From Halobacterium sp. DL1 (lineage in GTDB: Archaea; Halobacteriota; Halobacteria; Halobacteriales; Halobacteriaceae): 64,000 bases of DNA. Below are positions 1 through 64,000 of the stretch, in pieces (within the stretch, counting starts at the first letter, position 1; each line of letters starts with the position of its first letter). Where the stretch lies: the NCBI GenBank assembly GCA_000230955.3, contig CP007060.1:124001-188000 (forward strand). Reading direction: 5' to 3'. The translations under genes and the position numbers were made by a program. A model generated the notes under the pieces. The model saw only the letters and a list, made by a program, of their open reading frames with translations. It was not told the origin of the DNA and did no database searches.

Positions 1-1
1 C

Positions 2-1483
2 TGCGTCGACGACAATCTCGACCTCGTCGACCTGACGGCCACCAACCTCGAACGCCACGACTCGCGGTTCTCGGTCACCACCGCAACGAGCGCCCGAGAT
101 GCACTCGAGCGGGTAGAGTCGATGGAAGTCGACTGCATCGTGAGCGACTACGAGATGCCGGAGACGAACGGCCTCGAACTGCTCGACGCCGTCCGCGATG
201 GCACTCCCGACCTCCCGTTCATCGTCTTCACGGGGAAGGGCAGCGAGGAGATCGCCAGCGACGCCATCACCCGCGGTGCCACCGACTACCTCCAGAAAGG
301 GGGCGGCACCGAGCAGTACGAGATTCTCGCCAACCGCGTCACGAACAGCGTCGCGAAGTACCGGCTCACGAAACAGGAACGGGCGGCCGAGAAGCGGTAC
401 CGGTCGCTGTTCGAGAACAGCCCCCTCGTCATCTGGGAGGAGGACTACTCGGCGAGCATGCAGGAGCTGGACGCGCTCACCGAGGATGTCGACGACCTCG
501 CCGCCTACCTCGACGACCACCCCGACGTCGTTCGGCGACTGATGGCGAATATCGAGGTCATCGACGTGAACGAGAACGCCCTCGACTACTACGGGGCACC
601 GTCGAAGGAGGTACTAATCGACAACCTGGAGCAGGTGTTCACCGACGACGCGTTCGAGACGATGCGGGACATGTGGGTGGCCCTCGCGGCCGGCGAGCGG
701 AACTTTCGGTGGGAGACGGTCGGCCAGACCCTGGGGGGCGACCGCAAACACGAACTCATCGAAGTCCACGTCCCCGACGAGTACAGCGACGACCTCTCGC
801 GGGTCTACGTCACGTCGATGGACATCTCCGACCGGAAAGAACAGGAGCGCGAACTCCAGGAACGGACGTCGCGGCTCGAGGAGTTCGCGAGCGTCGTCTC
901 CCACGACCTCCGGAATCCGTTGAACGTCGCCGGGGGGCGACTCGAGATGGCGCGGAGCGAGTGCGAGAGCGAGCATCTCGGTGCCGTCGCGGAGTCACTC
1001 GACCAGATGGAGACCCTCATCGAGGAGCTGCTGGCGCTCGCGCGGAACGACGAGGCGGTGGTCGCTCCGGAACCGGTGGCGCTCCGAGCGCTGGCCGAGG
1101 AGTGCTGGCAGCACACGGAGACGGCAGACGCCACCCTCGCCCTCGAGACCGACCGCACGATTCGCGCCGACAGGCGCCGCACCCAACAGCTGCTGGAGAA
1201 TCTCGTGCGGAACGCGGTCGAACACGGTGGCGAGGACGTGACCGTCACCATTGGCGACTGCGAGGACGGGTTCTACGTCGCGGACGACGGCGCCGGGATT
1301 CCGGACGGTGACGCCGAGCGAGTGCTGGTGCGTGGCTTCTCGACAGCGGCAGACGGGACGGGGCTCGGCCTGTACATCGTCACCGAGATCGTCGACAGTC
1401 ACGGCTGGGACATCGCGGTGCGCGACGGCCGTGCTGGCGGGGCTCGATTCGAGATCAGTGGCGTGGACACGACCGACCCGTAA
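2..1483 (+). CDS. Response regulator-PAS-histidine kinase hybrid (5' partial)
   Basis: The reading frame is already open at the first base, so the start lies outside the window. The visible part begins inside a receiver domain: an acidic pair (VDDN) at visible residues 2-5, the phospho-acceptor Asp about residue 49 (in IVSDYEMP) and the conserved Lys about 79 (FTGKG). A PAS-like sensor region follows (about 125-275). The HisKA H-box has its His at nt 902-904 (SHDLRNPL), and the ATPase domain shows an N-box (LVRNAVEHGG) and G-boxes (DDGAGIP, GTGLGLYIV). It is a cytosolic two-component kinase with no visible membrane segment; its signal and output partner cannot be read from the sequence. The REC-PAS-HisKA-HATPase order is common among halobacterial kinases. 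The first downstream ATG (nt 122) lies inside the receiver domain and is not the true start. Confidence 0.93.
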   Translation, partial: CVDDNLDLVDLTATNLERHDSRFSVTTATSARDALERVESMEVDCIVSDYEMPETNGLELLDAVRDGTPDLPFIVFTGKGSEEIASDAITRGATDYLQKGGGTEQYEILANRVTNSVAKYRLTKQERAAEKRYRSLFENSPLVIWEEDYSASMQELDALTEDVDDLAAYLDDHPDVVRRLMANIEVIDVNENALDYYGAPSKEVLIDNLEQVFTDDAFETMRDMWVALAAGERNFRWETVGQTLGGDRKHELIEVHVPDEYSDDLSRVYVTSMDISDRKEQERELQERTSRLEEFASVVSHDLRNPLNVAGGRLEMARSECESEHLGAVAESLDQMETLIEELLALARNDEAVVAPEPVALRALAEECWQHTETADATLALETDRTIRADRRRTQQLLENLVRNAVEHGGEDVTVTIGDCEDGFYVADDGAGIPDGDAERVLVRGFSTAADGTGLGLYIVTEIVDSHGWDIAVRDGRAGGARFEISGVDTTDP

Positions 1484-1625
1484 CCGACTGACCGAACGAC
1501 GGGCGGGTCGAGGCGGGGGTGAGGGCACGCAACGCTGCTGGGGCCCCCTCCCCGCAGCCCCTATTCTATCCTCGGCAGATGCAAGCCGGGAGCGTATGCT
1601 GGCGGAAGCCCGAGTACGACGCACT

Positions 1626-1979
1626 ATGTCACTGGCCGAGACGGTGTCCAAGATAGACCGGCTGTCCGAGGAGGAGCGGGACTGCATCGAGATCTGCAAC
1701 GAGGCCGCGGAGGTCTCGGAGTGGTGCGCCGACGAGTGTCTCGGGAGCGAGGAGATGGAGCAGTGTGCCCGTCTCTGCCGGGACATCGCGGACATCACCT
1801 CGATGCACGCCCGGTTCATGGCCCGGGGCTCGGAGTACAGCGGCCACTTCGCCGAGGCGTGCGTCGAGGCGTGTGAGGCCTGCGCGGACGAGTGCGAGAG
1901 CCACGACGCCGAGCACTGCCAGGTCACCGCGGAGGTGCTCCGGGAGTGCGCCGAGAGCTGCCGGAACATGGCGTCGTAA
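1626..1979 (+). CDS. Cysteine-rich four-helix bundle protein (DUF326/Csp-like)
   Basis: A 117-residue soluble protein with 13 cysteines spaced along predicted helices (pairs such as DCIEIC, WCADEC, QCARLC and a run in ACVEACEACADEC). This is the pattern of the DUF326 family, which includes the copper-storage proteins Csp; in those the Cys side chains face the core of a four-helix bundle and bind many Cu(I) ions. Copper binding is inferred from the family. The ATG at 1626 is chosen because family members begin close to the SLAETVSKID segment; an in-frame ATG at 1596 would add ten residues. A TATA-like ctattctatc lies near 1561. It is transcribed away from the histidine kinase with a gap of about 140 nt, so it is probably a separate unit. 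Confidence 0.85.
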   Translation: MSLAETVSKIDRLSEEERDCIEICNEAAEVSEWCADECLGSEEMEQCARLCRDIADITSMHARFMARGSEYSGHFAEACVEACEACADECESHDAEHCQVTAEVLRECAESCRNMAS

Positions 1980-2184
1980 CCGCCCCACTCGCGCTCCCCG
2001 AACAGAAGCAGAACGCGACGCGGTCCCCCCGCCACTTCTTGCAGTGGAGTTCCACCCCTCTAGTCGTACGGGGACGTCAAAACTCTCGTGACCGCCGCGT
2101 TCGTCGGCGGGTTGCTCGCTCGATTGCGGACTCTGTGGTACCGAACCCGGCCTGCCGCGATACGGGACCTCGCGTCGTTCCCCG

Positions 2185-2844
2185 TCAGTCGGCCTGTACG
2201 GGAACCGCAACCTCGTTCGTGCGGAGGAACGGGAGGGTGCCCGGGGAGTCGTAGCCGAGGAAGAACGGGTCGCCGGTCGGCTCGATGCCGTGCTCGTCCA
2301 GGCGCTCCAGCAGTCGCCGCTCGTTGTCGCGGATGCGGCCGACGGTCGGCCGCCAGGAGAACCCCCGGACTGCGAGCGTCCGCGCCGGCTCGGTCACGAG
2401 GGAGACGTCGGGATCGGTGGGCTCCGGCGCGGTCTCGGGCGTGTACTCGTTGGGTAGATAGAACGCCATCCGGACGTCCTCGTCGGTCGACGGTCCGTCA
2501 GCCCCGGGCAGCATCGCTGTCGGGCTGACGCGGACGGGCGCCGTCATCGGGATTCGGGCCGCCTCCATCCGGACGGGCGCGGTCATCTCGATGTTCCGCT
2601 CGCCGGCGTTCTCGTCGCTGATGTAGCCGAACAGCCGCGAGAACGCTTCCCGCCGGTCCCCGGCGGTGGTCTCGACGGCGACCGCCTCCGGGTAGCGCCG
2701 CAGTTCGACGCCGTCGAGCGCGAGTACGGTCTCGTAGTCGAGTTGCTCGGTCTGGCGGGACCGGTACGTCACGGCCGCAGAGGCGAGCGCCGCCGTGACT
2801 ACGACTCCGGTGGCCGCAGCCAGGAGTCTGGTGGAGTTACGCAC
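2185..2844 (-). CDS. SOUL family heme-binding-like protein
   Basis: A 219-residue protein with an N-terminal hydrophobic segment (about 7-27), which looks like an uncleaved membrane anchor or signal, followed by a SOUL/HEBP domain. Family signatures include YETVLALDGVELRRYP near the start of the domain, EAFSRLFGYI, the repeated MTAPVR motif (two copies), and a C-terminal FLRTNEVAVPV strand. SOUL proteins bind heme or related tetrapyrroles in some organisms, but the heme ligand is not conserved across the family, so heme binding is not assured here. A TATA-like gcttattctcc (minus strand, about 2862-2871) lies upstream of the start. The gene is convergent with the DUF326 gene. Confidence 0.85.
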   Translation of the reverse strand: MRNSTRLLAAATGVVVTAALASAAVTYRSRQTEQLDYETVLALDGVELRRYPEAVAVETTAGDRREAFSRLFGYISDENAGERNIEMTAPVRMEAARIPMTAPVRVSPTAMLPGADGPSTDEDVRMAFYLPNEYTPETAPEPTDPDVSLVTEPARTLAVRGFSWRPTVGRIRDNERRLLERLDEHGIEPTGDPFFLGYDSPGTLPFLRTNEVAVPVQAD

Positions 2845-2957
2845 ACGAGTCGTAGGGCTCTGAGGAGAATAAGCGTTCAGTCGGAGCGGCCCACCGGAAC
2901 CCCGCGTTCCGGCGCCCGCGGCTGCGCTGATTCCACAGTCGGGTCGCGGTCGAGTCG

Positions 2958-4238
2958 TCAGTTCGCCGCGGCGACCGCCGACACGTCGACGGTGAGCGTC
3001 TCGCCATCGCTCGTCACCGTCAGTTCGGAGTCCACGCTCGCGTTCGCCGGCACCTCGACGGTCAGCTCGCCGTCGGCGTTCGTCTCGCCGACGACCTCGC
3101 CGTCTACGGCGACAGTGGCGTTCTCGACGGCCTCACCGTCGCCGTCGGTCACGACGACAGTCGCGTTCTCGCCCGCGGTGAACGAGCCCTCGAGCGCGAC
3201 GGCGAGGTCCACCGACGCGTTCGTCCCGTCGTCGCTGTCGTCCGCCTCGCTGTCCTCGCTCTCGCCGAACTCCAGTTCGAGTTCGGCCTCACCCTCGCCG
3301 TGTTCGCTGCTCTCGACCGTGGTGGCCGTCAGTTCGAACTCCTCGACGTCGGCGGGCACCTGGACGGTCGCGGTGCCGTTCGCGTCCGTCGTGGCGACGA
3401 CCTCACCGTCGACGCGAACCTCGGCGTTCGCGACGGCCTCGCCGCCCTTCGTGACCTTCACGGTCGCGTTCTCGCCGGCCGAGACGTTCCCGACGACGCT
3501 CGCGCGAAGTTCCCGCTCGCCCTTCTCGCCGTCACCGCCGACGACGTCGATGGGAACGTCGGTGCCGGACTCGCTGGCGACCGGCTTCAGGATGAACTTC
3601 CCGCCGTTGCCCGCCTCGAAGACGGTGATGTCGAAGACGAAGTTCACGTTGCCCGCGCTCGTCACCTCCACGTTCTTGTTGAGGTGGAGCTTCTGGGAGG
3701 GGAGTTTGACGTTCACTTGCTCGCCGGTCTTCAGCGTGCCGTTGACCTCGCCCACGTGGACGAAGACCGTCTCGTACTCGCCCGACGGCACGCTGAGGTT
3801 GCCCAGCAGCGTGGCGTTGTCGCCCTGGAGTTCGGTCAGGTCGACGGTCCGCGAGTCGACGTCGCGCTCGACCCACTCGCCGTCAGACTCGTTGGTCTCC
3901 GTCTCTTCGACCGCTGTCTCGTTCGCCGCCGTCTCGTCACTCTCGGCCTCGTCGTCCGTGGTCTCGGTCACCGTCGTGGCGTCCGAAGACGCGTTGCCGG
4001 ACGCCGCCGCGTCGCCGTCGGCCTCGGCCTTCTTGAAGCCGACGCTCGTGACGGTCACGTTCAGGTGTGCGAACTGTTCGATAGCGTTCTGCTCGTCGCT
4101 CACGTAGAACTGGACGGTGCCGCTGTCGCCGTCGCTCGTCGCGCCGGGGCTGGACGCGCCCGGTCCCGCGATGCCGCCGGCACAGCCGGCGAGCACGACC
4201 AGTGCGGCGACCAGTACGGTCGGTAGAGTGTGGCTCAT
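2958..4238 (-). CDS. DUF4382 lipoprotein with two Ig-like repeats
   Basis: A 426-residue secreted lipoprotein. The N-terminus carries a signal peptide ending in a lipobox, LAGC, with the lipidated Cys at residue 19. Residues about 40-210 match DUF4382 (VQFYVSDEQNAIEQFAHLNVTVTSV, then a region rich in Glu/Asp and Thr, then VHVGEVNGTLK). Two similar beta-sandwich repeats follow (about 235-300 and 340-420), each with GENATV, a central DGEVV and a closing VPA segment, like carboxypeptidase-regulatory or Ig-like modules. The protein is very acidic and is expected to face the outside of the cell. Its ligand is unknown. A TATA-like cctttacg (minus strand) sits about 27-34 nt upstream of the ATG. Confidence 0.85.
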   Translation of the reverse strand: MSHTLPTVLVAALVVLAGCAGGIAGPGASSPGATSDGDSGTVQFYVSDEQNAIEQFAHLNVTVTSVGFKKAEADGDAAASGNASSDATTVTETTDDEAESDETAANETAVEETETNESDGEWVERDVDSRTVDLTELQGDNATLLGNLSVPSGEYETVFVHVGEVNGTLKTGEQVNVKLPSQKLHLNKNVEVTSAGNVNFVFDITVFEAGNGGKFILKPVASESGTDVPIDVVGGDGEKGERELRASVVGNVSAGENATVKVTKGGEAVANAEVRVDGEVVATTDANGTATVQVPADVEEFELTATTVESSEHGEGEAELELEFGESEDSEADDSDDGTNASVDLAVALEGSFTAGENATVVVTDGDGEAVENATVAVDGEVVGETNADGELTVEVPANASVDSELTVTSDGETLTVDVSAVAAAN

Positions 4239-4446
4239 TGCACTCGGGGCCAGACGCCCACGCCACGTAAAGGGGGAACGCCCTGAAGCGGAATTTCACC
4301 GCCGAGCCGCCGAATCAATCCCGATTAACGCCACTTTACTGGCCGCGTACCGTCAGCGCCTCGGTCGAGGCCGGTTCGCGCTCGGGGCGCTCGGCGCGCG
4401 ACGACGCGAACGCCCTCCTGCGGTCTCGCGCGCACGCGGAACGTGG

Positions 4447-4459
4447 GGCTTTTTATTCC
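4447..4459 (+). promoter_or_regulatory. TATA element of pcna
   Basis: The T-rich block ctttttattccc sits about 27 nt before the ATG at 4482, the spacing of an archaeal TATA box for a leaderless transcript. It supports 4482 as the pcna start rather than the upstream in-frame codon at 4443, which would lie upstream of the predicted transcript start. Confidence 0.6.
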
Positions 4460-4481
4460 CGGATTTCGTAGCCGTTCCCAT

Positions 4482-5225
4482 ATGTTCAAGGCGATTGTGA
4501 GCGCCGACACGCTCCGGGAAACACTCGACTCCGTGAGCGTGCTGGTGGACGAGTGCAAGATCCACCTCGACGAGGACGGCATCTCCATCCGCGCCGTCGA
4601 CCCCGCGAACGTCGGCATGGTCGACCTCGACCTCGGGGCCGCCGCGTTCGAGTCCTACGAGGCCGACGGCGGCATCATCGGCGTCAACCTCTCCCGACTC
4701 GAAGACATCGCGGGCATGGCCGACGCCGGCCAACTCGTCCAGCTCGAACTCGACGAGGAGACCCGCAAGCTCCACATCCAGATCGAGGGCCTCGAGTACA
4801 CGCTCGCGCTCATCGACCCCGACTCCATCCGACAGGAGCCCGACATCCCGGACCTCGACCTCTCCGCGCACGTCGTCGTCGAGGGCAAAGACATCGACCG
4901 CGCCGTCCGCGCCGCCGACATGGTCTCCGACCACATCGCGCTCGGCGTCGACACCGCCGACGAACTGTTCTACGTCGACGCGGCGGGCGACACGGACGAC
5001 GTCCACCTCGAACTCACCCGCGACCAGCTCATCGACCTGGAGGCGGGCGACGCCCACAGCCTGTTCAGCCTCGACTACCTCAAGGACATGAACAAGGCCA
5101 TCCCGAAGGACGCGGAGGTCGAACTCGAACTCGGCGACGAGTACCCCGTCAAACTCCACTTCGACATCGCGGAAGCCCAGGGCCACGTGACGTACATGCT
5201 GGCGCCGCGGATTCAATCAGACTAA
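4482..5225 (+). CDS. pcn: DNA polymerase sliding clamp PCNA
   Basis: A 247-residue protein with the two-domain PCNA fold, the usual length for archaeal PCNA. Seen: N-terminus [19 protein letters not shown], the conserved segment [21 protein letters not shown] near residues 27-46, [11 protein letters not shown], and a C-terminal [10 protein letters not shown] strand, which in this family carries part of the PIP-motif docking surface. It forms a homotrimeric ring that tethers DNA polymerases, FEN1, ligase and RFC-loaded partners to DNA. Like other halophilic clamps it is highly acidic. The next gene on the same strand is an unrelated A+T-rich orphan beyond a repeat, so pcn is probably monocistronic. 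Confidence 0.98.
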
Positions 5226-5415
5226 CGGACCTTTTGCTGCGCTCGTTCGAGCGCTTCGCGCTCTTCACTCGCTGGCAAAAGCTACGCTAAAAGCACTCCT
5301 CCTTCGCTTCACTTCGTTCCGCTCAGTCGTCGGCCTCCGCTCACTCACTGCGTTCGTTCGCGGAGTGAACCGCGACCCTCGGGTTCTCCGAACCGCTCGG
5401 GCCGCGGATGCTCGC
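5226..5415 (-). repeat. Intergenic repeat family A, copy 1
   Basis: It begins directly after the pcna stop with a T-run (ccttttgctgcgctcg), continues with alternating gcgctcg/cgagcgc inverted motifs, then ggcaaaagctacgctaaaagcactcctcc, cggcctccgctcactcactg and gcggatgctcgc. The reverse complement aligns along its length with the repeats at 30438-30604 and 42803-43001. The edge next to the stop codon holds the T-run, so it may also serve as the pcna terminator. Confidence 0.75.
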
Positions 5416-5505
5416 TCCAGTTACTGCAACAAGTGCACGCCGTTTCTGTGAATATCGCCTTGAGGGAGTAACACTTTCTAGCAGGTTTCCGTACACTCGG
5501 TTTAG

Positions 5506-6282
5506 ATGGCGCTTCCGGTTGGAATCACTCTGAGACAAATCACCGTTCTCGGAGTCTTAGGCAGTGCTGCGACGCTCGGCCTGTCAAAATTATGGGATTG
5601 GTGGCGTGACCACGTCAAGGCTCGACGAGAGCGTGTGTATAATTGGCACCGTGATTTACAAGGCCTATTTTCTGATGTCATTTCGGTTGGTCAACGTCTC
5701 AGGGTTAGAGAGCGGACTGGAGTTGATCCCAGTGAGCTGAAGGAACTGATTCCGGTCGCGTCCGATTTGGACGCTGAGGTAACCACACCACCGTCAGGGG
5801 TGAAACGAATGGTTGACGCGGCCGTCTTCAATGATGTGCAGAAGGCTGCCGGTCTTGTGTATCATTTTGTTCATCTCTCAGAACCTGAGCAGGATGAGGA
5901 ATCCGTTGCTGGGATAATGCGACATCAATACGGCCTGCTTCAGGTGTTAGATTTGGATACAGATGTAGAAATGGGGAGAGTGTTGGATGCAATCGGGGAG
6001 GTGGCTAAACCTGAGGATGTAGATGTTTCTCAAGAAGAGGCGGAACAGATTCTAAACCGGTTTGAAGAAGAGGCGAACCGCCGGATGGAAGAAGCCAATG
6101 AGATGACCGTTGATGAACTCATGCAGTTGCCTTGGGAGGAAGTTGACCAAGTGGTATCCGAGGAAGCACGTAGAGAGTTGGTGAAGTTCTCTGTTGAACA
6201 ATATTATGAGAAGGCAGTGGTTGAGGTGCCGCGAAAGGCTCGAAGTAGGTTGCAGGATTCGCAGGAAAACCTGTTCGAATAG
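5506..6282 (+). CDS. Orphan membrane-anchored protein of low G+C content
   Basis: A 258-residue protein I do not recognise. It has one probable transmembrane segment near the N-terminus (about 10-30, ITVLGVLGSAATLGLSKLW), then a basic stretch (RDHVKARRERV) and a mainly helical, Glu-rich cytoplasmic part with coiled-coil character around residues 175-220 (EEAEQILNRFEEEANRRMEE). Codon use is clearly unlike its neighbours: many A/T third positions (tta, aat, gat, gaa) against almost exclusively G/C in adjacent genes. That composition suggests recent transfer, possibly from a plasmid or virus. It lies between repeat A copy 1 and the HD gene. No catalytic motif was found, and no function is proposed. 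Confidence 0.75.
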   Translation: MALPVGITLRQITVLGVLGSAATLGLSKLWDWWRDHVKARRERVYNWHRDLQGLFSDVISVGQRLRVRERTGVDPSELKELIPVASDLDAEVTTPPSGVKRMVDAAVFNDVQKAAGLVYHFVHLSEPEQDEESVAGIMRHQYGLLQVLDLDTDVEMGRVLDAIGEVAKPEDVDVSQEEAEQILNRFEEEANRRMEEANEMTVDELMQLPWEEVDQVVSEEARRELVKFSVEQYYEKAVVEVPRKARSRLQDSQENLFE

Positions 6283-6297
6283 TCCCTCCCCAGACCG

Positions 6298-6978
6298 CTA
6301 CTTACGCCCCCCGTACCACTCCTTCTCGAAGCGTTCCGCGAACTCCTCGAGGAACGCGTGGCGTTCGGCGGCGATGTCCCTCCCCGTCTCTGTGTTCATG
6401 TTCTCGTGGAGGCGCAGGAGTTTCGCGTGGAAGTGGTGGTACGTGCTCGCCGGGCCGTCGTGGTCGTCGTGGCCGTCCTTCCGGTAGGGGTCGTCGGGGT
6501 CCGGGAGCGGGCGGTCGGGATCCCAGAGGAGGTTGCCGTGGGCGCCGCCGAACTGGAACGCGCGGGCGACGCCGACGGCGCCGATGGCGTCGAGGTTGTC
6601 CGCGTCCTGGAGCACCTCGGCTTCGAGGGTCTCAGCAGTCAGCGGGTCGTCCTCGAAACTGTACTCCTCGTGGACGGCGACGCAGTGACAGATCGGGTCG
6701 ACGAGTTCTGGGGGAACGTCGGCGTCCGCGAGAATCTCTCGGATTTCCGGGAGCGTCTCTTCGGGGTGCGTGAAGCCGTCGCCGCGCACGCGGTGGAGGT
6801 CGTGGACGAGCGCCGCGCCCCCGACGACGCGTGGGTCAGCGCCCTCCGCCTCGGCGATGCGGGTGCCGACGCGGTTGACGCGCCACGCGTGGTGGAGGTC
6901 GTGGCCCGAGGCGTCACCGCCGAGGTGGGCGGCCATCTCGCTCGCGACACGGTCGAACAGCGAGTCGTCACTCGTCAT
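6298..6978 (-). CDS. HD domain phosphohydrolase
   Basis: A 226-residue soluble protein with a metal-dependent HD domain. Metal-binding signatures in order: His26/His30 (GHDLHHAWRV), the His59-Asp60 pair (LVHDLHR), His98/His103 (CHCVAVHEE) and Asp125/Asp127 (LQDADNLD). This arrangement matches the YedJ/YpgQ-like HD hydrolases, several of which act on nucleotides or nucleotide-like pyrophosphates. Its own substrate cannot be inferred. It ends 15 nt from the orphan gene's stop (convergent) and begins about 30 nt from the 3' end of the phosphatidylserine-decarboxylase-like gene on the same strand, so the two could be co-transcribed. Confidence 0.9.
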   Translation of the reverse strand: MTSDDSLFDRVASEMAAHLGGDASGHDLHHAWRVNRVGTRIAEAEGADPRVVGGAALVHDLHRVRGDGFTHPEETLPEIREILADADVPPELVDPICHCVAVHEEYSFEDDPLTAETLEAEVLQDADNLDAIGAVGVARAFQFGGAHGNLLWDPDRPLPDPDDPYRKDGHDDHDGPASTYHHFHAKLLRLHENMNTETGRDIAAERHAFLEEFAERFEKEWYGGRK

Positions 6979-7008
6979 GCGGGAAGGTTCAGCGACGCGG
7001 CGTAAAAC

Positions 7009-7635
7009 TCACTCGACGAGTGGGGGCCGCTCGATGGGGCGGCCGGTGTGGGTGGCCAGCACCGTCTCTCCGGCCTGCACCGTGTCGCCCTCCTCGACCA
7101 CGAGGTCTTCGCGGTCGTACTCCCGTGGGAGGAGGACGTCCGCGCGACTGCCGAAGGAGACGTGGCCGATGCGGTCGCCGCGAGCGAGTTCGTCGCCGGC
7201 CTCGACGTAGGGGTGGATGCGGCGGGCGAACGCGCCCGCGATGAGCACCACCTCGAACTCGCCGCAGTCGACGCGGACGCGCTCGTTGCGGTCGGAGTCC
7301 TTGTCGAAGGCCGGGCGGTGGCCGCCCGCGCGGTGCGTGACGCTCTCGACGGTGCCGTCGAGGGGCGCGCGGTTCACGTGCACGTCGGTGACGTTCATGA
7401 ACACGCCGACGCGGACGCGGCCGTCCTCTTCGCGAATCACGGACACCTTCCCATCGGCTGGCGAGACGACGCCCTCGTGTGGCGGCGTGCGCTCCGGGTC
7501 GCGGTGGAACCAGACCACGAACCCGGAGACGGCCAGCGCGAGCACGCCCCACAGCGACGACGCGGCGAGGAGCGCGAGGCCGACGACTGCCGACGGGAGC
7601 GCGTACACCCACATCCAGGAACCGCGAGCGAACAT
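7009..7635 (-). CDS. pssD: Archaetidylserine decarboxylase (PssD/short PSD family)
   Basis: A 208-residue membrane-associated proenzyme of the short phosphatidylserine decarboxylase family. Residues about 8-42 form two hydrophobic segments; then come WFHRDPER, SPADGKV, the MNVTDVHVNRAP block, and the FGSR motif (Gly162-Ser163) where family members cleave themselves to create the pyruvoyl group. Haloarchaeal homologues decarboxylate archaetidylserine to archaetidylethanolamine and, with PssA, support archaeosortase (ArtA)-dependent lipid anchoring of surface proteins; that role is inferred from the family. The ATG at 7635 is chosen because an upstream in-frame ATG adds 42 Arg/Pro-rich residues and overlaps the priL promoter. 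Divergent from priL. Confidence 0.88.
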   Translation of the reverse strand: MFARGSWMWVYALPSAVVGLALLAASSLWGVLALAVSGFVVWFHRDPERTPPHEGVVSPADGKVSVIREEDGRVRVGVFMNVTDVHVNRAPLDGTVESVTHRAGGHRPAFDKDSDRNERVRVDCGEFEVVLIAGAFARRIHPYVEAGDELARGDRIGHVSFGSRADVLLPREYDREDLVVEEGDTVQAGETVLATHTGRPIERPPLVE

Positions 7636-7683
7636 ACCTGTACTACGACGGCCAGCGCCGATAGCCCTTCGGTCGGGAGCGGG

Positions 7684-7692
7684 GCGTTTATC
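7684..7692 (+). promoter_or_regulatory. TATA element of priL
   Basis: The sequence cgtttatcg is centred about 30 nt before the ATG at 7719 in otherwise G+C-rich DNA. That spacing favours 7719 over the GTG three codons upstream (7710). Confidence 0.5.
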
Positions 7693-7718
7693 GGGCCTCG
7701 CTCGCAAGGGTGTCAGCG

Positions 7719-8798
7719 ATGAACGCGCGTCACGCTCGCTACCCGTTCCTCGGGGATGCACGCACCGCCGTCCAGGAGGCGGGCGTCGACCTCGCCCGGG
7801 TCGTCGCCGAGGAGGACGCCGTCGTCGAACGCGCCCGCGAGCGCGTCGTCGGCGCGCTCACCAGCGGCGCGGTCGGCGAGCGGGCGCGGTCGGTCCGCGT
7901 CGAACTGCTCTCCTACCCCGTCGCTCGCGTCCTCGTCTCCGTCGTGGACGAACACATCCTCGTCCGCAAGTACGCCGACGCGGAGGCGAAGGCGGCCTAC
8001 GAACGATTCACCACGGACGAGTCCGACGAGTCGGAACTTCGGAGCGTCGGCGACGAGGCCAGCGTCTCCCGCGCTGAACTCCTCCGGGAGTTCGACCTCA
8101 CGGACCACATACACGCCACGGGCGACGGCTACGACGTGGACGTGCCGACGTACCTCCTGCTCGCGTCCTCGCTGCGCGAGGACGGGTGGCGTCTGGTCAA
8201 CCGCGCGCTCGACGACGGCCGGGTCCCCGTCAGCGACCCGGAACTCGACACGCTCCTCCGACAGGCCGTCCGCGACAGGGTGGCCGAGGGCCTCCCGCTG
8301 GACGTTCCCGACGAGATCGAGGAGGCGATGGAGGCGCCCGCGACGGCCGTCCGGGACGTGCTCGCGGACATGGACCTCACGCGGGAGATCGACACCGTCG
8401 TCCCGGAACTGTTCCCGCCGTGCATGCAACACCTCCTCGACCAGGTCCAGCGCGGCGAACACCTCGCCCACCACTCCCGGTTCGCCATCACCGCGTTCCT
8501 CGCGAACGTCGGCCTCACGACCGACGAGATCGTGGAGATCTACTCCGTCAATCCGGGGTTCGGCGAGGAGATGACGCGCTACCAGACCGACCACATCCGC
8601 GGGGAGTCCAGCCCCACCGAGTACACGGCGCCGTCGTGTGCGACGATGAAGGCGTACGGGGACTGTACCAACCCCGACGACCTCTGCGACGCCATCAACC
8701 ACCCGCTGTCGTACTACGAGGCGAAACTCGACGACGAGGACGACGAGGACCTGGAGGACTGGCGCGAACGCGAAGACCGGGACGCAGAGGCCGACTAG
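7719..8798 (+). CDS. priL: DNA primase large subunit PriL
   Basis: A 359-residue protein, normal length for haloarchaeal PriL. The N-terminal helical domain begins NARHARYPFLGDAR. The C-terminal iron-sulfur domain carries four conserved cysteines, at about 235 (PPCMQHLL), 307 (SCATMKAYG), 316 (GDCTN) and 323 (LCDAINHPLSYYE), the expected ligands of the 4Fe-4S cluster needed for primer initiation. It pairs with the catalytic subunit PriS, which is not in this window, to make RNA/DNA primers at the replication fork. The acidic C-terminal tail (DDEDDEDLEDW) is typical of halophiles. Divergent from pssD; the next gene faces it. Confidence 0.96.
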   Translation: MNARHARYPFLGDARTAVQEAGVDLARVVAEEDAVVERARERVVGALTSGAVGERARSVRVELLSYPVARVLVSVVDEHILVRKYADAEAKAAYERFTTDESDESELRSVGDEASVSRAELLREFDLTDHIHATGDGYDVDVPTYLLLASSLREDGWRLVNRALDDGRVPVSDPELDTLLRQAVRDRVAEGLPLDVPDEIEEAMEAPATAVRDVLADMDLTREIDTVVPELFPPCMQHLLDQVQRGEHLAHHSRFAITAFLANVGLTTDEIVEIYSVNPGFGEEMTRYQTDHIRGESSPTEYTAPSCATMKAYGDCTNPDDLCDAINHPLSYYEAKLDDEDDEDLEDWREREDRDAEAD

Positions 8799-8837
8799 AA
8801 GGGGGACCGCCGCACGACCGTGACCGCGAGACGCCGC

Positions 8838-9047
8838 CTACTCCTGTTTCGTGGAGAGCCAGAACCCGATACCGCCCATCAGCAGGATGAACGCGACGAT
8901 GGCGCCGACGACGGTGTAGGCGCCGGTCGGTCCGAACTCGTCGGACGTCATCGTGCCGCCGGCGAGGAGGATGCCGATGAACACGAGGGCGGACAGGATG
9001 GCGATTCCCGCCTCGATGCGGGCGTCCAGCGACTCAGACATGGACAC
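8838..9047 (-). CDS. Small two-helix membrane protein
   Basis: A 69-residue protein with a short charged N-terminus (SESLDARIE), two transmembrane helices (about 12-30 and 45-64) and a charged end (STKQE). Two possible ATG starts are two codons apart (9047 and 9041). Small proteins of this form are frequent and uncharacterised in Halobacteria. Convergent with priL (39-nt gap). No function is proposed. Confidence 0.7.
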   Translation of the reverse strand: MSMSESLDARIEAGIAILSALVFIGILLAGGTMTSDEFGPTGAYTVVGAIVAFILLMGGIGFWLSTKQE

Positions 9048-9220
9048 CGCTTTCGTCGGACCCGGGAAAAGCGCTTCGAAGCGGCGGCCGTCCGCCGGCG
9101 GCGAGGGGGCGCCGGAGCGGGTCCGACTGCCGGTTCGTTCTGCCTCAACTAGAGGGGCTGCGCACGCAAGAATACTGCGTTTTTGAGGGGTTTAGGGTGG
9201 TCGAGGGCCTGAATTACGGT

Positions 9221-9868
9221 ATGGAATCCGCCACGCCAACCGACCAGCAGAACGCCGAGCGGGCCCGCCGCGCCCGCGAGGAGCGGATGGTCGTGCGCGC
9301 CGTCGGCGGCGGCATCTACGAGGTGGCGACGCCCTCCGGCAACGTCTACCAGGTCGACCTCGACGGCGGTCGCTGTACGTGCCCCGACCACCAGTTCCGG
9401 CAGACGCAGTGCAAGCACCTGCGCCGAGTCGCGATGGAAGTCACCGAGAACCGTGTGCCCGCGCCCGGCCAGCGGGAGGCGACCTGCGCCGACTGCCGCC
9501 AGACGTTCTTCATGGGCGAGAACACGCCCGACCCCGCGTACTGCGAGGACTGCACGTTCTCCCCCGGGGACCCCGTCGTCGACCGGGAGACGGGCAGCCT
9601 GCTCCTCGTCGTCGAGTCGAGCGGGGACCGTGCGAGCGAGGTCCGCATCGCCGACCGCGGCTGGTCCGTCGCCGAGCACTATTCGAACCAGGGGTACGAC
9701 CCCGAAGACAGAGTCGTCGACGTGCTCTACCCGCTCGACCGCGGCGTCTCGCCCGAGGACATCTCGCCGCGGGACCTCAAACGCTACTCGTTCCCGCGGG
9801 GCCGCCTGCGCCGCCCGACCGAGCGGCTCAGTAGTCGTCGAGACCAGTTCGTTCCGGCCCGCCAGTGA
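9221..9868 (+). CDS. SWIM zinc-finger protein
   Basis: A 215-residue protein. Near residues 47-70 it has a SWIM-type zinc finger of the form CxC-x9-CxH ([15 protein letters not shown]), a module that binds nucleic acid or protein. A second zinc knuckle follows, CADC...CEDC (about 88-110). The remainder is an acidic beta-rich domain (about 112-190) and a basic tail rich in Arg. The ATG at 9221 is preferred over the upstream GTG (9197), since haloarchaeal proteins of this type begin just before the Gln/Arg-rich helix. Its last 41 nt overlap the 3' end of hjc on the other strand. A role in DNA or RNA handling is possible but not shown. Confidence 0.85.
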
Positions 9869-10253
9869 GTTCCTCGATGTCCGTCCCGTCTTCGAGGGCC
9901 TTCTCCTTCTTCACGCGATAGCTGCCGGCGTCCGTCGTGTGGAGGTCCGCGGGGTGGAAGAAGTACCAGTCCTCGCGGTCGAAGCGCACGCCGATGCGGG
10001 GTTTCGCGCCGAAGTTCCGCGCGAAGTAGACGAGCGCCTCGACCTCCTCGCCCGTGAGGTAGATGGGGTCGCCCGCGCTCGACTTCGCCTCGATGGCGTA
10101 GAAGACGTCACTGTCGCCCGCGAGCACGTCCGGGAGTTCGCGCTCTGTCGCGCTGCCGCTGGCCGGCGCCCGCATCACGGCGAACCCGCGCTCGTCGAGC
10201 GCGTTCACCAGCTGGCGCTCCCGCCGGTTCCCTTTCTCGTTGGAGTTAGACAT
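9828..10253 (-). CDS. hjc: Holliday junction resolvase Hjc
   Basis: A 141-residue nuclease with the archaeal Hjc fold. The PD-(D/E)xK catalytic set is visible: Glu in [11 protein letters not shown], Asp in LPDVLAG, and the E-x-K pair in YAIEAKSS. It cuts four-way DNA junctions symmetrically during recombination and acts as a homodimer. Length and motif order are typical for archaeal Hjc. The gene is convergent with and overlaps the SWIM gene by 41 nt and is divergent from the FNT channel gene about 110 nt away. It carries no halophile-specific insertion except an acidic C-terminal tail. Confidence 0.95.
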
Positions 10254-10362
10254 CGCCGCCCTCCCTGCTCGCAGTCATACACCGGCATATGCAGCGGGGG
10301 GATAGGAGGCTTGCGCCACGCGCAGGGGAACTTTTGGACGCCCGCCCCGTATTCGAACTGTC

Positions 10363-11163
10363 ATGGGCGACGGCTCCGGCGCGTCGACGGGCGAGCAGAC
10401 GTCCTCCACCGGGATTCTCACGCAGGAGCTCCGGGAGGGCCTGAACGAACTCGAGCGACCGGCCGACGGCCTCGCGCTCTCCGGCCTCTCGGCGGGCCTC
10501 GACATCGGGTTCGGGCCGCTGTTGATGGCCGTGCTGGTCGCGCTCGCCGCGGGCGAGTGGGGCGAACCGGTGCTCGAGATAGCGCTCGCGAACGCGTACG
10601 CCGTCGGCTTCGTCTTCGTCGTCATCGGCCGCTCGGAGCTGTTCACCGAGCACACGACGCTCGCCGTCCTCCCGGTGCTCGACGGCCGGGCCAGCTGGCG
10701 ATCGCTCGCCCGCCTCTGGAGCATCGTGTTCGCCACGAACATCTCCGGGGGTGTCGTCTTCGCGGCGCTCGCTGTGGCCATCGCGCCCGGATACGGCATC
10801 GCCGACGCCGCGGCGTTCGAGGCGGTCGCCGAGCCGCTGGTCGCCCACGGGCCCGTGGCGCTGTTCGCCGGCGCCGTGCTCGCGGGCTGGCTGATGGGGC
10901 TGATGACCTGGCTGGTGGCGGCCGCCCAGGAGACCATCAGCCGCGCGTTCTTCGTCTGGCTGGTCGCCGCCACCATCGGCATCGCGCACCTCCCGCACTG
11001 CGTCGCAGGCAGCGTGGAGGTGCTGTTCGGCGTGTTCTCGGGCGCCGTCGCTCCCGCGGGCTACGCGCGGTTCCTCGGACTCTCGACGGCGGGGAACCTG
11101 CTCGGTGGCGTGGTGTTCGTCTCCCTCCTGAAGTACGGCCACGTCGTCCGCGGTGGCGACTGA
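10363..11163 (+). CDS. Formate/nitrite transporter family channel
   Basis: A 266-residue integral membrane protein with six or more hydrophobic helices, in line with the pentameric FNT family (FocA/NirC/HSC). Family features include FVVIGRSELFTEHTTLAVLPVL after helix 2 (the omega-loop region), the NISGG turn and the GNLLGGVVFV segment near the last helix. The N-terminal 45 residues are hydrophilic and cytosolic. The transported anion (formate, nitrite, hydrosulfide or other) cannot be read from sequence. No metabolic partner for formate or nitrite lies next to it, so it is probably a single-gene unit. Confidence 0.88.
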   Translation: MGDGSGASTGEQTSSTGILTQELREGLNELERPADGLALSGLSAGLDIGFGPLLMAVLVALAAGEWGEPVLEIALANAYAVGFVFVVIGRSELFTEHTTLAVLPVLDGRASWRSLARLWSIVFATNISGGVVFAALAVAIAPGYGIADAAAFEAVAEPLVAHGPVALFAGAVLAGWLMGLMTWLVAAAQETISRAFFVWLVAATIGIAHLPHCVAGSVEVLFGVFSGAVAPAGYARFLGLSTAGNLLGGVVFVSLLKYGHVVRGGD

Positions 11164-11241
11164 CCGCCCTCCGCGGCGGCCGAGCGCGGTCCTGGGGTCT
11201 CCGGCACCGCCCGCCGACCGCGCCAGCAGTAGAACTCGTGG

Positions 11242-12525
11242 TTACGTCCCGTGCCGCCAGCTGCTCATGTAGTCGGCCTGCTCGTCGGTGAGTTCGTCGA
11301 GTTCGATGCCCTCGGCGTCGAGTTTGATCTCCGCGAGTTCGCGGTCGAGGTCGTCCGGGACCTCGTGGACGCCGGCAGCGTAGTCGCCGCCGTTCTCGAC
11401 GAGTTCGCGCACGCAGACCGCCTGCACGCCGAACGACTGGTCCATCACTTCGACCGGGTGGCCGAGGCTGACGGGCGTCGCGAGGTTGACGAGGCGGCCC
11501 TCGGCGAGCACGTTGATGCGGCGGCCGTCGTCCATGCGGTACTCGCGGACGCCGTCGCGGACCTCACGCTCCGAGTCGGCGATGTCCGACAGCGCGTCGA
11601 GGTCGATCTCGATGTCGAAGTGGCCGGCGTTGGCGAGGACGGCGCCGTCGGCCATTTTATCGAAGTGCTCCTCGACGATGACGTCGCGGTTGCCCGTGGT
11701 GGTGACGAAGATGTCGCCGACTTCCGCAGCCTCGTCCATCGACATCACGTCGTAGCCCTCCATGTGGGCCTCGAGCGCGCGCCGCGGGTCGATTTCGGTG
11801 ACGATGACGTCGGCGTTCTGGCCCGCGGCCTTCTTCGCGACGCCCTTCCCGCACTGGCCGTAACCCGCGACGACGACGTCCTTGCCCGCCCACGCGAGGT
11901 TCGTCGTCATGGCGATGGAGGCCAGGGAGGACTCGCCCGTGCCGTGGACGTTGTCGAAGAGCTGCTTCATCGGCGTGTCGTTGACGGCGAAGACTGGGTA
12001 GTCGAGGGCGCCGTCGTCGTCCATCGAGCGGAGGCGGTGGACGCCCGTGGTGGTCTCCTCGGTGCCACCGACGATGGTGTCGATGAGCTCGGGGTGTTCC
12101 TCGTGGACGCGGAAGACGAGGTCGCCGCCGTCGTCGACCGTGACGGTCGGGTCGTGGGCGAGGACCGCGTCGATGGCCTCGTAGTACGCCCCGTCGTCGA
12201 CGCCGTGGACGGCGTAGCTCGTGATATCGTCGTTGGCGTCGAGCGCGGCGCTCACGTCGTCGTGGGTCGACAGCGGGTTGCAGCCCGTGATGGCGACCTC
12301 GGCGCCGGCGTCGGCCATCGTCTCCACGAGCGCGGCGGTCTTCGCCTCGACGTGGAGCGCCATCCCGACCGTCTCGCCCGCGAGTGGCTGGTTCTCGACG
12401 AACTCCTCGCGGAGCGCGGTGAGAATCGGCATGTGTTCGAACGCCCAGTCGATCTTCTTCCGCCCGGACTCCCGGGCGACCTCGACGTCGTCGAGGGTCT
12501 CGCTGACCGGCGGCGCAGTTGTCAT
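11242..12525 (-). CDS. ahcY: Adenosylhomocysteinase (SAH hydrolase)
   Basis: A 427-residue cytosolic enzyme that reversibly splits S-adenosylhomocysteine into adenosine and homocysteine, using bound NAD. Seen: the substrate region AITGCNPLSTHDDV, the NDTPMKQLFDN block, the Rossmann loop AGYGQCGKG (about 220) and the NAGHFDIEID segment. The ATG at 12525 is chosen; the upstream in-frame GTG region adds nine residues without family similarity. It removes the product inhibitor left by methyltransferases. On the same strand, upstream, are the Asn/Gly-rich secreted protein and mtaD, an enzyme that deaminates SAH-related purines, so the region concentrates SAM-product recycling. Confidence 0.96.
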   Translation of the reverse strand: MTTAPPVSETLDDVEVARESGRKKIDWAFEHMPILTALREEFVENQPLAGETVGMALHVEAKTAALVETMADAGAEVAITGCNPLSTHDDVSAALDANDDITSYAVHGVDDGAYYEAIDAVLAHDPTVTVDDGGDLVFRVHEEHPELIDTIVGGTEETTTGVHRLRSMDDDGALDYPVFAVNDTPMKQLFDNVHGTGESSLASIAMTTNLAWAGKDVVVAGYGQCGKGVAKKAAGQNADVIVTEIDPRRALEAHMEGYDVMSMDEAAEVGDIFVTTTGNRDVIVEEHFDKMADGAVLANAGHFDIEIDLDALSDIADSEREVRDGVREYRMDDGRRINVLAEGRLVNLATPVSLGHPVEVMDQSFGVQAVCVRELVENGGDYAAGVHEVPDDLDRELAEIKLDAEGIELDELTDEQADYMSSWRHGT

Positions 12526-12681
12526 ACGAACGGAGACGGCGACCGAACCCAAAACGCTACCGAAGCCGTCAGCGCCGACCGATTACGTCCCGTGGTGGCG
12601 ACGCTGTCGCTGGTCTACGCGTCGGGTCGGTCGGGTGAGCCGGCACCGCCGCTCAGCTACCAACGAAGAAAGCTCGCGACG

Positions 12682-13365
12682 CTACGGCGGTCCGTTCCCG
12701 TTGCCGTTACCGCCACCGTTCCCATTGCCGCCACCGTTGCCGCCGCCGTTACCGTTGTTTCCGCCACCGTTTCCGTTGTTACCGTTCGCCTGCCCGTCGT
12801 TTTCGCCGTTCGCGTCGGCTCCGTCGGAGTCGTCATCGTCGTCCTTCGGGCCCGCGTCGACGTGGTCCGGGCGCTGGTCGGCGCCGGGGTTGTTGTCGAC
12901 GACGAACGCGGCCACGGTCTGCCCGCTCATGTTGCCATCCTCCTGCAGCGAGGCGACGAAGGCGGAGACCCGCGCGCCGAACGTGTCGAGTTCCTCGGTG
13001 TCGTTCTCCTCGGTCTCGTTGGTCGGCGCGACGAGGTCGAGCGTGGTCGACGCCGTCGAGTTGTTTGCCGACGCCGTCACCGAGACGCTGACGTTCTGCT
13101 CGGGTGCCACCAGCCCGACCGTGCCGTTCTCGTCGGTGACGTAGTCACCGCTGCCGGCGTACGTCGAGTTGTTCAGTGCTTCGACGGTGACTGACGCGTT
13201 CGCCACCGCGGACCCGTTCTCGGTCACCGTCACCGTGACGGTGCCGTCCGTCGCCTGGTCGCCGCTGACCGCCAGTGCGTCGGCCGCCATCGCTCCACCC
13301 GGAACGACGGCGACGGCTGCGACGACCAGCGCGACGACCAGTAGTGTGTGCCCTGTTTTCCTCAT
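12682..13365 (-). CDS. Secreted protein with Asn/Gly-rich repeat tail
   Basis: A 227-residue exported protein. A Sec-type signal peptide (about 1-27, ending GAMAADA) is followed by a Thr/Val/Asn-rich beta-sandwich region (about 30-120) with many N-x-S/T sites, then an acidic linker (DDDDDSDG). The low-complexity tail is made only of Asn and Gly, in units such as NGNNGNGGG up to the final Pro-Pro. The tail is encoded by near-repeated gccaccgttnccg codon blocks (12682-12795), which are prone to length change. No lipobox or PGF-CTERM sorting signal is seen. I do not recognise a function; attachment to the cell surface or to exopolymer is only a guess. Confidence 0.75.
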   Translation of the reverse strand: MRKTGHTLLVVALVVAAVAVVPGGAMAADALAVSGDQATDGTVTVTVTENGSAVANASVTVEALNNSTYAGSGDYVTDENGTVGLVAPEQNVSVSVTASANNSTASTTLDLVAPTNETEENDTEELDTFGARVSAFVASLQEDGNMSGQTVAAFVVDNNPGADQRPDHVDAGPKDDDDDSDGADANGENDGQANGNNGNGGGNNGNGGGNGGGNGNGGGNGNGNGPP

Positions 13366-13453
13366 TACGACTGGATAGTTACCAGCAGCACCGGTATAAG
13401 GTTGCTGGCCGATTCGGAGCCAGGGCCAGAAATCCGGCTGTTCGGCGCCGCTA

Positions 13454-14740
13454 CTACGCTCTCTCGGCGACGGTGGCGGCGCGGGCCGCCGCGCGTTCCC
13501 GCACGGCGGCCTCGTCGAGGGGCAGCACCTCGCGGTCCCGCAGCAGCACCTCGCCATCGCAGACGGTGTGGCGGACGTCGCTCCCGGTCGCGGCGTACGC
13601 GAGGTGGGAGACGTAGTCGTGGACCGGCGTGAGGTGGGGCGCCGAGAAGTCGACGACCGCGAGGTCCGCGTTCGCCCCCGCCTCGATGCGCCCGCTGTCG
13701 AACCCGAGCGCTCGCGCTCCACCTGCGGTCGCCATCTCGACGGCCGCCTCCGCGGGCACCGCGGCGGCGTCACCGGTCGCGAGTTTGCCGAGCATCGCGG
13801 CGTCCCGCAACTCGTCGAAGAGGTCGAGGTCGTTGTTCGACGCCGCGCCGTCCGTGCCGAGCGCGACGGTCACACCGGCGTCCCGCATCGCCTGGACGGG
13901 CGCCATCCCGGACGCGAGTTTCATGTTCGACGCCGGGCAGTGGACGACGCTCGCCCCGCGCTCGGCGAGCAACTCGATTTCGTCGGCGTCGGTGTGGACC
14001 CCGTGCGCGAGGAAGTCCTCGGGCTCGAGCAGGCCGACGTCGTCGGCGTACTCGAGGGGGCGCACGCCGCGCTCGTCGACGATGGGGTCGACCTCGTCGG
14101 TCGTCTCGTTCGCGTGGAAGTGGACCGGGACGCCCGCCTCGCGGGCCTGCCCGACGAACTCCCGGAGGTACTCCTCGCCGACGGTCGTGAGGCTGTGGGG
14201 CATGTACGCTGTGCGGATGCGGCCGTCTGCCGCGCCGTCGAACTCCCGCGCCACCTCGACGCTCTCCTCGTTGTCGGCGACGGCGTCTCCCTCGTCCTTC
14301 CCGACGGTGACGGCGCCGTGGCCGAGTCGCGCCCGCACGCCCGCCGTCTCGACGGCCGCCGCGACCTCCGGGACGTGGAAGTACATGTCCGCGAACGCCG
14401 TCGTCCCCGACTTGAGCATCTCGACGAGCGCGAGCTCTGTCCCCGCTCGCACGTCCTCGGCGCCCAGTTCGGCCTCCGCCGGCCAGATGTCCTCCTGCAG
14501 CCACGCCCCCAGCGGTTTGTCGTCGGCGTACCCCCGCAGCAGCGTCATCGCCGCGTGGCAGTGAGCGTTCACCAGCCCGGGCATCACGAGACAGCCCTCG
14601 GCGTCCAGTTGTTCGTCGCCCTCCGCGACGACCCCTACGTCGAGAATCTCGCCCGCGTCCTGGTCGACGAGTACGTCTCCCTCTGCGACCGAGAAGTCCG
14701 GCTGCAGGACTCGCCCGCCCGCGACTCGCAGTGTGGTCAT
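13454..14740 (-). CDS. mtaD: 5-methylthioadenosine/S-adenosylhomocysteine deaminase family amidohydrolase
   Basis: A 428-residue metal-dependent TIM-barrel amidohydrolase of the MtaD/TrzF group. Metal and catalytic motifs in order: NAHCHAAMT (HxH, about 64-70), VHFHANE (about 208), AHGVH (about 239) and GTDGAASNND (about 307, metal Asp). Archaeal family members deaminate SAH, methylthioadenosine or 5'-deoxyadenosine at the purine N6. The ATG at 14740 gives the family N-terminus (MTTLRVAGG); a longer frame upstream is not supported. Its position close to ahcY suggests alternative disposal of SAH, but the preferred substrate is unknown. Confidence 0.9.
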   Translation of the reverse strand: MTTLRVAGGRVLQPDFSVAEGDVLVDQDAGEILDVGVVAEGDEQLDAEGCLVMPGLVNAHCHAAMTLLRGYADDKPLGAWLQEDIWPAEAELGAEDVRAGTELALVEMLKSGTTAFADMYFHVPEVAAAVETAGVRARLGHGAVTVGKDEGDAVADNEESVEVAREFDGAADGRIRTAYMPHSLTTVGEEYLREFVGQAREAGVPVHFHANETTDEVDPIVDERGVRPLEYADDVGLLEPEDFLAHGVHTDADEIELLAERGASVVHCPASNMKLASGMAPVQAMRDAGVTVALGTDGAASNNDLDLFDELRDAAMLGKLATGDAAAVPAEAAVEMATAGGARALGFDSGRIEAGANADLAVVDFSAPHLTPVHDYVSHLAYAATGSDVRHTVCDGEVLLRDREVLPLDEAAVRERAAARAATVAERA

Positions 14741-14846
14741 GGTGCGGGGTTCGGCGCTTCCCGGTGTGAATCTGTCGGGTTCCGCGTTCGTGATTTGTCG
14801 TGTGCTATCTCGATGCGACTGATTACCCTGCCGCCAACACCGCCTC

Positions 14847-14940
14847 GGAAGCCCCCGGCTGCTCGACTCCCGCGACTCGCTGCGTTCCTCGTCGTTCGCT
14901 GCGCTCACTCCTGCGGTACTTGCGTCGTCGGGGTTCGTCG
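14847..14940 (-). repeat. Intergenic repeat family B, copy 1
   Basis: It starts ggaagcccccggctgctcg and runs through ctcgctgcgttcc and the gcgctcactcctg...cttgcgtcgtcgggg block. The reverse complement aligns with copy 2 (15054-15173) and copy 4 (60658-60762). Copies 1 and 2 lie in opposite orientation in the mtaD-hisG intergenic region (14741-15277), which holds no gene. The space between them contains further short inverted motifs such as gcgaacgcgtagcgttcgct. Confidence 0.65.
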
Positions 14941-15053
14941 AGAATGCGGCACCTTCCATTCCCGGAAGACTCGCTTCGCTCGTCTTCCGACCCTCGCGAA
15001 CGCGTAGCGTTCGCTCAGTCCCACCCACTACCGGCTGGCCAACCGGCAACGGG

Positions 15054-15173
15054 CGGACTGAAAGGGGCGGCGCGGTCGGCGACGGCGGACGACGCAAGCA
15101 CTGGACTGAACGAGCGCAGCGAGTGAAGGAAGCGCGCAGCGAGTCCTCCGAGCCGAGCGCGCCGGGGCTTTCT
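15054..15173 (+). repeat. Intergenic repeat family B, copy 2
   Basis: It reads gcggactgaaaggggcggcg, then a cgacggcggacgacgcaagc block, then gagcgcagcgagtg and gcgcagcgag motifs, ending cgccggggctttc. The same blocks in the same order occur in the reverse complement of copy 4. It ends about 100 nt upstream of hisG. Confidence 0.7.
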
Positions 15174-15277
15174 GGGCGTCGTAGTCAGTCGAACTACTGT
15201 CTCCCGCAGATACGCCGCCAAACCACGTCCTGCCACAAGGAAAACCTAGTTCCGCTCCGACCGCCAAGACGACTCAC

Positions 15278-16126
15278 ATGCGAATAGCCGTGCCCAACAA
15301 GGGCCGTCTCCACGACCCGACGCTCGACCTCCTCGACAGAGCCGGCATCGGCGTCGAGAACGGCGCGGACCGACAGCTGTACGCCGACACGGTCGACCCC
15401 GACATCACCGTGCTGTACGCGCGAGCGGCGGACATTCCCGAGTACGTCGCGGACGGCGCGGCCGACCTCGGCATCACGGGCCTCGACCAGATGCGGGAGT
15501 CCGGCGTCGACAACGTCGCAGACCTGCTGGACCTCGGCTACGGGAAATGTCGGCTGGTGCTCGCCGCGCCGGAGGACGGCGACATCACGGAACCCGGCCA
15601 GTTGGACGGGAAGACCGTCGCTACGGAGTTCCCGCGGGTGACGCGGGACTACTTCGAGGGGTTGGGCGTGGACCCGGACATCGTGGAGGTCACGGGCGCG
15701 ACCGAACTCACGCCACACGTCGAGATGGCCGACGCCATCGTGGACATCACGTCGACGGGGACGACGCTGCGGGTGAACCGGCTCGGCATCGTCGACGAGG
15801 TGCTCCAGAGTTCGGTGCGGCTGTTCGGCCGCGAGGACGTCGTCGACGACCCGAAGGTCGAGCAGGTCGTGACGGCGCTGCGGTCGGTGCTCGACGCGGA
15901 GGGCAAGCGCTACCTGATGCTGAACGCCCCCGAGGAGAACCTCGCGGCCGTCGAGGACGTGATTCCGGGGCTCGGCGGCCCGACCGTGCTCGACGTCGAC
16001 GAACCGGGGATGGTCGCGGTGCACGCGGTCGTCGAGGAGCGGGACGTCTTCGAGGCGGTCAACGACCTCAAGGCGGAGGGCGCCTCGGGCATCCTCGTGA
16101 CGGAGATCGAGCGGCTCGTCGAGTAG
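15278..16126 (+). CDS. hisG: ATP phosphoribosyltransferase, long form
   Basis: A 282-residue enzyme catalysing the first step of histidine biosynthesis: ATP plus PRPP gives phosphoribosyl-ATP. Seen: [31 protein letters not shown], the PRPP-binding stretch [15 protein letters not shown] (about 165-180) and a C-terminal ACT-like regulatory domain (about 210-282) ending [11 protein letters not shown]. The C-terminal domain marks the long form, which is normally feedback-inhibited by histidine and does not need HisZ. No other his gene is adjacent. Its stop codon abuts the 3' end of the next gene on the opposite strand with no spacer. Confidence 0.97.
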
Positions 16127-16483
16127 CTACCGGATCTCGTCGCGCACGTTCTCGCCGAGTTTCGCGGCGTAGGCCAGCAGCGGGTAGGCGACGAAGCCGA
16201 CGACGCTGAGCGCCGCGAGCGCGAGCGCGGTGACCTGCTGGTCGTGGGCCGACTCACTGCCGAGCGTGACGACGGCGGCGACGGTCGGCACGACCCACGC
16301 ACCTGCGAGTTCGCGGGCCCGGTCGAGGAAGTAGTACGCCGAGAGGGCGAGGACGGCGAAGATGCCGAAGACGGCGGCGACGTCGGGGCTGGGCGGGGCG
16401 ACGAACGAGGCGGCGTAGGCGAGGAGGGCGGCCAGCAGGGCGAGTGCGCTCCCGTGGAGCGCCTGGCGGTCGTAGTCGTTCAT
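16127..16483 (-). CDS. Four-helix small membrane protein
   Basis: A 118-residue protein with four predicted transmembrane helices (about 10-28, 36-53, 62-80, 88-106) and a charged C-terminus (KLGENVRDEIR). It is convergent with hisG with zero spacing, and shares its strand with the next membrane protein and tbp. I do not recognise a family and propose no function. Confidence 0.65.
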   Translation of the reverse strand: MNDYDRQALHGSALALLAALLAYAASFVAPPSPDVAAVFGIFAVLALSAYYFLDRARELAGAWVVPTVAAVVTLGSESAHDQQVTALALAALSVVGFVAYPLLAYAAKLGENVRDEIR

Positions 16484-16543
16484 GCGCTGGCCTACAGGTC
16501 GTCCGACAAAAAGTGGGGGCGGGCGTTCTCCCCGCCTGCGAAT

Positions 16544-16912
16544 CTACCCGGGGGCGGTCCCGAGCAGGGCGAGCAGGTTCGCGGCGAGCAGCACGAGCGC
16601 GAGCGACACCACGTAGTGCATCACGACGACGAGCAGCGCCGTCCGGTACTTCACCCGGTAGACGGCGTGGACGGCGACGAGGTCGGCGGTGAGGCCGACC
16701 GCGACGATGACCAGCGGGCTGTACCGGACCAGTGCGACGGTGACGACCGCGGGCGCGAGGCCGACGAGGAACGCGCGCTTCCAGGGTACCTCGCCGAGGA
16801 CGTAGGTCGCCGCCGCGTGGGCGGTGAAGCTGAACAGGAGCCAGCCGGCGAGGAACGTGCCGACGAACTGGGTGACCGTTCCCGGGCTGGGCTGGACCAC
16901 GAGCGGGACCAC
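16544..16912 (-). CDS. Small integral membrane protein
   Basis: A 122-residue protein with about four hydrophobic helices, containing a short conserved-looking loop EVPWKRAFLVG (about 41-51) and a VYRVKYRTALLVVVMHYVVS segment. It begins 3 nt downstream of the tbp stop on the same strand, so it is probably in the tbp transcript. It resembles haloarchaeal uncharacterised membrane proteins; no function can be assigned. Confidence 0.7.
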   Translation of the reverse strand: MVPLVVQPSPGTVTQFVGTFLAGWLLFSFTAHAAATYVLGEVPWKRAFLVGLAPAVVTVALVRYSPLVIVAVGLTADLVAVHAVYRVKYRTALLVVVMHYVVSLALVLLAANLLALLGTAPG

Positions 16913-16915
16913 GGC

Positions 16916-17476
16916 CTACTCGAGGAGGCCGAGCTCTTCGAGCCGGGAGACGATCTTGTCGACGGCGTGTTCGGCGTCCTCGGGCTTCTTCCCGCCGGTG
17001 ATGACGAGCTTCCCGGAGCCGAACAGCAGCGCGACGACCTCGGGTTCGTCGAGGCGGTAGACCAGTCCCGGGAACTGCTCGGGCTCGTACTCGATGTTCT
17101 CGAGGCCGAGGCCGATGGCGATGGCGTTCAGGTTGAGCTGGCGGCCGAGGTCGGCGCTCGTGACGATGTTCTGGACGACGATCTCGGGTTCGTCCTCGAC
17201 CTTGATGGAGAGGTCGCGGAGCTTGTCGAAGACGATGCGCAGGGATTCGTGGACGTCGTCGGTCGACTTCGCGCCGGTACAGACGATCTTCCCGGAGCGG
17301 AAGATGAGCGCGGCGCTCTTCGGTTCCTGGGTTCGGTAGACGAGGCCGGGGAACTGCTCGGGGTCGTAATCGGCGCCCTCGAGGTCCATCGCGACACTCT
17401 GGAGATCGAGTTCCTGGCCGATGCCCGTCGAGGCGACCACGTTTTCAACGTTGATGGTTTCCTTGGGGTCGGTCAT
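16916..17476 (-). CDS. tbp: TATA-box binding protein TBP
   Basis: A 186-residue general transcription factor made of two imperfect repeats (about 1-92 and 93-182). Each contains a Y-x-PEQFPGLVYR segment and a lysine-centred strand (FRSGKIVCTGAKS and FGSGKLVITGGKK). TBP bends the TATA box and recruits TFB and RNA polymerase. The C-terminal acidic tail is short (EELGLLE). Haloarchaea often encode several TBPs; this one has full-length, well-conserved repeats and looks like the main type. It is followed 3 nt later by a membrane-protein gene. Its own promoter contains a strong TATA sequence (17493-17511). Confidence 0.97.
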   Translation of the reverse strand: MTDPKETINVENVVASTGIGQELDLQSVAMDLEGADYDPEQFPGLVYRTQEPKSAALIFRSGKIVCTGAKSTDDVHESLRIVFDKLRDLSIKVEDEPEIVVQNIVTSADLGRQLNLNAIAIGLGLENIEYEPEQFPGLVYRLDEPEVVALLFGSGKLVITGGKKPEDAEHAVDKIVSRLEELGLLE

Positions 17477-17492
17477 CGTTCGCCTTAAACGA

Positions 17493-17513
17493 CGTATTTA
17501 AGGTTTATAAAGG
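17493..17513 (-). promoter_or_regulatory. tbp promoter with double TATA-like elements
   Basis: On the minus strand the region reads ctttataaacc then ttaaatacg, two A+T-rich elements about 31 and 20 nt before the tbp ATG. The outer one, tttataaa, is a perfect palindrome and could serve either strand. It lies in the 118-nt gap between tbp and the divergent methyltransferase gene. Confidence 0.6.
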
Positions 17514-17594
17514 TTGGTAGTCCCGGTGTCTTCCGCTCAAGTACCCTCGGCCGCCATCGGTAGCCTGATTGGCCGCGGGCGTGGACCTGTGGGC

Positions 17595-18557
17595 GTGTAC
17601 GTCCTCGAACTCGGCGGTGACGACGACGCGTTCGCCGCCGCCGAAGCCGCGGCTGCCGCCACCGACGTCCGCGTCGTCGCGCCCGCCATCGCCGTCGCCA
17701 GCGACGTGGACTGCGAGCGGTTCCGCGGCCTCGCGTACGCCCACCGCGCCGGCGAGCAGGTCGCCACGGCGGCAGCGAGCGTCGACGCCGCGGCTGACGC
17801 CCTCCGCGACGCCGACCTCGACCGCGAGGGCTCGGTCGCCGTCCGCGCCCGGGACGTCCGCGGCACCGCGGGCGTCGACACCCAGCGCGCCGAACGCGAA
17901 CTCGGCGGCGTGCTCGTCGACCGCGGGTTCTCCGTCGACCTCGAGGACCCCGACCACGAACTGCGGGCGCTCTACTCTAGGGACTCTGCTCACCTCTCCT
18001 GGCTCGCCACCGAGTCGGTCCGCGACTACGGCGACCGCAAACCGACGGACCGCCCGTTCTTCCAGCCGGGGAGCATGGACCCGCTGCTCGCCCGCGCCGT
18101 CTGCAACCTCGCGCGCGTCGACCCGGGCGACCGCGTCCTCGACCCGATGTGCGGCACGGGTGGCGTGCTCATCGAAGCGGGCCTGCTCGGCGCGCACCCC
18201 CTGGGAACGGACGCCCAGTCGAAGATGGTCCGGGGCGCCCGCCAGAACCTCGGCCACTTCCTCGACGACTTCGACGTGGCGCGCGCCGACGCCACCAGCC
18301 TCCCGCTCCGGGACGACAGCGTCGCTGCTGCCGTCTTCGACGCGCCCTACGGCCGGCAGTCGAAGATAGAGAGCCACGACCTCGCGGACCTCGTCGGCGG
18401 CGCGCTCGCGGAGGTCCGCCGCGTCGCCGACCGCTGCGTGCTCGTCGCGGACCGCGACTGGCGCGACGAAGCAGCGGAGGCGGGGTGGACGGTCGAGTCG
18501 CGGTTCGAGCGCCGCGTCCACCGCTCGCTCACGCGGTACGTGTTAGTGTTGGAGTGA
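17595..18557 (+). CDS. tRNA (guanine10-N2)-dimethyltransferase (Trm-G10 type)
   Basis: A 320-residue SAM-dependent RNA methyltransferase. The N-terminal half (about 30-150) is a THUMP-type RNA-binding region. The C-terminal Rossmann domain shows motif I DPMCGTGGVLIEAG (about 179-192) and the catalytic motif IV DAPYGR (about 250), the D-x-PY form used by amino-group methyltransferases. The THUMP plus D-x-PY arrangement matches archaeal TrmG10, which methylates G10 of tRNA. The start is taken as GTG at 17595 (MYVLELGGDD), because the upstream extension starts over the tbp promoter and has no family similarity. Confidence 0.88.
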   Translation: MYVLELGGDDDAFAAAEAAAAATDVRVVAPAIAVASDVDCERFRGLAYAHRAGEQVATAAASVDAAADALRDADLDREGSVAVRARDVRGTAGVDTQRAERELGGVLVDRGFSVDLEDPDHELRALYSRDSAHLSWLATESVRDYGDRKPTDRPFFQPGSMDPLLARAVCNLARVDPGDRVLDPMCGTGGVLIEAGLLGAHPLGTDAQSKMVRGARQNLGHFLDDFDVARADATSLPLRDDSVAAAVFDAPYGRQSKIESHDLADLVGGALAEVRRVADRCVLVADRDWRDEAAEAGWTVESRFERRVHRSLTRYVLVLE

Positions 18558-18596
18558 CGGTTCGCCTGTGGCGGAGTCGCTGGTGACGTGACTGCC

Positions 18597-18642
18597 TGAA
18601 AGCCCTCGGCTTGCTTGCGGTCGCTCGCCCTTTCACTCCGCC
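18597..18642 (-). repeat. Intergenic repeat family B, short copy 3
   Basis: It reads ctgaaagccctcggcttgct, then tgcggtcgctcgccctttcactccg, which are the outer blocks of family B (gaaagcccc...cgcccctttcagtcc) with the middle missing. It lies just after the methyltransferase stop. Confidence 0.45.
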
Positions 18643-18669
18643 AGGCTTCTGACCGCTCGATCGCCGAGC

Positions 18670-19020
18670 CTACGAGCGGTAGTAGTCCACGACGGCCGCG
18701 ACCACGAACGCCGCGGCGCTCACGGCGAGCGCGGCCGCCCGGTTCTCGCCGATGGGCTGGAGGTCGAGCACGGCGAGCGCGGCCACCGCGAGCACGTAGC
18801 CGAAGAAGCAGACGAACCAGACCGCGTCGTAGTCGAAGGGCACCCAGTCGGCGACCGCCGCCCACCCCACGACGAACCCTGGCGCGAGCAAGAGGAGTGG
18901 GCCCCACCACGGGGTGCCGGCGCCGGAGAGGGCGTTCAGGAGGACGGACGCTGGCAGCGCTACCATCAGTATGGACCCGAACACGATGCCGGCTCGTTCC
19001 AGGGTGTCGGCGAGAGACAC
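18670..19020 (-). CDS. Four-helix small membrane protein
   Basis: A 116-residue protein with a short amphipathic start (SLADTLERAG) and about four transmembrane helices. A DYDAVWFVCFFGYVLAV segment lies in the third, and it ends DYYRS. It lies between the tRNA methyltransferase (convergent) and rfcC (same strand, 30 nt away), so it could share a promoter region with rfcC. I do not recognise the family. Confidence 0.68.
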   Translation of the reverse strand: MSLADTLERAGIVFGSILMVALPASVLLNALSGAGTPWWGPLLLLAPGFVVGWAAVADWVPFDYDAVWFVCFFGYVLAVAALAVLDLQPIGENRAAALAVSAAAFVVAAVVDYYRS

Positions 19021-19050
19021 ACGCGGTATCCGTCGCCGCGCGTAGAAAAG

Positions 19051-20055
19051 CTACCGCCCTAGTTCCGCGAGCAGGCGGCCGAGCTGGATGCGGTCGCTGT
19101 TCCCCTGCGTGAGGTCGAACTCGACGTCGCCGGCGAGCACGTGGAGTTCAGCGAGGTCGCCGCCGGAGTACCGCGAGCGCCCGACGCGCAGCAGGTCCCG
19201 GAGCACCTCCTCGCCGTCCATCCCCTCGTCGACGAGCAGGTCGTCGAGGGTCTTCCGGGCGTCCGTGAACTCCCCCGCCTCGGCATCGTCGAGCATCGAC
19301 TCGACGGCGTCGTCGGAGCCGACCTCGCCGAGCGTCTCGTAGGCCGCGTTCATCGTCACCTCGCCCGCCTGCTCGGCGGTCGTCTGGGCGCCGAGCACGG
19401 CTTTCCGGAGGTTGCCGTCGGCGTAGCCCGCGACGAACTCCAGGCCGTCGTCGTCGTGGTCGACGCCCTCCGCCTCGACGATGTCGCGGAGAACGGCGAC
19501 GATCTCCTCGGGGGTCGGCGCCCGCATCGACACCGGGAAACACCGCGAGTGGATCGGCGGGATGAGCTTCGAGGGCTGCCGGGTCCCGATGATGAACTGC
19601 GTCGCCTCGTGGTGGCGCTCCATCACGCGGCGCAGCGCCTGCTGGAAGTCCTCGCGGATGGCTTCGGCGTTGTCCAGCAGGATGGTGTTGTACTCCCCGG
19701 AGACCGGCGCGTAGCTCGCGGACTCCTTGAGCACGTGGTTGATGAGGTCGGCCTTCGAGGAGTTCCGGCGGCGCTTCGAGGAGATGAACGGCGCGAAGCG
19801 GGGGTCCTCGCTGACCTCCTTCTTCGTCATGCCGAAGAAATCCGCGACGTTCAACTCCACGAGGTCGTTGTCCGGGTCCGCGTGCGCCTCCTCGGCGAGC
19901 GCGCGCACCGCGGCCGTCTTCCCCGCGCCCTCGGGGCCGTACACCACGAGGTTGACGGGTTCGTCGACGGCCTCCTGGAGGCGGTCGCGCACGTCGGCCT
20001 GCGGGATGTCCGCCAGCGACGGCGCGTGCGTGTCTATCCAGAGCGGGTCGTCCAT
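19051..20055 (-). CDS. rfcC: Replication factor C small subunit paralogue (RfcC)
   Basis: A 334-residue AAA+ clamp-loader subunit. Walker A is intact (YGPEGAGKT, residues 39-47). Walker B reads LLDNAEAI (DNAE at 128-131) where canonical small subunits have DEAD, and the sensor-1 region reads GTRQ (about 157-160) instead of an Asn-containing strand. The SRC arginine finger is present (170-172). The C-terminal collar domain (about 235-334) is helical. RFC opens PCNA and loads it on primed DNA; haloarchaea carry RfcA, RfcB (large) and RfcC. The altered Walker B suggests that this subunit binds ATP but hydrolyses it poorly, while supplying an arginine finger to its neighbour. Confidence 0.9.
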   Translation of the reverse strand: MDDPLWIDTHAPSLADIPQADVRDRLQEAVDEPVNLVVYGPEGAGKTAAVRALAEEAHADPDNDLVELNVADFFGMTKKEVSEDPRFAPFISSKRRRNSSKADLINHVLKESASYAPVSGEYNTILLDNAEAIREDFQQALRRVMERHHEATQFIIGTRQPSKLIPPIHSRCFPVSMRAPTPEEIVAVLRDIVEAEGVDHDDDGLEFVAGYADGNLRKAVLGAQTTAEQAGEVTMNAAYETLGEVGSDDAVESMLDDAEAGEFTDARKTLDDLLVDEGMDGEEVLRDLLRVGRSRYSGGDLAELHVLAGDVEFDLTQGNSDRIQLGRLLAELGR

Positions 20056-20220
20056 CAGTACGGGGTAGCCGCCCGGCGGTCAAGAATCGGTCGGTTGGCG
20101 GGAGTCGGGGACGGGCGCGGCCGTCCCGTCAATCTCCAGCGAGGTCGTCCTCCCGGGCGACAGTCGGGCCGTGTCGTTTGTGGCCGTCTAGCCTTCGAAG
20201 CTGCTGGCGCTGCCCACCAT

Positions 20221-21717
20221 CTAGGTGGTTGTGGTGGTCGTGGTGTTGTTTTCGGTCGTCGTAGTGGTGGTCGGGGTAGTGGTTGTGGTGGTCGTCGTAG
20301 TCGTCTGGTTGCCTTCCGCGTCCTCGGGCATCACGATGGCCGTGTCGACGACCGCCTGACCGTCGATGGTGTAGGGACCGTCGTCTTGGCCGTCGCTCGT
20401 GACGAAGTCGTACTGCTGGTTTCCGTTCGTGTCGAGGTGCGTCATCGCGACGAACGTCTGGACGTCGCTGACGGAGTCGTTCTGGAAGTCGGCGCCCTCG
20501 ACGTCGTCGTACAGCGTGACGGAGACGTTCTCGTGGTAGCCGGCCTCGAGGTACTCCGAGGTGCCGATGACGCTCTCGACCGGCGCGTTGAGCGCGTTGC
20601 TGTTGTGGATGGTGACGTAGCCGCCCTCGGGGACAAAGACGTCCTCGACGGTGACGTTGTCCGTCGCGTTCTGGTCGGCGAAGGCGACCGCGGAGTCGTT
20701 GGTCACCGCGATCTGGGCGAACGCACTGGAGTTCTCCGTGGTGACGCCGTGGATGTACTCGCCCTCGAGCACGCCAGCGGTGTCGACGTCGAAGGTCACG
20801 TTCGTGCTCTCGCCGGCACTGACAGTGACGTTCTGGCGCAGCACGACGTCGACGTCACCGCCCGCGATGCGGAATGCGACGTCCTCCTCGATCGACTCGG
20901 AGCCCTGGTTGGTCACCGTCGCGTTGACCGTGACGTTCTCGCCCGGCATGACGTACGCCGGTGCGCTGAGGCTCTCGACGGTGAGGCCCTGCTGCTGGGC
21001 CGCCGCACCCTCGAAGGTCACCTGGGCGGAGTCGGTGACGGGTTCGCCGTTAGCGAGGTAGGGGCCGTCCTCCTCCATGTTGGAGGTGAGGTAGTCGAAG
21101 GTGTTGGTGGCGTTCCCTGCCGTCGCGTTGTCCGCCGGGGTCGTCGTCGTGGTGGTCGCGTTGCCGGCGGGCGTGGTCGTCTCGTTGCCAGCGGGTGTGG
21201 TGGTGGTCGCGTTGTCTGCCGGCGTGGTGGTCGTCGTCGGCTGGCCGGTCTGGCTCGTCTCCTGGTGGGCCATGGCGACGAACGTCTGGGTGCCGTTCAC
21301 GGAGGTGTTCTGGAACTCCGCGCCCGGCACGTCCTCGTACAGCGTGACCGTGACGTTCTCGTGGGTACCGGGTTCGAGGTAGTCGGAGACGCCGACGACG
21401 TCACCGACCGTCTCGTTGTTGGGGCCGCTGGTGGCGTGAATGACGGCGTAGCCACCTTCGGGCACCGTGACGCTCTGGACCATGACGGTCGTGTTCGTCG
21501 TCTGGTCGTCGAACGCCACGCTCGCGTTGCCCTCCTGGAGCGAGGCGGCGGCGTCTGTCTGCGATACTGTACTCTGTGCCGTCGTCGGCGACGAGAGCGC
21601 GGCCGCCGCGGCGCCGCCCGAGAGGGCGACGGCGAGGGCGACAGCGATGACGCCGAGCGTTCGGATGTGTCCAGTCATGGGTGCCTGCAATCGGGGTGAT
21701 ACGTCAGATTCGTCCAT
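20221..21717 (-). CDS. Secreted Thr-rich surface protein with two DUF7282-like domains
   Basis: A 498-residue exported protein. After a signal segment (about 18-40, VIAVALAVALSGGAAAA) come two copies of a domain of about 115 residues (about 65-150 and 355-455), each with VPEGGY, a GVSDYLE/GTSEYLE motif, HENV-VTLYDDV and a Q-TFVAM strand. Such repeats are called DUF7282 in halobacteria. Between them lie a Thr/Asn-rich linker (TTTTTPADNATTTTP) and a CARDB-like adhesion domain (about 245-340). The protein ends in a nearly pure Thr tail. The Thr tracts are candidate O-glycosylation sites. A start at 21678 (MTGHIRTLG) is equally possible. Confidence 0.8.
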   Translation of the reverse strand: MDESDVSPRLQAPMTGHIRTLGVIAVALAVALSGGAAAAALSSPTTAQSTVSQTDAAASLQEGNASVAFDDQTTNTTVMVQSVTVPEGGYAVIHATSGPNNETVGDVVGVSDYLEPGTHENVTVTLYEDVPGAEFQNTSVNGTQTFVAMAHQETSQTGQPTTTTTPADNATTTTPAGNETTTPAGNATTTTTTPADNATAGNATNTFDYLTSNMEEDGPYLANGEPVTDSAQVTFEGAAAQQQGLTVESLSAPAYVMPGENVTVNATVTNQGSESIEEDVAFRIAGGDVDVVLRQNVTVSAGESTNVTFDVDTAGVLEGEYIHGVTTENSSAFAQIAVTNDSAVAFADQNATDNVTVEDVFVPEGGYVTIHNSNALNAPVESVIGTSEYLEAGYHENVSVTLYDDVEGADFQNDSVSDVQTFVAMTHLDTNGNQQYDFVTSDGQDDGPYTIDGQAVVDTAIVMPEDAEGNQTTTTTTTTTTPTTTTTTENNTTTTTTT

Positions 21718-21900
21718 AAACCGGAATCATAGTTAAGTCGTTTTTCGGGCTATACAGAGTTGCTACTGCCCGAAAAGCACGACAATACTTCTCGACAACG
21801 CGAGCGTACCACTGCAAAATCCTGTCGTACAGATTACGTCTCTCCGGTCGGGGGCGCAACTATCGGTGTCGTTTTGCGCCCGGGCCGACCACCTCGTAGC

Positions 21901-22830
21901 ATGACTCTCACGGTGACGTTCCTCGGGACGAGCGGCGCCATCCCGACCACGGCGCGCAACCCGAGTTCGGTGTTCGTCCGGCGCGAGGGCGACGCCTTCC
22001 TCTTCGACGCGGGCGAGGCGACACAGCGCCAGATGATGCGCTACGGCACGGGATTCGACGTCTCCGACGTGTTCGTCACGCACGTCCACGGCGACCACGT
22101 CCTCGGTCTCCCGGGCCTCGTCCAGACGTGGGACTTCAACGACCGCCAGGAGCCCCTGACGATCCACGTGCCCCGCGGCGTCGGCCGGTCGGTCGAACAG
22201 TTAGTGTTCGCCATCGGCGGCGACGTCGGCTACCCCGTCTCCGTCGAGGAGGTGGGGCCGGGGGAGGTCGCGGTCGACCGCGAGGAGTTCCAGGTGCGCA
22301 CGTTCCAGACCGACCACCGCACCGCGTCCGTCGGCTACGCGCTCGTCGAGGACGACCGGAAGGGGCGTTTCGACCGGGAGCGCGCGGAGGAACTCGGCGT
22401 CCCAGTCGGCCCGAAGTTCTCGCACCTCCACGACGGCGAGGCGGTCGAACTGGACGACGGGACGGTCGTCCGGCCCGAACAGGTCGTCGGCGACCCGCGG
22501 CCCGGCCGCACGCTCGTCTACACTGGTGACACGCGGCCCCACGACGCGGTGGTCGCCGCCGCGGAGGGCGCCGACCTCCTCATCCACGACGCGACGTTCG
22601 CCGACGACGCCGCCGAACGCGCCGCCCAGACCGGCCACTCGACCGCCGGCGAGGCCGCCGACATCGCCACCCGCGCCGGCGTCGCGGCGCTCGCTCTCAC
22701 GCACATCTCCTCGCGGTACGCCGGCGACGCTCGGGAGATACGGGAAGACGCGGAGAAGGTGTTCGACGGCGAGGTGTTCGTCGCCCACGACGGCCTAGAG
22801 TACGACGTCCCGTACTCCGACGCAGACTGA
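21901..22830 (+). CDS. rnz: Ribonuclease Z
   Basis: A 309-residue metallo-beta-lactamase-fold endonuclease that trims the 3' trailer of precursor tRNAs. The zinc ligands are seen in order: HVHGDHVLGLPG (His61, His63, Asp65, His66), the TDHRTASVGY His (about 138), YTGDTRP (Asp about 212) and the LTHISSRY His (about 270). Length matches the short-form archaeal RNase Z. The N-terminal MTLTVTFLGTSGAIPT fixes the ATG at 21901; upstream in-frame codons extend into sequence without family similarity. It acts as a homodimer in the cytosol and complements EndA in this tRNA-processing-rich window. Confidence 0.96.
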   Translation: MTLTVTFLGTSGAIPTTARNPSSVFVRREGDAFLFDAGEATQRQMMRYGTGFDVSDVFVTHVHGDHVLGLPGLVQTWDFNDRQEPLTIHVPRGVGRSVEQLVFAIGGDVGYPVSVEEVGPGEVAVDREEFQVRTFQTDHRTASVGYALVEDDRKGRFDRERAEELGVPVGPKFSHLHDGEAVELDDGTVVRPEQVVGDPRPGRTLVYTGDTRPHDAVVAAAEGADLLIHDATFADDAAERAAQTGHSTAGEAADIATRAGVAALALTHISSRYAGDAREIREDAEKVFDGEVFVAHDGLEYDVPYSDAD

Positions 22831-22842
22831 CTTCGACAGCCG

Positions 22843-22928
22843 AGCCCGCGGTCACTTCACTCCCGCAAACGCCGAATAACGGAGGTATTCGAGCCCACGG
22901 TCGCTTCTCTCCCGTGGACGCCGACTGA
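22843..22928 (+). repeat. Two-copy imperfect direct repeat
   Basis: The blocks gagcccgcggtcacttcact...cgccga and gagcccacggtcgcttctct...cgccga (about 35 nt each) stand in tandem, about 47 nt apart start to start, just after the RNase Z stop. They may be a short diverged duplication; no hairpin is obvious. Confidence 0.5.
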
Positions 22929-22937
22929 GGAATCGAG

Positions 22938-23138
22938 TTACGCCCGCTTCTTGATGCGGTCGGCGAGGTCCACCGCACCCACGCGTTTCTCGCCGAGAAT
23001 CGCCCCGACGAGCGCGCCGACGCCGCCGCCGGTGCTGGCGGCGTTCCGACTGATCAGGCCACCGACGGCGGCCCCGACGGCGGCGCCCATGGCGGCGTAC
23101 TTCGCACGGCTCATCGCGAGTTCGAGTCGTCCTCTCAT
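22938..23138 (-). CDS. Small glycine-zipper membrane protein
   Basis: A 66-residue protein with a Gly/Ala-zipper hydrophobic region (about 14-50: GAAVGAAVGGLISR, then GGGVGALVGAILG) and a basic end (LADRIKKRA). Such zippers pack as helix pairs in membranes. The ATG at 23138 gives the shorter start; a longer frame to 23201 lacks support. Convergent with RNase Z. Function unknown. Confidence 0.6.
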   Translation of the reverse strand: MRGRLELAMSRAKYAAMGAAVGAAVGGLISRNAASTGGGVGALVGAILGEKRVGAVDLADRIKKRA

Positions 23139-23275
23139 ACAGTTCCATAGGGCGAGGACGCGGATAAACCTACCCGCCGTCAGCCGCCGCGCTCCCGGCA
23201 CACCGGGGCGAGGCGGCGCGAGCGGCGGGCGTCGAGTTGGGGCCGTGGACGCCCGTCGCCCCCCTCCCGCCGTGC

Positions 23276-23285
23276 ACTTATTAGC
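23276..23285 (+). promoter_or_regulatory. TATA element of the DUF460 gene
   Basis: The sequence cacttattag is centred about 29 nt before the TTG codon at 23310. The spacing fits leaderless transcription that begins close to this rare start codon, which supports TTG as the true start. Confidence 0.5.
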
Positions 23286-23309
23286 CGTCGCACACTACGT
23301 AGTCGCGAG

Positions 23310-25274
23310 TTGAGTACCCGTACGAGCGCCCTCGACGCCCTCGTCTTCGGCGTCGACGTGCAGAGCGGCGACGTGCGCGGGGACGCCCCCTCCTACGCGC
23401 TCGTCGTCTTCGACGGAGAGACGATAGAGCGCGACGTGGTCAGCCGTCGGAAGCTACTGCGCCGCGTCGACAGCGAGGAGCCCGCCATCCTCGCGACGGA
23501 CAACATGTACGAACTGGCGGCGGACAAGGACCAGCTCGTCCACTTCCTGCGCGGGCTCCCGGAGACGACGAAGCTCGTCCAGGTGACCGGCGACGAGCAG
23601 CCCGAACCGCTCTCCCGGGTCGCCAAGCGCCACGGCGTCCCCTACGGCAAGCCCGCCATGGAGGAGGCCGAGGCGGCGGCCCGGCTGGCGGCCCGGAACG
23701 TCGGCTTCGAGGTGTCCGCGTTCACGAACGAGACGACGGTGAAGGTCTCCCGGGGCCGCTCGACGGGCGGCGGTGGCGGGTGGAGCGAGGACCGCTTCAC
23801 GCGCCGCATCCACGGCTCCGTGAAGCGCGCGAGCCGGGAGGTGGCGTCGAAACTCGACGACGCCGGCCTCGACTACGACCGGGAGGTCACGGAGAAGTAC
23901 GGCGGCTACGCGAACGCCGTCTTCACCGTTCAGGCCCGCTCCGAGGACATCCCGGTCTCCAGCCGGCGCTCCGGGGACACCCGCGTCGAGGTCGAACCGG
24001 TCCGGCGGGACGGCATCGAGTTCCGGCCGCTCGCACGCCGCCGCGACCGCGTCTTCGTGGGCGTCGACCCCGGCACGACGACGGCCGTCGCGCTGGTCGG
24101 ACTCGACGGCCACGTGCTCGACGTGATGAGCACGCGGACCGCCGACACCGCCGCGGTCATCGAGTGGATCATCGAACACGGCCGGCCGGTGCTGGTCGCG
24201 GCGGACGTGACGCCGATGCCCGCCACCGTCGAGAAGATACGTGCGAGCTTCGACGCCGCCGGCTGGACGCCCGACGCGGACCTCCCGGTCGACGAGAAAC
24301 AACACCGCACCCGCGAGGAGGGGTACGACGACGACCACCAGCGGGACGCGCTGGCGGCGGCGCTGTACGCCTACGACGCCCACGAGGGCCGGCTCCAGCG
24401 CGTCACAGAGGAGACGCCCCGGGAACTCGACCACGGCGAAGTGGTCGCCCGCGTCCTCGGCGGCGAGGCGCTCACCGCCGTCCTCTCGGACCTCACCGAG
24501 ACGGAGGAACCCGAGGAGGAGTCCGTCGAGCACGACCCCCGGGAGCTCACCGATGAGGAGCGCCGAATCCGCGACCTGCAGTCCCGCGTGGGCCGCCTCC
24601 GGTCCCACGTCTCGGACCTCGAGGACGAACTCAAGGAGAAGGACGCGACCATCGAGGAGTACGAGGAGGAACTTTCCGAAGCCCGCCGCGAGGAGCGCCA
24701 GGAGGCACGGGAGCGCCGCGAGGCCACCCGCCTCCAGTGGGAGAACGACCGCCTCGAAACCGAACTCGACGAGGAGCGCGAACGCGCCGACGAACTCGCG
24801 TCGAAGCTCGAACGGCTGAAGGAGCTGTGGAAGCTCGACCACTCGAACTTCGCGGACGTGAACACGAGCGGCAACCTCGTCGCCGTCAAACCCATCGACC
24901 AGTTCACCGTCGACGCCATCGAGGCCGTCGACGAGGAGTACGGCATCGCGAGCGGCGACGTCGTCTACCTCCGGGACGCCTCCGGCGCGGGCCGTCGCAC
25001 CGCCGAACTGCTGGCGTCGTTGGGCCCCCGCGTCGTCCTGCGCTCGGGCGGGCTCTCGGACGCCGCCGACGAGGTGCTGTTCGAGCAAAGCGTCCCGGTC
25101 GGCCCCGCCGACGACGTGACCATCCGCGAGGTGGACGAACTCGCGCTCGCCAGCGAACCGGACGTGGAGGCGGTCGTCGCTGACTGGCGCGAGCGCCGCG
25201 AGGAGCGCCGCCGCGAGCAGAAGGAGAGCATGGTCGACTCCATCATCAGCGAACACCGGGCGGACCGGGAGTAG
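23310..25274 (+). CDS. DUF460 protein: RNase H-like nuclease domain plus coiled coil
   Basis: A 654-residue protein of the archaeal DUF460 family. Residues about 1-200 form an alpha/beta region beginning with FGVDVQSGD. At about 248 an RNase H-fold core begins with VGVDPGTTTAVALV, the Asp-containing first strand of RuvC-like nucleases, followed by an ADVTPMP strand (about 295) and a DDDHQRDALAAALYA helix, whose Asp residues could complete a metal site. Residues about 405-510 are a long coiled coil rich in Glu/Arg. The last 130 residues form a globular domain. Nuclease activity is inferred from the fold only. The start is TTG at 23310, supported by the TATA spacing. Confidence 0.85.
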   Translation: MSTRTSALDALVFGVDVQSGDVRGDAPSYALVVFDGETIERDVVSRRKLLRRVDSEEPAILATDNMYELAADKDQLVHFLRGLPETTKLVQVTGDEQPEPLSRVAKRHGVPYGKPAMEEAEAAARLAARNVGFEVSAFTNETTVKVSRGRSTGGGGGWSEDRFTRRIHGSVKRASREVASKLDDAGLDYDREVTEKYGGYANAVFTVQARSEDIPVSSRRSGDTRVEVEPVRRDGIEFRPLARRRDRVFVGVDPGTTTAVALVGLDGHVLDVMSTRTADTAAVIEWIIEHGRPVLVAADVTPMPATVEKIRASFDAAGWTPDADLPVDEKQHRTREEGYDDDHQRDALAAALYAYDAHEGRLQRVTEETPRELDHGEVVARVLGGEALTAVLSDLTETEEPEEESVEHDPRELTDEERRIRDLQSRVGRLRSHVSDLEDELKEKDATIEEYEEELSEARREERQEARERREATRLQWENDRLETELDEERERADELASKLERLKELWKLDHSNFADVNTSGNLVAVKPIDQFTVDAIEAVDEEYGIASGDVVYLRDASGAGRRTAELLASLGPRVVLRSGGLSDAADEVLFEQSVPVGPADDVTIREVDELALASEPDVEAVVADWRERREERRREQKESMVDSIISEHRADRE

Positions 25275-25332
25275 GTCGCTCGCGGCGGAAGCCACAGTTT
25301 TTGTGTCGGGCGGGAGAGGTGGTAGGTGACCG

Positions 25333-26547
25333 ATGACAGCCGAGCGCGGGCCGACGCCACCCTCCGAACGCATCGTCGGACTCGACGCGCTCCGCGGGTT
25401 CGCCCTGCTCGGCATCCTCGTCATCAACGTGCGACTGTTCGCGATGCCGGAGGTGGTGCTGCTCAACCCGACGGCGTACGGGGAGTTCACCGGCGCGAAC
25501 TACTGGGCCTGGTTCGCGGGCCACGTCCTCGTCGAGCAGAAGTTCATGACGCTGTTCACCGTCCTCTTCGGCGGCGGCGTCGTCCTGTTCACCCGGAACG
25601 CCGAGCGGCGCGACGACTCGGCGCTCGCGCTCCAGTTCCGGCGGGCGCGGTGGCTCATCGTCTTCGGCCTCGCTCACGCCTACCTGCTGTGGTACGGCGA
25701 CATCCTCGTCGCCTACGGCGTCACCGCACTCGGAGTGGTCTACCTGCGCGACCAGACGCCGCGGACGCTGACGCTGCTCGGCGTCGCCCTGCTGCTGGTC
25801 CCCTCGGCCACCGAGGTGCTGTGGGCGCTGACCGGCGACCTCTCGGAGTTCGCTCGCACGTGGCGGCCGCCACAGGCCGCCCTGCAGGCGGAGATCGAGA
25901 CGTACCGCAGCGGGTGGCTCGAACAGCTGGACCACCGCGTCCCGACGGTCTTCGACAGGCAGACCTCGGGCTACCTCGCGTCCACCGTCTGGCGCGTCGG
26001 CGGCACGATGCTGTTCGGGATGGCGCTGTTCAAGTGGGGCGTGCTGACCAACGAGCGGTCGACCCGGTTCTACCGCCGCCTCGTCGTCGTCGGCGCGACC
26101 ACCGGACTCGCGGCGGTGCTCGCGGGCGTCTGGTACATCGAGGCGGCCGGGTGGACCTCGTCGGCGGCGCTGTTCTGGCTCCAGTTCAACTACTGGGGGA
26201 GCCTCCCGCTGGCGGGCGCGTACGTCGGCCTCGTCATGCTGTACGCCCGGTGGCGGCCCGAGGGGGTGCTGACGCGGACGCTCGCCGCGGTCGGCCGGAC
26301 CGCATTCAGCAACTACTTGCTCCAGACTGTGCTCGCCACGTCCATCTTCTACGGCCACGGGCTCGGGCTGTTCGGCCGGGTGACCCGCGTCGAGGCGCTC
26401 GGCGTCGTCGCGGCCATCTGGGCGGTCCAGGTCGTGCTCTCGATCGTCTGGCTCCGCTACTTCCGGTACGGCCCGATGGAGTGGCTCTGGCGCGTGCTCA
26501 CGTACAACGAGCTCCAGCCGCTTCGGCGCGGCCATCGGGAGGGGTGA
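25333..26547 (+). CDS. DUF418 (YeiB-like) integral membrane protein
   Basis: A 404-residue polytopic membrane protein with roughly ten helices. The N-terminus has the family motif IVGLDALRGFALLGILVIN (about 13-31), followed by QKFMTLFTVLFGGG (about 68-81) and FGLAHAYLLWYGDILVAYG (about 115-133). The C-terminal DUF418 domain contains GRTAFSNYLLQT (about 320-331) and ends in RYGPMEWLWRVLTY. Relatives such as YeiB have no settled function; similarity to acyltransferase-type membrane proteins has been noted for the family. It starts about 59 nt after the DUF460 gene on the same strand and may be co-transcribed. Confidence 0.88.
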   Translation: MTAERGPTPPSERIVGLDALRGFALLGILVINVRLFAMPEVVLLNPTAYGEFTGANYWAWFAGHVLVEQKFMTLFTVLFGGGVVLFTRNAERRDDSALALQFRRARWLIVFGLAHAYLLWYGDILVAYGVTALGVVYLRDQTPRTLTLLGVALLLVPSATEVLWALTGDLSEFARTWRPPQAALQAEIETYRSGWLEQLDHRVPTVFDRQTSGYLASTVWRVGGTMLFGMALFKWGVLTNERSTRFYRRLVVVGATTGLAAVLAGVWYIEAAGWTSSAALFWLQFNYWGSLPLAGAYVGLVMLYARWRPEGVLTRTLAAVGRTAFSNYLLQTVLATSIFYGHGLGLFGRVTRVEALGVVAAIWAVQVVLSIVWLRYFRYGPMEWLWRVLTYNELQPLRRGHREG

Positions 26548-26640
26548 GCGTCGGCCAGCGGCCCGCCCGGTGGCGCTCACCGACCGAGCCGTTCACACAC
26601 TTCCGTACCGCTTAACCCCGAGCGCTGACTCTGCCCGAGC

Positions 26641-27621
26641 ATGGACACCCACGAACTCGTCACTCGGAACGCGGCGGAGGTCGTGACCGAGGAGGAGGTC
26701 GAGGCGCTGGCCGACGACCCCGAGGGGAAGCGGGCGTACGTCGGCTACGAGCCCTCCGGCGTCCTCCACCTCGGCCACCTGCTCACCGCGAACAAGCTCA
26801 TCGACCTGCAGGACGCCGGCATCGAGGTCGTCGTGCTGCTGGCGGACGTCCACGCCTACCTCAACGACAAGGGGACCTTCGAGGAGATCCGCGAGACGGC
26901 CGAGCAGATGAAGGCCCAGTTCCTCGCCTACGGCCTCGACGAGGAGCAGACGGAGTTCGTCCTCGGCAGCGACTACCAGCTCGACGAGGACTACGAACTC
27001 GACCTCCACGCCCTCCAGGTGGAGACGTCGCTGAAGCGCGCCCAGCGCGCGATGGCCGAGATACAGAGCGGCGAGACGGCGAAGGTGAGCCACGTCGTCT
27101 ACCCGCTGATGCAGGCCCTCGACATCGAGTACCTCGACGTCGACCTCGCCATCGGCGGCCTCGACCAGCGGAAGGTCCACATGCTCGCCCGCGAGGAACT
27201 CCCGAGCCTCGGCTACGAGAAGCGGCCCGCGCTCCACACGCCAATCATCGGCGACCTCACGACGGGCGAGGGGAAGATGAGCTCCAGCGAGGGCGTCAGC
27301 ATCTCCATGGAGGACTCCACCGAGGAGCTCGCCGAGAAGGTGAACTCGGCGTTCTGCCCGCCCGAGCGCGACCCGGAGGGCGACCTCGTCAACCCCGTGC
27401 TCGAACTGTTCCAGTACCACGTCTTCCCGCGCTTCGAGACGGTCGTCGTCGAGCGCCCCGACGAGTACGGCGGGGACCTCTCCTACGACGACTACGAGTC
27501 GCTCGCCGACGACCTGGAGTCCGGCGAACTCCACCCCGCGGACGCGAAGGGCGCGCTCGCCGACTACCTCGACGAACTCGTCGCGCCGGGCCGCCAGCGC
27601 CTCCGTGAACTCCGCGACTGA
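26641..27621 (+). CDS. tyrS: Tyrosyl-tRNA synthetase
   Basis: A 326-residue class I synthetase of the archaeal/eukaryotic type, which joins tyrosine to tRNA-Tyr. Seen: the tyrosine pocket YVGYEPSG (about 33-40), the HIGH-box variant HLGH (about 44-47), the QVETSLKRAQRAM helix, the QALDIEYLDVDLAIGGLDQRK substrate region, and the class I KMSSS loop (about 215, GKMSSSEG). Length is typical. The downstream neighbour is a winged-helix gene, an arrangement repeated after trpS1 at 33-35 kb. Confidence 0.97.
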   Translation: MDTHELVTRNAAEVVTEEEVEALADDPEGKRAYVGYEPSGVLHLGHLLTANKLIDLQDAGIEVVVLLADVHAYLNDKGTFEEIRETAEQMKAQFLAYGLDEEQTEFVLGSDYQLDEDYELDLHALQVETSLKRAQRAMAEIQSGETAKVSHVVYPLMQALDIEYLDVDLAIGGLDQRKVHMLAREELPSLGYEKRPALHTPIIGDLTTGEGKMSSSEGVSISMEDSTEELAEKVNSAFCPPERDPEGDLVNPVLELFQYHVFPRFETVVVERPDEYGGDLSYDDYESLADDLESGELHPADAKGALADYLDELVAPGRQRLRELRD

Positions 27622-27649
27622 AACCGGTCGGTCGGCCGCTCCGTCTCGC

Positions 27650-27693
27650 GACGACTCGACGACGACTCGACGACGACTCGACGACGACTCGAC
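27650..27693 (+). repeat. Four tandem 11-bp repeats upstream of a winged-helix gene
   Basis: Exactly four copies of gacgactcgac (27650-27660, 27661-27671, 27672-27682, 27683-27693), then a partial gacg. The array ends about 10 nt upstream of the TATA element of the winged-helix gene. The 11-bp period is close to one helical turn, so repeated protein contacts on one face of the DNA are possible. Confidence 0.8.
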
Positions 27694-27702
27694 GACGCCA
27701 CG

Positions 27703-27710
27703 TTCTAAAT
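27703..27710 (+). promoter_or_regulatory. TATA element of the tyrS-linked winged-helix gene
   Basis: The sequence ttctaaat is centred about 27 nt before the ATG at 27734, so the mRNA is probably leaderless. It directly follows the 11-bp repeat array. Confidence 0.6.
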
Positions 27711-27733
27711 CCCCCGGCGTCGTAGCCAGGCAC

Positions 27734-28603
27734 ATGTCCGCGCCGGACTTCGAGGCGACGGCGGACGCGTTCGGTATGCTCGCCGACCCCGTCCGCGTCG
27801 AGATACTGGCGACGCTGTGGCGCCTGGAGTCCGCCCCGGTGCCGTACTCCGAACTCCGGGACGAAGTCGGCCTGCGGGACTCGGGCCGGTTCAACTACCA
27901 CCTCACGAAGCTCACTGGCCAGTTCGTCGAGAAGGCCGACGACGGCTACCGCCTCCGTCCCTCGGGGATGGTGGTGTTGAACGCCATCTACGCCGGGTCG
28001 TACGTCGACGCGCCGGTCCGCGACGGCCTGGACGTCGGCGGCCACTGTCCGACCTGCGGGGACGCGCTCGTCGGCGAGTACGACGCCGGGATGTTCCGCG
28101 TCCACTGCGAGGACTGCGAGGACCAGTTGTTCATGCTGTCGTTCCCACCCCGGGGGGTCACGCGCCGCGACGACGACGAACTGCTAGAGGCCATCTCCAT
28201 CTACACGAGGGCCCACACCCGTCGCTCGAACAGCGGGCTCTGCCCGTTCTGTGGCGGGTCGATGGCGATGTGGCTGGACGTGGACGCGGACAGCGACCTC
28301 CCGATGTCCGCGCTCGTCTACTCGGACTGCGCGAACTGCGGGGCCGAGAACCGTTCGAGCGTCGGGTTCTCCGTCCTCGAACACCCCGCAGTCGCCGGCT
28401 TCCTCCACGACCAGGGCGTCCCGCCGGACGCGCCACCGTGGCGCTTCGACTGGTGTCTCAGTGACGAAGCGCTGACCGTCGCGTCCAGCGACCCACCCCG
28501 TGTCCACCTCGACGTCACGGTGGACGACGACGGCGAGACGCTCCGGGTTACCGTGGGCGAGGACGGGCGCGTGGCCGAGACGGAGCGCGTCGACGCCGAC
28601 TGA
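27734..28603 (+). CDS. Winged-helix regulator with two zinc ribbons (tyrS-linked)
   Basis: A 289-residue protein. The first 75 residues form an ArsR-like winged helix (DAFGMLADPVRVEILATLWR, then RDSGRFNYHLTKLTGQFVEK). Two zinc-ribbon-like modules follow: CPTC...CEDC (about 104-130) and CPFC...CANC (about 174-210). The C-terminal domain is beta-rich and acidic. It is paralogous to the gene at 34513-35319, sharing the SGRFNYHL recognition-helix segment and the ribbon layout. It is probably a DNA-binding regulator; the signal is unknown. The start at 27734 is supported by the TATA spacing; the longer frame reads through the 11-bp repeats. Confidence 0.85.
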   Translation: MSAPDFEATADAFGMLADPVRVEILATLWRLESAPVPYSELRDEVGLRDSGRFNYHLTKLTGQFVEKADDGYRLRPSGMVVLNAIYAGSYVDAPVRDGLDVGGHCPTCGDALVGEYDAGMFRVHCEDCEDQLFMLSFPPRGVTRRDDDELLEAISIYTRAHTRRSNSGLCPFCGGSMAMWLDVDADSDLPMSALVYSDCANCGAENRSSVGFSVLEHPAVAGFLHDQGVPPDAPPWRFDWCLSDEALTVASSDPPRVHLDVTVDDDGETLRVTVGEDGRVAETERVDAD

Positions 28604-28644
28604 CTCTCCGCCTGGGCCAGGCCAGTGACGGCTGCCCGCCGAAC

Positions 28645-28745
28645 GTGTCAACAATTTACGGAAAACGGTTTTACCGCCAGGTGCCGTATTATTACGATAG
28701 AGGCAGCGAGAAATTAAATCGGTGACTATTTCTAACAGTTCGCCG
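28645..28745. other. A+T-rich intergenic patch
   Basis: About 100 nt of clearly lower G+C between the winged-helix gene and the Nudix-like pair, with blocks such as acaatttacgg, cgtattattacg and gaaattaaatcgg. It may hold promoter elements or be a remnant of inserted DNA. The remaining 120 nt to the ATG at 28865 are G+C-rich and show no gene. Confidence 0.5.
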
Positions 28746-28864
28746 TAGCTACTGCTCCGGCACCGGACGGTCCGCGTTCGGGGTCGTCACGCTTCGAACA
28801 CCACGCGCGCCCTGTTGCTCAGACCCCGGATAGTTCGACGGCCGACCGACCAACTCCGACCTCC

Positions 28865-29908
28865 ATGACAGGAATTCCCGAGGCCGACCGCACCGAGACG
28901 CTGACCGACCCGGAAACGCTGTGCGACCGCGACGGCGTCGACGTCCGCGAGCAGACACACGACGTGGATGCCGAGGAGTTCGAGGACGTGACGGACCTCG
29001 ACAGCCACGTCGCCGTGGGAACCGCTGACGACCGCGGCGTCCTCCTCCAGAACGATGGCCACCACGGCTGGACGCTCCCTGCGTTCGCCGTCGAACCGGA
29101 CGATGACTGGCTGGCGGTCGCGCGCCGCGGGTTCGAGTCCTTGACCAGCACCACTGTCGCGGTGGACGCCGTCGAGCGCGTCCGCCGCCTGGAGTACCGC
29201 GTCCCGGACACCGACCAGACGGCAGTCGTCTGGAACGTCGTCGTCCGCGCGACTCTCGACGACTCCCTCCCCGACGACCCCGAGACCAACGACGAGGGTA
29301 TCGAACTCCGCTGGTTCGACGAGGTTCCGGACGACGCGCCGGAAGCGGTCGCGGACGATATCGAGTGCGTCGCCACCGCCGACACATCCCTGGAGATGAC
29401 TGAGACACTCACCGAACTCACCGACCCCGAATCGCTGCTGAACCGCGACGACATCGACGTCTGCGAGGAGTCGGTAGCCGTCCCGTCCGAGGCGTTCGAA
29501 CACTACGCCGCCGCCGACGGCGTGTCCGTCGTCGGTGTCACGAACGACGACGATGCCGTCCTGCTGTGGACGGACCCCGATCACGGCTGGCTACTACCCG
29601 CGGCACCCGTCGAACCGGGCGAGGACTACGTTGTCGCCGCACGCGGCGTCGTCGAGCGACTCGCCGGTGTCGCGGTAGACGTGACTGGCGTCGAGCGCGT
29701 TCGCCGCGTCGAGTACGCCGCCGACGAAGCGGGCGACGACCGCGAGACGACTGTCTACTACGTCGTTTTCGGCGCTCGTGGCGGCGACGACCCGCTCCCG
29801 GTGGAGCCGCCGGGTACCGACGAGTCCGACGCCGACTGGTTCGCGCACGAGCCAGACGACCTCCACGGCGAAGACGAGGCCAGTGACGTTCGACTGTTCG
29901 TCCCTTGA
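28865..29908 (+). CDS. Protein with two tandem degenerate Nudix-like domains
   Basis: A 347-residue soluble protein made of two modules of about 170 residues. Each opens with a Thr-Asp-Pro-Glu-(Thr/Ser)-Leu segment (residues 14-19 and 186-191), then D-V, a strand ending HGWTLPA or HGWLLPA (about 67-73, 240-246), V-E-P-(D/G), a helix in the Nudix-box position (ARRGFESLTS at 86-95; AARGVVERLAG at 258-268), R-VRR-EY, and a closing W-F (150-151 and in DADWFAHEP). The layout matches a Nudix fold, but the catalytic REUxEE glutamates are missing, so pyrophosphatase activity is doubtful. A third module is encoded by the next gene, 5 nt away. Confidence 0.7.
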   Translation: MTGIPEADRTETLTDPETLCDRDGVDVREQTHDVDAEEFEDVTDLDSHVAVGTADDRGVLLQNDGHHGWTLPAFAVEPDDDWLAVARRGFESLTSTTVAVDAVERVRRLEYRVPDTDQTAVVWNVVVRATLDDSLPDDPETNDEGIELRWFDEVPDDAPEAVADDIECVATADTSLEMTETLTELTDPESLLNRDDIDVCEESVAVPSEAFEHYAAADGVSVVGVTNDDDAVLLWTDPDHGWLLPAAPVEPGEDYVVAARGVVERLAGVAVDVTGVERVRRVEYAADEAGDDRETTVYYVVFGARGGDDPLPVEPPGTDESDADWFAHEPDDLHGEDEASDVRLFVP

Positions 29909-29913
29909 CCACC

Positions 29914-30423
29914 ATGACAGACACCACTTCCACCGACCCGACCGAATCCCTCACCGACCCAGAGACGCTGCGCGACGCTGACGGCGTCGACTACAGCGAA
30001 ATCACCGACGACTCGCACTTCGAGATGAACCGCGACAACGAGGGCGTCACCGTCGTCGGCATCACGAACGACGACGGCGAACTCGCACTCGCCACTCTCG
30101 AACGCGCGACCGTGGTGCCCCACGCCGTGGTCGAACCCGGCCGTGACTTCGCCGCGGTCGCCCACGACGCCGCCGACGAACTGCTCGGTATCGACGTGAC
30201 GCTCGACGACGTCGTGCGCGTCCGTCGGAAGGTCTCGACCGACGACGAGACCGGGGCGGAGGCTGTCGCGTACGACGTCCTGTACGCCGCCTCCCCCGCA
30301 GGGGGCGGTGACCTCCCGGACGAGGTCGCGAGCTGTCAGGCTGAGTCCACCGACTGGTTCGACAGCGTTCCCGAGGACCTGCCCGGGGAGATGCGGGACG
30401 ACGCCGCGCTGTTCCTGGACTGA
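29914..30423 (+). CDS. Single degenerate Nudix-like module protein
   Basis: A 169-residue protein homologous to each half of the preceding gene product: the opening SLTDPETLRDADGVDY, then VTVVGITNDDGE, VVEPGRDFAAVAHDAADELLGIDV in the Nudix-box position, VVRVRRKV, and the closing STDWFDSVPEDLPGE. It has Asp-Glu in the helix (DAADELLG) but lacks the full REUxEE set. The ATG at 29914 is 5 nt after the previous stop, so the two genes form an operon of three modules in all. Function unknown; a nucleotide-binding or regulatory role is only an inference from the fold. Confidence 0.7.
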   Translation: MTDTTSTDPTESLTDPETLRDADGVDYSEITDDSHFEMNRDNEGVTVVGITNDDGELALATLERATVVPHAVVEPGRDFAAVAHDAADELLGIDVTLDDVVRVRRKVSTDDETGAEAVAYDVLYAASPAGGGDLPDEVASCQAESTDWFDSVPEDLPGEMRDDAALFLD

Positions 30424-30437
30424 GGAGAAACCACTAG

Positions 30438-30604
30438 GAGCATCCGCGACCCGGATGGGTCGCGGTTCCCTCCACGACCGCAGGGAGCGGAGGCCGACGA
30501 ACGACCACCGCGCCCGGAGGGCGCGACGGGAGTGAGGAGTGCTTTTTCCGCAAGTTTTTGCCGCGGGGGTGGCCACAGGCCAACCCCACCGCGAAAAGTG
30601 CGTT
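30438..30604 (+). repeat. Intergenic repeat family A, copy 2
   Basis: It runs from gagcatccgcgacccgg through gagcggaggccgacga and gaggagtgctttttccgcaa, then gtttttgccg, a hairpin around ggggtggccacaggccaacccc, and gcgaaaagtgcgtt, stopping exactly at the stop codon of the minus-strand gene at 30605. Read on the minus strand the T-run aacgcacttttcgcg follows that stop codon and could terminate its transcript. Confidence 0.75.
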
Positions 30605-30781
30605 CTAGATCCCGAACATTCCCATCACGGACTTCGCGGCGCTGCGGACGACGAGCGCGAAGCCGACGAGGACGAGGACGAGGCCGGCGGCGACGATGGG
30701 GGCTGTCCAGGCGACGATGCCGACGCCCGCGAGCACGAGCAGGACGCCGAAGATTCCGGAGGGTCCGATCTTGTCGAGCAT
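30605..30781 (-). CDS. Small two-helix membrane protein (58 aa)
   Basis: A 58-residue protein: MLDKIGPSGIFGVLLVLAG, then a second hydrophobic helix (PIVAAGLVLVLVGFALVV, about 27-45) and a basic/Met end (RSAAKSVMGMFGI). It is too short for many gene finders but has a clean ATG-TAG frame, halophile codon use and a two-helix layout. Halobacteria carry similar small proteins of unknown role. It is divergent from eIF1A. Confidence 0.7.
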   Translation of the reverse strand: MLDKIGPSGIFGVLLVLAGVGIVAWTAPIVAAGLVLVLVGFALVVRSAAKSVMGMFGI

Positions 30782-30860
30782 ACCGCCACGGTGAACGAGG
30801 GCGGTGGTAAGCGTACTGGTCGCGGTCGGGCAACCGGCCGTTTCAGGGCGAGTGGGTGGG

Positions 30861-30869
30861 GTTTAAACG
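30861..30869 (+). promoter_or_regulatory. TATA element of eIF1A
   Basis: The sequence gtttaaacg is centred about 27 nt before the ATG at 30892, consistent with a leaderless mRNA and with that start codon. Confidence 0.55.
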
Positions 30870-30891
30870 GTTTGGTGTCCAACCTGCGCGC

Positions 30892-31176
30892 ATGAGCGAC
30901 GACAGTGGACGCAAGAATCTGCGAATGCCCGAGGAGGACGAGGTGTTCGCAGAGGTCACCGACATGCTCGGTGCGAACCGCGTTCAGGTTCGATGCGCCG
31001 ACGGGACCGAGCGGACCGCCCGCATTCCCGGCCGGATGCAGAAACGCATCTGGATTCGTGAGGGCGACGTGGTGCTGGTGGAGCCGTGGGACTGGCAGGA
31101 CGAGAAGGCGGACGTGGCGTGGCGCTACGAGAAGGCCGAGGCCGACCAACTCCGGGAGGAAGGGCACATCGAATGA
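30892..31176 (+). CDS. eif1A: Translation initiation factor aIF-1A
   Basis: A 94-residue OB-fold factor that binds the 30S A site and helps the initiator tRNA and mRNA to dock. Seen: [59 protein letters not shown] (the OB core) and an acidic C-terminal end. Length is typical for archaeal aIF1A. Only 13 nt separate it from rio1 on the same strand, a conserved archaeal pairing that links translation initiation with small-subunit maturation. Confidence 0.97.
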
Positions 31177-31189
31177 CGGTGATACGGCG

Positions 31190-32146
31190 GTGACCGACGA
31201 GTTCGGTCTCGCCGAGGACACGGAGGGAGCGTCCGGCGACGAGTTCGAGGAACTGGACGTCAGGGACACGGAGGCCGACCGCATCGCGCGGCGCCAGGAC
31301 CGCGAGTTCGCGGAGTTCCGCAAGCGCCTGAAGGACAACGAGCGGTTCAAACTCGACGACGGCGCCTTCGACGACGCGACGTACGCCGCCATCTACAAAC
31401 TCGTCCAGGACGGCTACGTCGGCGCGTTCGGCGGTCCCATCTCGACGGGGAAGGAGGCGAACGTCTACGAGGCGCTGGACGGCGAAGGCGGCGACGTGGC
31501 GGTGAAGGTCTACCGCATCAACGCCTCGAACTTCCAGCAGATGCGGGACTACCTCGAGGGCGACCCGCGCTTCGAGGGCATCCGCGGGGACAAGAAGGCC
31601 GTCGTGCTCTCCTGGACGCGCAAGGAGTTCTCGAACCTCATGCGCGCGAAGGCGGCGGGCGTCAGGGTGCCTGAACCCATCGCCGTCCAGCGGAACGTGC
31701 TCGTGATGGAGCTCATCGGCCGGGAGGGCGACGCTGCGTCGAAGCTCAGCGACGTCGACGTGGAGAACCCGGACACCGCCTTCGACGTGGTCCGGGAATA
31801 CATGCGACGGCTCCACAGCGCGGGCCTCGTCCACGGCGACCTCTCGGAGTACAACATCGTCGTCTACGAGGGCGAACTGGTCGTCATCGACGTCGGGCAG
31901 GCGGTGACCGTCCACCACCAGAACAGCGACGACTTCCTCCGGCGGGACTGCCGGAACGTCGCGAACTTCTTCGCCCGGGAGGGCGCCGACGCCGACCCGG
32001 GGGACCTCTACGACTACATCACCTCGCACGCGGACCCGACGACTGAGGGCGAGACGACGGAGGGCGACGGCCGCGGCATCGAGGAGGCGGACGACCCGGA
32101 CGCCGCGGAGGACGCCGACGGCTCGGCGGACCCCGACGCCGAGTGA
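31190..32146 (+). CDS. rio1: RIO1-type serine protein kinase
   Basis: A 318-residue atypical kinase. Seen: the ATP-binding loop STGKEANVYEA (about 85-95), the invariant Lys strand DVAVKVYRI, the catalytic loop VHGDLSEYNIVV (about 214-225) and the metal motif VIDVGQAVTVHH (about 233). These match RIO1, involved in late maturation of the small ribosomal subunit. The acidic C-terminal 45 residues are low complexity. The GTG start at 31190 is chosen because no ATG exists before the conserved N-terminus and it lies 13 nt after the aIF1A stop. Confidence 0.95.
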   Translation: MTDEFGLAEDTEGASGDEFEELDVRDTEADRIARRQDREFAEFRKRLKDNERFKLDDGAFDDATYAAIYKLVQDGYVGAFGGPISTGKEANVYEALDGEGGDVAVKVYRINASNFQQMRDYLEGDPRFEGIRGDKKAVVLSWTRKEFSNLMRAKAAGVRVPEPIAVQRNVLVMELIGREGDAASKLSDVDVENPDTAFDVVREYMRRLHSAGLVHGDLSEYNIVVYEGELVVIDVGQAVTVHHQNSDDFLRRDCRNVANFFAREGADADPGDLYDYITSHADPTTEGETTEGDGRGIEEADDPDAAEDADGSADPDAE

Positions 32147-32161
32147 GCGCTCGTGGGCCGG

Positions 32162-32527
32162 TTAGTCGTCCTCGGGTTCGGGCGTCACGTCGACAGGGTC
32201 GCTGTCCCGCCTGTCGAAACCCGGCGCGAGGATGGCCTCGAAGTCCGCTTCGTGGTGTAGGTCCCCCCGGACGAGGTCCCAGAGGCCGACCGTGATGAAC
32301 AGCGCCGCAGTCGCGTGGATCAGGTGGACGTACGCCGGCGCTATCGTGCCGATGACGGGACCTGTGAGGGCGTAGACGAGCATCCCGACAGTGATGAGCC
32401 GGAAGAACCGCTCGTAGTGGACCACCAGGCTCTCCGCGTACAGCAGGTAGAGCAGGCCGAGCGCCGCTACCGAACCGAGCACGAAGTCGAGGACGGCGAT
32501 GTCGGCGATAGCGACCACGCTACCCAC
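32162..32527 (-). CDS. Four-helix small membrane protein, second of a pair
   Basis: A 121-residue protein with about four transmembrane helices (including IAVLDFVLGSVAALGLLYLLYAE near the start), a HYERFFRL loop, a YVHLIHATAALF segment, then an acidic soluble tail (EPEDD). It begins with GTG at 32527, overlapping the stop of the upstream membrane gene by 8 nt, which suggests translational coupling. The two proteins share size and topology and may interact. No function is known to me. Confidence 0.68.
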   Translation of the reverse strand: MGSVVAIADIAVLDFVLGSVAALGLLYLLYAESLVVHYERFFRLITVGMLVYALTGPVIGTIAPAYVHLIHATAALFITVGLWDLVRGDLHHEADFEAILAPGFDRRDSDPVDVTPEPEDD

Positions 32528-32816
32528 CCCCGTGGCTCATCCGGCGGTGCATCTGGAGTGTGAGGCCGACGAAGAGGACCAGCAGCGCGAAGCCCGCGGT
32601 CTCTATCAGCAGCGCTACCTCGATGTGTTCGGGGAACACGAGCAGAATCGGGTGGTAGAGTGCGAGCACCGCCATCAACACCGGGAGCACGGCGAGCACT
32701 CGCCCGAACGGCGACCCCCTGAACTTCAGCCAGGCCTGTAGCCCCAGGACGAACCCGGCCGCACCGACGAGACTCGCGGCCAGCACCGACAGCTGGTACG
32801 GCGGATGCTGCGTCAC
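32520..32816 (-). CDS. Three-helix small membrane protein, first of a pair
   Basis: A 98-residue protein with three transmembrane helices (about 8-27, 38-55, 65-85) and a His/Gly end (HRRMSHGGG). The start is taken as GTG at 32816; a longer frame upstream to 33062 runs into the trpS1 5' region. It overlaps the following gene by 8 nt. Divergent from trpS1. Function unknown. Confidence 0.62.
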   Translation of the reverse strand: MTQHPPYQLSVLAASLVGAAGFVLGLQAWLKFRGSPFGRVLAVLPVLMAVLALYHPILLVFPEHIEVALLIETAGFALLVLFVGLTLQMHRRMSHGGG

Positions 32817-33064
32817 GTCCGGACGCAAGCAATCGGCTCTATTAAATGTACGTGCGGTGGCGAGGCTCACCACAACGTTTTTCGCTGCCCGAGTGGCTAC
32901 CAGCGTGTATGCAGTCCGCTCCCACCTGCTGGCGCTGGCGCGCTCCGGGAGCGGACAGTCTCGCGTTCGCGGCCTGACGGGCGTCACCCGCTCGGGTCGA
33001 GTGCGTTGCTCACTCCGCTTTTCCGTGCACCGCTCCCCGACCAGCAACACCCACGACCACACCC

Positions 33065-34198
33065 ATGACAGACGACTCCGTCACGCCGTACGCCGTCGAG
33101 GGCGACGTCGACTACGAGAAACTGCTCGCCCGCTTCGGCGCGGACGCACTGGCTGACGACCAACGCGAACGATTCCCCGACCACCCACTGGTGCGCCGCG
33201 GCCTGTTCTACGCGGGCCGCGGTGTCGACGACTTCCTCGACGCCGAGGTGCAGTCCATCGTCACCGGCATCGGGCCGTCCGGCCCGATGCACCTCGGCCA
33301 CGCGATGGTGTTCTACTTCGCGAAGCGCCTGCAGGACGAACTCGGCGCCCGCGTCTACGTCCCGCTCTCGGACGACGAGAAGTACTGGTTCAAGGACCAG
33401 ACGCCCGCGGAGACGGGCGACTACCTCCGGGAGAACCTGCGGGACCTGCTCGCCGTCGGCTTCGACCCCGACCTGACGCGCTTCGTCGTGGACACGAAAG
33501 ACGCCGACGTGGTCTACCCGCTGGCGACCGCGTTCGGGAAGGACATCACGCACTCGACGCTGGAGAGCGTCTACGGGACGCCCGAGAACGTCGGTCAAGG
33601 GTTCTACCCCGCGGTCCAGACGGCCCACCTGCTGCTCCCCCAGCTGGTCCACGGCGAGCACGAGACGCTCGTCCCCATCGCGGTGGACCAGGACCCCCAC
33701 GTGCGGGTGAGCCGCGACGTCGCCGCGAAAGCCAGATACCCCGTCGGGAAGCCCGGCGCGCTGCTGATGCAGTTCCTCCCGTCGCTCGGCGGCCCCGGGA
33801 AGATGAGCAGTTCCGAGGGCGTCGCCATCAGGCTGACCGACGACCCCGACACCGTCCGGCAGAAGATACGCAAGCACGCCTACACGGGCGGGCAGTCCAG
33901 CGTCGAGGCCCACCGCGAGCAGGGCGGCGACCCCGAGGTTGACGTCCCCTTCCAGTACATGTCCGCGTTCTTCGAACCCGACGACGACGAACTCGCGCGC
34001 GTCGAGCGGGAGTACCGGGCGGGCGACCTGCTCTCGGGGGAACTGAAGGAACTCGCCGCCGACCGCATCGTCGAGTTCCTCGAGGGCCACCAGGACCGGC
34101 GCGACGAACTCGACGACGTCGAGGCGGAACTCCCGGCCTACCGCCTCACCGAGAACGAGCGCGGGCGCGCGAGGGACGCCGTCGGCTTCGGCTACTGA
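33065..34198 (+). CDS. trpS1: Tryptophanyl-tRNA synthetase, first copy
   Basis: A 377-residue class I synthetase of the archaeal/eukaryotic type, charging tRNA-Trp. Seen: GIGPSGPMHLGHAM with the HLGH box (about 76-79), the PLSDDEKYWFK loop, the PIAVDQDPHVRVSRDVAAK substrate region (about 200-218) and GKMSSSEG (about 245). A second, longer TrpRS is encoded at 59054-60607; two TrpRS genes are known in Halobacteria. Its last six codons (GTC GGC TTC GGC TAC TGA) form the first unit of the 32-bp tandem array that follows, so the gene end itself seeded the repeats. Confidence 0.96.
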   Translation: MTDDSVTPYAVEGDVDYEKLLARFGADALADDQRERFPDHPLVRRGLFYAGRGVDDFLDAEVQSIVTGIGPSGPMHLGHAMVFYFAKRLQDELGARVYVPLSDDEKYWFKDQTPAETGDYLRENLRDLLAVGFDPDLTRFVVDTKDADVVYPLATAFGKDITHSTLESVYGTPENVGQGFYPAVQTAHLLLPQLVHGEHETLVPIAVDQDPHVRVSRDVAAKARYPVGKPGALLMQFLPSLGGPGKMSSSEGVAIRLTDDPDTVRQKIRKHAYTGGQSSVEAHREQGGDPEVDVPFQYMSAFFEPDDDELARVEREYRAGDLLSGELKELAADRIVEFLEGHQDRRDELDDVEAELPAYRLTENERGRARDAVGFGY

Positions 34199-34464
34199 CT
34201 GCACCACGCTGCGTCGGCTTCGGCTACTGACTGCACCACGGCGCGTCGGCTTCGGCTACTGACTGCACCACGCTGCGTCGGCTTCGGCTACTGACTGCAC
34301 CACGCTGCGTCGGCTTCGGCTACTGACTGCACCACGGCGCGTCGGCTTCGGCTACTGACTGCACCACGCTGCGTCGGCTTCGGCTACTGACTGCACCACG
34401 CTGCGTCGGCTTCGGCTACTGACTGCACCACGCTGCGTCGGCTTCGGCTACTGACTGCACCACG
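34181..34464 (+). repeat. Nine-copy 32-bp tandem array seeded by the trpS1 3' end
   Basis: A 28-nt conserved core starting gtcggcttcggctactgact recurs at 34181, 34213, 34245, 34277, 34309, 34341, 34373, 34405 and 34437, exactly 32 nt apart. The four-nt joint is ctgc, gcgc, ctgc, ctgc, gcgc, ctgc, ctgc, ctgc, so three-unit blocks gcgc-ctgc-ctgc occur twice. The first copy is the end of trpS1 including its TGA. Cores are identical, which points to recent expansion. The array fills most of the 314-nt gap to the next gene. Confidence 0.97.
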
Positions 34465-34512
34465 CCTCCGCGCGGCGCAACGCTGAAGCCCCCGATGGCC
34501 CACTCTTGAGAC

Positions 34513-35319
34513 ATGAGCGAGGACGCCGAGGACGCGTTCGCCGCCGTCGCCGACGGACTCCGCGTGCGCATCCTCAGGGAACTCTGGGACGCCGAGGACC
34601 CCCTCTCGTTCTCGGCGCTGCGCGACCGCGTCGATGTCCGTGACTCCGGCCGGTTCAACTACCACCTGGGCGAACTTCGCGGCCGGTTCGTCGAGAAGGG
34701 AGAGGACGGCTACACGCTCCGGTACGCGGGCACCAGAGTCGTCGGCGGGCTCTACTCCGGCGCGTACACCGAGGAGACGTCGCTCGGCCCGGTCCCGGTC
34801 GAGGGCCACTGCTCGCACTGCGGCGGCGACCTGGAAGCCCGCTACGAGGACGACCACGGCTACGTCGACTGCACCGACTGCGAGGTGTCCGTCCTGGCGG
34901 GCGCCGTTCCCCCGGCGTTCGTCGAGGACCGCGAGGACGACCTCTCGGGCGCGCTCGACGGCTTCCTCCGGACCAAACTGCGGGAGGTGAACGCCGGTTT
35001 CTGCACGGAGTGCAGCGGCCCCACCGCCGGACGGCTGGCGGACGGCGACCTCGGGCCACGGGCGGTCTTCGAGTGCGAACGCTGCGGCGGGGAGTTCCAG
35101 GGCCTCGCGGCGGTCGTCGCGCTCGACCACACGGCGGTCGTCTCCTTCTACCACGACCACGGCCGCGATATCCGCGGTATCCCAATCTGGGACGTCGACT
35201 GGCTCGCAGACGCGGCGTTCGACGGCGACTGCGCGGTCGTCACCGTCGAACTGGACGACGACGCACTGGCGCTCACTCTCGACGAGGACCTCGCTGTCGT
35301 CGGTGCGGAACGCGCGTGA
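34513..35319 (+). CDS. Winged-helix regulator with two zinc ribbons (trpS1-linked)
   Basis: A 268-residue paralogue of the tyrS-linked regulator. It has a winged helix at residues 1-72 (ADGLRVRILRELWD, RDSGRFNYHLGELRGRFVEK), zinc-ribbon-like CSHC...CTDC (about 99-122) and CTEC...CERC (about 163-195), and a beta-rich C-terminal domain with an HDHGRD segment. It starts about 48 nt after the tandem array, with no clear TATA box between, so expression from within or upstream of the array is possible. DNA binding is inferred; the regulated genes are unknown. Confidence 0.85.
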   Translation: MSEDAEDAFAAVADGLRVRILRELWDAEDPLSFSALRDRVDVRDSGRFNYHLGELRGRFVEKGEDGYTLRYAGTRVVGGLYSGAYTEETSLGPVPVEGHCSHCGGDLEARYEDDHGYVDCTDCEVSVLAGAVPPAFVEDREDDLSGALDGFLRTKLREVNAGFCTECSGPTAGRLADGDLGPRAVFECERCGGEFQGLAAVVALDHTAVVSFYHDHGRDIRGIPIWDVDWLADAAFDGDCAVVTVELDDDALALTLDEDLAVVGAERA

Positions 35320-35343
35320 GAGCCTCCCACGCTGGTGACGAAG

Positions 35344-35350
35344 GCTTTTA
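35344..35350 (+). promoter_or_regulatory. TATA element of the KH gene
   Basis: The sequence gctttta lies about 28 nt before the ATG at 35375, consistent with a leaderless transcript starting near that codon. Confidence 0.45.
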
Positions 35351-35374
35351 CGCACCGACCGAATAGTTCGGTCC

Positions 35375-35926
35375 ATGAAACACGTGAAGATTCCGCAGGA
35401 CCGGATCGGTGCGCTGATCGGCGACGGGGGTGAGACGCTCCGCCGAATCGAGCAGGCCGCAGAGGTCGAACTCGACGTCGACTCCCAGGACGGGTCGGTG
35501 GCCATCGAGCGGGTCGGCGACCCCGTGCGCGGGATGAAGGCCCCGGAGATCGTGCGGGCCATCGGTCGCGGGTTCAAGCCCGACGAGGCGCTCAGCCTCC
35601 TCGACGACGAGATGCGGATGTTCGACACCATCGACATCGGGCGCGCGGCGCGCAACGACAACGACCTCCGCCGGAAGAAGGGCCGGCTCATCGGTGAGAA
35701 CGGCCGGACGCGGGAGCTGATGGAGGAACTCACGGGCGCGAACGTCGTCATCTACGGCTCGACGTTCGGCGTCATCGGCCAGCCGAACGAGGTCGACGTC
35801 GCCCGGTCGGCCGCCGAGATGCTGCTCGACGGCGCCCCGCACGGCGCGGTCTACTCGTTCCTCGAGCGCAAGCGCACCGAGGAGCTGAAACGACAGGGGA
35901 TGGACTACCACGAGTTCCCCGGATAG
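35375..35926 (+). CDS. KH-domain RNA-processing protein (Pno1/Krr1-like)
   Basis: A 183-residue protein with two KH RNA-binding domains. The first has IPQDRIGALIGDGGETLRRIE (GxxG loop about 16-19); the second has RRKKGRLIGENGRTRELMEEL (about 100-120) and a VVIYGSTFGVIG strand. This is the archaeal counterpart of Pno1/Dim2 and Krr1, which act in small-subunit rRNA maturation, often encoded next to aIF1A and rio1. Here those partners are about 3 kb upstream, separated by trpS1, the array and a regulator, so the ancestral cluster appears to have been split by insertion. Confidence 0.93.
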   Translation: MKHVKIPQDRIGALIGDGGETLRRIEQAAEVELDVDSQDGSVAIERVGDPVRGMKAPEIVRAIGRGFKPDEALSLLDDEMRMFDTIDIGRAARNDNDLRRKKGRLIGENGRTRELMEELTGANVVIYGSTFGVIGQPNEVDVARSAAEMLLDGAPHGAVYSFLERKRTEELKRQGMDYHEFPG

Positions 35927-36061
35927 GGCCGCTACTCCGGGGCCTGTCGCGGGTCACGGGGTGATTTCACACGGATAAAGCCTCTTCTTGCCATTCGCTA
36001 TCGCGCCCCCAGGGGGCCGTCTGCGCCACTCTCGGCGGGTGTGTCACTCTCTCGCGCACAA

Positions 36062-36072
36062 ACTATAAATAG
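36062..36072 (+). promoter_or_regulatory. Strong TATA box of the thermosome gene
   Basis: The sequence actataaatag, preceded by a purine-containing BRE-like stretch, is centred about 31 nt before the ATG at 36098. It is one of the closest matches to the archaeal TATA consensus in the window, as expected for a highly expressed chaperonin. Confidence 0.75.
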
Positions 36073-36097
36073 AATCGCATTCAATCAATGAGTGATT

Positions 36098-37777
<1,680 letters not shown>

Positions 37778-37888
37778 CGTAGGTCACGACCCACTTCACC
37801 CCCGCCTCTCGTCCAGCACTGCCCGCTCACCGACACGCGATTTTCTTTCGACGCTACGCCCGATAGCGACAGCGTCGCGTAACGGATG

Positions 37889-37898
37889 TTCTAAGTGG
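37889..37898 (+). promoter_or_regulatory. TATA-like element of the ornithine cyclodeaminase-family gene
   Basis: The sequence ttctaagtgg is centred about 27 nt before the ATG at 37920, consistent with a leaderless transcript. Confidence 0.45.
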
Positions 37899-37919
37899 CG
37901 GCCCTGCAATTTTTGCCCC

Positions 37920-38906
37920 ATGGAGACGCTGCTGCTCAACAAGGAGGACGTGGACGTCAACACGCCGATGCCGGAGCTGATATCGGCGGTCGAGGACGCG
38001 TTCGCCGCCTACGAGAACGGGAACGCCCAGATGCCCGCGAAGTCCTACATCGACCTCCCGCAGTACAACGGCGACTTCCGGTCGATGCCCGCCTACCTCG
38101 ACGCCGGGTCCTGGGACGCCGCCGGCATCAAGTGGGTGAACGTCCACCCCGACAACCCCGACGACTTCGACCTCCCGACCGTAATGGGGACGATGGTGTA
38201 CTCCGACCCGGAGAACGCCTACCCGCTCGCGCTCATGGACGGCACCGAACTCACGATGAAGCGCACCGGCGCGGCCGCCGCCGTCGCCACCGACCACCTC
38301 GCCGTCGAGGACGCCAGTTCCTTCGGCGTCGTCGGCGCGGGCGTCCAGGCGTACACGCAACTGGAGGCCATCTCCGCGGTCCGAGACATCGAGGAGGTTG
38401 TCGTCAGCGACATCGACGACGAGGCCGTCCAGAAGTTCGTCGACTACTTCGCGGACAGCTTTGACGTCCGCGGCGGCTCCATCTCGGACGCCGGCCACTG
38501 CGACGTGCTCTCGACGGTCACGCCAGTCGAGGAACCACTCGTCGCACCCGAGGACCTCGGCGACCACACGCACGTCAACGCGATGGGCGCCGACGCAGAG
38601 GGCAAACACGAGCTCGCTGACGACATCCTCCTCGCCAGCAAACTCGTCATCGACGACTACGCACAGACCACTCACTCCGGCGAGATCAACGTCCCGTACA
38701 ACGCCGGCGTCCTCGGCGACGACGACATCTACGGCGAAATCGGCGAGATCGTCACCGGCCAGAAGGACGGCCGCACGGCGGCGGACACCGTCACCGTCTT
38801 CGACTCCACCGGCCTCGCCATCCAGGACATCGCCGCCGCCCACGTCGTCTACGAACACGCCGACGAACACGACAACGGCTACCCGTTCGACCTGCTGGGC
38901 GTCTAG
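37920..38906 (+). CDS. Ornithine cyclodeaminase/alanine dehydrogenase family protein
   Basis: A 328-residue NAD(P)-dependent enzyme of the OCD/mu-crystallin family. Seen: MPAKSYIDLPQYNGDFRSMPAYL, the substrate-side GIKWVNVHPDNP (about 70-81), MDGTELTMKRTGAAAAVATDHLA, the Rossmann loop FGVVGAGVQAYTQLEAIS (about 138-155), and TVFDSTGLAIQDIAAAHVVYE near the end. Family members include archaeal alanine dehydrogenase, ornithine cyclodeaminase and others, and the sequence alone does not separate them. It is a single gene, followed by a short family A repeat fragment at its stop codon. Confidence 0.9.
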   Translation: METLLLNKEDVDVNTPMPELISAVEDAFAAYENGNAQMPAKSYIDLPQYNGDFRSMPAYLDAGSWDAAGIKWVNVHPDNPDDFDLPTVMGTMVYSDPENAYPLALMDGTELTMKRTGAAAAVATDHLAVEDASSFGVVGAGVQAYTQLEAISAVRDIEEVVVSDIDDEAVQKFVDYFADSFDVRGGSISDAGHCDVLSTVTPVEEPLVAPEDLGDHTHVNAMGADAEGKHELADDILLASKLVIDDYAQTTHSGEINVPYNAGVLGDDDIYGEIGEIVTGQKDGRTAADTVTVFDSTGLAIQDIAAAHVVYEHADEHDNGYPFDLLGV

Positions 38907-38944
38907 GAAACCCACTTTTTGCGCTGCGCTCGCGGATGCTCGCT
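38907..38944 (-). repeat. Intergenic repeat family A, internally deleted copy 4
   Basis: Directly after the stop codon, cccactttttgcgctgcgct joins to cgcggatgctcgctgg. These are the two outer edges of family A (T-run edge and gcgagcatccgcg edge) with the middle missing. The T-run could act as a terminator. Confidence 0.55.
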
Positions 38945-39061
38945 GGATTCCTGCGTAGGTTCAAATAGCAGAGCGGGACCAACCCCGCGCGTGACCTGAG
39001 AAGAGGTGCGAGCAGTAGCGCGGTGGACGCCTCGCGGATGCGAACTCGCCGCCTGTACGCC

Positions 39062-39274
39062 CTACTCGTCGCTGGAAAACTGCCCGGAGAGGTAGTCCCA
39101 GACCGTCGTGACGACCCAGAGTGCCACGAGAATCGGCAGCAGTGGGACGAGCACGAACAGCAGTCCGAGGAACAGCAGCCACCCGATGGTGTTCATCTCC
39201 ACGTCCGACCGCGAGCGGACCGGTTCGGTGACCGTCCGCACCGCCTTCCTGACTGGCTCTGGAGCGACGCTCAT
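39062..39274 (-). CDS. Small single-helix membrane protein (70 aa)
   Basis: A 70-residue protein with a basic N-terminal region (VRKAVRTVTEPVRSRSDV), then one long or two close hydrophobic helices (about 29-56, TIGWLLFLGLLFVLVPLLPILVAL) and a charged tail. It resembles uncharacterised halobacterial small membrane proteins. It sits upstream of leuS on the same strand? No: it precedes the leuS 3' end and both are read leftward, with 59 nt between, so the leuS transcript may run into it. Confidence 0.65.
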   Translation of the reverse strand: MSVAPEPVRKAVRTVTEPVRSRSDVEMNTIGWLLFLGLLFVLVPLLPILVALWVVTTVWDYLSGQFSSDE

Positions 39275-39333
39275 GCGATGTAGTTGGCGGGCCGGCTACG
39301 TTAAGGGTTGGCTCGCCCGCGACCACCGAGGTG

Positions 39334-42174
39334 CTACTCCAGGTCGATGGCCGGTCGGAACGGCACCGCGCGCGACGCCCGGTCGGCGTCCGCGTCCTGC
39401 TCGGCGACCACGTCCACCGACGCGTCGAACTCCCGGGCGATGTAGCCGGCTGCCGTCTCGTACAGTTCGGTCTCGTCGACCTCGTCGAGCGCCGCGAGTT
39501 CGTCGTCCTCGCGCTCGCGGACGTCCGCCACGAGGTCCTGCGCGAGGTCGTTGACCGCGTCACCCTTCTCGCGCAGCGACTCCTTCTGCATCACCTTGCC
39601 CATCACCGCGCCGACGTCCGGCCCGGTCTCTCGCACCGTCTCGTAGACGCGGTGCTTCCACGGTGCCGCGGTGTAGATGGCGATGCTGTCCGGGTCGGTT
39701 CCCGTGACGTCGATGACCTCGCGCACGTCGTCCGCCAGGTTCTCGACCAGTCGCTCCTCGACCTCCACGCGCGCTGACTCCAGGTCGGCGTCCGGCTCCG
39801 GCCACGCCGCGTCCTCCACCGGGTCGCCGGTCAACTGCTCGTGGAGTTCGTTGGCGAGGAACGGGACGATGGGCGCCAGCAGGCGCAGTCGGGTCTGCAG
39901 GACCTCCTGGAGCGTCCAGCGCGCGCCCGGTCGGTCGAGGTCAGCGCGCTTCCGGTACCACGTCAGGTGCTCCTCGAAGTGGTAGAACGCCTCTTGGCTG
40001 GCCTTCCGGGTCTGGAACTCGTCCATCGCCTCGGTAGCGTCCCGGACCGTCGACTGGAGCTTCGACAGCAGCCAGCGGTCGATGCGCTTCAGGTCGCGTT
40101 CTCCCGCTTCGCTCTCGATGACGTCCTGCGCTCGCTCGTGGAACCGTGCGAGCTGGTCCTGCGTGGTGCCGACCTCGTCGCCACGCCAGTCGAAGTCCTG
40201 CCAGGGCTCCGCGGAGTTCAGTAGGAAGAACCGGACGGTGTCGGCGCCGTACTCCTCGATGGCCTCCGTGGGAAGCACGACGTGCCCGCTCGACGAGGAC
40301 ATCGCCTTCCCCTCCAGTAGCCCCATGCCTGCGACGGCGATTCCCTCCGGCCACTTCGACTCGTCGAACAGGTCGGTGTGGTGGAACAGGTAGAACGTGA
40401 GGTGGTTCGAGATGAGGTCGTTCCCCGAGATGCGGTAGTCCACGGGGTACCAGTAGTCCCACTCCTCGCGCAGGTCGAGGGCCGTCTCGTCCGGGTCGTC
40501 GACGGCGTCCGCACCGTAGAACAGCGTGTCGAAGAACTCCCTATCCAACTCCTCTGGAGGGACGTCTTCCAGTCGGTGGGCGATGGTGTAGTAGGACATG
40601 TACACCGTCGAGTCCGACAGCGGTTCGATGACGAAGTCGTCGTCCCACGGCAGCCGGGTGCCGAGGCCGTAGTTCCGGATGCAGGGCCACTCGTTCAGCC
40701 AGTCGACGGTGTGGTCGAGCTGGTCGCGGGTGTTCTCCGGGATGGCGTCCAGATCGGCGATGGCGTCGTGGGCGAGTTCCTTCCAGTCCTCGTCGCTGTA
40801 CGTGAGGAACCACGTGTCCTGCTTGGCGACTTCGACCTCGCCGCCGCAGCGGCAGACGACCTCCTCGGAGAACTCGTACATCGTGTCGAACTCCCCGCTG
40901 GCCTGGAAGTGGTCGGCGAGTTCGTCGCGGACGTCCTCCACGACTTCGCCGGCGTACTCGCCGTACATCTCCTTCAGCGTCCCGCTGTGGAACTCGCGGT
41001 TGTACACCTGCTGGGTGGCATCCTCCAGGGCGGGGTCGTCGCTGGACTCGATGCCGTGTTCCGCGACGGCGGCCCGCGCCGGGAACTCGTCGTCGTAGGC
41101 CTCAACGTCGATGATGGCCTTCGGCTCGATGGCGTCGACGTCGGCGGGGTCGATGCCGTACTCCCGCATCCGATCGTCGTCGGCTTTGGCTTCTTCCAGC
41201 GCGACCCAGTCGTCCGGGGAGTGCGCCGGCACGGACATCACGACGCCCGTCGCGTTGTCTGCGTCGACGAAGTCAGCGGGCAGCACGAGCACGTCCTCGC
41301 CCGTGACGGGGTTGGTGACGCGCTCGCCGACCAGTCGATCGCCCGTGAACCGGTCGAGGATGCGGACGTCGCGCTGCTGGAGGACGAGTTTCTCCGCGGC
41401 CTCGTCGCTGACCAGCCAGCGCTCGCCGTCGACTTCGGCCTCGACGTAGTCGGCGTCCGGGTCGATGTAGGCGTTCGTGACGCCCCGGACCGTCTCCGGG
41501 CGCAGCGTCGCCATCGGGACCACCGTGTCACCGTGGCCGAACTTGACGAGCGTGTACTCCTGGAACTCCGCCTCCTCGCCCTCCAGGATGTCGTGGGTGG
41601 TGACGGGATTCTCCTCGTCGGTGCAGTACTTCACGGGGTGGAGCCCCTTCTCCAGGCGGCCGTGGTCCCGCAGGGTCTCGTACTGCCACGTGACGAACTT
41701 CGAGTAGCGCTCGTCGTTCGTCGTGAACTCCCGGCGCCAGTCGATGCTGAGGCCGAGGGACTGCATGTTCTCCTTGTAGTGGTTCTCGATGAAGTAGCGC
41801 GCGAACCCCATCGGCGTCTCCAGGGTCTCGAGTTCGTCCTCGGGGACGTTGTACGTGTCCCGGAGCACCGACAGTTGCTCCTCCTCGCCCTTCTGCAGGC
41901 GGTTCACCGCGCCGATGATGGGCGTGCCCGTGACGTGCCACGCGATGGGGAACAGCACGTTGTCGCCCTGCAGCCGTCGGTAGCGGGCGTACACGTCGGG
42001 CACGGTGTAGGTGCGGGCGTGTCCGATGTGCATCCCCCCGGAAGGGTAGGGGTAGGGAACGGTGACGAACGTCGCGTCCTCGTCGGCGTCGGGCTCAGGG
42101 TCGGCGTGATAGCGACCGCCCTCGGCCCAGCGGTCCTGCCACTTCTCCTCGATTTCCCGTGGCTGGTAGGTCAT
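39334..42174 (-). CDS. leuS: Leucyl-tRNA synthetase
   Basis: A 946-residue class I synthetase charging tRNA-Leu. Seen: the N-terminal MTYQPREIEEKWQDRW, the HIGH box in GGMHIGHARTY (about 40-50), the YPIAWHVTGTP-type stretch (FPIAWHVTGTPI, about 70), the CP1 editing domain (about 220-420, with the TLRPETVRGVTNA editing motif about 235-247), the zinc-like CRCGG element (about 455) and the KMSKS-loop variant GKAMSSSSGHVV (about 630). The ATG at 42174 gives the family N-terminus; the longer frame adds 13 unsupported residues. Long antisense frames across it are codon-bias shadows. Confidence 0.97.
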   Translation of the reverse strand: MTYQPREIEEKWQDRWAEGGRYHADPEPDADEDATFVTVPYPYPSGGMHIGHARTYTVPDVYARYRRLQGDNVLFPIAWHVTGTPIIGAVNRLQKGEEEQLSVLRDTYNVPEDELETLETPMGFARYFIENHYKENMQSLGLSIDWRREFTTNDERYSKFVTWQYETLRDHGRLEKGLHPVKYCTDEENPVTTHDILEGEEAEFQEYTLVKFGHGDTVVPMATLRPETVRGVTNAYIDPDADYVEAEVDGERWLVSDEAAEKLVLQQRDVRILDRFTGDRLVGERVTNPVTGEDVLVLPADFVDADNATGVVMSVPAHSPDDWVALEEAKADDDRMREYGIDPADVDAIEPKAIIDVEAYDDEFPARAAVAEHGIESSDDPALEDATQQVYNREFHSGTLKEMYGEYAGEVVEDVRDELADHFQASGEFDTMYEFSEEVVCRCGGEVEVAKQDTWFLTYSDEDWKELAHDAIADLDAIPENTRDQLDHTVDWLNEWPCIRNYGLGTRLPWDDDFVIEPLSDSTVYMSYYTIAHRLEDVPPEELDREFFDTLFYGADAVDDPDETALDLREEWDYWYPVDYRISGNDLISNHLTFYLFHHTDLFDESKWPEGIAVAGMGLLEGKAMSSSSGHVVLPTEAIEEYGADTVRFFLLNSAEPWQDFDWRGDEVGTTQDQLARFHERAQDVIESEAGERDLKRIDRWLLSKLQSTVRDATEAMDEFQTRKASQEAFYHFEEHLTWYRKRADLDRPGARWTLQEVLQTRLRLLAPIVPFLANELHEQLTGDPVEDAAWPEPDADLESARVEVEERLVENLADDVREVIDVTGTDPDSIAIYTAAPWKHRVYETVRETGPDVGAVMGKVMQKESLREKGDAVNDLAQDLVADVREREDDELAALDEVDETELYETAAGYIAREFDASVDVVAEQDADADRASRAVPFRPAIDLE

Positions 42175-42339
42175 ACCCGACGTGACTCTCCCGCAGTCCA
42201 AAAGCCCTCCCATAGTGACTGTCGGTCCTGTCAGATACTGGCAAAGAATGCCGGGTGGTACCGCGGCGCACGCACTGGGGCATTAACGCGCTCCGTCCGC
42301 GAGTGAGCACGCCAGAACGACAGCACAGGGTCGCGGCTA

Positions 42340-42735
42340 CTACTCGATGTCCACCATCGTCCCGTCGCCGGACGCGCTCACCTTCGGCAGTTCGACGGTG
42401 AGGACGCCGTGCTCGAACGACGCGCTCGTCGCCTCCACGTCGACGGCCTCCGGGAGCGTGAGATCTCGACTGGCCGAGCGCTCGCTCCGCTCCCGACGGA
42501 TGTACTGCTCGTCGTCGATTTCGGTCTCCTCGCTCCGCTCGGCGTCGATGCGGACCGTCCGGTCCTGGACCTCTACCTGGATATCCTCCGTCTCGAACCC
42601 GGGGAGGTCGGCGGTGACCGTGAACTGGTCGTCGGCGTCCTCGATATCCACCGCGAACTCGCTGCCGCCGCGGGCGTCGTCCAGTCGCTCGAGAACCCGT
42701 TCCAGGTCGTCGAATGGAATGCCGCGAGATGTCAT
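42340..42735 (-). CDS. hsp20: Hsp20/alpha-crystallin small heat-shock protein
   Basis: A 131-residue protein with an alpha-crystallin domain (about 35-125). Seen: FTVTADLPGFETEDIQVEVQ, RTVRIDAERSEE, RRERSERSASRDLTLPEAVD, and SASFEHGVLTVELPK, the end of the domain with the GVL-x-V-x-L-P signature. It forms oligomers that hold unfolded proteins. The ATG at 42735 begins MTSRGIPFDDLERVLERL; an upstream ATG adds seven residues. The alpha-crystallin core lacks a C-terminal I-x-I motif, and ends DGTMVDIE, so docking could differ. A family A repeat lies upstream of it. Confidence 0.92.
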   Translation of the reverse strand: MTSRGIPFDDLERVLERLDDARGGSEFAVDIEDADDQFTVTADLPGFETEDIQVEVQDRTVRIDAERSEETEIDDEQYIRRERSERSASRDLTLPEAVDVEATSASFEHGVLTVELPKVSASGDGTMVDIE

Positions 42736-42802
42736 GCACGAATGTTCTCCGCGCACTCCCGAAAAGCCACCGGCCAGTTACACGTTCGACAATTGGACGG
42801 TC

Positions 42803-43001
42803 GAGCATCCGCGACCCGAGCGGGTCGAAGACCCCGGAAGGGGCGCGGTTCACTACGCGAACCAACACAGTGAGTGAGCGGAGGCCGACGAGCGACTAAC
42901 GCGAGCGTAGCGAAGCGGCAGGAACGAGGAGTGCTTTTTCCGCAAGTTTTTGCCGAGCGGGGTGCGCCGGAGGCGCACCCCCGCAGCGCAAAAAGTGCGT
43001 T
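42803..43001 (+). repeat. Intergenic repeat family A, copy 3
   Basis: The longest and most complete copy: gagcatccgcgacccgagcg, gcgcggttcactacgcgaac, cagtgagtgagcggaggccg, gaggagtgctttttccgcaa, gtttttgccgagc, then a hairpin (ggggtgcgcc/ggcgcacccc) and gcaaaaagtgcgtt. It ends exactly at the stop codon of pheA on the minus strand. In that orientation the aacgcactttttgcgc edge follows the stop. Confidence 0.8.
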
Positions 43002-43811
43002 CTAGACGACGTGCTCGACGTCGTAGGAGCCGAGGCGGTGGACCCAGCCCTCGGCGGCGATGGCCTCGATCTCCTTGAGGGCGGCCTGCGTGCGCTCCTC
43101 GTAGAGGCCGGCGGCGACGTCGATGTGGAAGACGTAGTCGCCGAGGCGTTCGCCGGAAGGCCGGGACTCGACCCGGGAGAGGTTGATGTCGCGGTCGGCG
43201 AACGGTTCGAGCAGTTCGAGCAGTAGCCCGGGGTAGTTCGCGTTCGGGTAGACGACGAACGAGGACTTCCCGCCGGCGTCCGAGCGGTCCTCGGGGGGTG
43301 CGACGACGAAAAAGCGCGTGGAGTTGCTGGTGCGGTCCTGGATGTCCTCGGCGACGAGCTGGAGTTCGCCGGTGGCGTTGTCGGGATGGGCGATACCGGC
43401 GACGGTCGGATCCTCGCGGGCGAGTTCGACGCTCCGTGCGGTGGAGGCGACGGCTTCGCGGTGGACGTCGGGGTAGTTCTCGTCGAGGAACGAGCGGACC
43501 TGCGCGAGCGCCTGTGAGTGGCTGGCCACGGTGTCGAAGTTCCCGCTCTGGGCGATGAGCGCGTGCTTCACGGGTGTGACGACCTCACGCACGACGGCGA
43601 GGTCGGTGTCCGCGAGCGCGTCCAGGGTCTCGGTGACGGAGCCCTCGATGCTGTTCTCGATGGGGACGACGCCGCGTTCGGCGCTCCCGTCTTCGACCGC
43701 GTCGACGATACCGCGGACGGACTCCGAGAACGCGATGTCGCCGTCGTCGGCGACGGCGAGCGCTGCGCGGTGGGAGTACGTTCCGGTCGGCCCGAGCGTG
43801 ACCGTCTGCAT
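43002..43811 (-). CDS. pheA: Prephenate dehydratase
   Basis: A 269-residue enzyme converting prephenate to phenylpyruvate in phenylalanine biosynthesis. The catalytic domain (about 1-180) shows LGPTGTYSHRAAL, the GVVPIENSIEGSV motif (about 48-60) and NSTRFFVVAP. A C-terminal ACT domain (about 185-269, with SSFVVYPNANYPGLLLELL and LSRVESRPSGE) would bind phenylalanine for feedback inhibition. It is a monofunctional archaeal/bacterial form without a chorismate mutase fusion. It lies about 1 kb from leuS and 17 kb from pheST; no aro genes are adjacent. Confidence 0.97.
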   Translation of the reverse strand: MQTVTLGPTGTYSHRAALAVADDGDIAFSESVRGIVDAVEDGSAERGVVPIENSIEGSVTETLDALADTDLAVVREVVTPVKHALIAQSGNFDTVASHSQALAQVRSFLDENYPDVHREAVASTARSVELAREDPTVAGIAHPDNATGELQLVAEDIQDRTSNSTRFFVVAPPEDRSDAGGKSSFVVYPNANYPGLLLELLEPFADRDINLSRVESRPSGERLGDYVFHIDVAAGLYEERTQAALKEIEAIAAEGWVHRLGSYDVEHVV

Positions 43812-43859
43812 GCCTCCCTGGTAGCGGTGGACGCGGGAAAAGGCCGTCGGGCCGACAGG

Positions 43860-44012
43860 CTACCCCAGCCGGTAGCCGCCGACGACGAGCGCGGTGCCGA
43901 AGATGGCGAGGACGACGGGGTAGGCGTCCGGCAGCCAGCCAGGGAGCAGGAGTGCGAGCAGCGTCACCTGCACGCCGATTAGCATCGTCTTTGCGCCCTC
44001 GGAGTCGGTCAT
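43860..44012 (-). CDS. Small two-helix membrane protein (50 aa)
   Basis: A 50-residue frame with a clean ATG and TAG: MTDSEGAKTMLIGVQVTLL, a Pro/Trp turn (LPGWLPDAYP), then a second hydrophobic helix ending GGYRLG. It follows halobacterial codon use and lies 48 nt upstream of pheA on the same strand, so it may be co-transcribed with pheA. Function unknown. Confidence is limited by its size. Confidence 0.6.
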   Translation of the reverse strand: MTDSEGAKTMLIGVQVTLLALLLPGWLPDAYPVVLAIFGTALVVGGYRLG

Positions 44013-44314
44013 GCGCGAGTGGTTTCGGGAAGCGAGGAAACGCGTTATGGTTCGTAACTCTCGAGCCAGCGACCCGGGGGCGCCGGTCTGCTGCCTTCCA
44101 GCGAGCGGCGCCGAAGGGGACCGCTACTCGCAGTCGATCGACTCACCCCGTCACGGAATCACGTGGCCGCGTCGTCGACGCCGGGTAGTGGCAGCCGGGG
44201 GTGAGACAACGACGCCTTACGCCACTCCTCGGCAGCAAAAGGCCTCCTTTCCCGTTCGTACCATCTGTGTAACAATGCCCGACTGCGTGCATCGTTAGCA
44301 CGGTGTCCAGAACA
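44013..44314. other. Intergenic region without a recognised gene
   Basis: About 300 nt between the 50-aa membrane protein and the DUF1059 gene. It contains the divergent promoter region, including the taacaatg stretch near 44270, but no clear TATA box, no tRNA and no convincing ORF. The segment 44085-44112 can pair partly (ggcgccgg / gcggcgcc). Confidence 0.4.
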
Positions 44315-44467
44315 ATGGCATACCAGGCTAGCTGTCAGGAGGACGAGTTCATGGTGAAGTCCGACGACGAACAGGAGGTCCTGAGTAACCTCAAGGACCA
44401 CGCCCACGAGAAACACGACATGGAGATGAGCGACGACGATGCGCGGGACATGATGGAGCAGACGTAG
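44315..44467 (+). CDS. DUF1059 small protein
   Basis: A 50-residue acidic protein: MAYQASCQEDEF, then a VKSDDEQEVLSNLKDHAHEKHDM region and a DARDMMEQT end. This matches the DUF1059 family, short proteins with a conserved Cys near residue 7 and a His-rich helix (HAHEKH), in which metal binding has been suggested. It is convergent with the lpdA gene. The function is unknown. Confidence 0.82.
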   Translation: MAYQASCQEDEFMVKSDDEQEVLSNLKDHAHEKHDMEMSDDDARDMMEQT

Positions 44468-44575
44468 ATCAGCAACTCGCGACGCGGGGCGGCCTGCACA
44501 CTTTTCTTTCGCCGACCACGGCACCGGCTCGAGAATATGCCGGGCGAGAACTGAGCGAAGCGAGAGGGGTGAGGG

Positions 44576-46000
44576 TTACCGGTTGAGCGTGTGGATGGCG
44601 TGGCCGAGCGCGTGCTCGGAGGCCTCCTTGACGGCTTCGGCGAGTGTCGGGTGGGTGTGGATGGTGGAGGCGACGTCCTCGAGGGTGGCACCCATCTCGA
44701 CGGCGAGCGCGAGCTCAGCGATGAGTTCGCTGGCCTCCGGGCCGACGATCTGCGCGCCGAGGATGAAGCCGCTCTCCTCGTCGGCGACGACGCGCACGAA
44801 GCCGTCGCTTTCGCCCGTGGTGAGCGCGCGGCCGCTGGCGTTGAACGGGAACTTCCCGACCGCCGGTTCGAAGCCCTGCTCTTCGGCCGCGTCCGCGGTG
44901 AGGCCGACGGTCGCAATCTCGGGGTCCGTGAACACCGCGGCGGGGACGGCCTGGTAGTCGAGGGCCGCGGGTTCGCCAGCGACGACCTCGGCGGCGACCT
45001 CGCCCTCCTTGCTCGCCTTGTGCGCGAGCATCGGGCCGGGCGCGACGTCACCGATGGCGAAGACGTTCTCGGCGTCGGTCCGGGCCTGGTCGTCGGTCGC
45101 GAGGCGGCCGTCGTCGTTCGGTTCGAGGCCGACCGCGTCGAGGTTCAGAGTGTCCGTGACCGGCTGACGGCCCACCGCGACGAGCACTTTCTCGGTCTCG
45201 AAGTCGGTGGTCTCGCCGTCCTCGTCCTCGGCGGTGAGAACGACGCCGTCGCCGGACTCCTCCCAGGAGTCGGCGGCGAGGCCGAACTCGAAGTCGATAC
45301 CGAGTTCCTCTGCGCGCTGCTTGACGGGGCGCGTGAGGTCGTCCTCGTAGCCGACGAGCGCCTCGTCGAGCATCTCGACGACGGTGACGTCGACGCCGAG
45401 TTTCGCGAGGACGGTCGAGATCTCCATGCCGATGTAGCCCGCGCCGACGACGACCATCGACTCGGGATACTCCTCCATCGCGAGCGCCTGCCGGGAGTCG
45501 ATGACGTGCTCGCCGTCGAACTCGAAGCCCGGCACCTCGATGGGCTTCGAGCCGGTGGCGACGATGCAGTGCTCGTAGGTGATGGTCTCGGAGCCCTGGC
45601 CGTCGCCGCCGTGGACGACGCGGAGCTTGTCGTTGCCCGCGAACTCCGCGCGCCCCTCGATGAGGTTGACGCCGTTGGCCTTGCAGAGCTTCTCGACGCC
45701 GCCAGTCAGCTGGTCGACGACGCTGTCCTTCCATTCGACCATCTCGCCGACGTCGACCTCGGGGTCGGCGTAGACGCCCATCTCCTCGGCGTCGCCGGCG
45801 TCGTGGGCGACGTCAGTCGCCGTGATCATCGCCTTCGAGGGGATGCAGCCGTAGTTCAGGCAGGTGCCCCCGTAGGCGTCCTTCTCGACGAGCGTCACGT
45901 CGAGGCCGAGCTGTCCGGCGCGGATGGCCGCGACGTAGCCGCCGGGACCGGCCCCGACGACCGCAACTTCCGTTCCAGTGGATACGTCTCCGACAACCAT
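44576..46000 (-). CDS. lpdA: Dihydrolipoamide dehydrogenase (E3)
   Basis: A 474-residue flavoenzyme that reoxidises dihydrolipoyl groups using NAD+. Seen: the FAD-binding VAVVGAGPGGYVAAIRAG (about 12-29), the redox disulfide GGTCLNYGCIPSK (Cys pair about 44/49), the NAD-binding MVVVGAGYIGMEIS (about 180), the FAIGDVAPGPMLAHKAS stretch (about 313) and the C-terminal interface motif TIHTHPTLAEAVKEAS with the catalytic His/Glu pair (about 450-455). Its ATG overlaps the E2 stop codon (TAATG), so the four dehydrogenase genes are tightly coupled and E3 is the last gene of the operon. Confidence 0.97.
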   Translation of the reverse strand: MVVGDVSTGTEVAVVGAGPGGYVAAIRAGQLGLDVTLVEKDAYGGTCLNYGCIPSKAMITATDVAHDAGDAEEMGVYADPEVDVGEMVEWKDSVVDQLTGGVEKLCKANGVNLIEGRAEFAGNDKLRVVHGGDGQGSETITYEHCIVATGSKPIEVPGFEFDGEHVIDSRQALAMEEYPESMVVVGAGYIGMEISTVLAKLGVDVTVVEMLDEALVGYEDDLTRPVKQRAEELGIDFEFGLAADSWEESGDGVVLTAEDEDGETTDFETEKVLVAVGRQPVTDTLNLDAVGLEPNDDGRLATDDQARTDAENVFAIGDVAPGPMLAHKASKEGEVAAEVVAGEPAALDYQAVPAAVFTDPEIATVGLTADAAEEQGFEPAVGKFPFNASGRALTTGESDGFVRVVADEESGFILGAQIVGPEASELIAELALAVEMGATLEDVASTIHTHPTLAEAVKEASEHALGHAIHTLNR

Positions 46001-47472
46001 TATTCGAGTAGTAGTAGTTCGGGCTCGGTCAAGTAGTCCATGACACGGTTGGTGAACGCAGCGGCCTCCGCGCCGTCGATGACGCGGTGGTCGATGGAGA
46101 GCGACAGCGGGAGCGTCATCGCCGCCCGCACCTCGCCGTCCTCGGCGACCGGGCGCTCGTCGATGGCGCCCAGCCCCATGATGGCCGTCTCCGGGTAGTT
46201 GATGATGGGCGTGGCGTACTCCCCGCCGATGGCGCCGAAGTTCGTGACCGTGAACGTGCCGCCCTGCATCTCCTCGCGGGAGATGGAGCGGTCACGCGCC
46301 TTCTGTGCGAGTTCGTTCACCTCGCTGGCCACCTGGAGCATCGACTTCTGGTCGACGTGCTTCACGACGGGCACCATCAGGCCGGCGTCCGTCGCCACCG
46401 CGATGCCGACGTTGTAGTCCTGCTTGATGGCGATCTCCTCGTCTTCCTCGCGGAGTTCGGAGTTCAGGATGGGGAACTCCTGCAGCGCTGCGACGATGGC
46501 CTTCATCACGAACGGCATGTACGTCAGCTTCACGTCCTTCTCGGCGGCGCGCTCCTTCAGTTTCGCGCGCGTCTCGACGAGCGCGTCGATGGGCGCGGTG
46601 TCGTGGTGGGTGACGTGCGGGGCCGTGTACTTCGACTCGGCCATCTGCTTGCCGATGGTGCGGCGGATGCCGCGGTAGGGTTCCGTCGTCTCGCCGCCCT
46701 CGGCGTACTGGCGGGCCGCGCCGCCGGTAGCCCCGGCCTGCGCTGCCTGGCCGCCCTCGGCGTACTGCTGGACGGCCTCGGCGGTGACGAACGCCTCGCC
46801 GTCGCGCTGCTCGACAGCCGGCACGTCGTCGATGTTCACGCCGAGTTCGCGGGCGAGGCCGCGGGTCGCGGGCGCCGCGAGCGTGCGGTCCCGTCCGGCG
46901 GCCTCCTGGCGGCCCGTCGCCGCCGGCTGTGTCGACGGCTCCGCGGCCTGCGTCGTCTGCGTGGTTTCGGCGGGTTCGGTCGACGCGTCGGTGGCCTCGG
47001 ATTCGCCACCCTCGGCGGCCGCGCGCACGTCGCCCTCGGTGACGCGACCGGACGGCCCGGTCCCCTCGACCGAATCGAGGTCGACGCCGAGTTCGCGTGC
47101 GAGTCGGCGCACACTCGGCGGCGCGAACGTCCGCGACTCGGCCTTCGACGTGGCGGACTTGCTCTCGCTCTCCGCTTCGTCCGCGGGTTCCGACTCGGCG
47201 TCGGCCGTCTCCTCGGCCGGTTCCGCGGTTTCGCCCTCGACGTCGAAGGTGACGATGACGTCCCCGACGGGGACGACGTCGCCGGCGTCGAAGTGGATCT
47301 GCTTCACCGTGCCGTTCACGGGCGACGGGACCTCGACGACTGCCTTGTCGGTCTCGACCTCGGCGACCGGCTGGTCCTCGGTGACGGTGTCGCCCTCGGA
47401 GACGAGCCAGCTGACGATCTCGCCCTCCGCGACACCCTCGCCGACGTCCGGGAGTTTGAATTCTCGTGGCAT
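46000..47472 (-). CDS. Dihydrolipoyl acyltransferase (E2) with two subunit-binding domains
   Basis: A 490-residue core enzyme of the 2-oxoacid dehydrogenase complex. Residues about 3-77 are one lipoyl domain with the lipoylated Lys43 in ETDKAVVE. After a flexible Ala/Glu linker come a peripheral-subunit-binding domain (about 116-153: PPSVRRLARELGVDLDSVEG) and a second, diverged copy (about 198-238: APATRGLARELGVNIDDVPA, lacking the GTGPSGRV loop). A linker with a repeated QYAEGG follows. The catalytic acyltransferase domain (about 262-490) has the active-site SLSIDHRVIDG (His462, Asp466). It accepts the acyl group from E1 and passes it to CoA. Confidence 0.94.
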   Translation of the reverse strand: MPREFKLPDVGEGVAEGEIVSWLVSEGDTVTEDQPVAEVETDKAVVEVPSPVNGTVKQIHFDAGDVVPVGDVIVTFDVEGETAEPAEETADAESEPADEAESESKSATSKAESRTFAPPSVRRLARELGVDLDSVEGTGPSGRVTEGDVRAAAEGGESEATDASTEPAETTQTTQAAEPSTQPAATGRQEAAGRDRTLAAPATRGLARELGVNIDDVPAVEQRDGEAFVTAEAVQQYAEGGQAAQAGATGGAARQYAEGGETTEPYRGIRRTIGKQMAESKYTAPHVTHHDTAPIDALVETRAKLKERAAEKDVKLTYMPFVMKAIVAALQEFPILNSELREEDEEIAIKQDYNVGIAVATDAGLMVPVVKHVDQKSMLQVASEVNELAQKARDRSISREEMQGGTFTVTNFGAIGGEYATPIINYPETAIMGLGAIDERPVAEDGEVRAAMTLPLSLSIDHRVIDGAEAAAFTNRVMDYLTEPELLLLE

Positions 47473-47473
47473 C

Positions 47474-48451
47474 TCAGAAATCGAACGCGTCTCGGATGCC
47501 CGACTCGATGCGCTCGGGCTCCGGCAGGTAGTAGTCTTCGAGCGCGGCCAGCGGGAACGGAACGTCGAAGCCGGTGATGCGCTCGACCGGTGCCTCCTGG
47601 TACAGCAGCGCCTCCTCCTGGATGGTCGCGGTGACCTCCGCGCCGACGCCCGCGGTCTGGGGCGCCTCGTGGACGATGGCCGCTCGGCCCGTCTTCTTGA
47701 ACGACTCGACGACCGTGTCGATGTCGAGCGGGCTGAGCGTCCGGAGGTCGACGACCTCGACGTCTATCTCGCCGTCGAGGTTCTTGGCGGCCTCGATGGT
47801 CGGGCGCGTCATGGCGCCCCACGTGAACACCGAGACGTCGGTGCCCTCACGGCGCACCGCGGCTTCACCCAGCGGCACCTCGTAGGTGTCGTCGGGCACC
47901 TCCTCGCGGAAGGCGCGGTAGATCTTCTTCGGCTCCAGGAAGATGACCGGGTCCGGCGAGCGGATGGCCGAGATGAGCATTCCCTTCGCGTCGTGGGGCG
48001 TGCTCGGCATCGCGACCTTCAGGCCGGCCTCGTGGACGTAGAACGCCTCCTTGGACTCGGAGTGGTGTTCCGGCGCGCGGATGCCGCCGCCCATCGGGGC
48101 GCGCAGCACCATCGGACACGTGTACCGGCCGCGGCTCCGCGTCCGGAGGCGGGCCATGTGGCTCACGATCTGGTCGAAGCCCGGGTACATGAACCCGGAG
48201 AACTGGATCTCGGGCACCGGCTTCAGGCCGTAGGCAGCCATCCCGATGGCCGTGCCGATGATGCCGGACTCCGCCAGCGGCGTGTCGATGACGCGCTCCC
48301 CGCCGAACTCGTCGTAGAGTCCCTCGGTCGCGCGGAACACGCCGCCGTTCTTCCCGACGTCCTCGCCCATCACGAGCACGTCGTCGTCTTCGGCCATCTC
48401 GTCGCGGAGGCCGTCCCGTACCGCCTGCACTAGGGTCAGGTTCTCACTCAT
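47474..48451 (-). CDS. 2-oxoacid dehydrogenase E1 beta subunit
   Basis: A 325-residue protein of the transketolase-like E1 beta family. Seen: LVMGEDVGKNGGVFRATEGL (about 26-45), DTPLAESGIIGTAIGMA (about 56-72), EIQFSGFMYPGFDQIVS, YTCPMVLRAPMGGGIRAPEHHSE (about 109-131) and the C-terminal transketolase domain (about 200-320). With E1 alpha it forms the thiamine-diphosphate active site that decarboxylates the 2-oxoacid. It lies 1 nt from both neighbours (E1 alpha upstream, E2 downstream). Whether pyruvate or a branched-chain 2-oxoacid is used cannot be told; halobacteria oxidise pyruvate mainly with ferredoxin-dependent enzymes. Confidence 0.95.
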   Translation of the reverse strand: MSENLTLVQAVRDGLRDEMAEDDDVLVMGEDVGKNGGVFRATEGLYDEFGGERVIDTPLAESGIIGTAIGMAAYGLKPVPEIQFSGFMYPGFDQIVSHMARLRTRSRGRYTCPMVLRAPMGGGIRAPEHHSESKEAFYVHEAGLKVAMPSTPHDAKGMLISAIRSPDPVIFLEPKKIYRAFREEVPDDTYEVPLGEAAVRREGTDVSVFTWGAMTRPTIEAAKNLDGEIDVEVVDLRTLSPLDIDTVVESFKKTGRAAIVHEAPQTAGVGAEVTATIQEEALLYQEAPVERITGFDVPFPLAALEDYYLPEPERIESGIRDAFDF

Positions 48452-48452
48452 C

Positions 48453-49568
48453 TTAGTCCTCCAGTAGCGCGTCGTCGCCGTGTTCGTCCCGAATGGACTG
48501 GAACCACTCGAGTTGCTGTTCGAGACGCTTGGGCATCTCCGCGTAGACGTTCTGGAACATCTCTACGGGGTCCGGTCGCGGCGTCTCCTCGGCCGCCGCG
48601 ATGGCGTCCGCGACGTCGTCCTCGATGTCCGCCTCTATCTGCTCGACGTCCTCGTCGGTGAGTCGGTCGGTGCGCTTCAGGAACTTCTCCATGCGCGGGA
48701 GCGGGTCCTTCGCGAGCCACTTCTCGACCTCCTCCTCGTCCCGGTAGACCGACGGGTCGTCCGCCGTGGTGTGCGCGCCGAAGCGGTACTGCACCGCCTC
48801 GATGAGCGTTGGGCGAAGGTCGCCCTCCTCGGGGTCCTTGGCCTTCTCGACGGCAGCTTTCGTCACCTTGTACACCGCGAGCGGGTCCATCCCGTCGACC
48901 TGCACGCCCTCGAAGCCGTACGCCTGAGCCTTCTGGGCGAGCGTCTTAGAGGCCGTCTGTCGCTCCCGCGGCACCGAGATGGCCCACTGGTTGTTGTTGC
49001 AGAAGAAGACGTTCGGCGTGTCGAAGACGCCCGCGAAGTTCAGTCCCTCGTGGAAGTCGCCCTCGCTGGTCGCACCGTCGCCGAAGTAACAGAGGAACGC
49101 CTTGTCCTGCTCGTCGCGGAGCTTCGACGCCCACGCCAGTCCCGTGGCGTGGGGAATCTGGGAGGCGATGGGCACCGCGACGGTGAAGATGTTCGCGTCC
49201 TCGGGGATGCGGTTGCCCGCCTCGTGGCCCATCCAGAACAGCAGCGTCTGCTTCAGTGGCAGCCCGCGAACCAGCCCCGCGCCGTGTTCGCGGTAACTCG
49301 GGACGGTCCAGTCGTCCTCGGCGAGCGCCATCGCGGAGCCAATCTGGGCGCCCTCCTGGCCGGAGAGCGGTGGGTAGGTCCCGATGCGGCCCTGGCGCTG
49401 GAGGCTGACGGCACGCTCGTCGAACCGTCTCGCCAGTTTCATGTTGCGATACATCTCGACGAGCTCGTCGTCCGTGAGGTCCGGCACCTCCGCGTCGTCG
49501 ACGACCTCGCCGTTCTCGTCGATCACCCGAACCATGTCGTCGGGCGCTCGGTGAACGGTCTCAGTCAC
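48453..49568 (-). CDS. 2-oxoacid dehydrogenase E1 alpha subunit
   Basis: A 371-residue thiamine-diphosphate-binding subunit. Seen: MKLARRFDERAVSLQRQGRIGTYPPLSGQEGAQ (about 45-75), the HGAGLVRG stretch, the ThDP motif GDGATSEGDFHEGLNFAG...NN-x-W (about 170-200), and the substrate-side YRFGAHTTADDPS segment (about 268). The start codon is GTG at 49568. It opens the E1 alpha-E1 beta-E2-E3 operon. Its promoter region is the 362-nt gap that follows upstream, downstream of lipA on the same strand. Confidence 0.95.
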   Translation of the reverse strand: MTETVHRAPDDMVRVIDENGEVVDDAEVPDLTDDELVEMYRNMKLARRFDERAVSLQRQGRIGTYPPLSGQEGAQIGSAMALAEDDWTVPSYREHGAGLVRGLPLKQTLLFWMGHEAGNRIPEDANIFTVAVPIASQIPHATGLAWASKLRDEQDKAFLCYFGDGATSEGDFHEGLNFAGVFDTPNVFFCNNNQWAISVPRERQTASKTLAQKAQAYGFEGVQVDGMDPLAVYKVTKAAVEKAKDPEEGDLRPTLIEAVQYRFGAHTTADDPSVYRDEEEVEKWLAKDPLPRMEKFLKRTDRLTDEDVEQIEADIEDDVADAIAAAEETPRPDPVEMFQNVYAEMPKRLEQQLEWFQSIRDEHGDDALLED

Positions 49569-49930
49569 GGGTACCCCCGTCCTGACATGTTCGCAAGGTC
49601 AACCCGTGCGACCATATGGTTTTCGTAACGTCCGCTTCGGAGCACTGCTCAGGCGTAGATTTTCGTTACTAGCGTCCACCACGCTGCCTTATAGGTGGAC
49701 GAACGAACGGCAAAATCGGGTATACTGGACGAAATAGAATAAACTGTTCTGGGGGTGTCCGTTAGCTGGACGCACGTTCAGTCGGCTGGCCCTAGTCGGC
49801 GTCCACGCGACTCGTGCATTGCTCCGCGCTCGTTCGTTCCGCGGCCTCGTTCCACTCGGCCGCGTGCCTCACGGCTCACGTACGTTCACCGTTCGTTCAG
49901 TTCGTGGACTCGCTGCGCTCGTCCACGCGC
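49569..49930. other. Regulatory gap between lipA and the dehydrogenase operon
   Basis: About 360 nt with no gene. The part next to E1 alpha (49600-49750) is A+T-richer and carries several tggacg/cgtcca motifs (about 49670, 49692, 49725, 49765), tataggtggacg and ggtatactggacg, and could bind a regulator. The part next to lipA (49810-49930) is rich in short inverted motifs such as cgttcgttcag and ggccgcgtg. Confidence 0.45.
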
Positions 49931-50869
49931 CTAGTCGGACGCGCTCCGTCGCCGCGCCTCCTCCCGGGCGGCCTCCACGCTCTTGCCCTCCCGGAGCACG
50001 GCGTCGACGAACAGTTCGCCGGCCTTGTACGACGACCGCACCATCGGGCCGGAGGCACAGTAGAGGAAGTCGAACTCCGCCTCGGCGACGCGGCGCCACG
50101 TCTCGAACTTCTGGGGGTGGACGTAGTCCGCGACGTCGAGGTGGGTGCGCGACGGCTGGAGATACTGGCCGAGGGTCACCACGTCGACGCCCACCTCGCG
50201 GAGGTCGCCGAGCGTCTGGTACACCTCGTGGTCGTACTCGCCGACGCCGAGCATCAGGCTGGTCTTCGTGTAGATGTCGGACTCGCGGTCCACCTGGTCG
50301 AGCACCGAGAGGGACTGCTCGTAGCCCGCGCGGCGGTCCCGCACCGGAAACTGGCGGCGCTCGACGGTCTCGACGTTGTGCGCGATGACGTCCGGGCCGG
50401 CGTCGATGATCTTCCGGACGAGTCGCTCCTCGCCCTGGAAGTCCGGGATGAGGACCTCGACGAGGATGCCGGGGTCCCGGTCCTTGATCTCCCGGATGGT
50501 CTGGGCGAAGTGGCCGGCGCCCTGGTCGTCGAGGTCGTCGCGGTCCACCGACGTGAGCACGACGTAATCCAGCCCGATTTTCGCGACGGATTCCGCGACG
50601 TTCGCGGGTTCGTCGGGGTCCAGGGGTTCCATGCCGCCGGTTTCCACGTCGCAGAAGTTGCAGCCCCGCGAGCACCGGTGGCCCATCAGCATGAACGTCG
50701 CGGTGCCCGGGCCGTTGCGGCCGCTCCAGCACTCCCCGAGGTTCGGACAGGACGCCTCCTCGCAGACCGTGTGGAGGTCGTGCTCCCGGAGCGTCTCCTT
50801 GATGTCGGTGAACCGTTCGCCGGACGGCGGCCGCATCTTCAGCCAGTCCGGCTTGCGCCGACCGCTCAT
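49931..50869 (-). CDS. lipA: Lipoyl synthase
   Basis: A 312-residue radical-SAM enzyme that inserts two sulfur atoms into octanoyl-lysine to make lipoate. Two iron-sulfur sites are seen: the auxiliary cluster triad CEEASCPNLGEC (about 36-47) and the radical-SAM CSRGCNFC (about 68-75, CxxxCxxC). Also seen: TSVDRDDLDDQGAGHF and a C-terminal ASGPMVRSSYKAGE with the Ser cluster ligand (RSSY). The ATG at 50869 (MSGRRKPDW) is preferred. It lies directly upstream of the operon whose E2 carries the lipoyl domain, so its product probably matures that complex. No LipB or LplA is in the window. Confidence 0.96.
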   Translation of the reverse strand: MSGRRKPDWLKMRPPSGERFTDIKETLREHDLHTVCEEASCPNLGECWSGRNGPGTATFMLMGHRCSRGCNFCDVETGGMEPLDPDEPANVAESVAKIGLDYVVLTSVDRDDLDDQGAGHFAQTIREIKDRDPGILVEVLIPDFQGEERLVRKIIDAGPDVIAHNVETVERRQFPVRDRRAGYEQSLSVLDQVDRESDIYTKTSLMLGVGEYDHEVYQTLGDLREVGVDVVTLGQYLQPSRTHLDVADYVHPQKFETWRRVAEAEFDFLYCASGPMVRSSYKAGELFVDAVLREGKSVEAAREEARRRSASD

Positions 50870-50989
50870 ACCCACCCGTTTGGCGGCCACTGCTAAAACG
50901 ATGCGGATTGGGACACCTCTGTTCGGTCGACCTCCATCCCATATGTTAAATAGGAGGGGGAGTGTATTAATCTCCGAACGCTAGAAATA

Positions 50990-52381
50990 ATGTTCGACGT
51001 TTCGAGCGAGGAGATCACCGAGGGGTCGCTGTCGCGGGCGCTCGCCATCCTCGCCGCTCCCCTGGTGGCCCAGCAGGTCGTCGTCGCCCTCGGTTCGGTC
51101 GTGGACATCTTCTGGCTCGGCAGACTGAACGAGTCGGCCGTCGCCGCGGTCGGCCTGGTCATCCCGGTGACCGGCCTCCTCGTCCTGCCCGTACTGCTCG
51201 TCTACAAGGGTGGCCAGATACTGACCTCTCAGAGCGTCGGCGCGGACGAACGCCGGCGCGCCACCCGCATCCCCGTCCAGGCGGCGCTCCTCGGCCCACT
51301 GGTCGCACTCGTGATTGCGGGCGCGACGGTCCTCGCTGCGCCGTCGGTCGTCGACCTGCTCGGCGCGGACGGAGAGACCTACGCGTACGCGGTCACGTAC
51401 CTCTCGACGTACGTCTTCGCCTACGTGCCGATGGCCGTCAGCGACGGCCTTGAAGGCGGGTTCATCGGCTGGGGGGACTCGGGAACGGCGTTCGCGCTGA
51501 ACGCCACGAGCATCGTCGTCAACGTCGTCCTCGACCCGCTCCTCATCTTCGGCTACGGACCGTTCCCCGAGTGGGGGGTGTTCGGCGCCGCCGTCGCCAG
51601 CGTCACCGGTCTCACGGTCAGCGCGGTGCTCGCCGTCGCCATCGCGGCGAGCGGCCGCCGCCAGTTCTCCGTCTCGCGTGACGCGCTGGCCGTCAGGGCG
51701 GACGTCCTTCGGGACATCCTCTCGGTCGGCGCCCCGGTCGCGATGCAGAGCGTCGGCCGGCAGGCCGCCCGCCTCGGCATGGTCGCTATCATCTCCATCG
51801 CCGGGTCGACGGCAGCGCTCGCCGCCTACAACGTCGGCGCCCAGCTCGCGACGCTCGCGTTCGTGCCCGCGGGTGGCCTCGCCGGTGCCGCCACCACGGT
51901 TGTCGGCCAGAACCTCGGCGCCGACCGGCCCGGTCGTGCGAGCCGGGCGACGTGGCTCAGCACCGGGTTCGTGGTCGTCGCGCTGCTCGGACTCGGCGTC
52001 CTGCAGTGGCTGTTCCCCACGCTCATCGCGGAGACGTTCGCCCCCGCCCTCGGCGAGGAGGCGTTCGGTCTCACCGTCGACTACCTCCAGATTCTCGCGG
52101 TCGGCTACTGGGCGCTCGGCGCCATCTACACGCTCGAATCCGGGTTCAACGGCGCGAGTCGAACGAGCGTCAGCATGTACGCGACGCTCGTCCAGTACTG
52201 GGCCGTTCGCCTCCCCATCGCGGCGGCCGGCGTGTTCGTCTTCAACTACGGCGTGCTCGCGGCGTTCTGGGGCGTCACGATATCGAACGTCGCGGCGGCC
52301 CTCGGCCTCGGTCTCTACTTCTGGTACTCGACGGACCAAGGTCTGCTGGAGCGGGCAGCGTCGACGGCCGCGGCGGACTGA
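50990..52381 (+). CDS. MATE family multidrug/sodium exporter
   Basis: A 463-residue membrane protein with twelve predicted helices in two six-helix halves. Seen: ITEGSLSRALAILAAPLVAQQVVVALGSVVDIFWLGRL (helix 1 region), ALNATSIVVNVVLDPLLIFG at the middle of the first half, and VVGQNLGADRPGRASRATWLST at the cytosolic loop of the second half. This layout matches the MATE superfamily of cation-coupled exporters; the cargo is unknown. A TATA-like gttaaatagg lies about 40 nt upstream (50945-50954). Divergent from lipA. Confidence 0.92.
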   Translation: MFDVSSEEITEGSLSRALAILAAPLVAQQVVVALGSVVDIFWLGRLNESAVAAVGLVIPVTGLLVLPVLLVYKGGQILTSQSVGADERRRATRIPVQAALLGPLVALVIAGATVLAAPSVVDLLGADGETYAYAVTYLSTYVFAYVPMAVSDGLEGGFIGWGDSGTAFALNATSIVVNVVLDPLLIFGYGPFPEWGVFGAAVASVTGLTVSAVLAVAIAASGRRQFSVSRDALAVRADVLRDILSVGAPVAMQSVGRQAARLGMVAIISIAGSTAALAAYNVGAQLATLAFVPAGGLAGAATTVVGQNLGADRPGRASRATWLSTGFVVVALLGLGVLQWLFPTLIAETFAPALGEEAFGLTVDYLQILAVGYWALGAIYTLESGFNGASRTSVSMYATLVQYWAVRLPIAAAGVFVFNYGVLAAFWGVTISNVAAALGLGLYFWYSTDQGLLERAASTAAAD

Positions 52382-52544
52382 CCAGTTCGCTGTCGCCGTT
52401 CGAGCGTTCCGTTGTCCTCCAGTCGTCGGACAGCGCGGCTCGCGGTTCACTTCGTTCACCGCTCGCTCGGAACGTGGCCTCCCTACGGTCGGCCACGCGG
52501 CGCACTAGAAACGCCTATCCGAGCGGCCCTCTTCCCACGCCCTG

Positions 52545-54881
52545 ATGGAGGTTGCCGAGGTCGTTCCACAGTTCGCCGAGGCGTTCCCCTTCGACGAGTT
52601 CAACGAGATGCAACGCGAGGCGGTCCCCGCGCTGCTGGAGTCGGACGCCAACGTCGTGGCGTCGGCGCCCACCGGTTCGGGGAAGACCGCGCTCGCGGAA
52701 CTCGCCATCTGCCAGACCCTCGAGGCCGGCGGCACGGCGCTGTTCGTCGCGCCGCTGCGCGCGCTCACCAACGAGAAGGAGGCGGAGTGGGACCGCTTCG
52801 AGGAACTCGGCTACTCGGTGTACGTCGTCACGGGCGAGCGCGACCTGAACCCGCGGCGCGCCGAACGCGCGGACGTTCTCGTGATGACACCGGAGAAGGC
52901 CGACTCCGCGACCCGGAAACACGACTCGCCGCGCTACTCGTTCGTGACGGACGTCGACTGCGTGGTCATCGACGAGGTTCACCTGCTGGACTCGGAGAAG
53001 CGCGGGAGCGTCCTGGAGGTCGTGGTCTCGCGGCTCCGCCGGCTCTGCGACCCGCGCGTGGTCGCGCTGTCGGCGACGATGCCGAACATCGGCGACGTCG
53101 CGGCGTGGCTCGACGCCACCCCCGAGACCACCTTCGAGTTCGGCGACGAGTACCGCCCCGTGGACCTGCACGCGGGCGTACGGACGTACACCCACGGCGA
53201 CAACCCGTTCGCGGACAAATACCGCCGGCTGTTCACCGCCCTGGACCTCGCGGAGCCACACCTCCGTGAGGACGGGCAGGCGCTCGTCTTCGTCTCCTCG
53301 CGGCAGGACACCGTACAGGCGGCGAAGAAGACCAGGGACGAGATCGGCGAGCGCGACATCCCGGTCAGCTCCCGTGGGGACTACGAGTTCCACACCGAGG
53401 CCGAGGACCTCGACAACTCGACGCTCCGGAAGAGCGTGCTCGACGGCGTCGCGTTCCACCACGCCGGCCTCTCGACCCACGACAAGAACCTCGTCGAGCG
53501 GTGGTTCCGCGAGGGGAAGATACGCGTCCTCTTCTCGACGTCGACGCTCGCGTGGGGCGTGAACCTCCCCGCCAGGTGCGTCGTCATCCGGGACACGAAG
53601 CTCCACGACCCCCTGGAGGGCGAGGTGGACATGAGCCCGCTCGACGTCCTCCAGATGCTCGGACGGGCGGGCCGCCCCGGCTACGACGACGTCGGCTACG
53701 GCTGGGTGGTCTGTGACGACTCTGACGCCGACAAGTACCGCGCGCTCCTCGAGGAGGGCAAGGAGATCGAGTCCCGCCTCGCGGGCAGCCTCGCGGAACA
53801 CCTCAACGCCGAGATAGCGATGGGCACCATCCGCGGCCTCGGCGACGTGATGGACTGGCTGGAGACCACGTTCTACTACCAGCGCGCGCAGTCCGCGCCG
53901 GAGCAGTACGACTTCCCGAATCTCCGGGAGCGCGTCCGGGACACCCTCGACTCGCTCGTCGCGGACGGGTTCGTCGAGACCGACGAGGACCTCGGCCTGT
54001 CGGCCACGCGACTCGGCGTGCTCGCCTCGACGTACTACCTCCGCCTCGACACCGCCCGCGAGTTCCGCGAGGTCGCCGACGAGGCGGCGGACGCCGACAG
54101 TATCTTGCGCGCCGTCGCCAACGCTGGCGAGTTCGACAGTGTGAGTGCGAGACAGTCCGAGCGCGACGCCATCGACCGTGTACTGGGCGCCACGGGCGAG
54201 GAGATGGAGTCCGGCCCGCGAAAGGTGTACGCCATCCTGCGCGGGAGCATGGACGGCAGCGTCCCGGGCGAACTGCGCTCGGACGCCTGGGTCATCCGGC
54301 AGAACGCGCTTCGCCTGCTCGCCGCGCTCGGCGCGTTCTTCGAGCGCTACGACGACCCCCACGGCGCGAACGTCGCGGCCCGCCTCGAGGCCCGCATCGA
54401 CAACGGCGTGCCAGAGGTCGCGGTGGGCCTCACCGCCCTCGACGGGGTGGCCGCCGGCCGCGCGCACAAACTCCACGACGAGGGCATCGACACCCCCGCG
54501 GACGTCTGCGAGGCGGGCGTCGACGGCCTCGTGGACGCGGGCCTCTCCGCCGGCGTCGCCGAGAGCGTCTACGAGCAGGCCAGGGGGATGCCCGCTGTCA
54601 CGGTGGACTGGGGGGACTTCCCCGACAGCATCGCCGTCGGCGAGAACGAGATGTGCGAGGTTGTCGTGCGCAACAGCGGCGGCGGCGCGGCCGCGGGCGT
54701 CCGCGTCACCGTCAACGGCGTCGAGATGACCGAGCGCTCGGGCTACCTCGACGACGCGCTGCGCGCGCCCGTCGGCGTCTTCGGGGCGAACGCAGACGCC
54801 CTCGAGTTCGAGGTAACCGTCTCCTTCTCGGAATTACCGCTGCTCCCCGTCACAGACACGCGTACCGTGCGCGTCGAGTAG
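52545..54881 (+). CDS. Ski2-like (Brr2/ASCC3-type) DEVH-box helicase
   Basis: A 778-residue superfamily 2 helicase. Seen: motif I SAPTGSGKTALAE (about 39-51), Ia APLRALTNEKEAE, motif II DEVHLLDSEKRG (about 145), motif III LSATMPNIGDVAAW (about 173), the VAFHHAGLSTHDKNLVE and LFSTSTLAWGVNLPAR motifs (IV/V), and motif VI QMLGRAGRPGYD (about 369). A Sec63-like helical domain (about 480-650) and a C-terminal beta-sandwich (about 660-778, VTVDWGDFPDSIAVGEN) follow, as in Brr2/ASCC3-type helicases. It differs in domain order from Hel308, which lacks the beta-sandwich. The substrate (DNA or RNA) is not known. Confidence 0.92.
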   Translation: MEVAEVVPQFAEAFPFDEFNEMQREAVPALLESDANVVASAPTGSGKTALAELAICQTLEAGGTALFVAPLRALTNEKEAEWDRFEELGYSVYVVTGERDLNPRRAERADVLVMTPEKADSATRKHDSPRYSFVTDVDCVVIDEVHLLDSEKRGSVLEVVVSRLRRLCDPRVVALSATMPNIGDVAAWLDATPETTFEFGDEYRPVDLHAGVRTYTHGDNPFADKYRRLFTALDLAEPHLREDGQALVFVSSRQDTVQAAKKTRDEIGERDIPVSSRGDYEFHTEAEDLDNSTLRKSVLDGVAFHHAGLSTHDKNLVERWFREGKIRVLFSTSTLAWGVNLPARCVVIRDTKLHDPLEGEVDMSPLDVLQMLGRAGRPGYDDVGYGWVVCDDSDADKYRALLEEGKEIESRLAGSLAEHLNAEIAMGTIRGLGDVMDWLETTFYYQRAQSAPEQYDFPNLRERVRDTLDSLVADGFVETDEDLGLSATRLGVLASTYYLRLDTAREFREVADEAADADSILRAVANAGEFDSVSARQSERDAIDRVLGATGEEMESGPRKVYAILRGSMDGSVPGELRSDAWVIRQNALRLLAALGAFFERYDDPHGANVAARLEARIDNGVPEVAVGLTALDGVAAGRAHKLHDEGIDTPADVCEAGVDGLVDAGLSAGVAESVYEQARGMPAVTVDWGDFPDSIAVGENEMCEVVVRNSGGGAAAGVRVTVNGVEMTERSGYLDDALRAPVGVFGANADALEFEVTVSFSELPLLPVTDTRTVRVE

Positions 54882-54899
54882 GGCGGCCGTCGCTCACCG

Positions 54900-55982
54900 C
54901 TACGACCGGAACTCCTTGGCGACGACCGGGAACACCTGCCGGCTGACGACGACGACGACGATGAGCATGATGGGTCCGAAGAAGACGCCCCACCAGCCGA
55001 AGGCGATGGACCCGATGACGTACGCGAGCATCACCAGCCCCATGTTCAGGTCGCCCGCGGAGAAGTACGACCGCAGGAAGATGTCGGGGACGATGTCGAC
55101 GAGCACCTGCGTGAGCACGAGGAAGGTGATTGGGAACCAGAGTGGACCGCCGGTGAAGTACGTGACGACGAAGAGGTACGCCGCCAGCGGGTAGTAGACG
55201 ACCTTGATACCGATGCCGGGAACGATGGTGCCGACGCCGGTGAGGAGACCGAGCAGGAAGGGGTACGGCACGGAGACGTCCTGGGGGGCGATGAGGTCCA
55301 TGCCGTTGTAGACGACGAGCGCTATCGTGCCCAGGGCCACGATGCTGATGAAGTTCCCGACGAAGAGGGTCTCGAGGTGGTCGTCGGCGTCCTCTAGGAC
55401 GGACACCACGAGGGCGTCCTCGCCGACGCTCTCCCGGAACCAGCCGGCCAGTTTGTGGTCGTCGCGCAGCAGGTAGAAGAGGAACACCAGCATCAGGAAC
55501 ACCCGGACGCCGATGAAGAACACGAGGCCAGCGGCGGTCGTGACCCGGCCGAGCGCCCCGGACAACAGGTTCCGGAGCTGCTGGTCGAACACCTCCTGTG
55601 GGTTCTGCCGTATCCGCTCGAAGAGGGCCTCTGGACTGGACTGCGCCAGGTCGATGTACGGCTGCAACAGCGGCCTGTACTGCTCCAGTTGCGCGTGCGT
55701 GAGGATGTCGCTGATCTCCTTGAACGCGGTCCACGCCGCGTAGCCGACGATGAGCAACACCGGGAGCAACACCACCAGCAGGGTGGCCGTGACCGCGACG
55801 TTGGGGTGCTCGGTTCGGTCCTCCAGCCAGGCGTACACCTGCCGCATCGCGTAGTACACCCAGACGGCGAAGACGAGCGCCCCGAACACCGGCTCGACCA
55901 CAGTGACGAGGAAGAAGACCAGGGCGAGAATGACGAGGATCCAGCCGACGGTGCGCCACGACTCCTCTCGCGGGAGGTCCAT
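54900..55982 (-). CDS. AI-2E family permease-like membrane protein, copy 1
   Basis: A 360-residue polytopic protein with the eight-helix layout of the AI-2E (TqsA/PerM) family. Seen: an N-terminal pair of helices, the long cytosolic/amphipathic region with FKEISDILTHAQLEQYRPLLQ (about 110-130), the FFIGVRVFLMLVFLFYLLRDDHKLAGWF stretch (about 185), and the conserved LLTGVGTIVPGIGIKVVYYPLAAY block (about 262-285). Family members export autoinducer-2 or exchange Na+/H+; no substrate can be inferred here. The ATG at 55982 gives the family start (MDLPREESWR). It shares its length and order with the paralogue at 56837-57913. Confidence 0.88.
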   Translation of the reverse strand: MDLPREESWRTVGWILVILALVFFLVTVVEPVFGALVFAVWVYYAMRQVYAWLEDRTEHPNVAVTATLLVVLLPVLLIVGYAAWTAFKEISDILTHAQLEQYRPLLQPYIDLAQSSPEALFERIRQNPQEVFDQQLRNLLSGALGRVTTAAGLVFFIGVRVFLMLVFLFYLLRDDHKLAGWFRESVGEDALVVSVLEDADDHLETLFVGNFISIVALGTIALVVYNGMDLIAPQDVSVPYPFLLGLLTGVGTIVPGIGIKVVYYPLAAYLFVVTYFTGGPLWFPITFLVLTQVLVDIVPDIFLRSYFSAGDLNMGLVMLAYVIGSIAFGWWGVFFGPIMLIVVVVVSRQVFPVVAKEFRS

Positions 55983-56074
55983 GGTTCTAATTGGGTCTAC
56001 CGCTGGAAAAGCGTCGGGGCAGTAACCCGTCGTGGGCCCGAAGTTCAAGTACGAGAGCGCGACCAACCCGGCCC

Positions 56075-56809
56075 ATGCAGGACGCCATCCGCGTGCTCGC
56101 AGGCGAGTGTGCCGTGCGCTACGAAGTGGGCGGCGAGACGGAACGCAACCTCCGCGGCGACGTGGTCGTCATCGTGAAACCCGACGACACCGTCCTCGTC
56201 CACGACGCCGACGGCTACCAGCCGGCGGCCTGGCTCACTCGCCCGGGCGTCGTCCGCTACACCCGCGACGCCCGCGGGTTCCGCCTCGACGCCGCCGACG
56301 GCGACGAGCGCCTCGTCGTCGAGAGCGCGACCGAACACGGCGACGCCCACTACCCCGCCTCGCCCGCCGGCCCGCCCGTCGGGTCCTGTGAGTGCGAGGG
56401 CACGCTCGTCCGGGACGGCGGCCGCGTGGTCTGCGTGGACTGCCGCGCGGACTACCCCATCCCCCGGGACGCCGCCGTCACCGGCGAGACCTGTCCGGAC
56501 TGCGGGCTCCCCCTGCTGCGCGTGGCCCGCGGCGTCGAGGTGACGGCCTGTCTCGACCGGGACTGCCGTCCCATCGCGGCCGCGGTCAGGGAGGTCGTCG
56601 ACGGCGAGTGGACCTGCCGCTGCGGCGAGCCACTCGGTATCGAGACGAACCGCGGCCTCCACGCCGTCTGCGAGGACTGCGGCGAGCGCCACCGCCTCCC
56701 GCGGGGCAGCGCAGACGGGGCGTGTGATTGTGGCCTCCCCGCGTTCGACACCGGCGACGGCTCGCGGTGTCTCGACGCCGAGTGCACGGCGGCGCTGCAG
56801 TCGGCGTGA
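56075..56809 (+). CDS. NucS N-terminal-like (DUF91) domain with zinc-ribbon tail
   Basis: A 244-residue protein. Residues about 1-95 match the N-terminal DNA-binding domain of NucS/EndoMS (MQDAIRVLAGECAVRYEVG, GDVVVIVKPDDTVLVHDADGYQP), but the catalytic endonuclease domain that normally follows is absent. In its place are several zinc-ribbon-like CxxC clusters: CECEG...CVDC (about 109-126), CPDCGLP...CLDRDC (about 143-170), CRCGEP...CEDCG (about 188-208), CDCGLP...CTAA near the end. No nuclease motif is seen, so this looks like a nucleic-acid-binding adaptor. It lies between two convergent AI-2E genes, each transcribed leftward. The ATG at 56075 is chosen because the longer frame is antisense to the neighbour. 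Confidence 0.8.
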   Translation: MQDAIRVLAGECAVRYEVGGETERNLRGDVVVIVKPDDTVLVHDADGYQPAAWLTRPGVVRYTRDARGFRLDAADGDERLVVESATEHGDAHYPASPAGPPVGSCECEGTLVRDGGRVVCVDCRADYPIPRDAAVTGETCPDCGLPLLRVARGVEVTACLDRDCRPIAAAVREVVDGEWTCRCGEPLGIETNRGLHAVCEDCGERHRLPRGSADGACDCGLPAFDTGDGSRCLDAECTAALQSA

Positions 56810-56836
56810 GCTCGACCGCGAGGCGCGAACCCCGCG

Positions 56837-57913
56837 TCACCGCCGCACCTGGGCGGCCTCGACGAGGTCGGGGACCACCTCCTCGCCGACGTTGAGCGCG
56901 ACGACGAGCAGGATGGGGCCGAGGAACACGCCCGCCCACCCGAAGGTGAGCGCGCCGAGGACGTACGCGAACATGATGAGTCCCATGTGGAGGCGCCCCG
57001 AGGAGAGGTACGGCCGGAGCACGAGGTCCGGGAGCACGTCGACGATGAGCGCCGACACGACGAGGAAGACGGGCGCGAACCACAGCGGCCCGTTCGAGGT
57101 CCAGGCGAGCACGAAGATGGCGCCCGCCAGCGGGTAGTAGACGATCTGAATGCCGATGGCGGGGACGAGCGTCGCCAGCCCCGTGAGCATCCCGAACAGG
57201 AACGGGTAGGGGACGCCCGTTCCCGCGGGCGCGAGGAAGTCCAGCACGAGGTAGGTGGTGATGGCGAGCACGCCGACGACGCCGATGGTGATGACGTTCC
57301 CCACGAACACCGTCTCCAGGTCGTCGTCCGCCCGCTCGAGGACCGTCACGGCCTCGCTGTCCCGGCCGAACGTCTCCCGGACCCAGTCGCCGAGTCGGTA
57401 GTCGTCCCGCAGGAGGTAGAACGCGAACGCGAACGCCAGGAAGACGCGGACGACGACGGCGAACGTCTCGCCGGCGATGACGCCCGCCGACCCCAGCGCG
57501 GCGATGAGCAGCTGTCTCGTGCGCTCGTCGAGCGCGCTCACCGGGTCCGCGCGTATCGACTCGTAGAACGCCTGGGGGTCCTCGATGTTGGCCGCATCGA
57601 GGGCCTCGGACAGCCACGGGAACCCGCCGTTCGAGAGGGTCGCCAGTTCGCCGAGCGCCACCGCCGCCGCGTAGGCGGCCACGAGAAGCGCCGGGACGAC
57701 GAACGCCAGCAGGGTGAGGAACGTCGCCACGGAGGCGTGGTCGAAGATGTCTTCGAGGTGGCGCTCGAGTCGCCGCGTCGCGTAGTAGATGAACAGCCCA
57801 AAGGCGAACGCCCCGAGGACGGTCCGCAGCCCCTGCCACAGCAACAGCGCGAGCACTAGGACGACGACGACCCAGAGGACCGTCCGCGTTCCTTCCGGAG
57901 ACTCGAACTTCAT
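56837..57913 (-). CDS. AI-2E family permease-like membrane protein, copy 2
   Basis: A 358-residue paralogue of the protein at 54900-55982, with the same topology and the conserved blocks FAFAFYLLRDDYRLGDWV (about 180-197), FVGNVITIGVVGVLAITTYLV, and LTGLATLVPAIGIQIVYYPLAGAI (about 254-277). It is transcribed leftward and is convergent with the NucS-N gene. Two paralogues in a 3-kb block suggest a local duplication, with the NucS-N gene between them. Substrate unknown. Confidence 0.87.
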   Translation of the reverse strand: MKFESPEGTRTVLWVVVVLVLALLLWQGLRTVLGAFAFGLFIYYATRRLERHLEDIFDHASVATFLTLLAFVVPALLVAAYAAAVALGELATLSNGGFPWLSEALDAANIEDPQAFYESIRADPVSALDERTRQLLIAALGSAGVIAGETFAVVVRVFLAFAFAFYLLRDDYRLGDWVRETFGRDSEAVTVLERADDDLETVFVGNVITIGVVGVLAITTYLVLDFLAPAGTGVPYPFLFGMLTGLATLVPAIGIQIVYYPLAGAIFVLAWTSNGPLWFAPVFLVVSALIVDVLPDLVLRPYLSSGRLHMGLIMFAYVLGALTFGWAGVFLGPILLVVALNVGEEVVPDLVEAAQVRR

Positions 57914-58014
57914 GCCCTCACAATCGTGTTCCGCCGGGAAATGTCTCCGCCCTAACGTTCGACACTGCGGCCGCGACCGACGCGCCTATGCCGGACGGGG
58001 CGCCACCTCGTGAC

Positions 58015-59049
58015 ATGGATGGACAGACGACCGACGACGGCGTCAGGGTGGGGGGCGACGCTCGCCAGCGCTTCCACGACGCGCGCGGCTACGGCCACCC
58101 GCTCGACGGCAACGACGTCGCGCTGTCCAACGTCGAGGCCGCTCATCTGCTGTTCCGGGGCGACCTGGCGTCGATCGACGGGATGGACTTCCGGACGTTC
58201 CTCGCCGACCGCGAACCCGGGTTCGGTGCGCGCTTCCTCGTCTACGCGGACCTCCGGGACCGCGGGTTCTACCTCGCGCCCGACCGCGAACCGTGGTGGC
58301 ACGACCCCGGCGACGGCGACTTCGTCGTGTTCCCCCGCGGGAAGGGGCCGGACGACGGCGAGGTGAAACACCGCGTCCGCGTGGTTGACGAGCGCACCGT
58401 CGTCCCGAGTGCGGGCCTCGCGGACGTCGTGCTCGCGGTGGTCGACGAGGAGAGCGAGATAACGTACCTCGACGTGGCGGCGACCGAGCCGGCGGGCGAG
58501 ACGGAGTTCGACCCGCCGACCGACGTCGAGGGCGTGCTGCTGGAGACCCGCGTGCTCGTCTGGGACCCGCCAGCGGAACTCCACGACCGGGGGTTCTACG
58601 GCCAGCCCCTCGGTGGGCGCGCCGCGGAGTACGACGCGCTCCAGCTATCGCTGCTCGAGGCCGCCTACCTCGCTGCGTCGGGCGCGCTCGTCCTCGGGGA
58701 CGGCGCGGGCGTCGAGCAGATTGTCGAGCGCGGGCGGGCCGTCGAGGGCGAGCGCTTCGACCGCCGCCTCCGCGTCTACCGCGCGTTCCGGGACCGCGGT
58801 ATGGTGCCCAAGACCGGCTTCAAGTTCGGCGCCGACTTCCGCGTCTACGCTGACGTCGAGTCCGTCGACGAACTCGGGCACTCCGAGCTGCTCGTGCGGA
58901 CGCTGCCCGCCGACCACGAGTTCGCGCCGCGGGACCTCTCCCTGGACGTGCGCCTCGCCCACGGGGTCCGGAAGCGAATGGTTTTTGCGCTGGAGTCCGC
59001 CAGTGAGGACACGATTCGGTGGCTCGCCGTGAGCCGACTCACTCCCTGA
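58015..59049 (+). CDS. endA: tRNA-splicing endonuclease
   Basis: A 344-residue archaeal EndA of the two-repeat (alpha2) type. The N-terminal repeat (about 20-170) is pseudo-catalytic (FLVYADLRDRGFYL). The C-terminal repeat (about 185-344) carries the catalytic triad: Tyr in GADFRVYADVES (about 276-287), His in LGHSELLVR (about 294) and Lys in RKRMVFALES (about 320). It removes introns from pre-tRNAs by cutting the bulge-helix-bulge motif. In halobacteria tRNA-Trp carries such an intron. A start at 57988 would add nine residues. It lies 4 nt upstream of trpS2, so both may be one transcript. Confidence 0.93.
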   Translation: MDGQTTDDGVRVGGDARQRFHDARGYGHPLDGNDVALSNVEAAHLLFRGDLASIDGMDFRTFLADREPGFGARFLVYADLRDRGFYLAPDREPWWHDPGDGDFVVFPRGKGPDDGEVKHRVRVVDERTVVPSAGLADVVLAVVDEESEITYLDVAATEPAGETEFDPPTDVEGVLLETRVLVWDPPAELHDRGFYGQPLGGRAAEYDALQLSLLEAAYLAASGALVLGDGAGVEQIVERGRAVEGERFDRRLRVYRAFRDRGMVPKTGFKFGADFRVYADVESVDELGHSELLVRTLPADHEFAPRDLSLDVRLAHGVRKRMVFALESASEDTIRWLAVSRLTP

Positions 59050-59053
59050 TACT

Positions 59054-60607
59054 ATGACTGACACAGACGACGACACGGACGCCGGCGAGGCCGCGCCGGG
59101 CGCGGACAGCGTCGCGCTCGACCCGTGGGGCTCCTCGACGGTCTCCGACTACCGCAAGCTCTTCGAGGAGTTCGGCATCGAGTCATTCGAGGACGTCATC
59201 GACGAGGTGCCCGACCCCCACTTCCTGATGCGGCGGGCCATCATCTTCGGCCACCGCGACTACCGCCCCGTTCTGGAGGCGATGCGCGACGACGAGCCGT
59301 TCGCCGCGCTCTCCGGGTTCATGCCGACGGGCGACCCCCACATCGGCCACAAGATGGTGTTCGACGAGCTCATCTGGCACCAGCAGCAGGGCGCCGACAC
59401 CTACGCGCTCATCGCGGACCTCGAGGCCCACGCCGCCCGCGGACTGACGTGGGACGAGATCGACGACCACGCCGAGGACTACCTCCTCTCGCTCCTCGCG
59501 CTCGGTTTCGACGCCGACGAGGGAACGCTCTACCGGCAGTCCGCGAACCGCGAACTTCAGGACCTCGCGTTCGAACTCGGTGCGGAGGCGAACTTCTCGG
59601 AGTTCGAGGCCATCTACGGCTTCGACGGCGAGACTGACGTCTCCCACATGCAGAGCGTCGTCACCCAGATGGCGGACATCCTCTACCCGCAACTCAGCGA
59701 GCCGAAACCCACGGTCATCCCGGTCGGCCCCGACCAGGACCCCCACATGCGCCTCGCCCGCGACATCGCGGAGCGCACGCGATTTTTCAAGGTGACCGAG
59801 GCGTACGCGAGCGTCGCGTTCGACGACGACGAGCGCCCGCTGGTCGCCGCCGCCTACGACGCCCGCGAGCAGTACGCCGAGGACGCCGACTCGCCGCGCT
59901 GCACGGAGGCCGCCGACTGGCTCCGCGACAGCGCGGTGGCGGGGGAGTTCGACGGTGAGACGGTCGACTCGGTCGTCGAGAAACTGGAGAACGCCGGGAT
60001 GGAGCCGCTGCGCCCCCGCGTGCGCTTCTTCGACCGGCAGGCCACCGACGAGGCCTTCGAGGCGCTCATCGACGCGATCGCCGGCGAGAAGCGCGTCTTC
60101 GAGGGGCACGTCGACGCCTTCGAGATGGACCACGAGACCGCCGAGGACCTCGCGCTCGGGGTCGAGGTCGACCACGGCGGCTACGGCTTCGTGCCGCCGT
60201 CCTCGGTCTACCACCGCTTCATGACCGGGCTCACTGGCGGGAAGATGTCCTCCTCGGTTCCGGCGAGCCACATCAGCCTGCTCGACGACCCCGAGGCGGG
60301 CTACGACAAGGTGAAGTCCGCGACGACGGGCGGCCGCGAGACCGCGGAGAAGCAGCGAGAACTCGGCGGCGAGGCCGACGACTGCCCCGTCTACGAACTG
60401 TACGCCTACCTGCTCGCTGGCGACGACGACGAGTTCGCCGAGCGCGTCTACGACGAGTGCGTCGGCGGCGAACGGCTCTGTGGGGACTGCAAGGAGGAGG
60501 CCGCCCAGCTGATGGAGGAGTTCCTCGCCGACCACCAGGAGAAACGCGAGGAAGCCCGCGAGGTGCTCGACGACCTGGACGTCGTGCTGGACTCCCAGCG
60601 ACCGTAG
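59054..60607 (+). CDS. trpS2: Tryptophanyl-tRNA synthetase, second copy
   Basis: A 517-residue class I synthetase charging tRNA-Trp, with the HIGH box as PHIGHKM (about 95-101), the SHMQSVVTQMADILYPQ stretch (about 197), PIPVGPDQDPHMRLARD-type substrate block (VIPVGPDQDPHMRLARD, about 217-233), and the KMSSS loop GKMSSSVPASH (about 396). It is longer than trpS1 (377 aa) because of insertions in the middle and C-terminus, including CGDCKEE near the end. Its close coupling with endA suggests that splicing and charging of tRNA-Trp are co-expressed. Confidence 0.95.
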   Translation: MTDTDDDTDAGEAAPGADSVALDPWGSSTVSDYRKLFEEFGIESFEDVIDEVPDPHFLMRRAIIFGHRDYRPVLEAMRDDEPFAALSGFMPTGDPHIGHKMVFDELIWHQQQGADTYALIADLEAHAARGLTWDEIDDHAEDYLLSLLALGFDADEGTLYRQSANRELQDLAFELGAEANFSEFEAIYGFDGETDVSHMQSVVTQMADILYPQLSEPKPTVIPVGPDQDPHMRLARDIAERTRFFKVTEAYASVAFDDDERPLVAAAYDAREQYAEDADSPRCTEAADWLRDSAVAGEFDGETVDSVVEKLENAGMEPLRPRVRFFDRQATDEAFEALIDAIAGEKRVFEGHVDAFEMDHETAEDLALGVEVDHGGYGFVPPSSVYHRFMTGLTGGKMSSSVPASHISLLDDPEAGYDKVKSATTGGRETAEKQRELGGEADDCPVYELYAYLLAGDDDEFAERVYDECVGGERLCGDCKEEAAQLMEEFLADHQEKREEAREVLDDLDVVLDSQRP

Positions 60608-60657
60608 GCTGTTCTGGTCGTTCACCTCTCATTGCGGTGCACGCCTGGGATTTTCCT

Positions 60658-60762
60658 CGAAAGCCCCGGTCGTCTCGACTCGGGGGTCTCGCTGCGCGCG
60701 CTCGCTTCGCTCGCATGCTTGCATCGCCCGCCGTCGTCGAGACGACCGCCCCTTCCAGTCCC
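60658..60762 (-). repeat. Intergenic repeat family B, copy 4
   Basis: It reads cgaaagccccggtcgtctcg, then gggggtctcgctgcgcgcgc, tgcttgcatcgcccgccgtc, and ends gaccgccccttccagtccc. It lies in the 450-nt trpS2-pheS gap and aligns in reverse complement with copy 2 at 15054-15173. The rest of the gap (60763-61057) holds the pheS promoter region and no recognised gene. Confidence 0.7.
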
Positions 60763-61057
60763 ATCCGTGGTAGTTGTCCGACCGGCATCGGCTGACTGGG
60801 TGCGAACAGGCTGATGCACGGGAGTCGCCGGGTGACACAACGCTTTTACTCGGCCGTGCCATGCTCTCGCACATGGCGTCCGAACCCTACGCCGGATGTG
60901 TGACCCACGAGCGAGCCGCTGCTCCGGGGTTCGGCTTCTTCTTCGCCTGAGCGGGTAGGTGGAGGCCGCAGCGGGGTGGGAACCTCGCCGCGGCTGAACC
61001 CGCCCGTTCGGGCTCGGTTCGGAACGGATAACTGACTGCCACACACGCCTACGCACA

Positions 61058-62566
61058 ATGAAACTGCCAGCACAGCAGGCCGCGGTGCTCGAAGCGGCGA
61101 GCGCCGACGAGCCACGACGAATCGACGACCTCGCGGCTGACCTCGGTGAACCGCCGGAGACGGTCACGGGCGCGGCGTTCGAACTCGCGGACGCCGGCCT
61201 CGTGGACGTCACCGAGGAGACAGCCGACGAGGTCGAACTGACCGACGAGGGCCGCGAGTACGCCGACACGGGCCTCCCCGAGGTGCGCCTGTACGAGGCC
61301 GCCCTCGACGCGGGCGCCGACGACGAACCCGTCCAGATGGGCCAGGTCATCGGCGCGTCGGGCCTCGAGGGCCCGCAGGTGGACATCGCGCTCTCGAACT
61401 ACGCCCGGAAGGGGTACGGCGCCATCGAATCGGGCGCGCTCGCCGCAGACCCGAGCGCCGACCCCGAGGACGACGCCGAAGCAGTGGCGCTCCGCGCGCT
61501 CGCCGACGACGAATCGGTCCCCGGGGACGCCCCGCTCGACCAGCTCGAGCGCCGCGACCTCGTGGTGCGCCGCGAGCGCACCGTCCGCTCCGTCCAGTTG
61601 ACCGAGGCGGGCGTCACGGAACTGATGGCGGGCGTCGAGGCCAGCGACGCGGTGGGCCAGCTCACGCCCGAGCTGCTCGCGTCGGGCGACTGGCGGGACG
61701 CCGAGTTCGCCGACTACAACGTGGAGGCCGACGCCGCCGAACACACGCCGGGGAAGGTCCACGTGCTCCGGCAGGCAGCCGAGCGCGTCGAGGAAGTGCT
61801 GGTCGGGATGGGGTTCCAGGAGATGGAAGGGCCGCACGTCGACGCGGACTTCTACATCAACGACTGTCTGTTCATGCCCCAGGACCACCCGGCGCGCAAC
61901 CACTGGGACCGCTTCGCGCTGTCGAACCCCGAGAAGATCGAGGACCTGCCCGCGGACCTCGTCGACCGCGTCGAGCGCGCACACCGCGAGGGCGTCGGGC
62001 CGGACGGCGACGGCTACCACTCGCCGTGGGACGAGGACTTCGCGCGTGCGCTCGCGCTCCGCGGGCACACGACGAGCCTCACCGCTCGCTACCTCTCCGG
62101 CGTCGCCGGCGAGGATATCGAGCCCCCGCAGCGCTACTTCAGCGTCGAGAAGGCCTACCGGAACGACACGCTGGACGCCACCCACCTCCTGGAGTTCTTC
62201 CAGATCGAGGGCTGGGTGATGGCCGAGGACCTCTCGGTTCGGGACCTGATGGGGACGTTCCGGGAGTTCTACAGCCAGTTCGGTATCACCGACCTCGAAT
62301 TCAAGCCGACGTACAACCCCTACACGGAGCCCAGCTTCGAACTGTTCGGCCGACACCCGGAGACCGGTGAACTCATCGAGATCGGGAACTCCGGCATCTT
62401 CCGGCCGGAGATGCTCGAACCCCTGGGTGTGGAGGCCGACGTGATGGCGTGGGGGCTCGCCCTCGAGCGACTACTGATGCTTGTCACTGGCTTCGAGGAC
62501 ATCCGGGACGTCCACGGGACGCTGTGTGACCTCGAATTCCTGCGGGACGCGGAGGTGGTGTACTGA
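61058..62566 (+). CDS. pheS: Phenylalanyl-tRNA synthetase alpha subunit
   Basis: A 502-residue class II synthetase subunit of the archaeal type. The N-terminal third (about 1-160) is a winged-helix region for tRNA contact (QAAVLEAASADEPRRIDDLAADL). The catalytic core shows motif 1 (VLVGMGFQEMEGPHVDADFYINDCLFMPQDHPA, about 248), motif 2 (RYFSVEKAYRNDTLDATHLLEFFQIEGW, about 358) and motif 3 (GLALERLLMLVTGFEDIRD, about 465). It forms an alpha2-beta2 tetramer with PheT. Its stop overlaps the pheT ATG (TGATG), a sign of translational coupling. Confidence 0.97.
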   Translation: MKLPAQQAAVLEAASADEPRRIDDLAADLGEPPETVTGAAFELADAGLVDVTEETADEVELTDEGREYADTGLPEVRLYEAALDAGADDEPVQMGQVIGASGLEGPQVDIALSNYARKGYGAIESGALAADPSADPEDDAEAVALRALADDESVPGDAPLDQLERRDLVVRRERTVRSVQLTEAGVTELMAGVEASDAVGQLTPELLASGDWRDAEFADYNVEADAAEHTPGKVHVLRQAAERVEEVLVGMGFQEMEGPHVDADFYINDCLFMPQDHPARNHWDRFALSNPEKIEDLPADLVDRVERAHREGVGPDGDGYHSPWDEDFARALALRGHTTSLTARYLSGVAGEDIEPPQRYFSVEKAYRNDTLDATHLLEFFQIEGWVMAEDLSVRDLMGTFREFYSQFGITDLEFKPTYNPYTEPSFELFGRHPETGELIEIGNSGIFRPEMLEPLGVEADVMAWGLALERLLMLVTGFEDIRDVHGTLCDLEFLRDAEVVY

Positions 62567-64000
62567 TGCCCGTCGTCGACGTCGACCCCGACGAACTCCG
62601 CACGCTCACCGGCCACACCGGGAAGAGCGACGACGAACTCAAGGACGACCTCTTCGGCCTCGGCATCGAGTACGAGGGCGAGACCGAGGACGGCGAGTTC
62701 AAACTGGAGTTCGAGGCCGACCGCCTCGATCGCCTCTCCGTGGAGGGCATCGCGCGCAGCCTCCGCTACCACTACGGCGACACCCGGGGCGTCTACGTCC
62801 CCGACACCAACAGCGCCGAGTGGACCATCGAGGTCGAAGACGTGCCCGAGGAACGGCCGTACGTCACCGGCGCCGTCGTCCGCGGCGTGGACCTCGACGA
62901 GGACGCTCTCGACTCCCTCATCCAGCTCCAGGAGAAGCTCCACGCGACGATGGGCCGCAAGCGCGCGAAGGGCGCCATCGGCATCCACGACCTGACGATG
63001 CTGAAAGGCGAGTCCCAGACCGACGAGGGCGGCCCCGAGCGCTCCATCACGTACACGGGCATCGGCCCGGACGAGGACACGTTCGTCCCGCTCGACGACG
63101 ACGCCGAGCGCACGCCCGGCGAGGTGCTCACGGAACACCCGACCGGCGAGCAGTACGCCGACCTGCTCGCCGAGTACGAGTCGTTCCCCGCCATCTACGA
63201 CGACATCGGGCTGTTCAGCTTCCCGCCAGTCATCAACGGCCGCCGGACGGAGGTGTCCACCGAGTCCCGCGAACTGTTCGTGGAACTGACGGGCACCGAC
63301 CAGTGGACCATCGACCGGATGTGCGCCATCGTCTGCTACGCGCTCGACGCCCGCGGCGCCACCGTCGAGGACGTCACCGTCGAGTACCCCGACCGGGAAC
63401 TCGTCCGGCCGGACTTCGAGGTGCGGGAGAAGCGCGTCGGCCACGACCGCATCGAGACGCTGCTCGGCATCGACCTCGCGTCCGACGACGTGGTCGACCT
63501 CGCGGAGCGCGCCGGTCTGGACGCCGAACCGGTTGGCGAGGAGTACCGCGTCGAGATTCCGCCGTACCGCGTCGACGTGCTCCACCCGGTGGACGTCGTC
63601 GACGACGTCGGCCGCGCGTACGGGTTCAACGAACTCGTCCCGCGCTACCCCGACGTGAGCACCATCGGTGGCCGCACCGAGGAGTCGCGCCTCGAGTCCG
63701 CCGCCCGCCAGGCCCTCGTCGGCGCCGGCTTCGAGGACCTCCTGAACTTCAACATGACCAGCGAGGCCGAGAACTTCGAGAGCATGCGGATCTCGCCCGG
63801 GTCCGGCGACTCCGTCGTCGGCGCCGCCGAACCAGCGACCATCTCCGAACCGTACAGCGAGGACTTCACCATCCTCCGCACGTGGGCGCTGCCGTCGCTC
63901 GCGACCGTGCTGGAGAACAACACCCATCGGTCGTACCCCCAGAACCTCGCGGAGATCGGGTTCGCCGCGCACGTCGACGACAGCGAGGAGACAGGCGTCG
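62566..64000 (+). CDS. pheT: Phenylalanyl-tRNA synthetase beta subunit (3' partial)
   Basis: The frame opens at the ATG that overlaps the pheS stop and runs past the window end (at least 478 residues visible). The N-terminus (MPVVDVDPDELRTLTG) and the B1/B5-type domains (IGIHDLTMLKG, about 141; FPPVINGRRTEV, about 221) match archaeal PheT. The visible part also shows VDVLHPVDVVDDVGRAYGFNEL (about 340-360), the entry to the B5-like DNA-binding fold. It supports editing and tRNA binding for the PheS catalytic subunit. The C-terminal part is outside the window. Confidence 0.95.
   Translation, partial: MPVVDVDPDELRTLTGHTGKSDDELKDDLFGLGIEYEGETEDGEFKLEFEADRLDRLSVEGIARSLRYHYGDTRGVYVPDTNSAEWTIEVEDVPEERPYVTGAVVRGVDLDEDALDSLIQLQEKLHATMGRKRAKGAIGIHDLTMLKGESQTDEGGPERSITYTGIGPDEDTFVPLDDDAERTPGEVLTEHPTGEQYADLLAEYESFPAIYDDIGLFSFPPVINGRRTEVSTESRELFVELTGTDQWTIDRMCAIVCYALDARGATVEDVTVEYPDRELVRPDFEVREKRVGHDRIETLLGIDLASDDVVDLAERAGLDAEPVGEEYRVEIPPYRVDVLHPVDVVDDVGRAYGFNELVPRYPDVSTIGGRTEESRLESAARQALVGAGFEDLLNFNMTSEAENFESMRISPGSGDSVVGAAEPATISEPYSEDFTILRTWALPSLATVLENNTHRSYPQNLAEIGFAAHVDDSEETGV

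Follow-up and report, generated by a model that had tools for sequence, protein, structure and literature searches.

A probable young minisatellite grown from the end of trpS1 in Halobacterium sp. DL1

In Halobacterium sp. DL1, most of the space between trpS1 and the winged-helix gene that follows it is taken up by a tandem array of 32-bp units, the first of which begins inside the coding sequence of trpS1. This raises two questions, namely where the array came from and whether it does anything for the genes on its two sides. The analysis was made on a window of 64,000 nucleotides, in which the features of the locus are the following.

33065..34198, + strand: trpS1, tryptophanyl-tRNA synthetase, 377 aa, ending ...DAVGFGY* (ORF, Pfam tRNA-synt_1b)
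34180..34465, no strand: tandem array, 32 bp × 8.9 (direct reading, TRF, script)
34209..34212, no strand: first joint between cores, type A, ctgc (direct reading)
34241 (gcgc), 34273 (ctgc), 34305 (ctgc): joints 2-4 (direct reading)
34337 (gcgc), 34369 (ctgc), 34401 (ctgc), 34433 (ctgc): joints 5-8 (direct reading)
34465-34468: cctc after the ninth core, end of the array (direct reading)
34476..34492, + strand: BRE/TATA-like element of the winged-helix gene, approximately ggcgcaacgctgaagcc (ungapped alignment on the ATG)
34513..35319, + strand: winged-helix protein, 268 aa (ORF, Pfam DUF7347 and DUF7351; the match to HTH_20 is marginally under the cut-off)

The 28-nt core of the array, GTCGGCTTCGGCTACTGACTGCACCACG, is identical in nine of nine units, which start at 34181 + 32n by direct reading and by script, and TRF delimits the array as 34180-34465, with period 32, 8.9 copies, and a score of 544. 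The first-pass annotation had described nine such cores at an exact spacing of 32 nt, and direct reading, TRF, and the script all agree with it. The units match at 96%, with no indels (TRF and script). Identity at lag 32 is 96%, whereas 2000 shuffles average 28% and reach 37% at most, which excludes chance as an explanation of the array. The joints between cores are of two types, A (ctgc) and B (gcgc), and succeed each other as A B A A B A A A. The order that had been reported for them is real (ABA ABA AA), but they do not differ as whole four-base joints, because variation is confined to unit positions 30-31 (CT vs GC), i.e., to two of the four bases. The order ABA ABA points to the duplication of a block of three units, and the identity of the cores implies either a recent origin or active homogenisation. 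In the flanks of the array, the script found neither an obvious source for the bases that distinguish A from B nor any convincing partial repeat. The first half of unit 1 consists of the last five sense codons of trpS1 plus TGA, in agreement with the earlier statement that the last six codons of the gene lie in the first core. Head-to-tail arrangement, a unit within the range of 10–100 bp, and high identity (32 bp × 8.9) are the traits of a minisatellite.

A period of 32 is no multiple of three, so that, with one stop per unit on either strand, no reading frame stays open beyond three units. Stop codons interrupt the array in all six frames, and given this and the period a satellite coding for an amino-acid repeat is rejected. 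Folding of the array as single-strand DNA is no better than that of shuffled sequences, which leads to the rejection of a DNA hairpin driving slippage. Folding as RNA is likewise no better than shuffles and there is no Rfam match in the array; a structured RNA is rejected on these grounds.

The genome assembly is composed of two contigs (2.85 Mb and about 0.316 Mb), with 99.8% completeness. TRF was run on 2.8 Mb of the chromosome, outside of which lie about 47 kb of chromosome and the 316-kb second contig, and the exact unit was searched for in the whole genome, second contig included. In the 2.8 Mb scanned, the array has the top TRF score and is the strongest tandem repeat, as well as the only strong near-identical one whose period is no multiple of three; among arrays with such a period and at least 2.5 copies, the next has a score of 99. 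The same chromosome also holds a near-identical repeat (98%) of 55 bp × 2.4, a period not divisible by three either, at G000:C1:2499647-2499780. The whole genome contains nine exact matches to the unit, all of them within the array. With comparison genomes taken at one per species, the unit is absent, even allowing two mismatches, from 391 other genomes of the order. Neither viral contigs nor plasmids contain a match to it, and a mobile or viral origin of the array is rejected for this reason. The unit is found at a single locus and not interspersed in the manner of MIRU elements, and a CRISPR array is rejected because the joints are only four bases long and of two types.

A resemblance to the trpS1 end was found in two other Halobacterium genomes, G004 and G002 (L195 and L197), where CTGC follows a gene of the enolase superfamily whose product ends in HVGFG[YF]*. 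In G004 this gene end matches that of trpS1 at 30 of 33 bases, past the stop codon. No second gene ending in VGFG[YF]* occurs in 2.8 Mb of the DL1 genome. The match, 18 shared bases plus CTGC, is probably a coincidence that results from the codon preference of haloarchaea. A further match (L196) concerns a coding EA-rich repeat that is unrelated to the array.

The comparison of the trpS1 3′ region in related genomes, which the first-pass annotation had proposed, bears directly on the origin of the array. Full-length trpS1 orthologues in congeners are 83-92% identical, and congeners with a full-length match have one trpS1 end and no array. Hence, the first half of the unit, which is this end, is of local origin. 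The post-stop half shows no conservation in relatives, where the gene pair is kept without any array. In five congeners (G002, G003, G004, G005, and G007) the winged-helix gene lies directly behind trpS1, and the spacer between them is roughly 50-115 bp long, as judged from coordinates and sequence. The spacer of DL1 has 314 bp, which become 58 bp if eight units of 32 bp are removed. This indicates that tandem duplication on the spot extended a spacer of ordinary length, and the array is probably a local, species-private, and young expansion in a tolerant spacer. The earlier suggestion of a recent expansion at a slippage locus fits these data: one locus, near-identical units, and absence from every congener examined.

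In Halobacterium bonnevillei (L018), the trpS1 stop codon lies in a degenerate two-copy tandem duplication with 34-bp spacing, 22 of 25 positions being identical. It covers positions -15 to +10 around the stop codon and again 34 bp further on, and 0.4% of random 180-nt windows from the DL1 genome score at least as high, with 18 loci tested. This old duplication is apparently independent of the 32-bp array.

We consider the DL1 array to be a young, species-private minisatellite, that is, a locus of the VNTR type, with a probability of about 0.8. In the ancestral state, trpS1 would have been followed by an ordinary spacer of about 58 bp and by a winged-helix gene that had a promoter of its own. 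A stretch of about 32 bp, taking in the trpS1 end and the first part of the spacer, would then have been duplicated in tandem, and the array would have grown by replication slippage, unequal recombination, or both, with whole blocks also being copied, as the ABA ABA order suggests. At any length, the first unit would restore the end of trpS1 and its stop codon, and the promoter element would remain downstream of every unit. Because the trpS1 end is present in every unit and the promoter lies downstream, gain or loss of whole units should alter neither of the two proteins, nor the core promoter, so that the array would be tolerated and is probably near-neutral. Most likely it has no dedicated job, and strain-to-strain variation in its length is plausible. 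Published work on archaea offers suitable processes. PolB and PolD of P. abyssi slip in vitro (PMC4134008). Halobacterium and Haloferax are polyploid (PMC1762399, PMC8223754), and exponentially growing Halobacterium salinarum has some 25 copies of its chromosome (PMC1762399). Haloferax also carries out intermolecular gene conversion very efficiently (PMC8223754). By analogy with these systems, slippage, polyploidy, and gene conversion would make both the expansion and the homogenisation of the array easy to explain.

Whether the array nevertheless serves the winged-helix gene depends in part on the promoter of this gene. The first-pass annotation found no other clear promoter for it, which is wrong. 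An ungapped alignment on the winged-helix ATG reveals a BRE/TATA-like element at a fixed distance from the start codon in eight Halobacterium species (in other species, ggcggaaccctgaagcc, ggcggaaacctgaaacc, ggccccacctctaagacc, and similar), including two, G010 and G006, in which trpS1 is not the immediate neighbour. The TATA-like part is about 27 nt upstream of the ATG, and in DL1 the element is intact and separated from the end of the array by about 10 bp. Haloarchaeal promoters have a BRE/TATA layout, and 72% of transcripts are leaderless in Haloferax (PMC4983044); the layout of the element fits both such promoters and leaderless transcription. From its position and conservation, it is a putative working promoter. 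With this conserved element just downstream, the array does not stand in for a missing promoter, and a role as the promoter of the winged-helix gene is rejected.

A regulatory function could be exerted otherwise, if the number of repeats tuned winged-helix transcription or trpS1 read-through by way of bound proteins or promoter spacing. The location of the array directly upstream of the conserved promoter element would suit such a length-variable device, and a unit of 32 bp measures about three turns of the helix. A similarly placed repeat, the rnc-fpg1 VNTR of Mycobacterium tuberculosis, goes with higher fpg1 mRNA when longer (PMC2734929), and the paralogous tyrS-winged-helix spacer of DL1 carries an array as well, of 11-bp units. 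Against this, the 8-, 10-, and 12-mers of the unit show no excess elsewhere in the 2.8 Mb, where they occur at counts expected from a Markov model, the post-stop half of the unit is unconserved, relatives keep the gene pair without the array, and the 11-bp and 32-bp units share at most 8 of 11 bases. The binding array for a regulator put forward in the first-pass annotation thus finds no support, and neither enrichment nor conservation in congeners points to operators or iterons. Overall a tuning role is unlikely, and a small share of the probability is kept for it because the length of the M. tuberculosis VNTR tracks expression.

The second array deserves to be considered together with its neighbours.

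26641-27621: tyrS
27645..27697, no strand: tandem array, 11 bp × 4.9, CTCGACGACGA (TRF, follow-up comparison)
27734-28603: paralogous winged-helix gene, DUF7347/DUF7351

This pair lies 6.5 kb upstream of the trpS1-winged-helix pair and is homologous to it: tyrS and trpS1 both belong to Pfam tRNA-synt_1b, and both winged-helix genes are of the DUF7347/DUF7351 type. The spacer between tyrS and its winged-helix gene has 112 bp and holds the 11-bp array, which is private to DL1 among 13 Halobacterium genomes (absent from the 12 others). Its unit is unrelated to the 32-mer, with 8 of 11 bases in common at best. By match coordinates, the corresponding gap is of about 16 bp in G010 and of about 290-330 bp in G007, G002, and G005. 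One could imagine that the spacers which separate genes of class-Ic aminoacyl-tRNA synthetases (tyrS, trpS1) from paralogous DUF7347/DUF7351 winged-helix genes repeatedly grow arrays, with periods of about one and about three helical turns, as adjustable operators or spacers that control the winged-helix genes. Both pairs carry arrays, unrelated to each other, and H. bonnevillei has its old two-copy duplication at the trpS1 stop codon; we regard this idea as quite improbable. The second array and the H. bonnevillei duplication are post hoc observations that may reflect chance or a local proneness to duplication. The presence of a broadly similar array in the paralogous spacer does count against the preferred reading, since it could hint at a role or at a hot spot, and so does the lack of an obvious source in the flanks for the two bases that tell A from B joints.

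Assemblies are known to go wrong at tandem repeats, and the true locus might have one or a few copies only. This is very unlikely for a two-contig assembly with 99.8% completeness, and a simple mistake of the assembler would hardly create ordered joint variants; repeats of this sort are reported to be often collapsed in assembly (PMC9879509), which makes undercounting the likelier mistake. A function in terminating or buffering transcription at the 3′ end of trpS1, the transcript-ending role proposed in the first-pass annotation, would have the right position directly behind the stop codon and is highly improbable, as there are no runs of three or more T between 34151 and 34700, no U-rich tract, no terminator-like site or hairpin at the array, and, as stated above, neither an excess of RNA folding over shuffles nor an Rfam match.

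A minisatellite of this sort is a less usual example, not a new kind of repeat. The short-repeat satellites of Halobacteria have periods that are mostly multiples of three and are probably in coding sequence (Subirana & Messeguer 2019, PMC6749651). As in the prokaryotic satellites and minisatellites described in that work, the trpS1 array is short, local, and species-specific, with a non-coding period and no sequence relatives; unlike the mostly coding ones of Halobacteria, it is non-coding, with near-identical units. It would be a small, clear-cut case of a young minisatellite in the chromosome of a haloarchaeon, a setting in which most of the satellites described are coding. It could be of use in strain typing and in testing how polyploid archaea expand and homogenise repeats, for which it is well suited because single units can be followed by means of the two joint variants. 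Mycobacterial MIRU elements are also intergenic repeats, in tandem at polymorphic loci, but they are interspersed at 41 loci, whereas the 32-bp unit occupies one. Two systems are close precedents. The first is ETR-F/VNTR3239 of M. tuberculosis, in the rnc-fpg1 spacer (PMC2734929), which is likewise a lineage-specific array between a housekeeping gene and the following gene, lengthening a spacer that is short in relatives, in that case other mycobacteria. Its strain variation has been measured, and the length of its repeat shows a modest correlation with how strongly the downstream gene is expressed; it differs in having a more complex unit structure and in starting 40 bp past the stop codon and not inside the gene. 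The second is provided by the tandem repeats of Borgs (PMC9879509), which are near-perfect, can begin within the ends of ORFs, and are private and recently formed, all of which they share with the trpS1 array, as the intergenic ones share a unit length not divisible by three (mostly, in Borgs). Borg repeats are numerous per genome, A-rich, and carried by a giant extrachromosomal element; in contrast, the trpS1 array is single, GC-rich, without flanking partial repeats, and located on a haloarchaeal chromosome.
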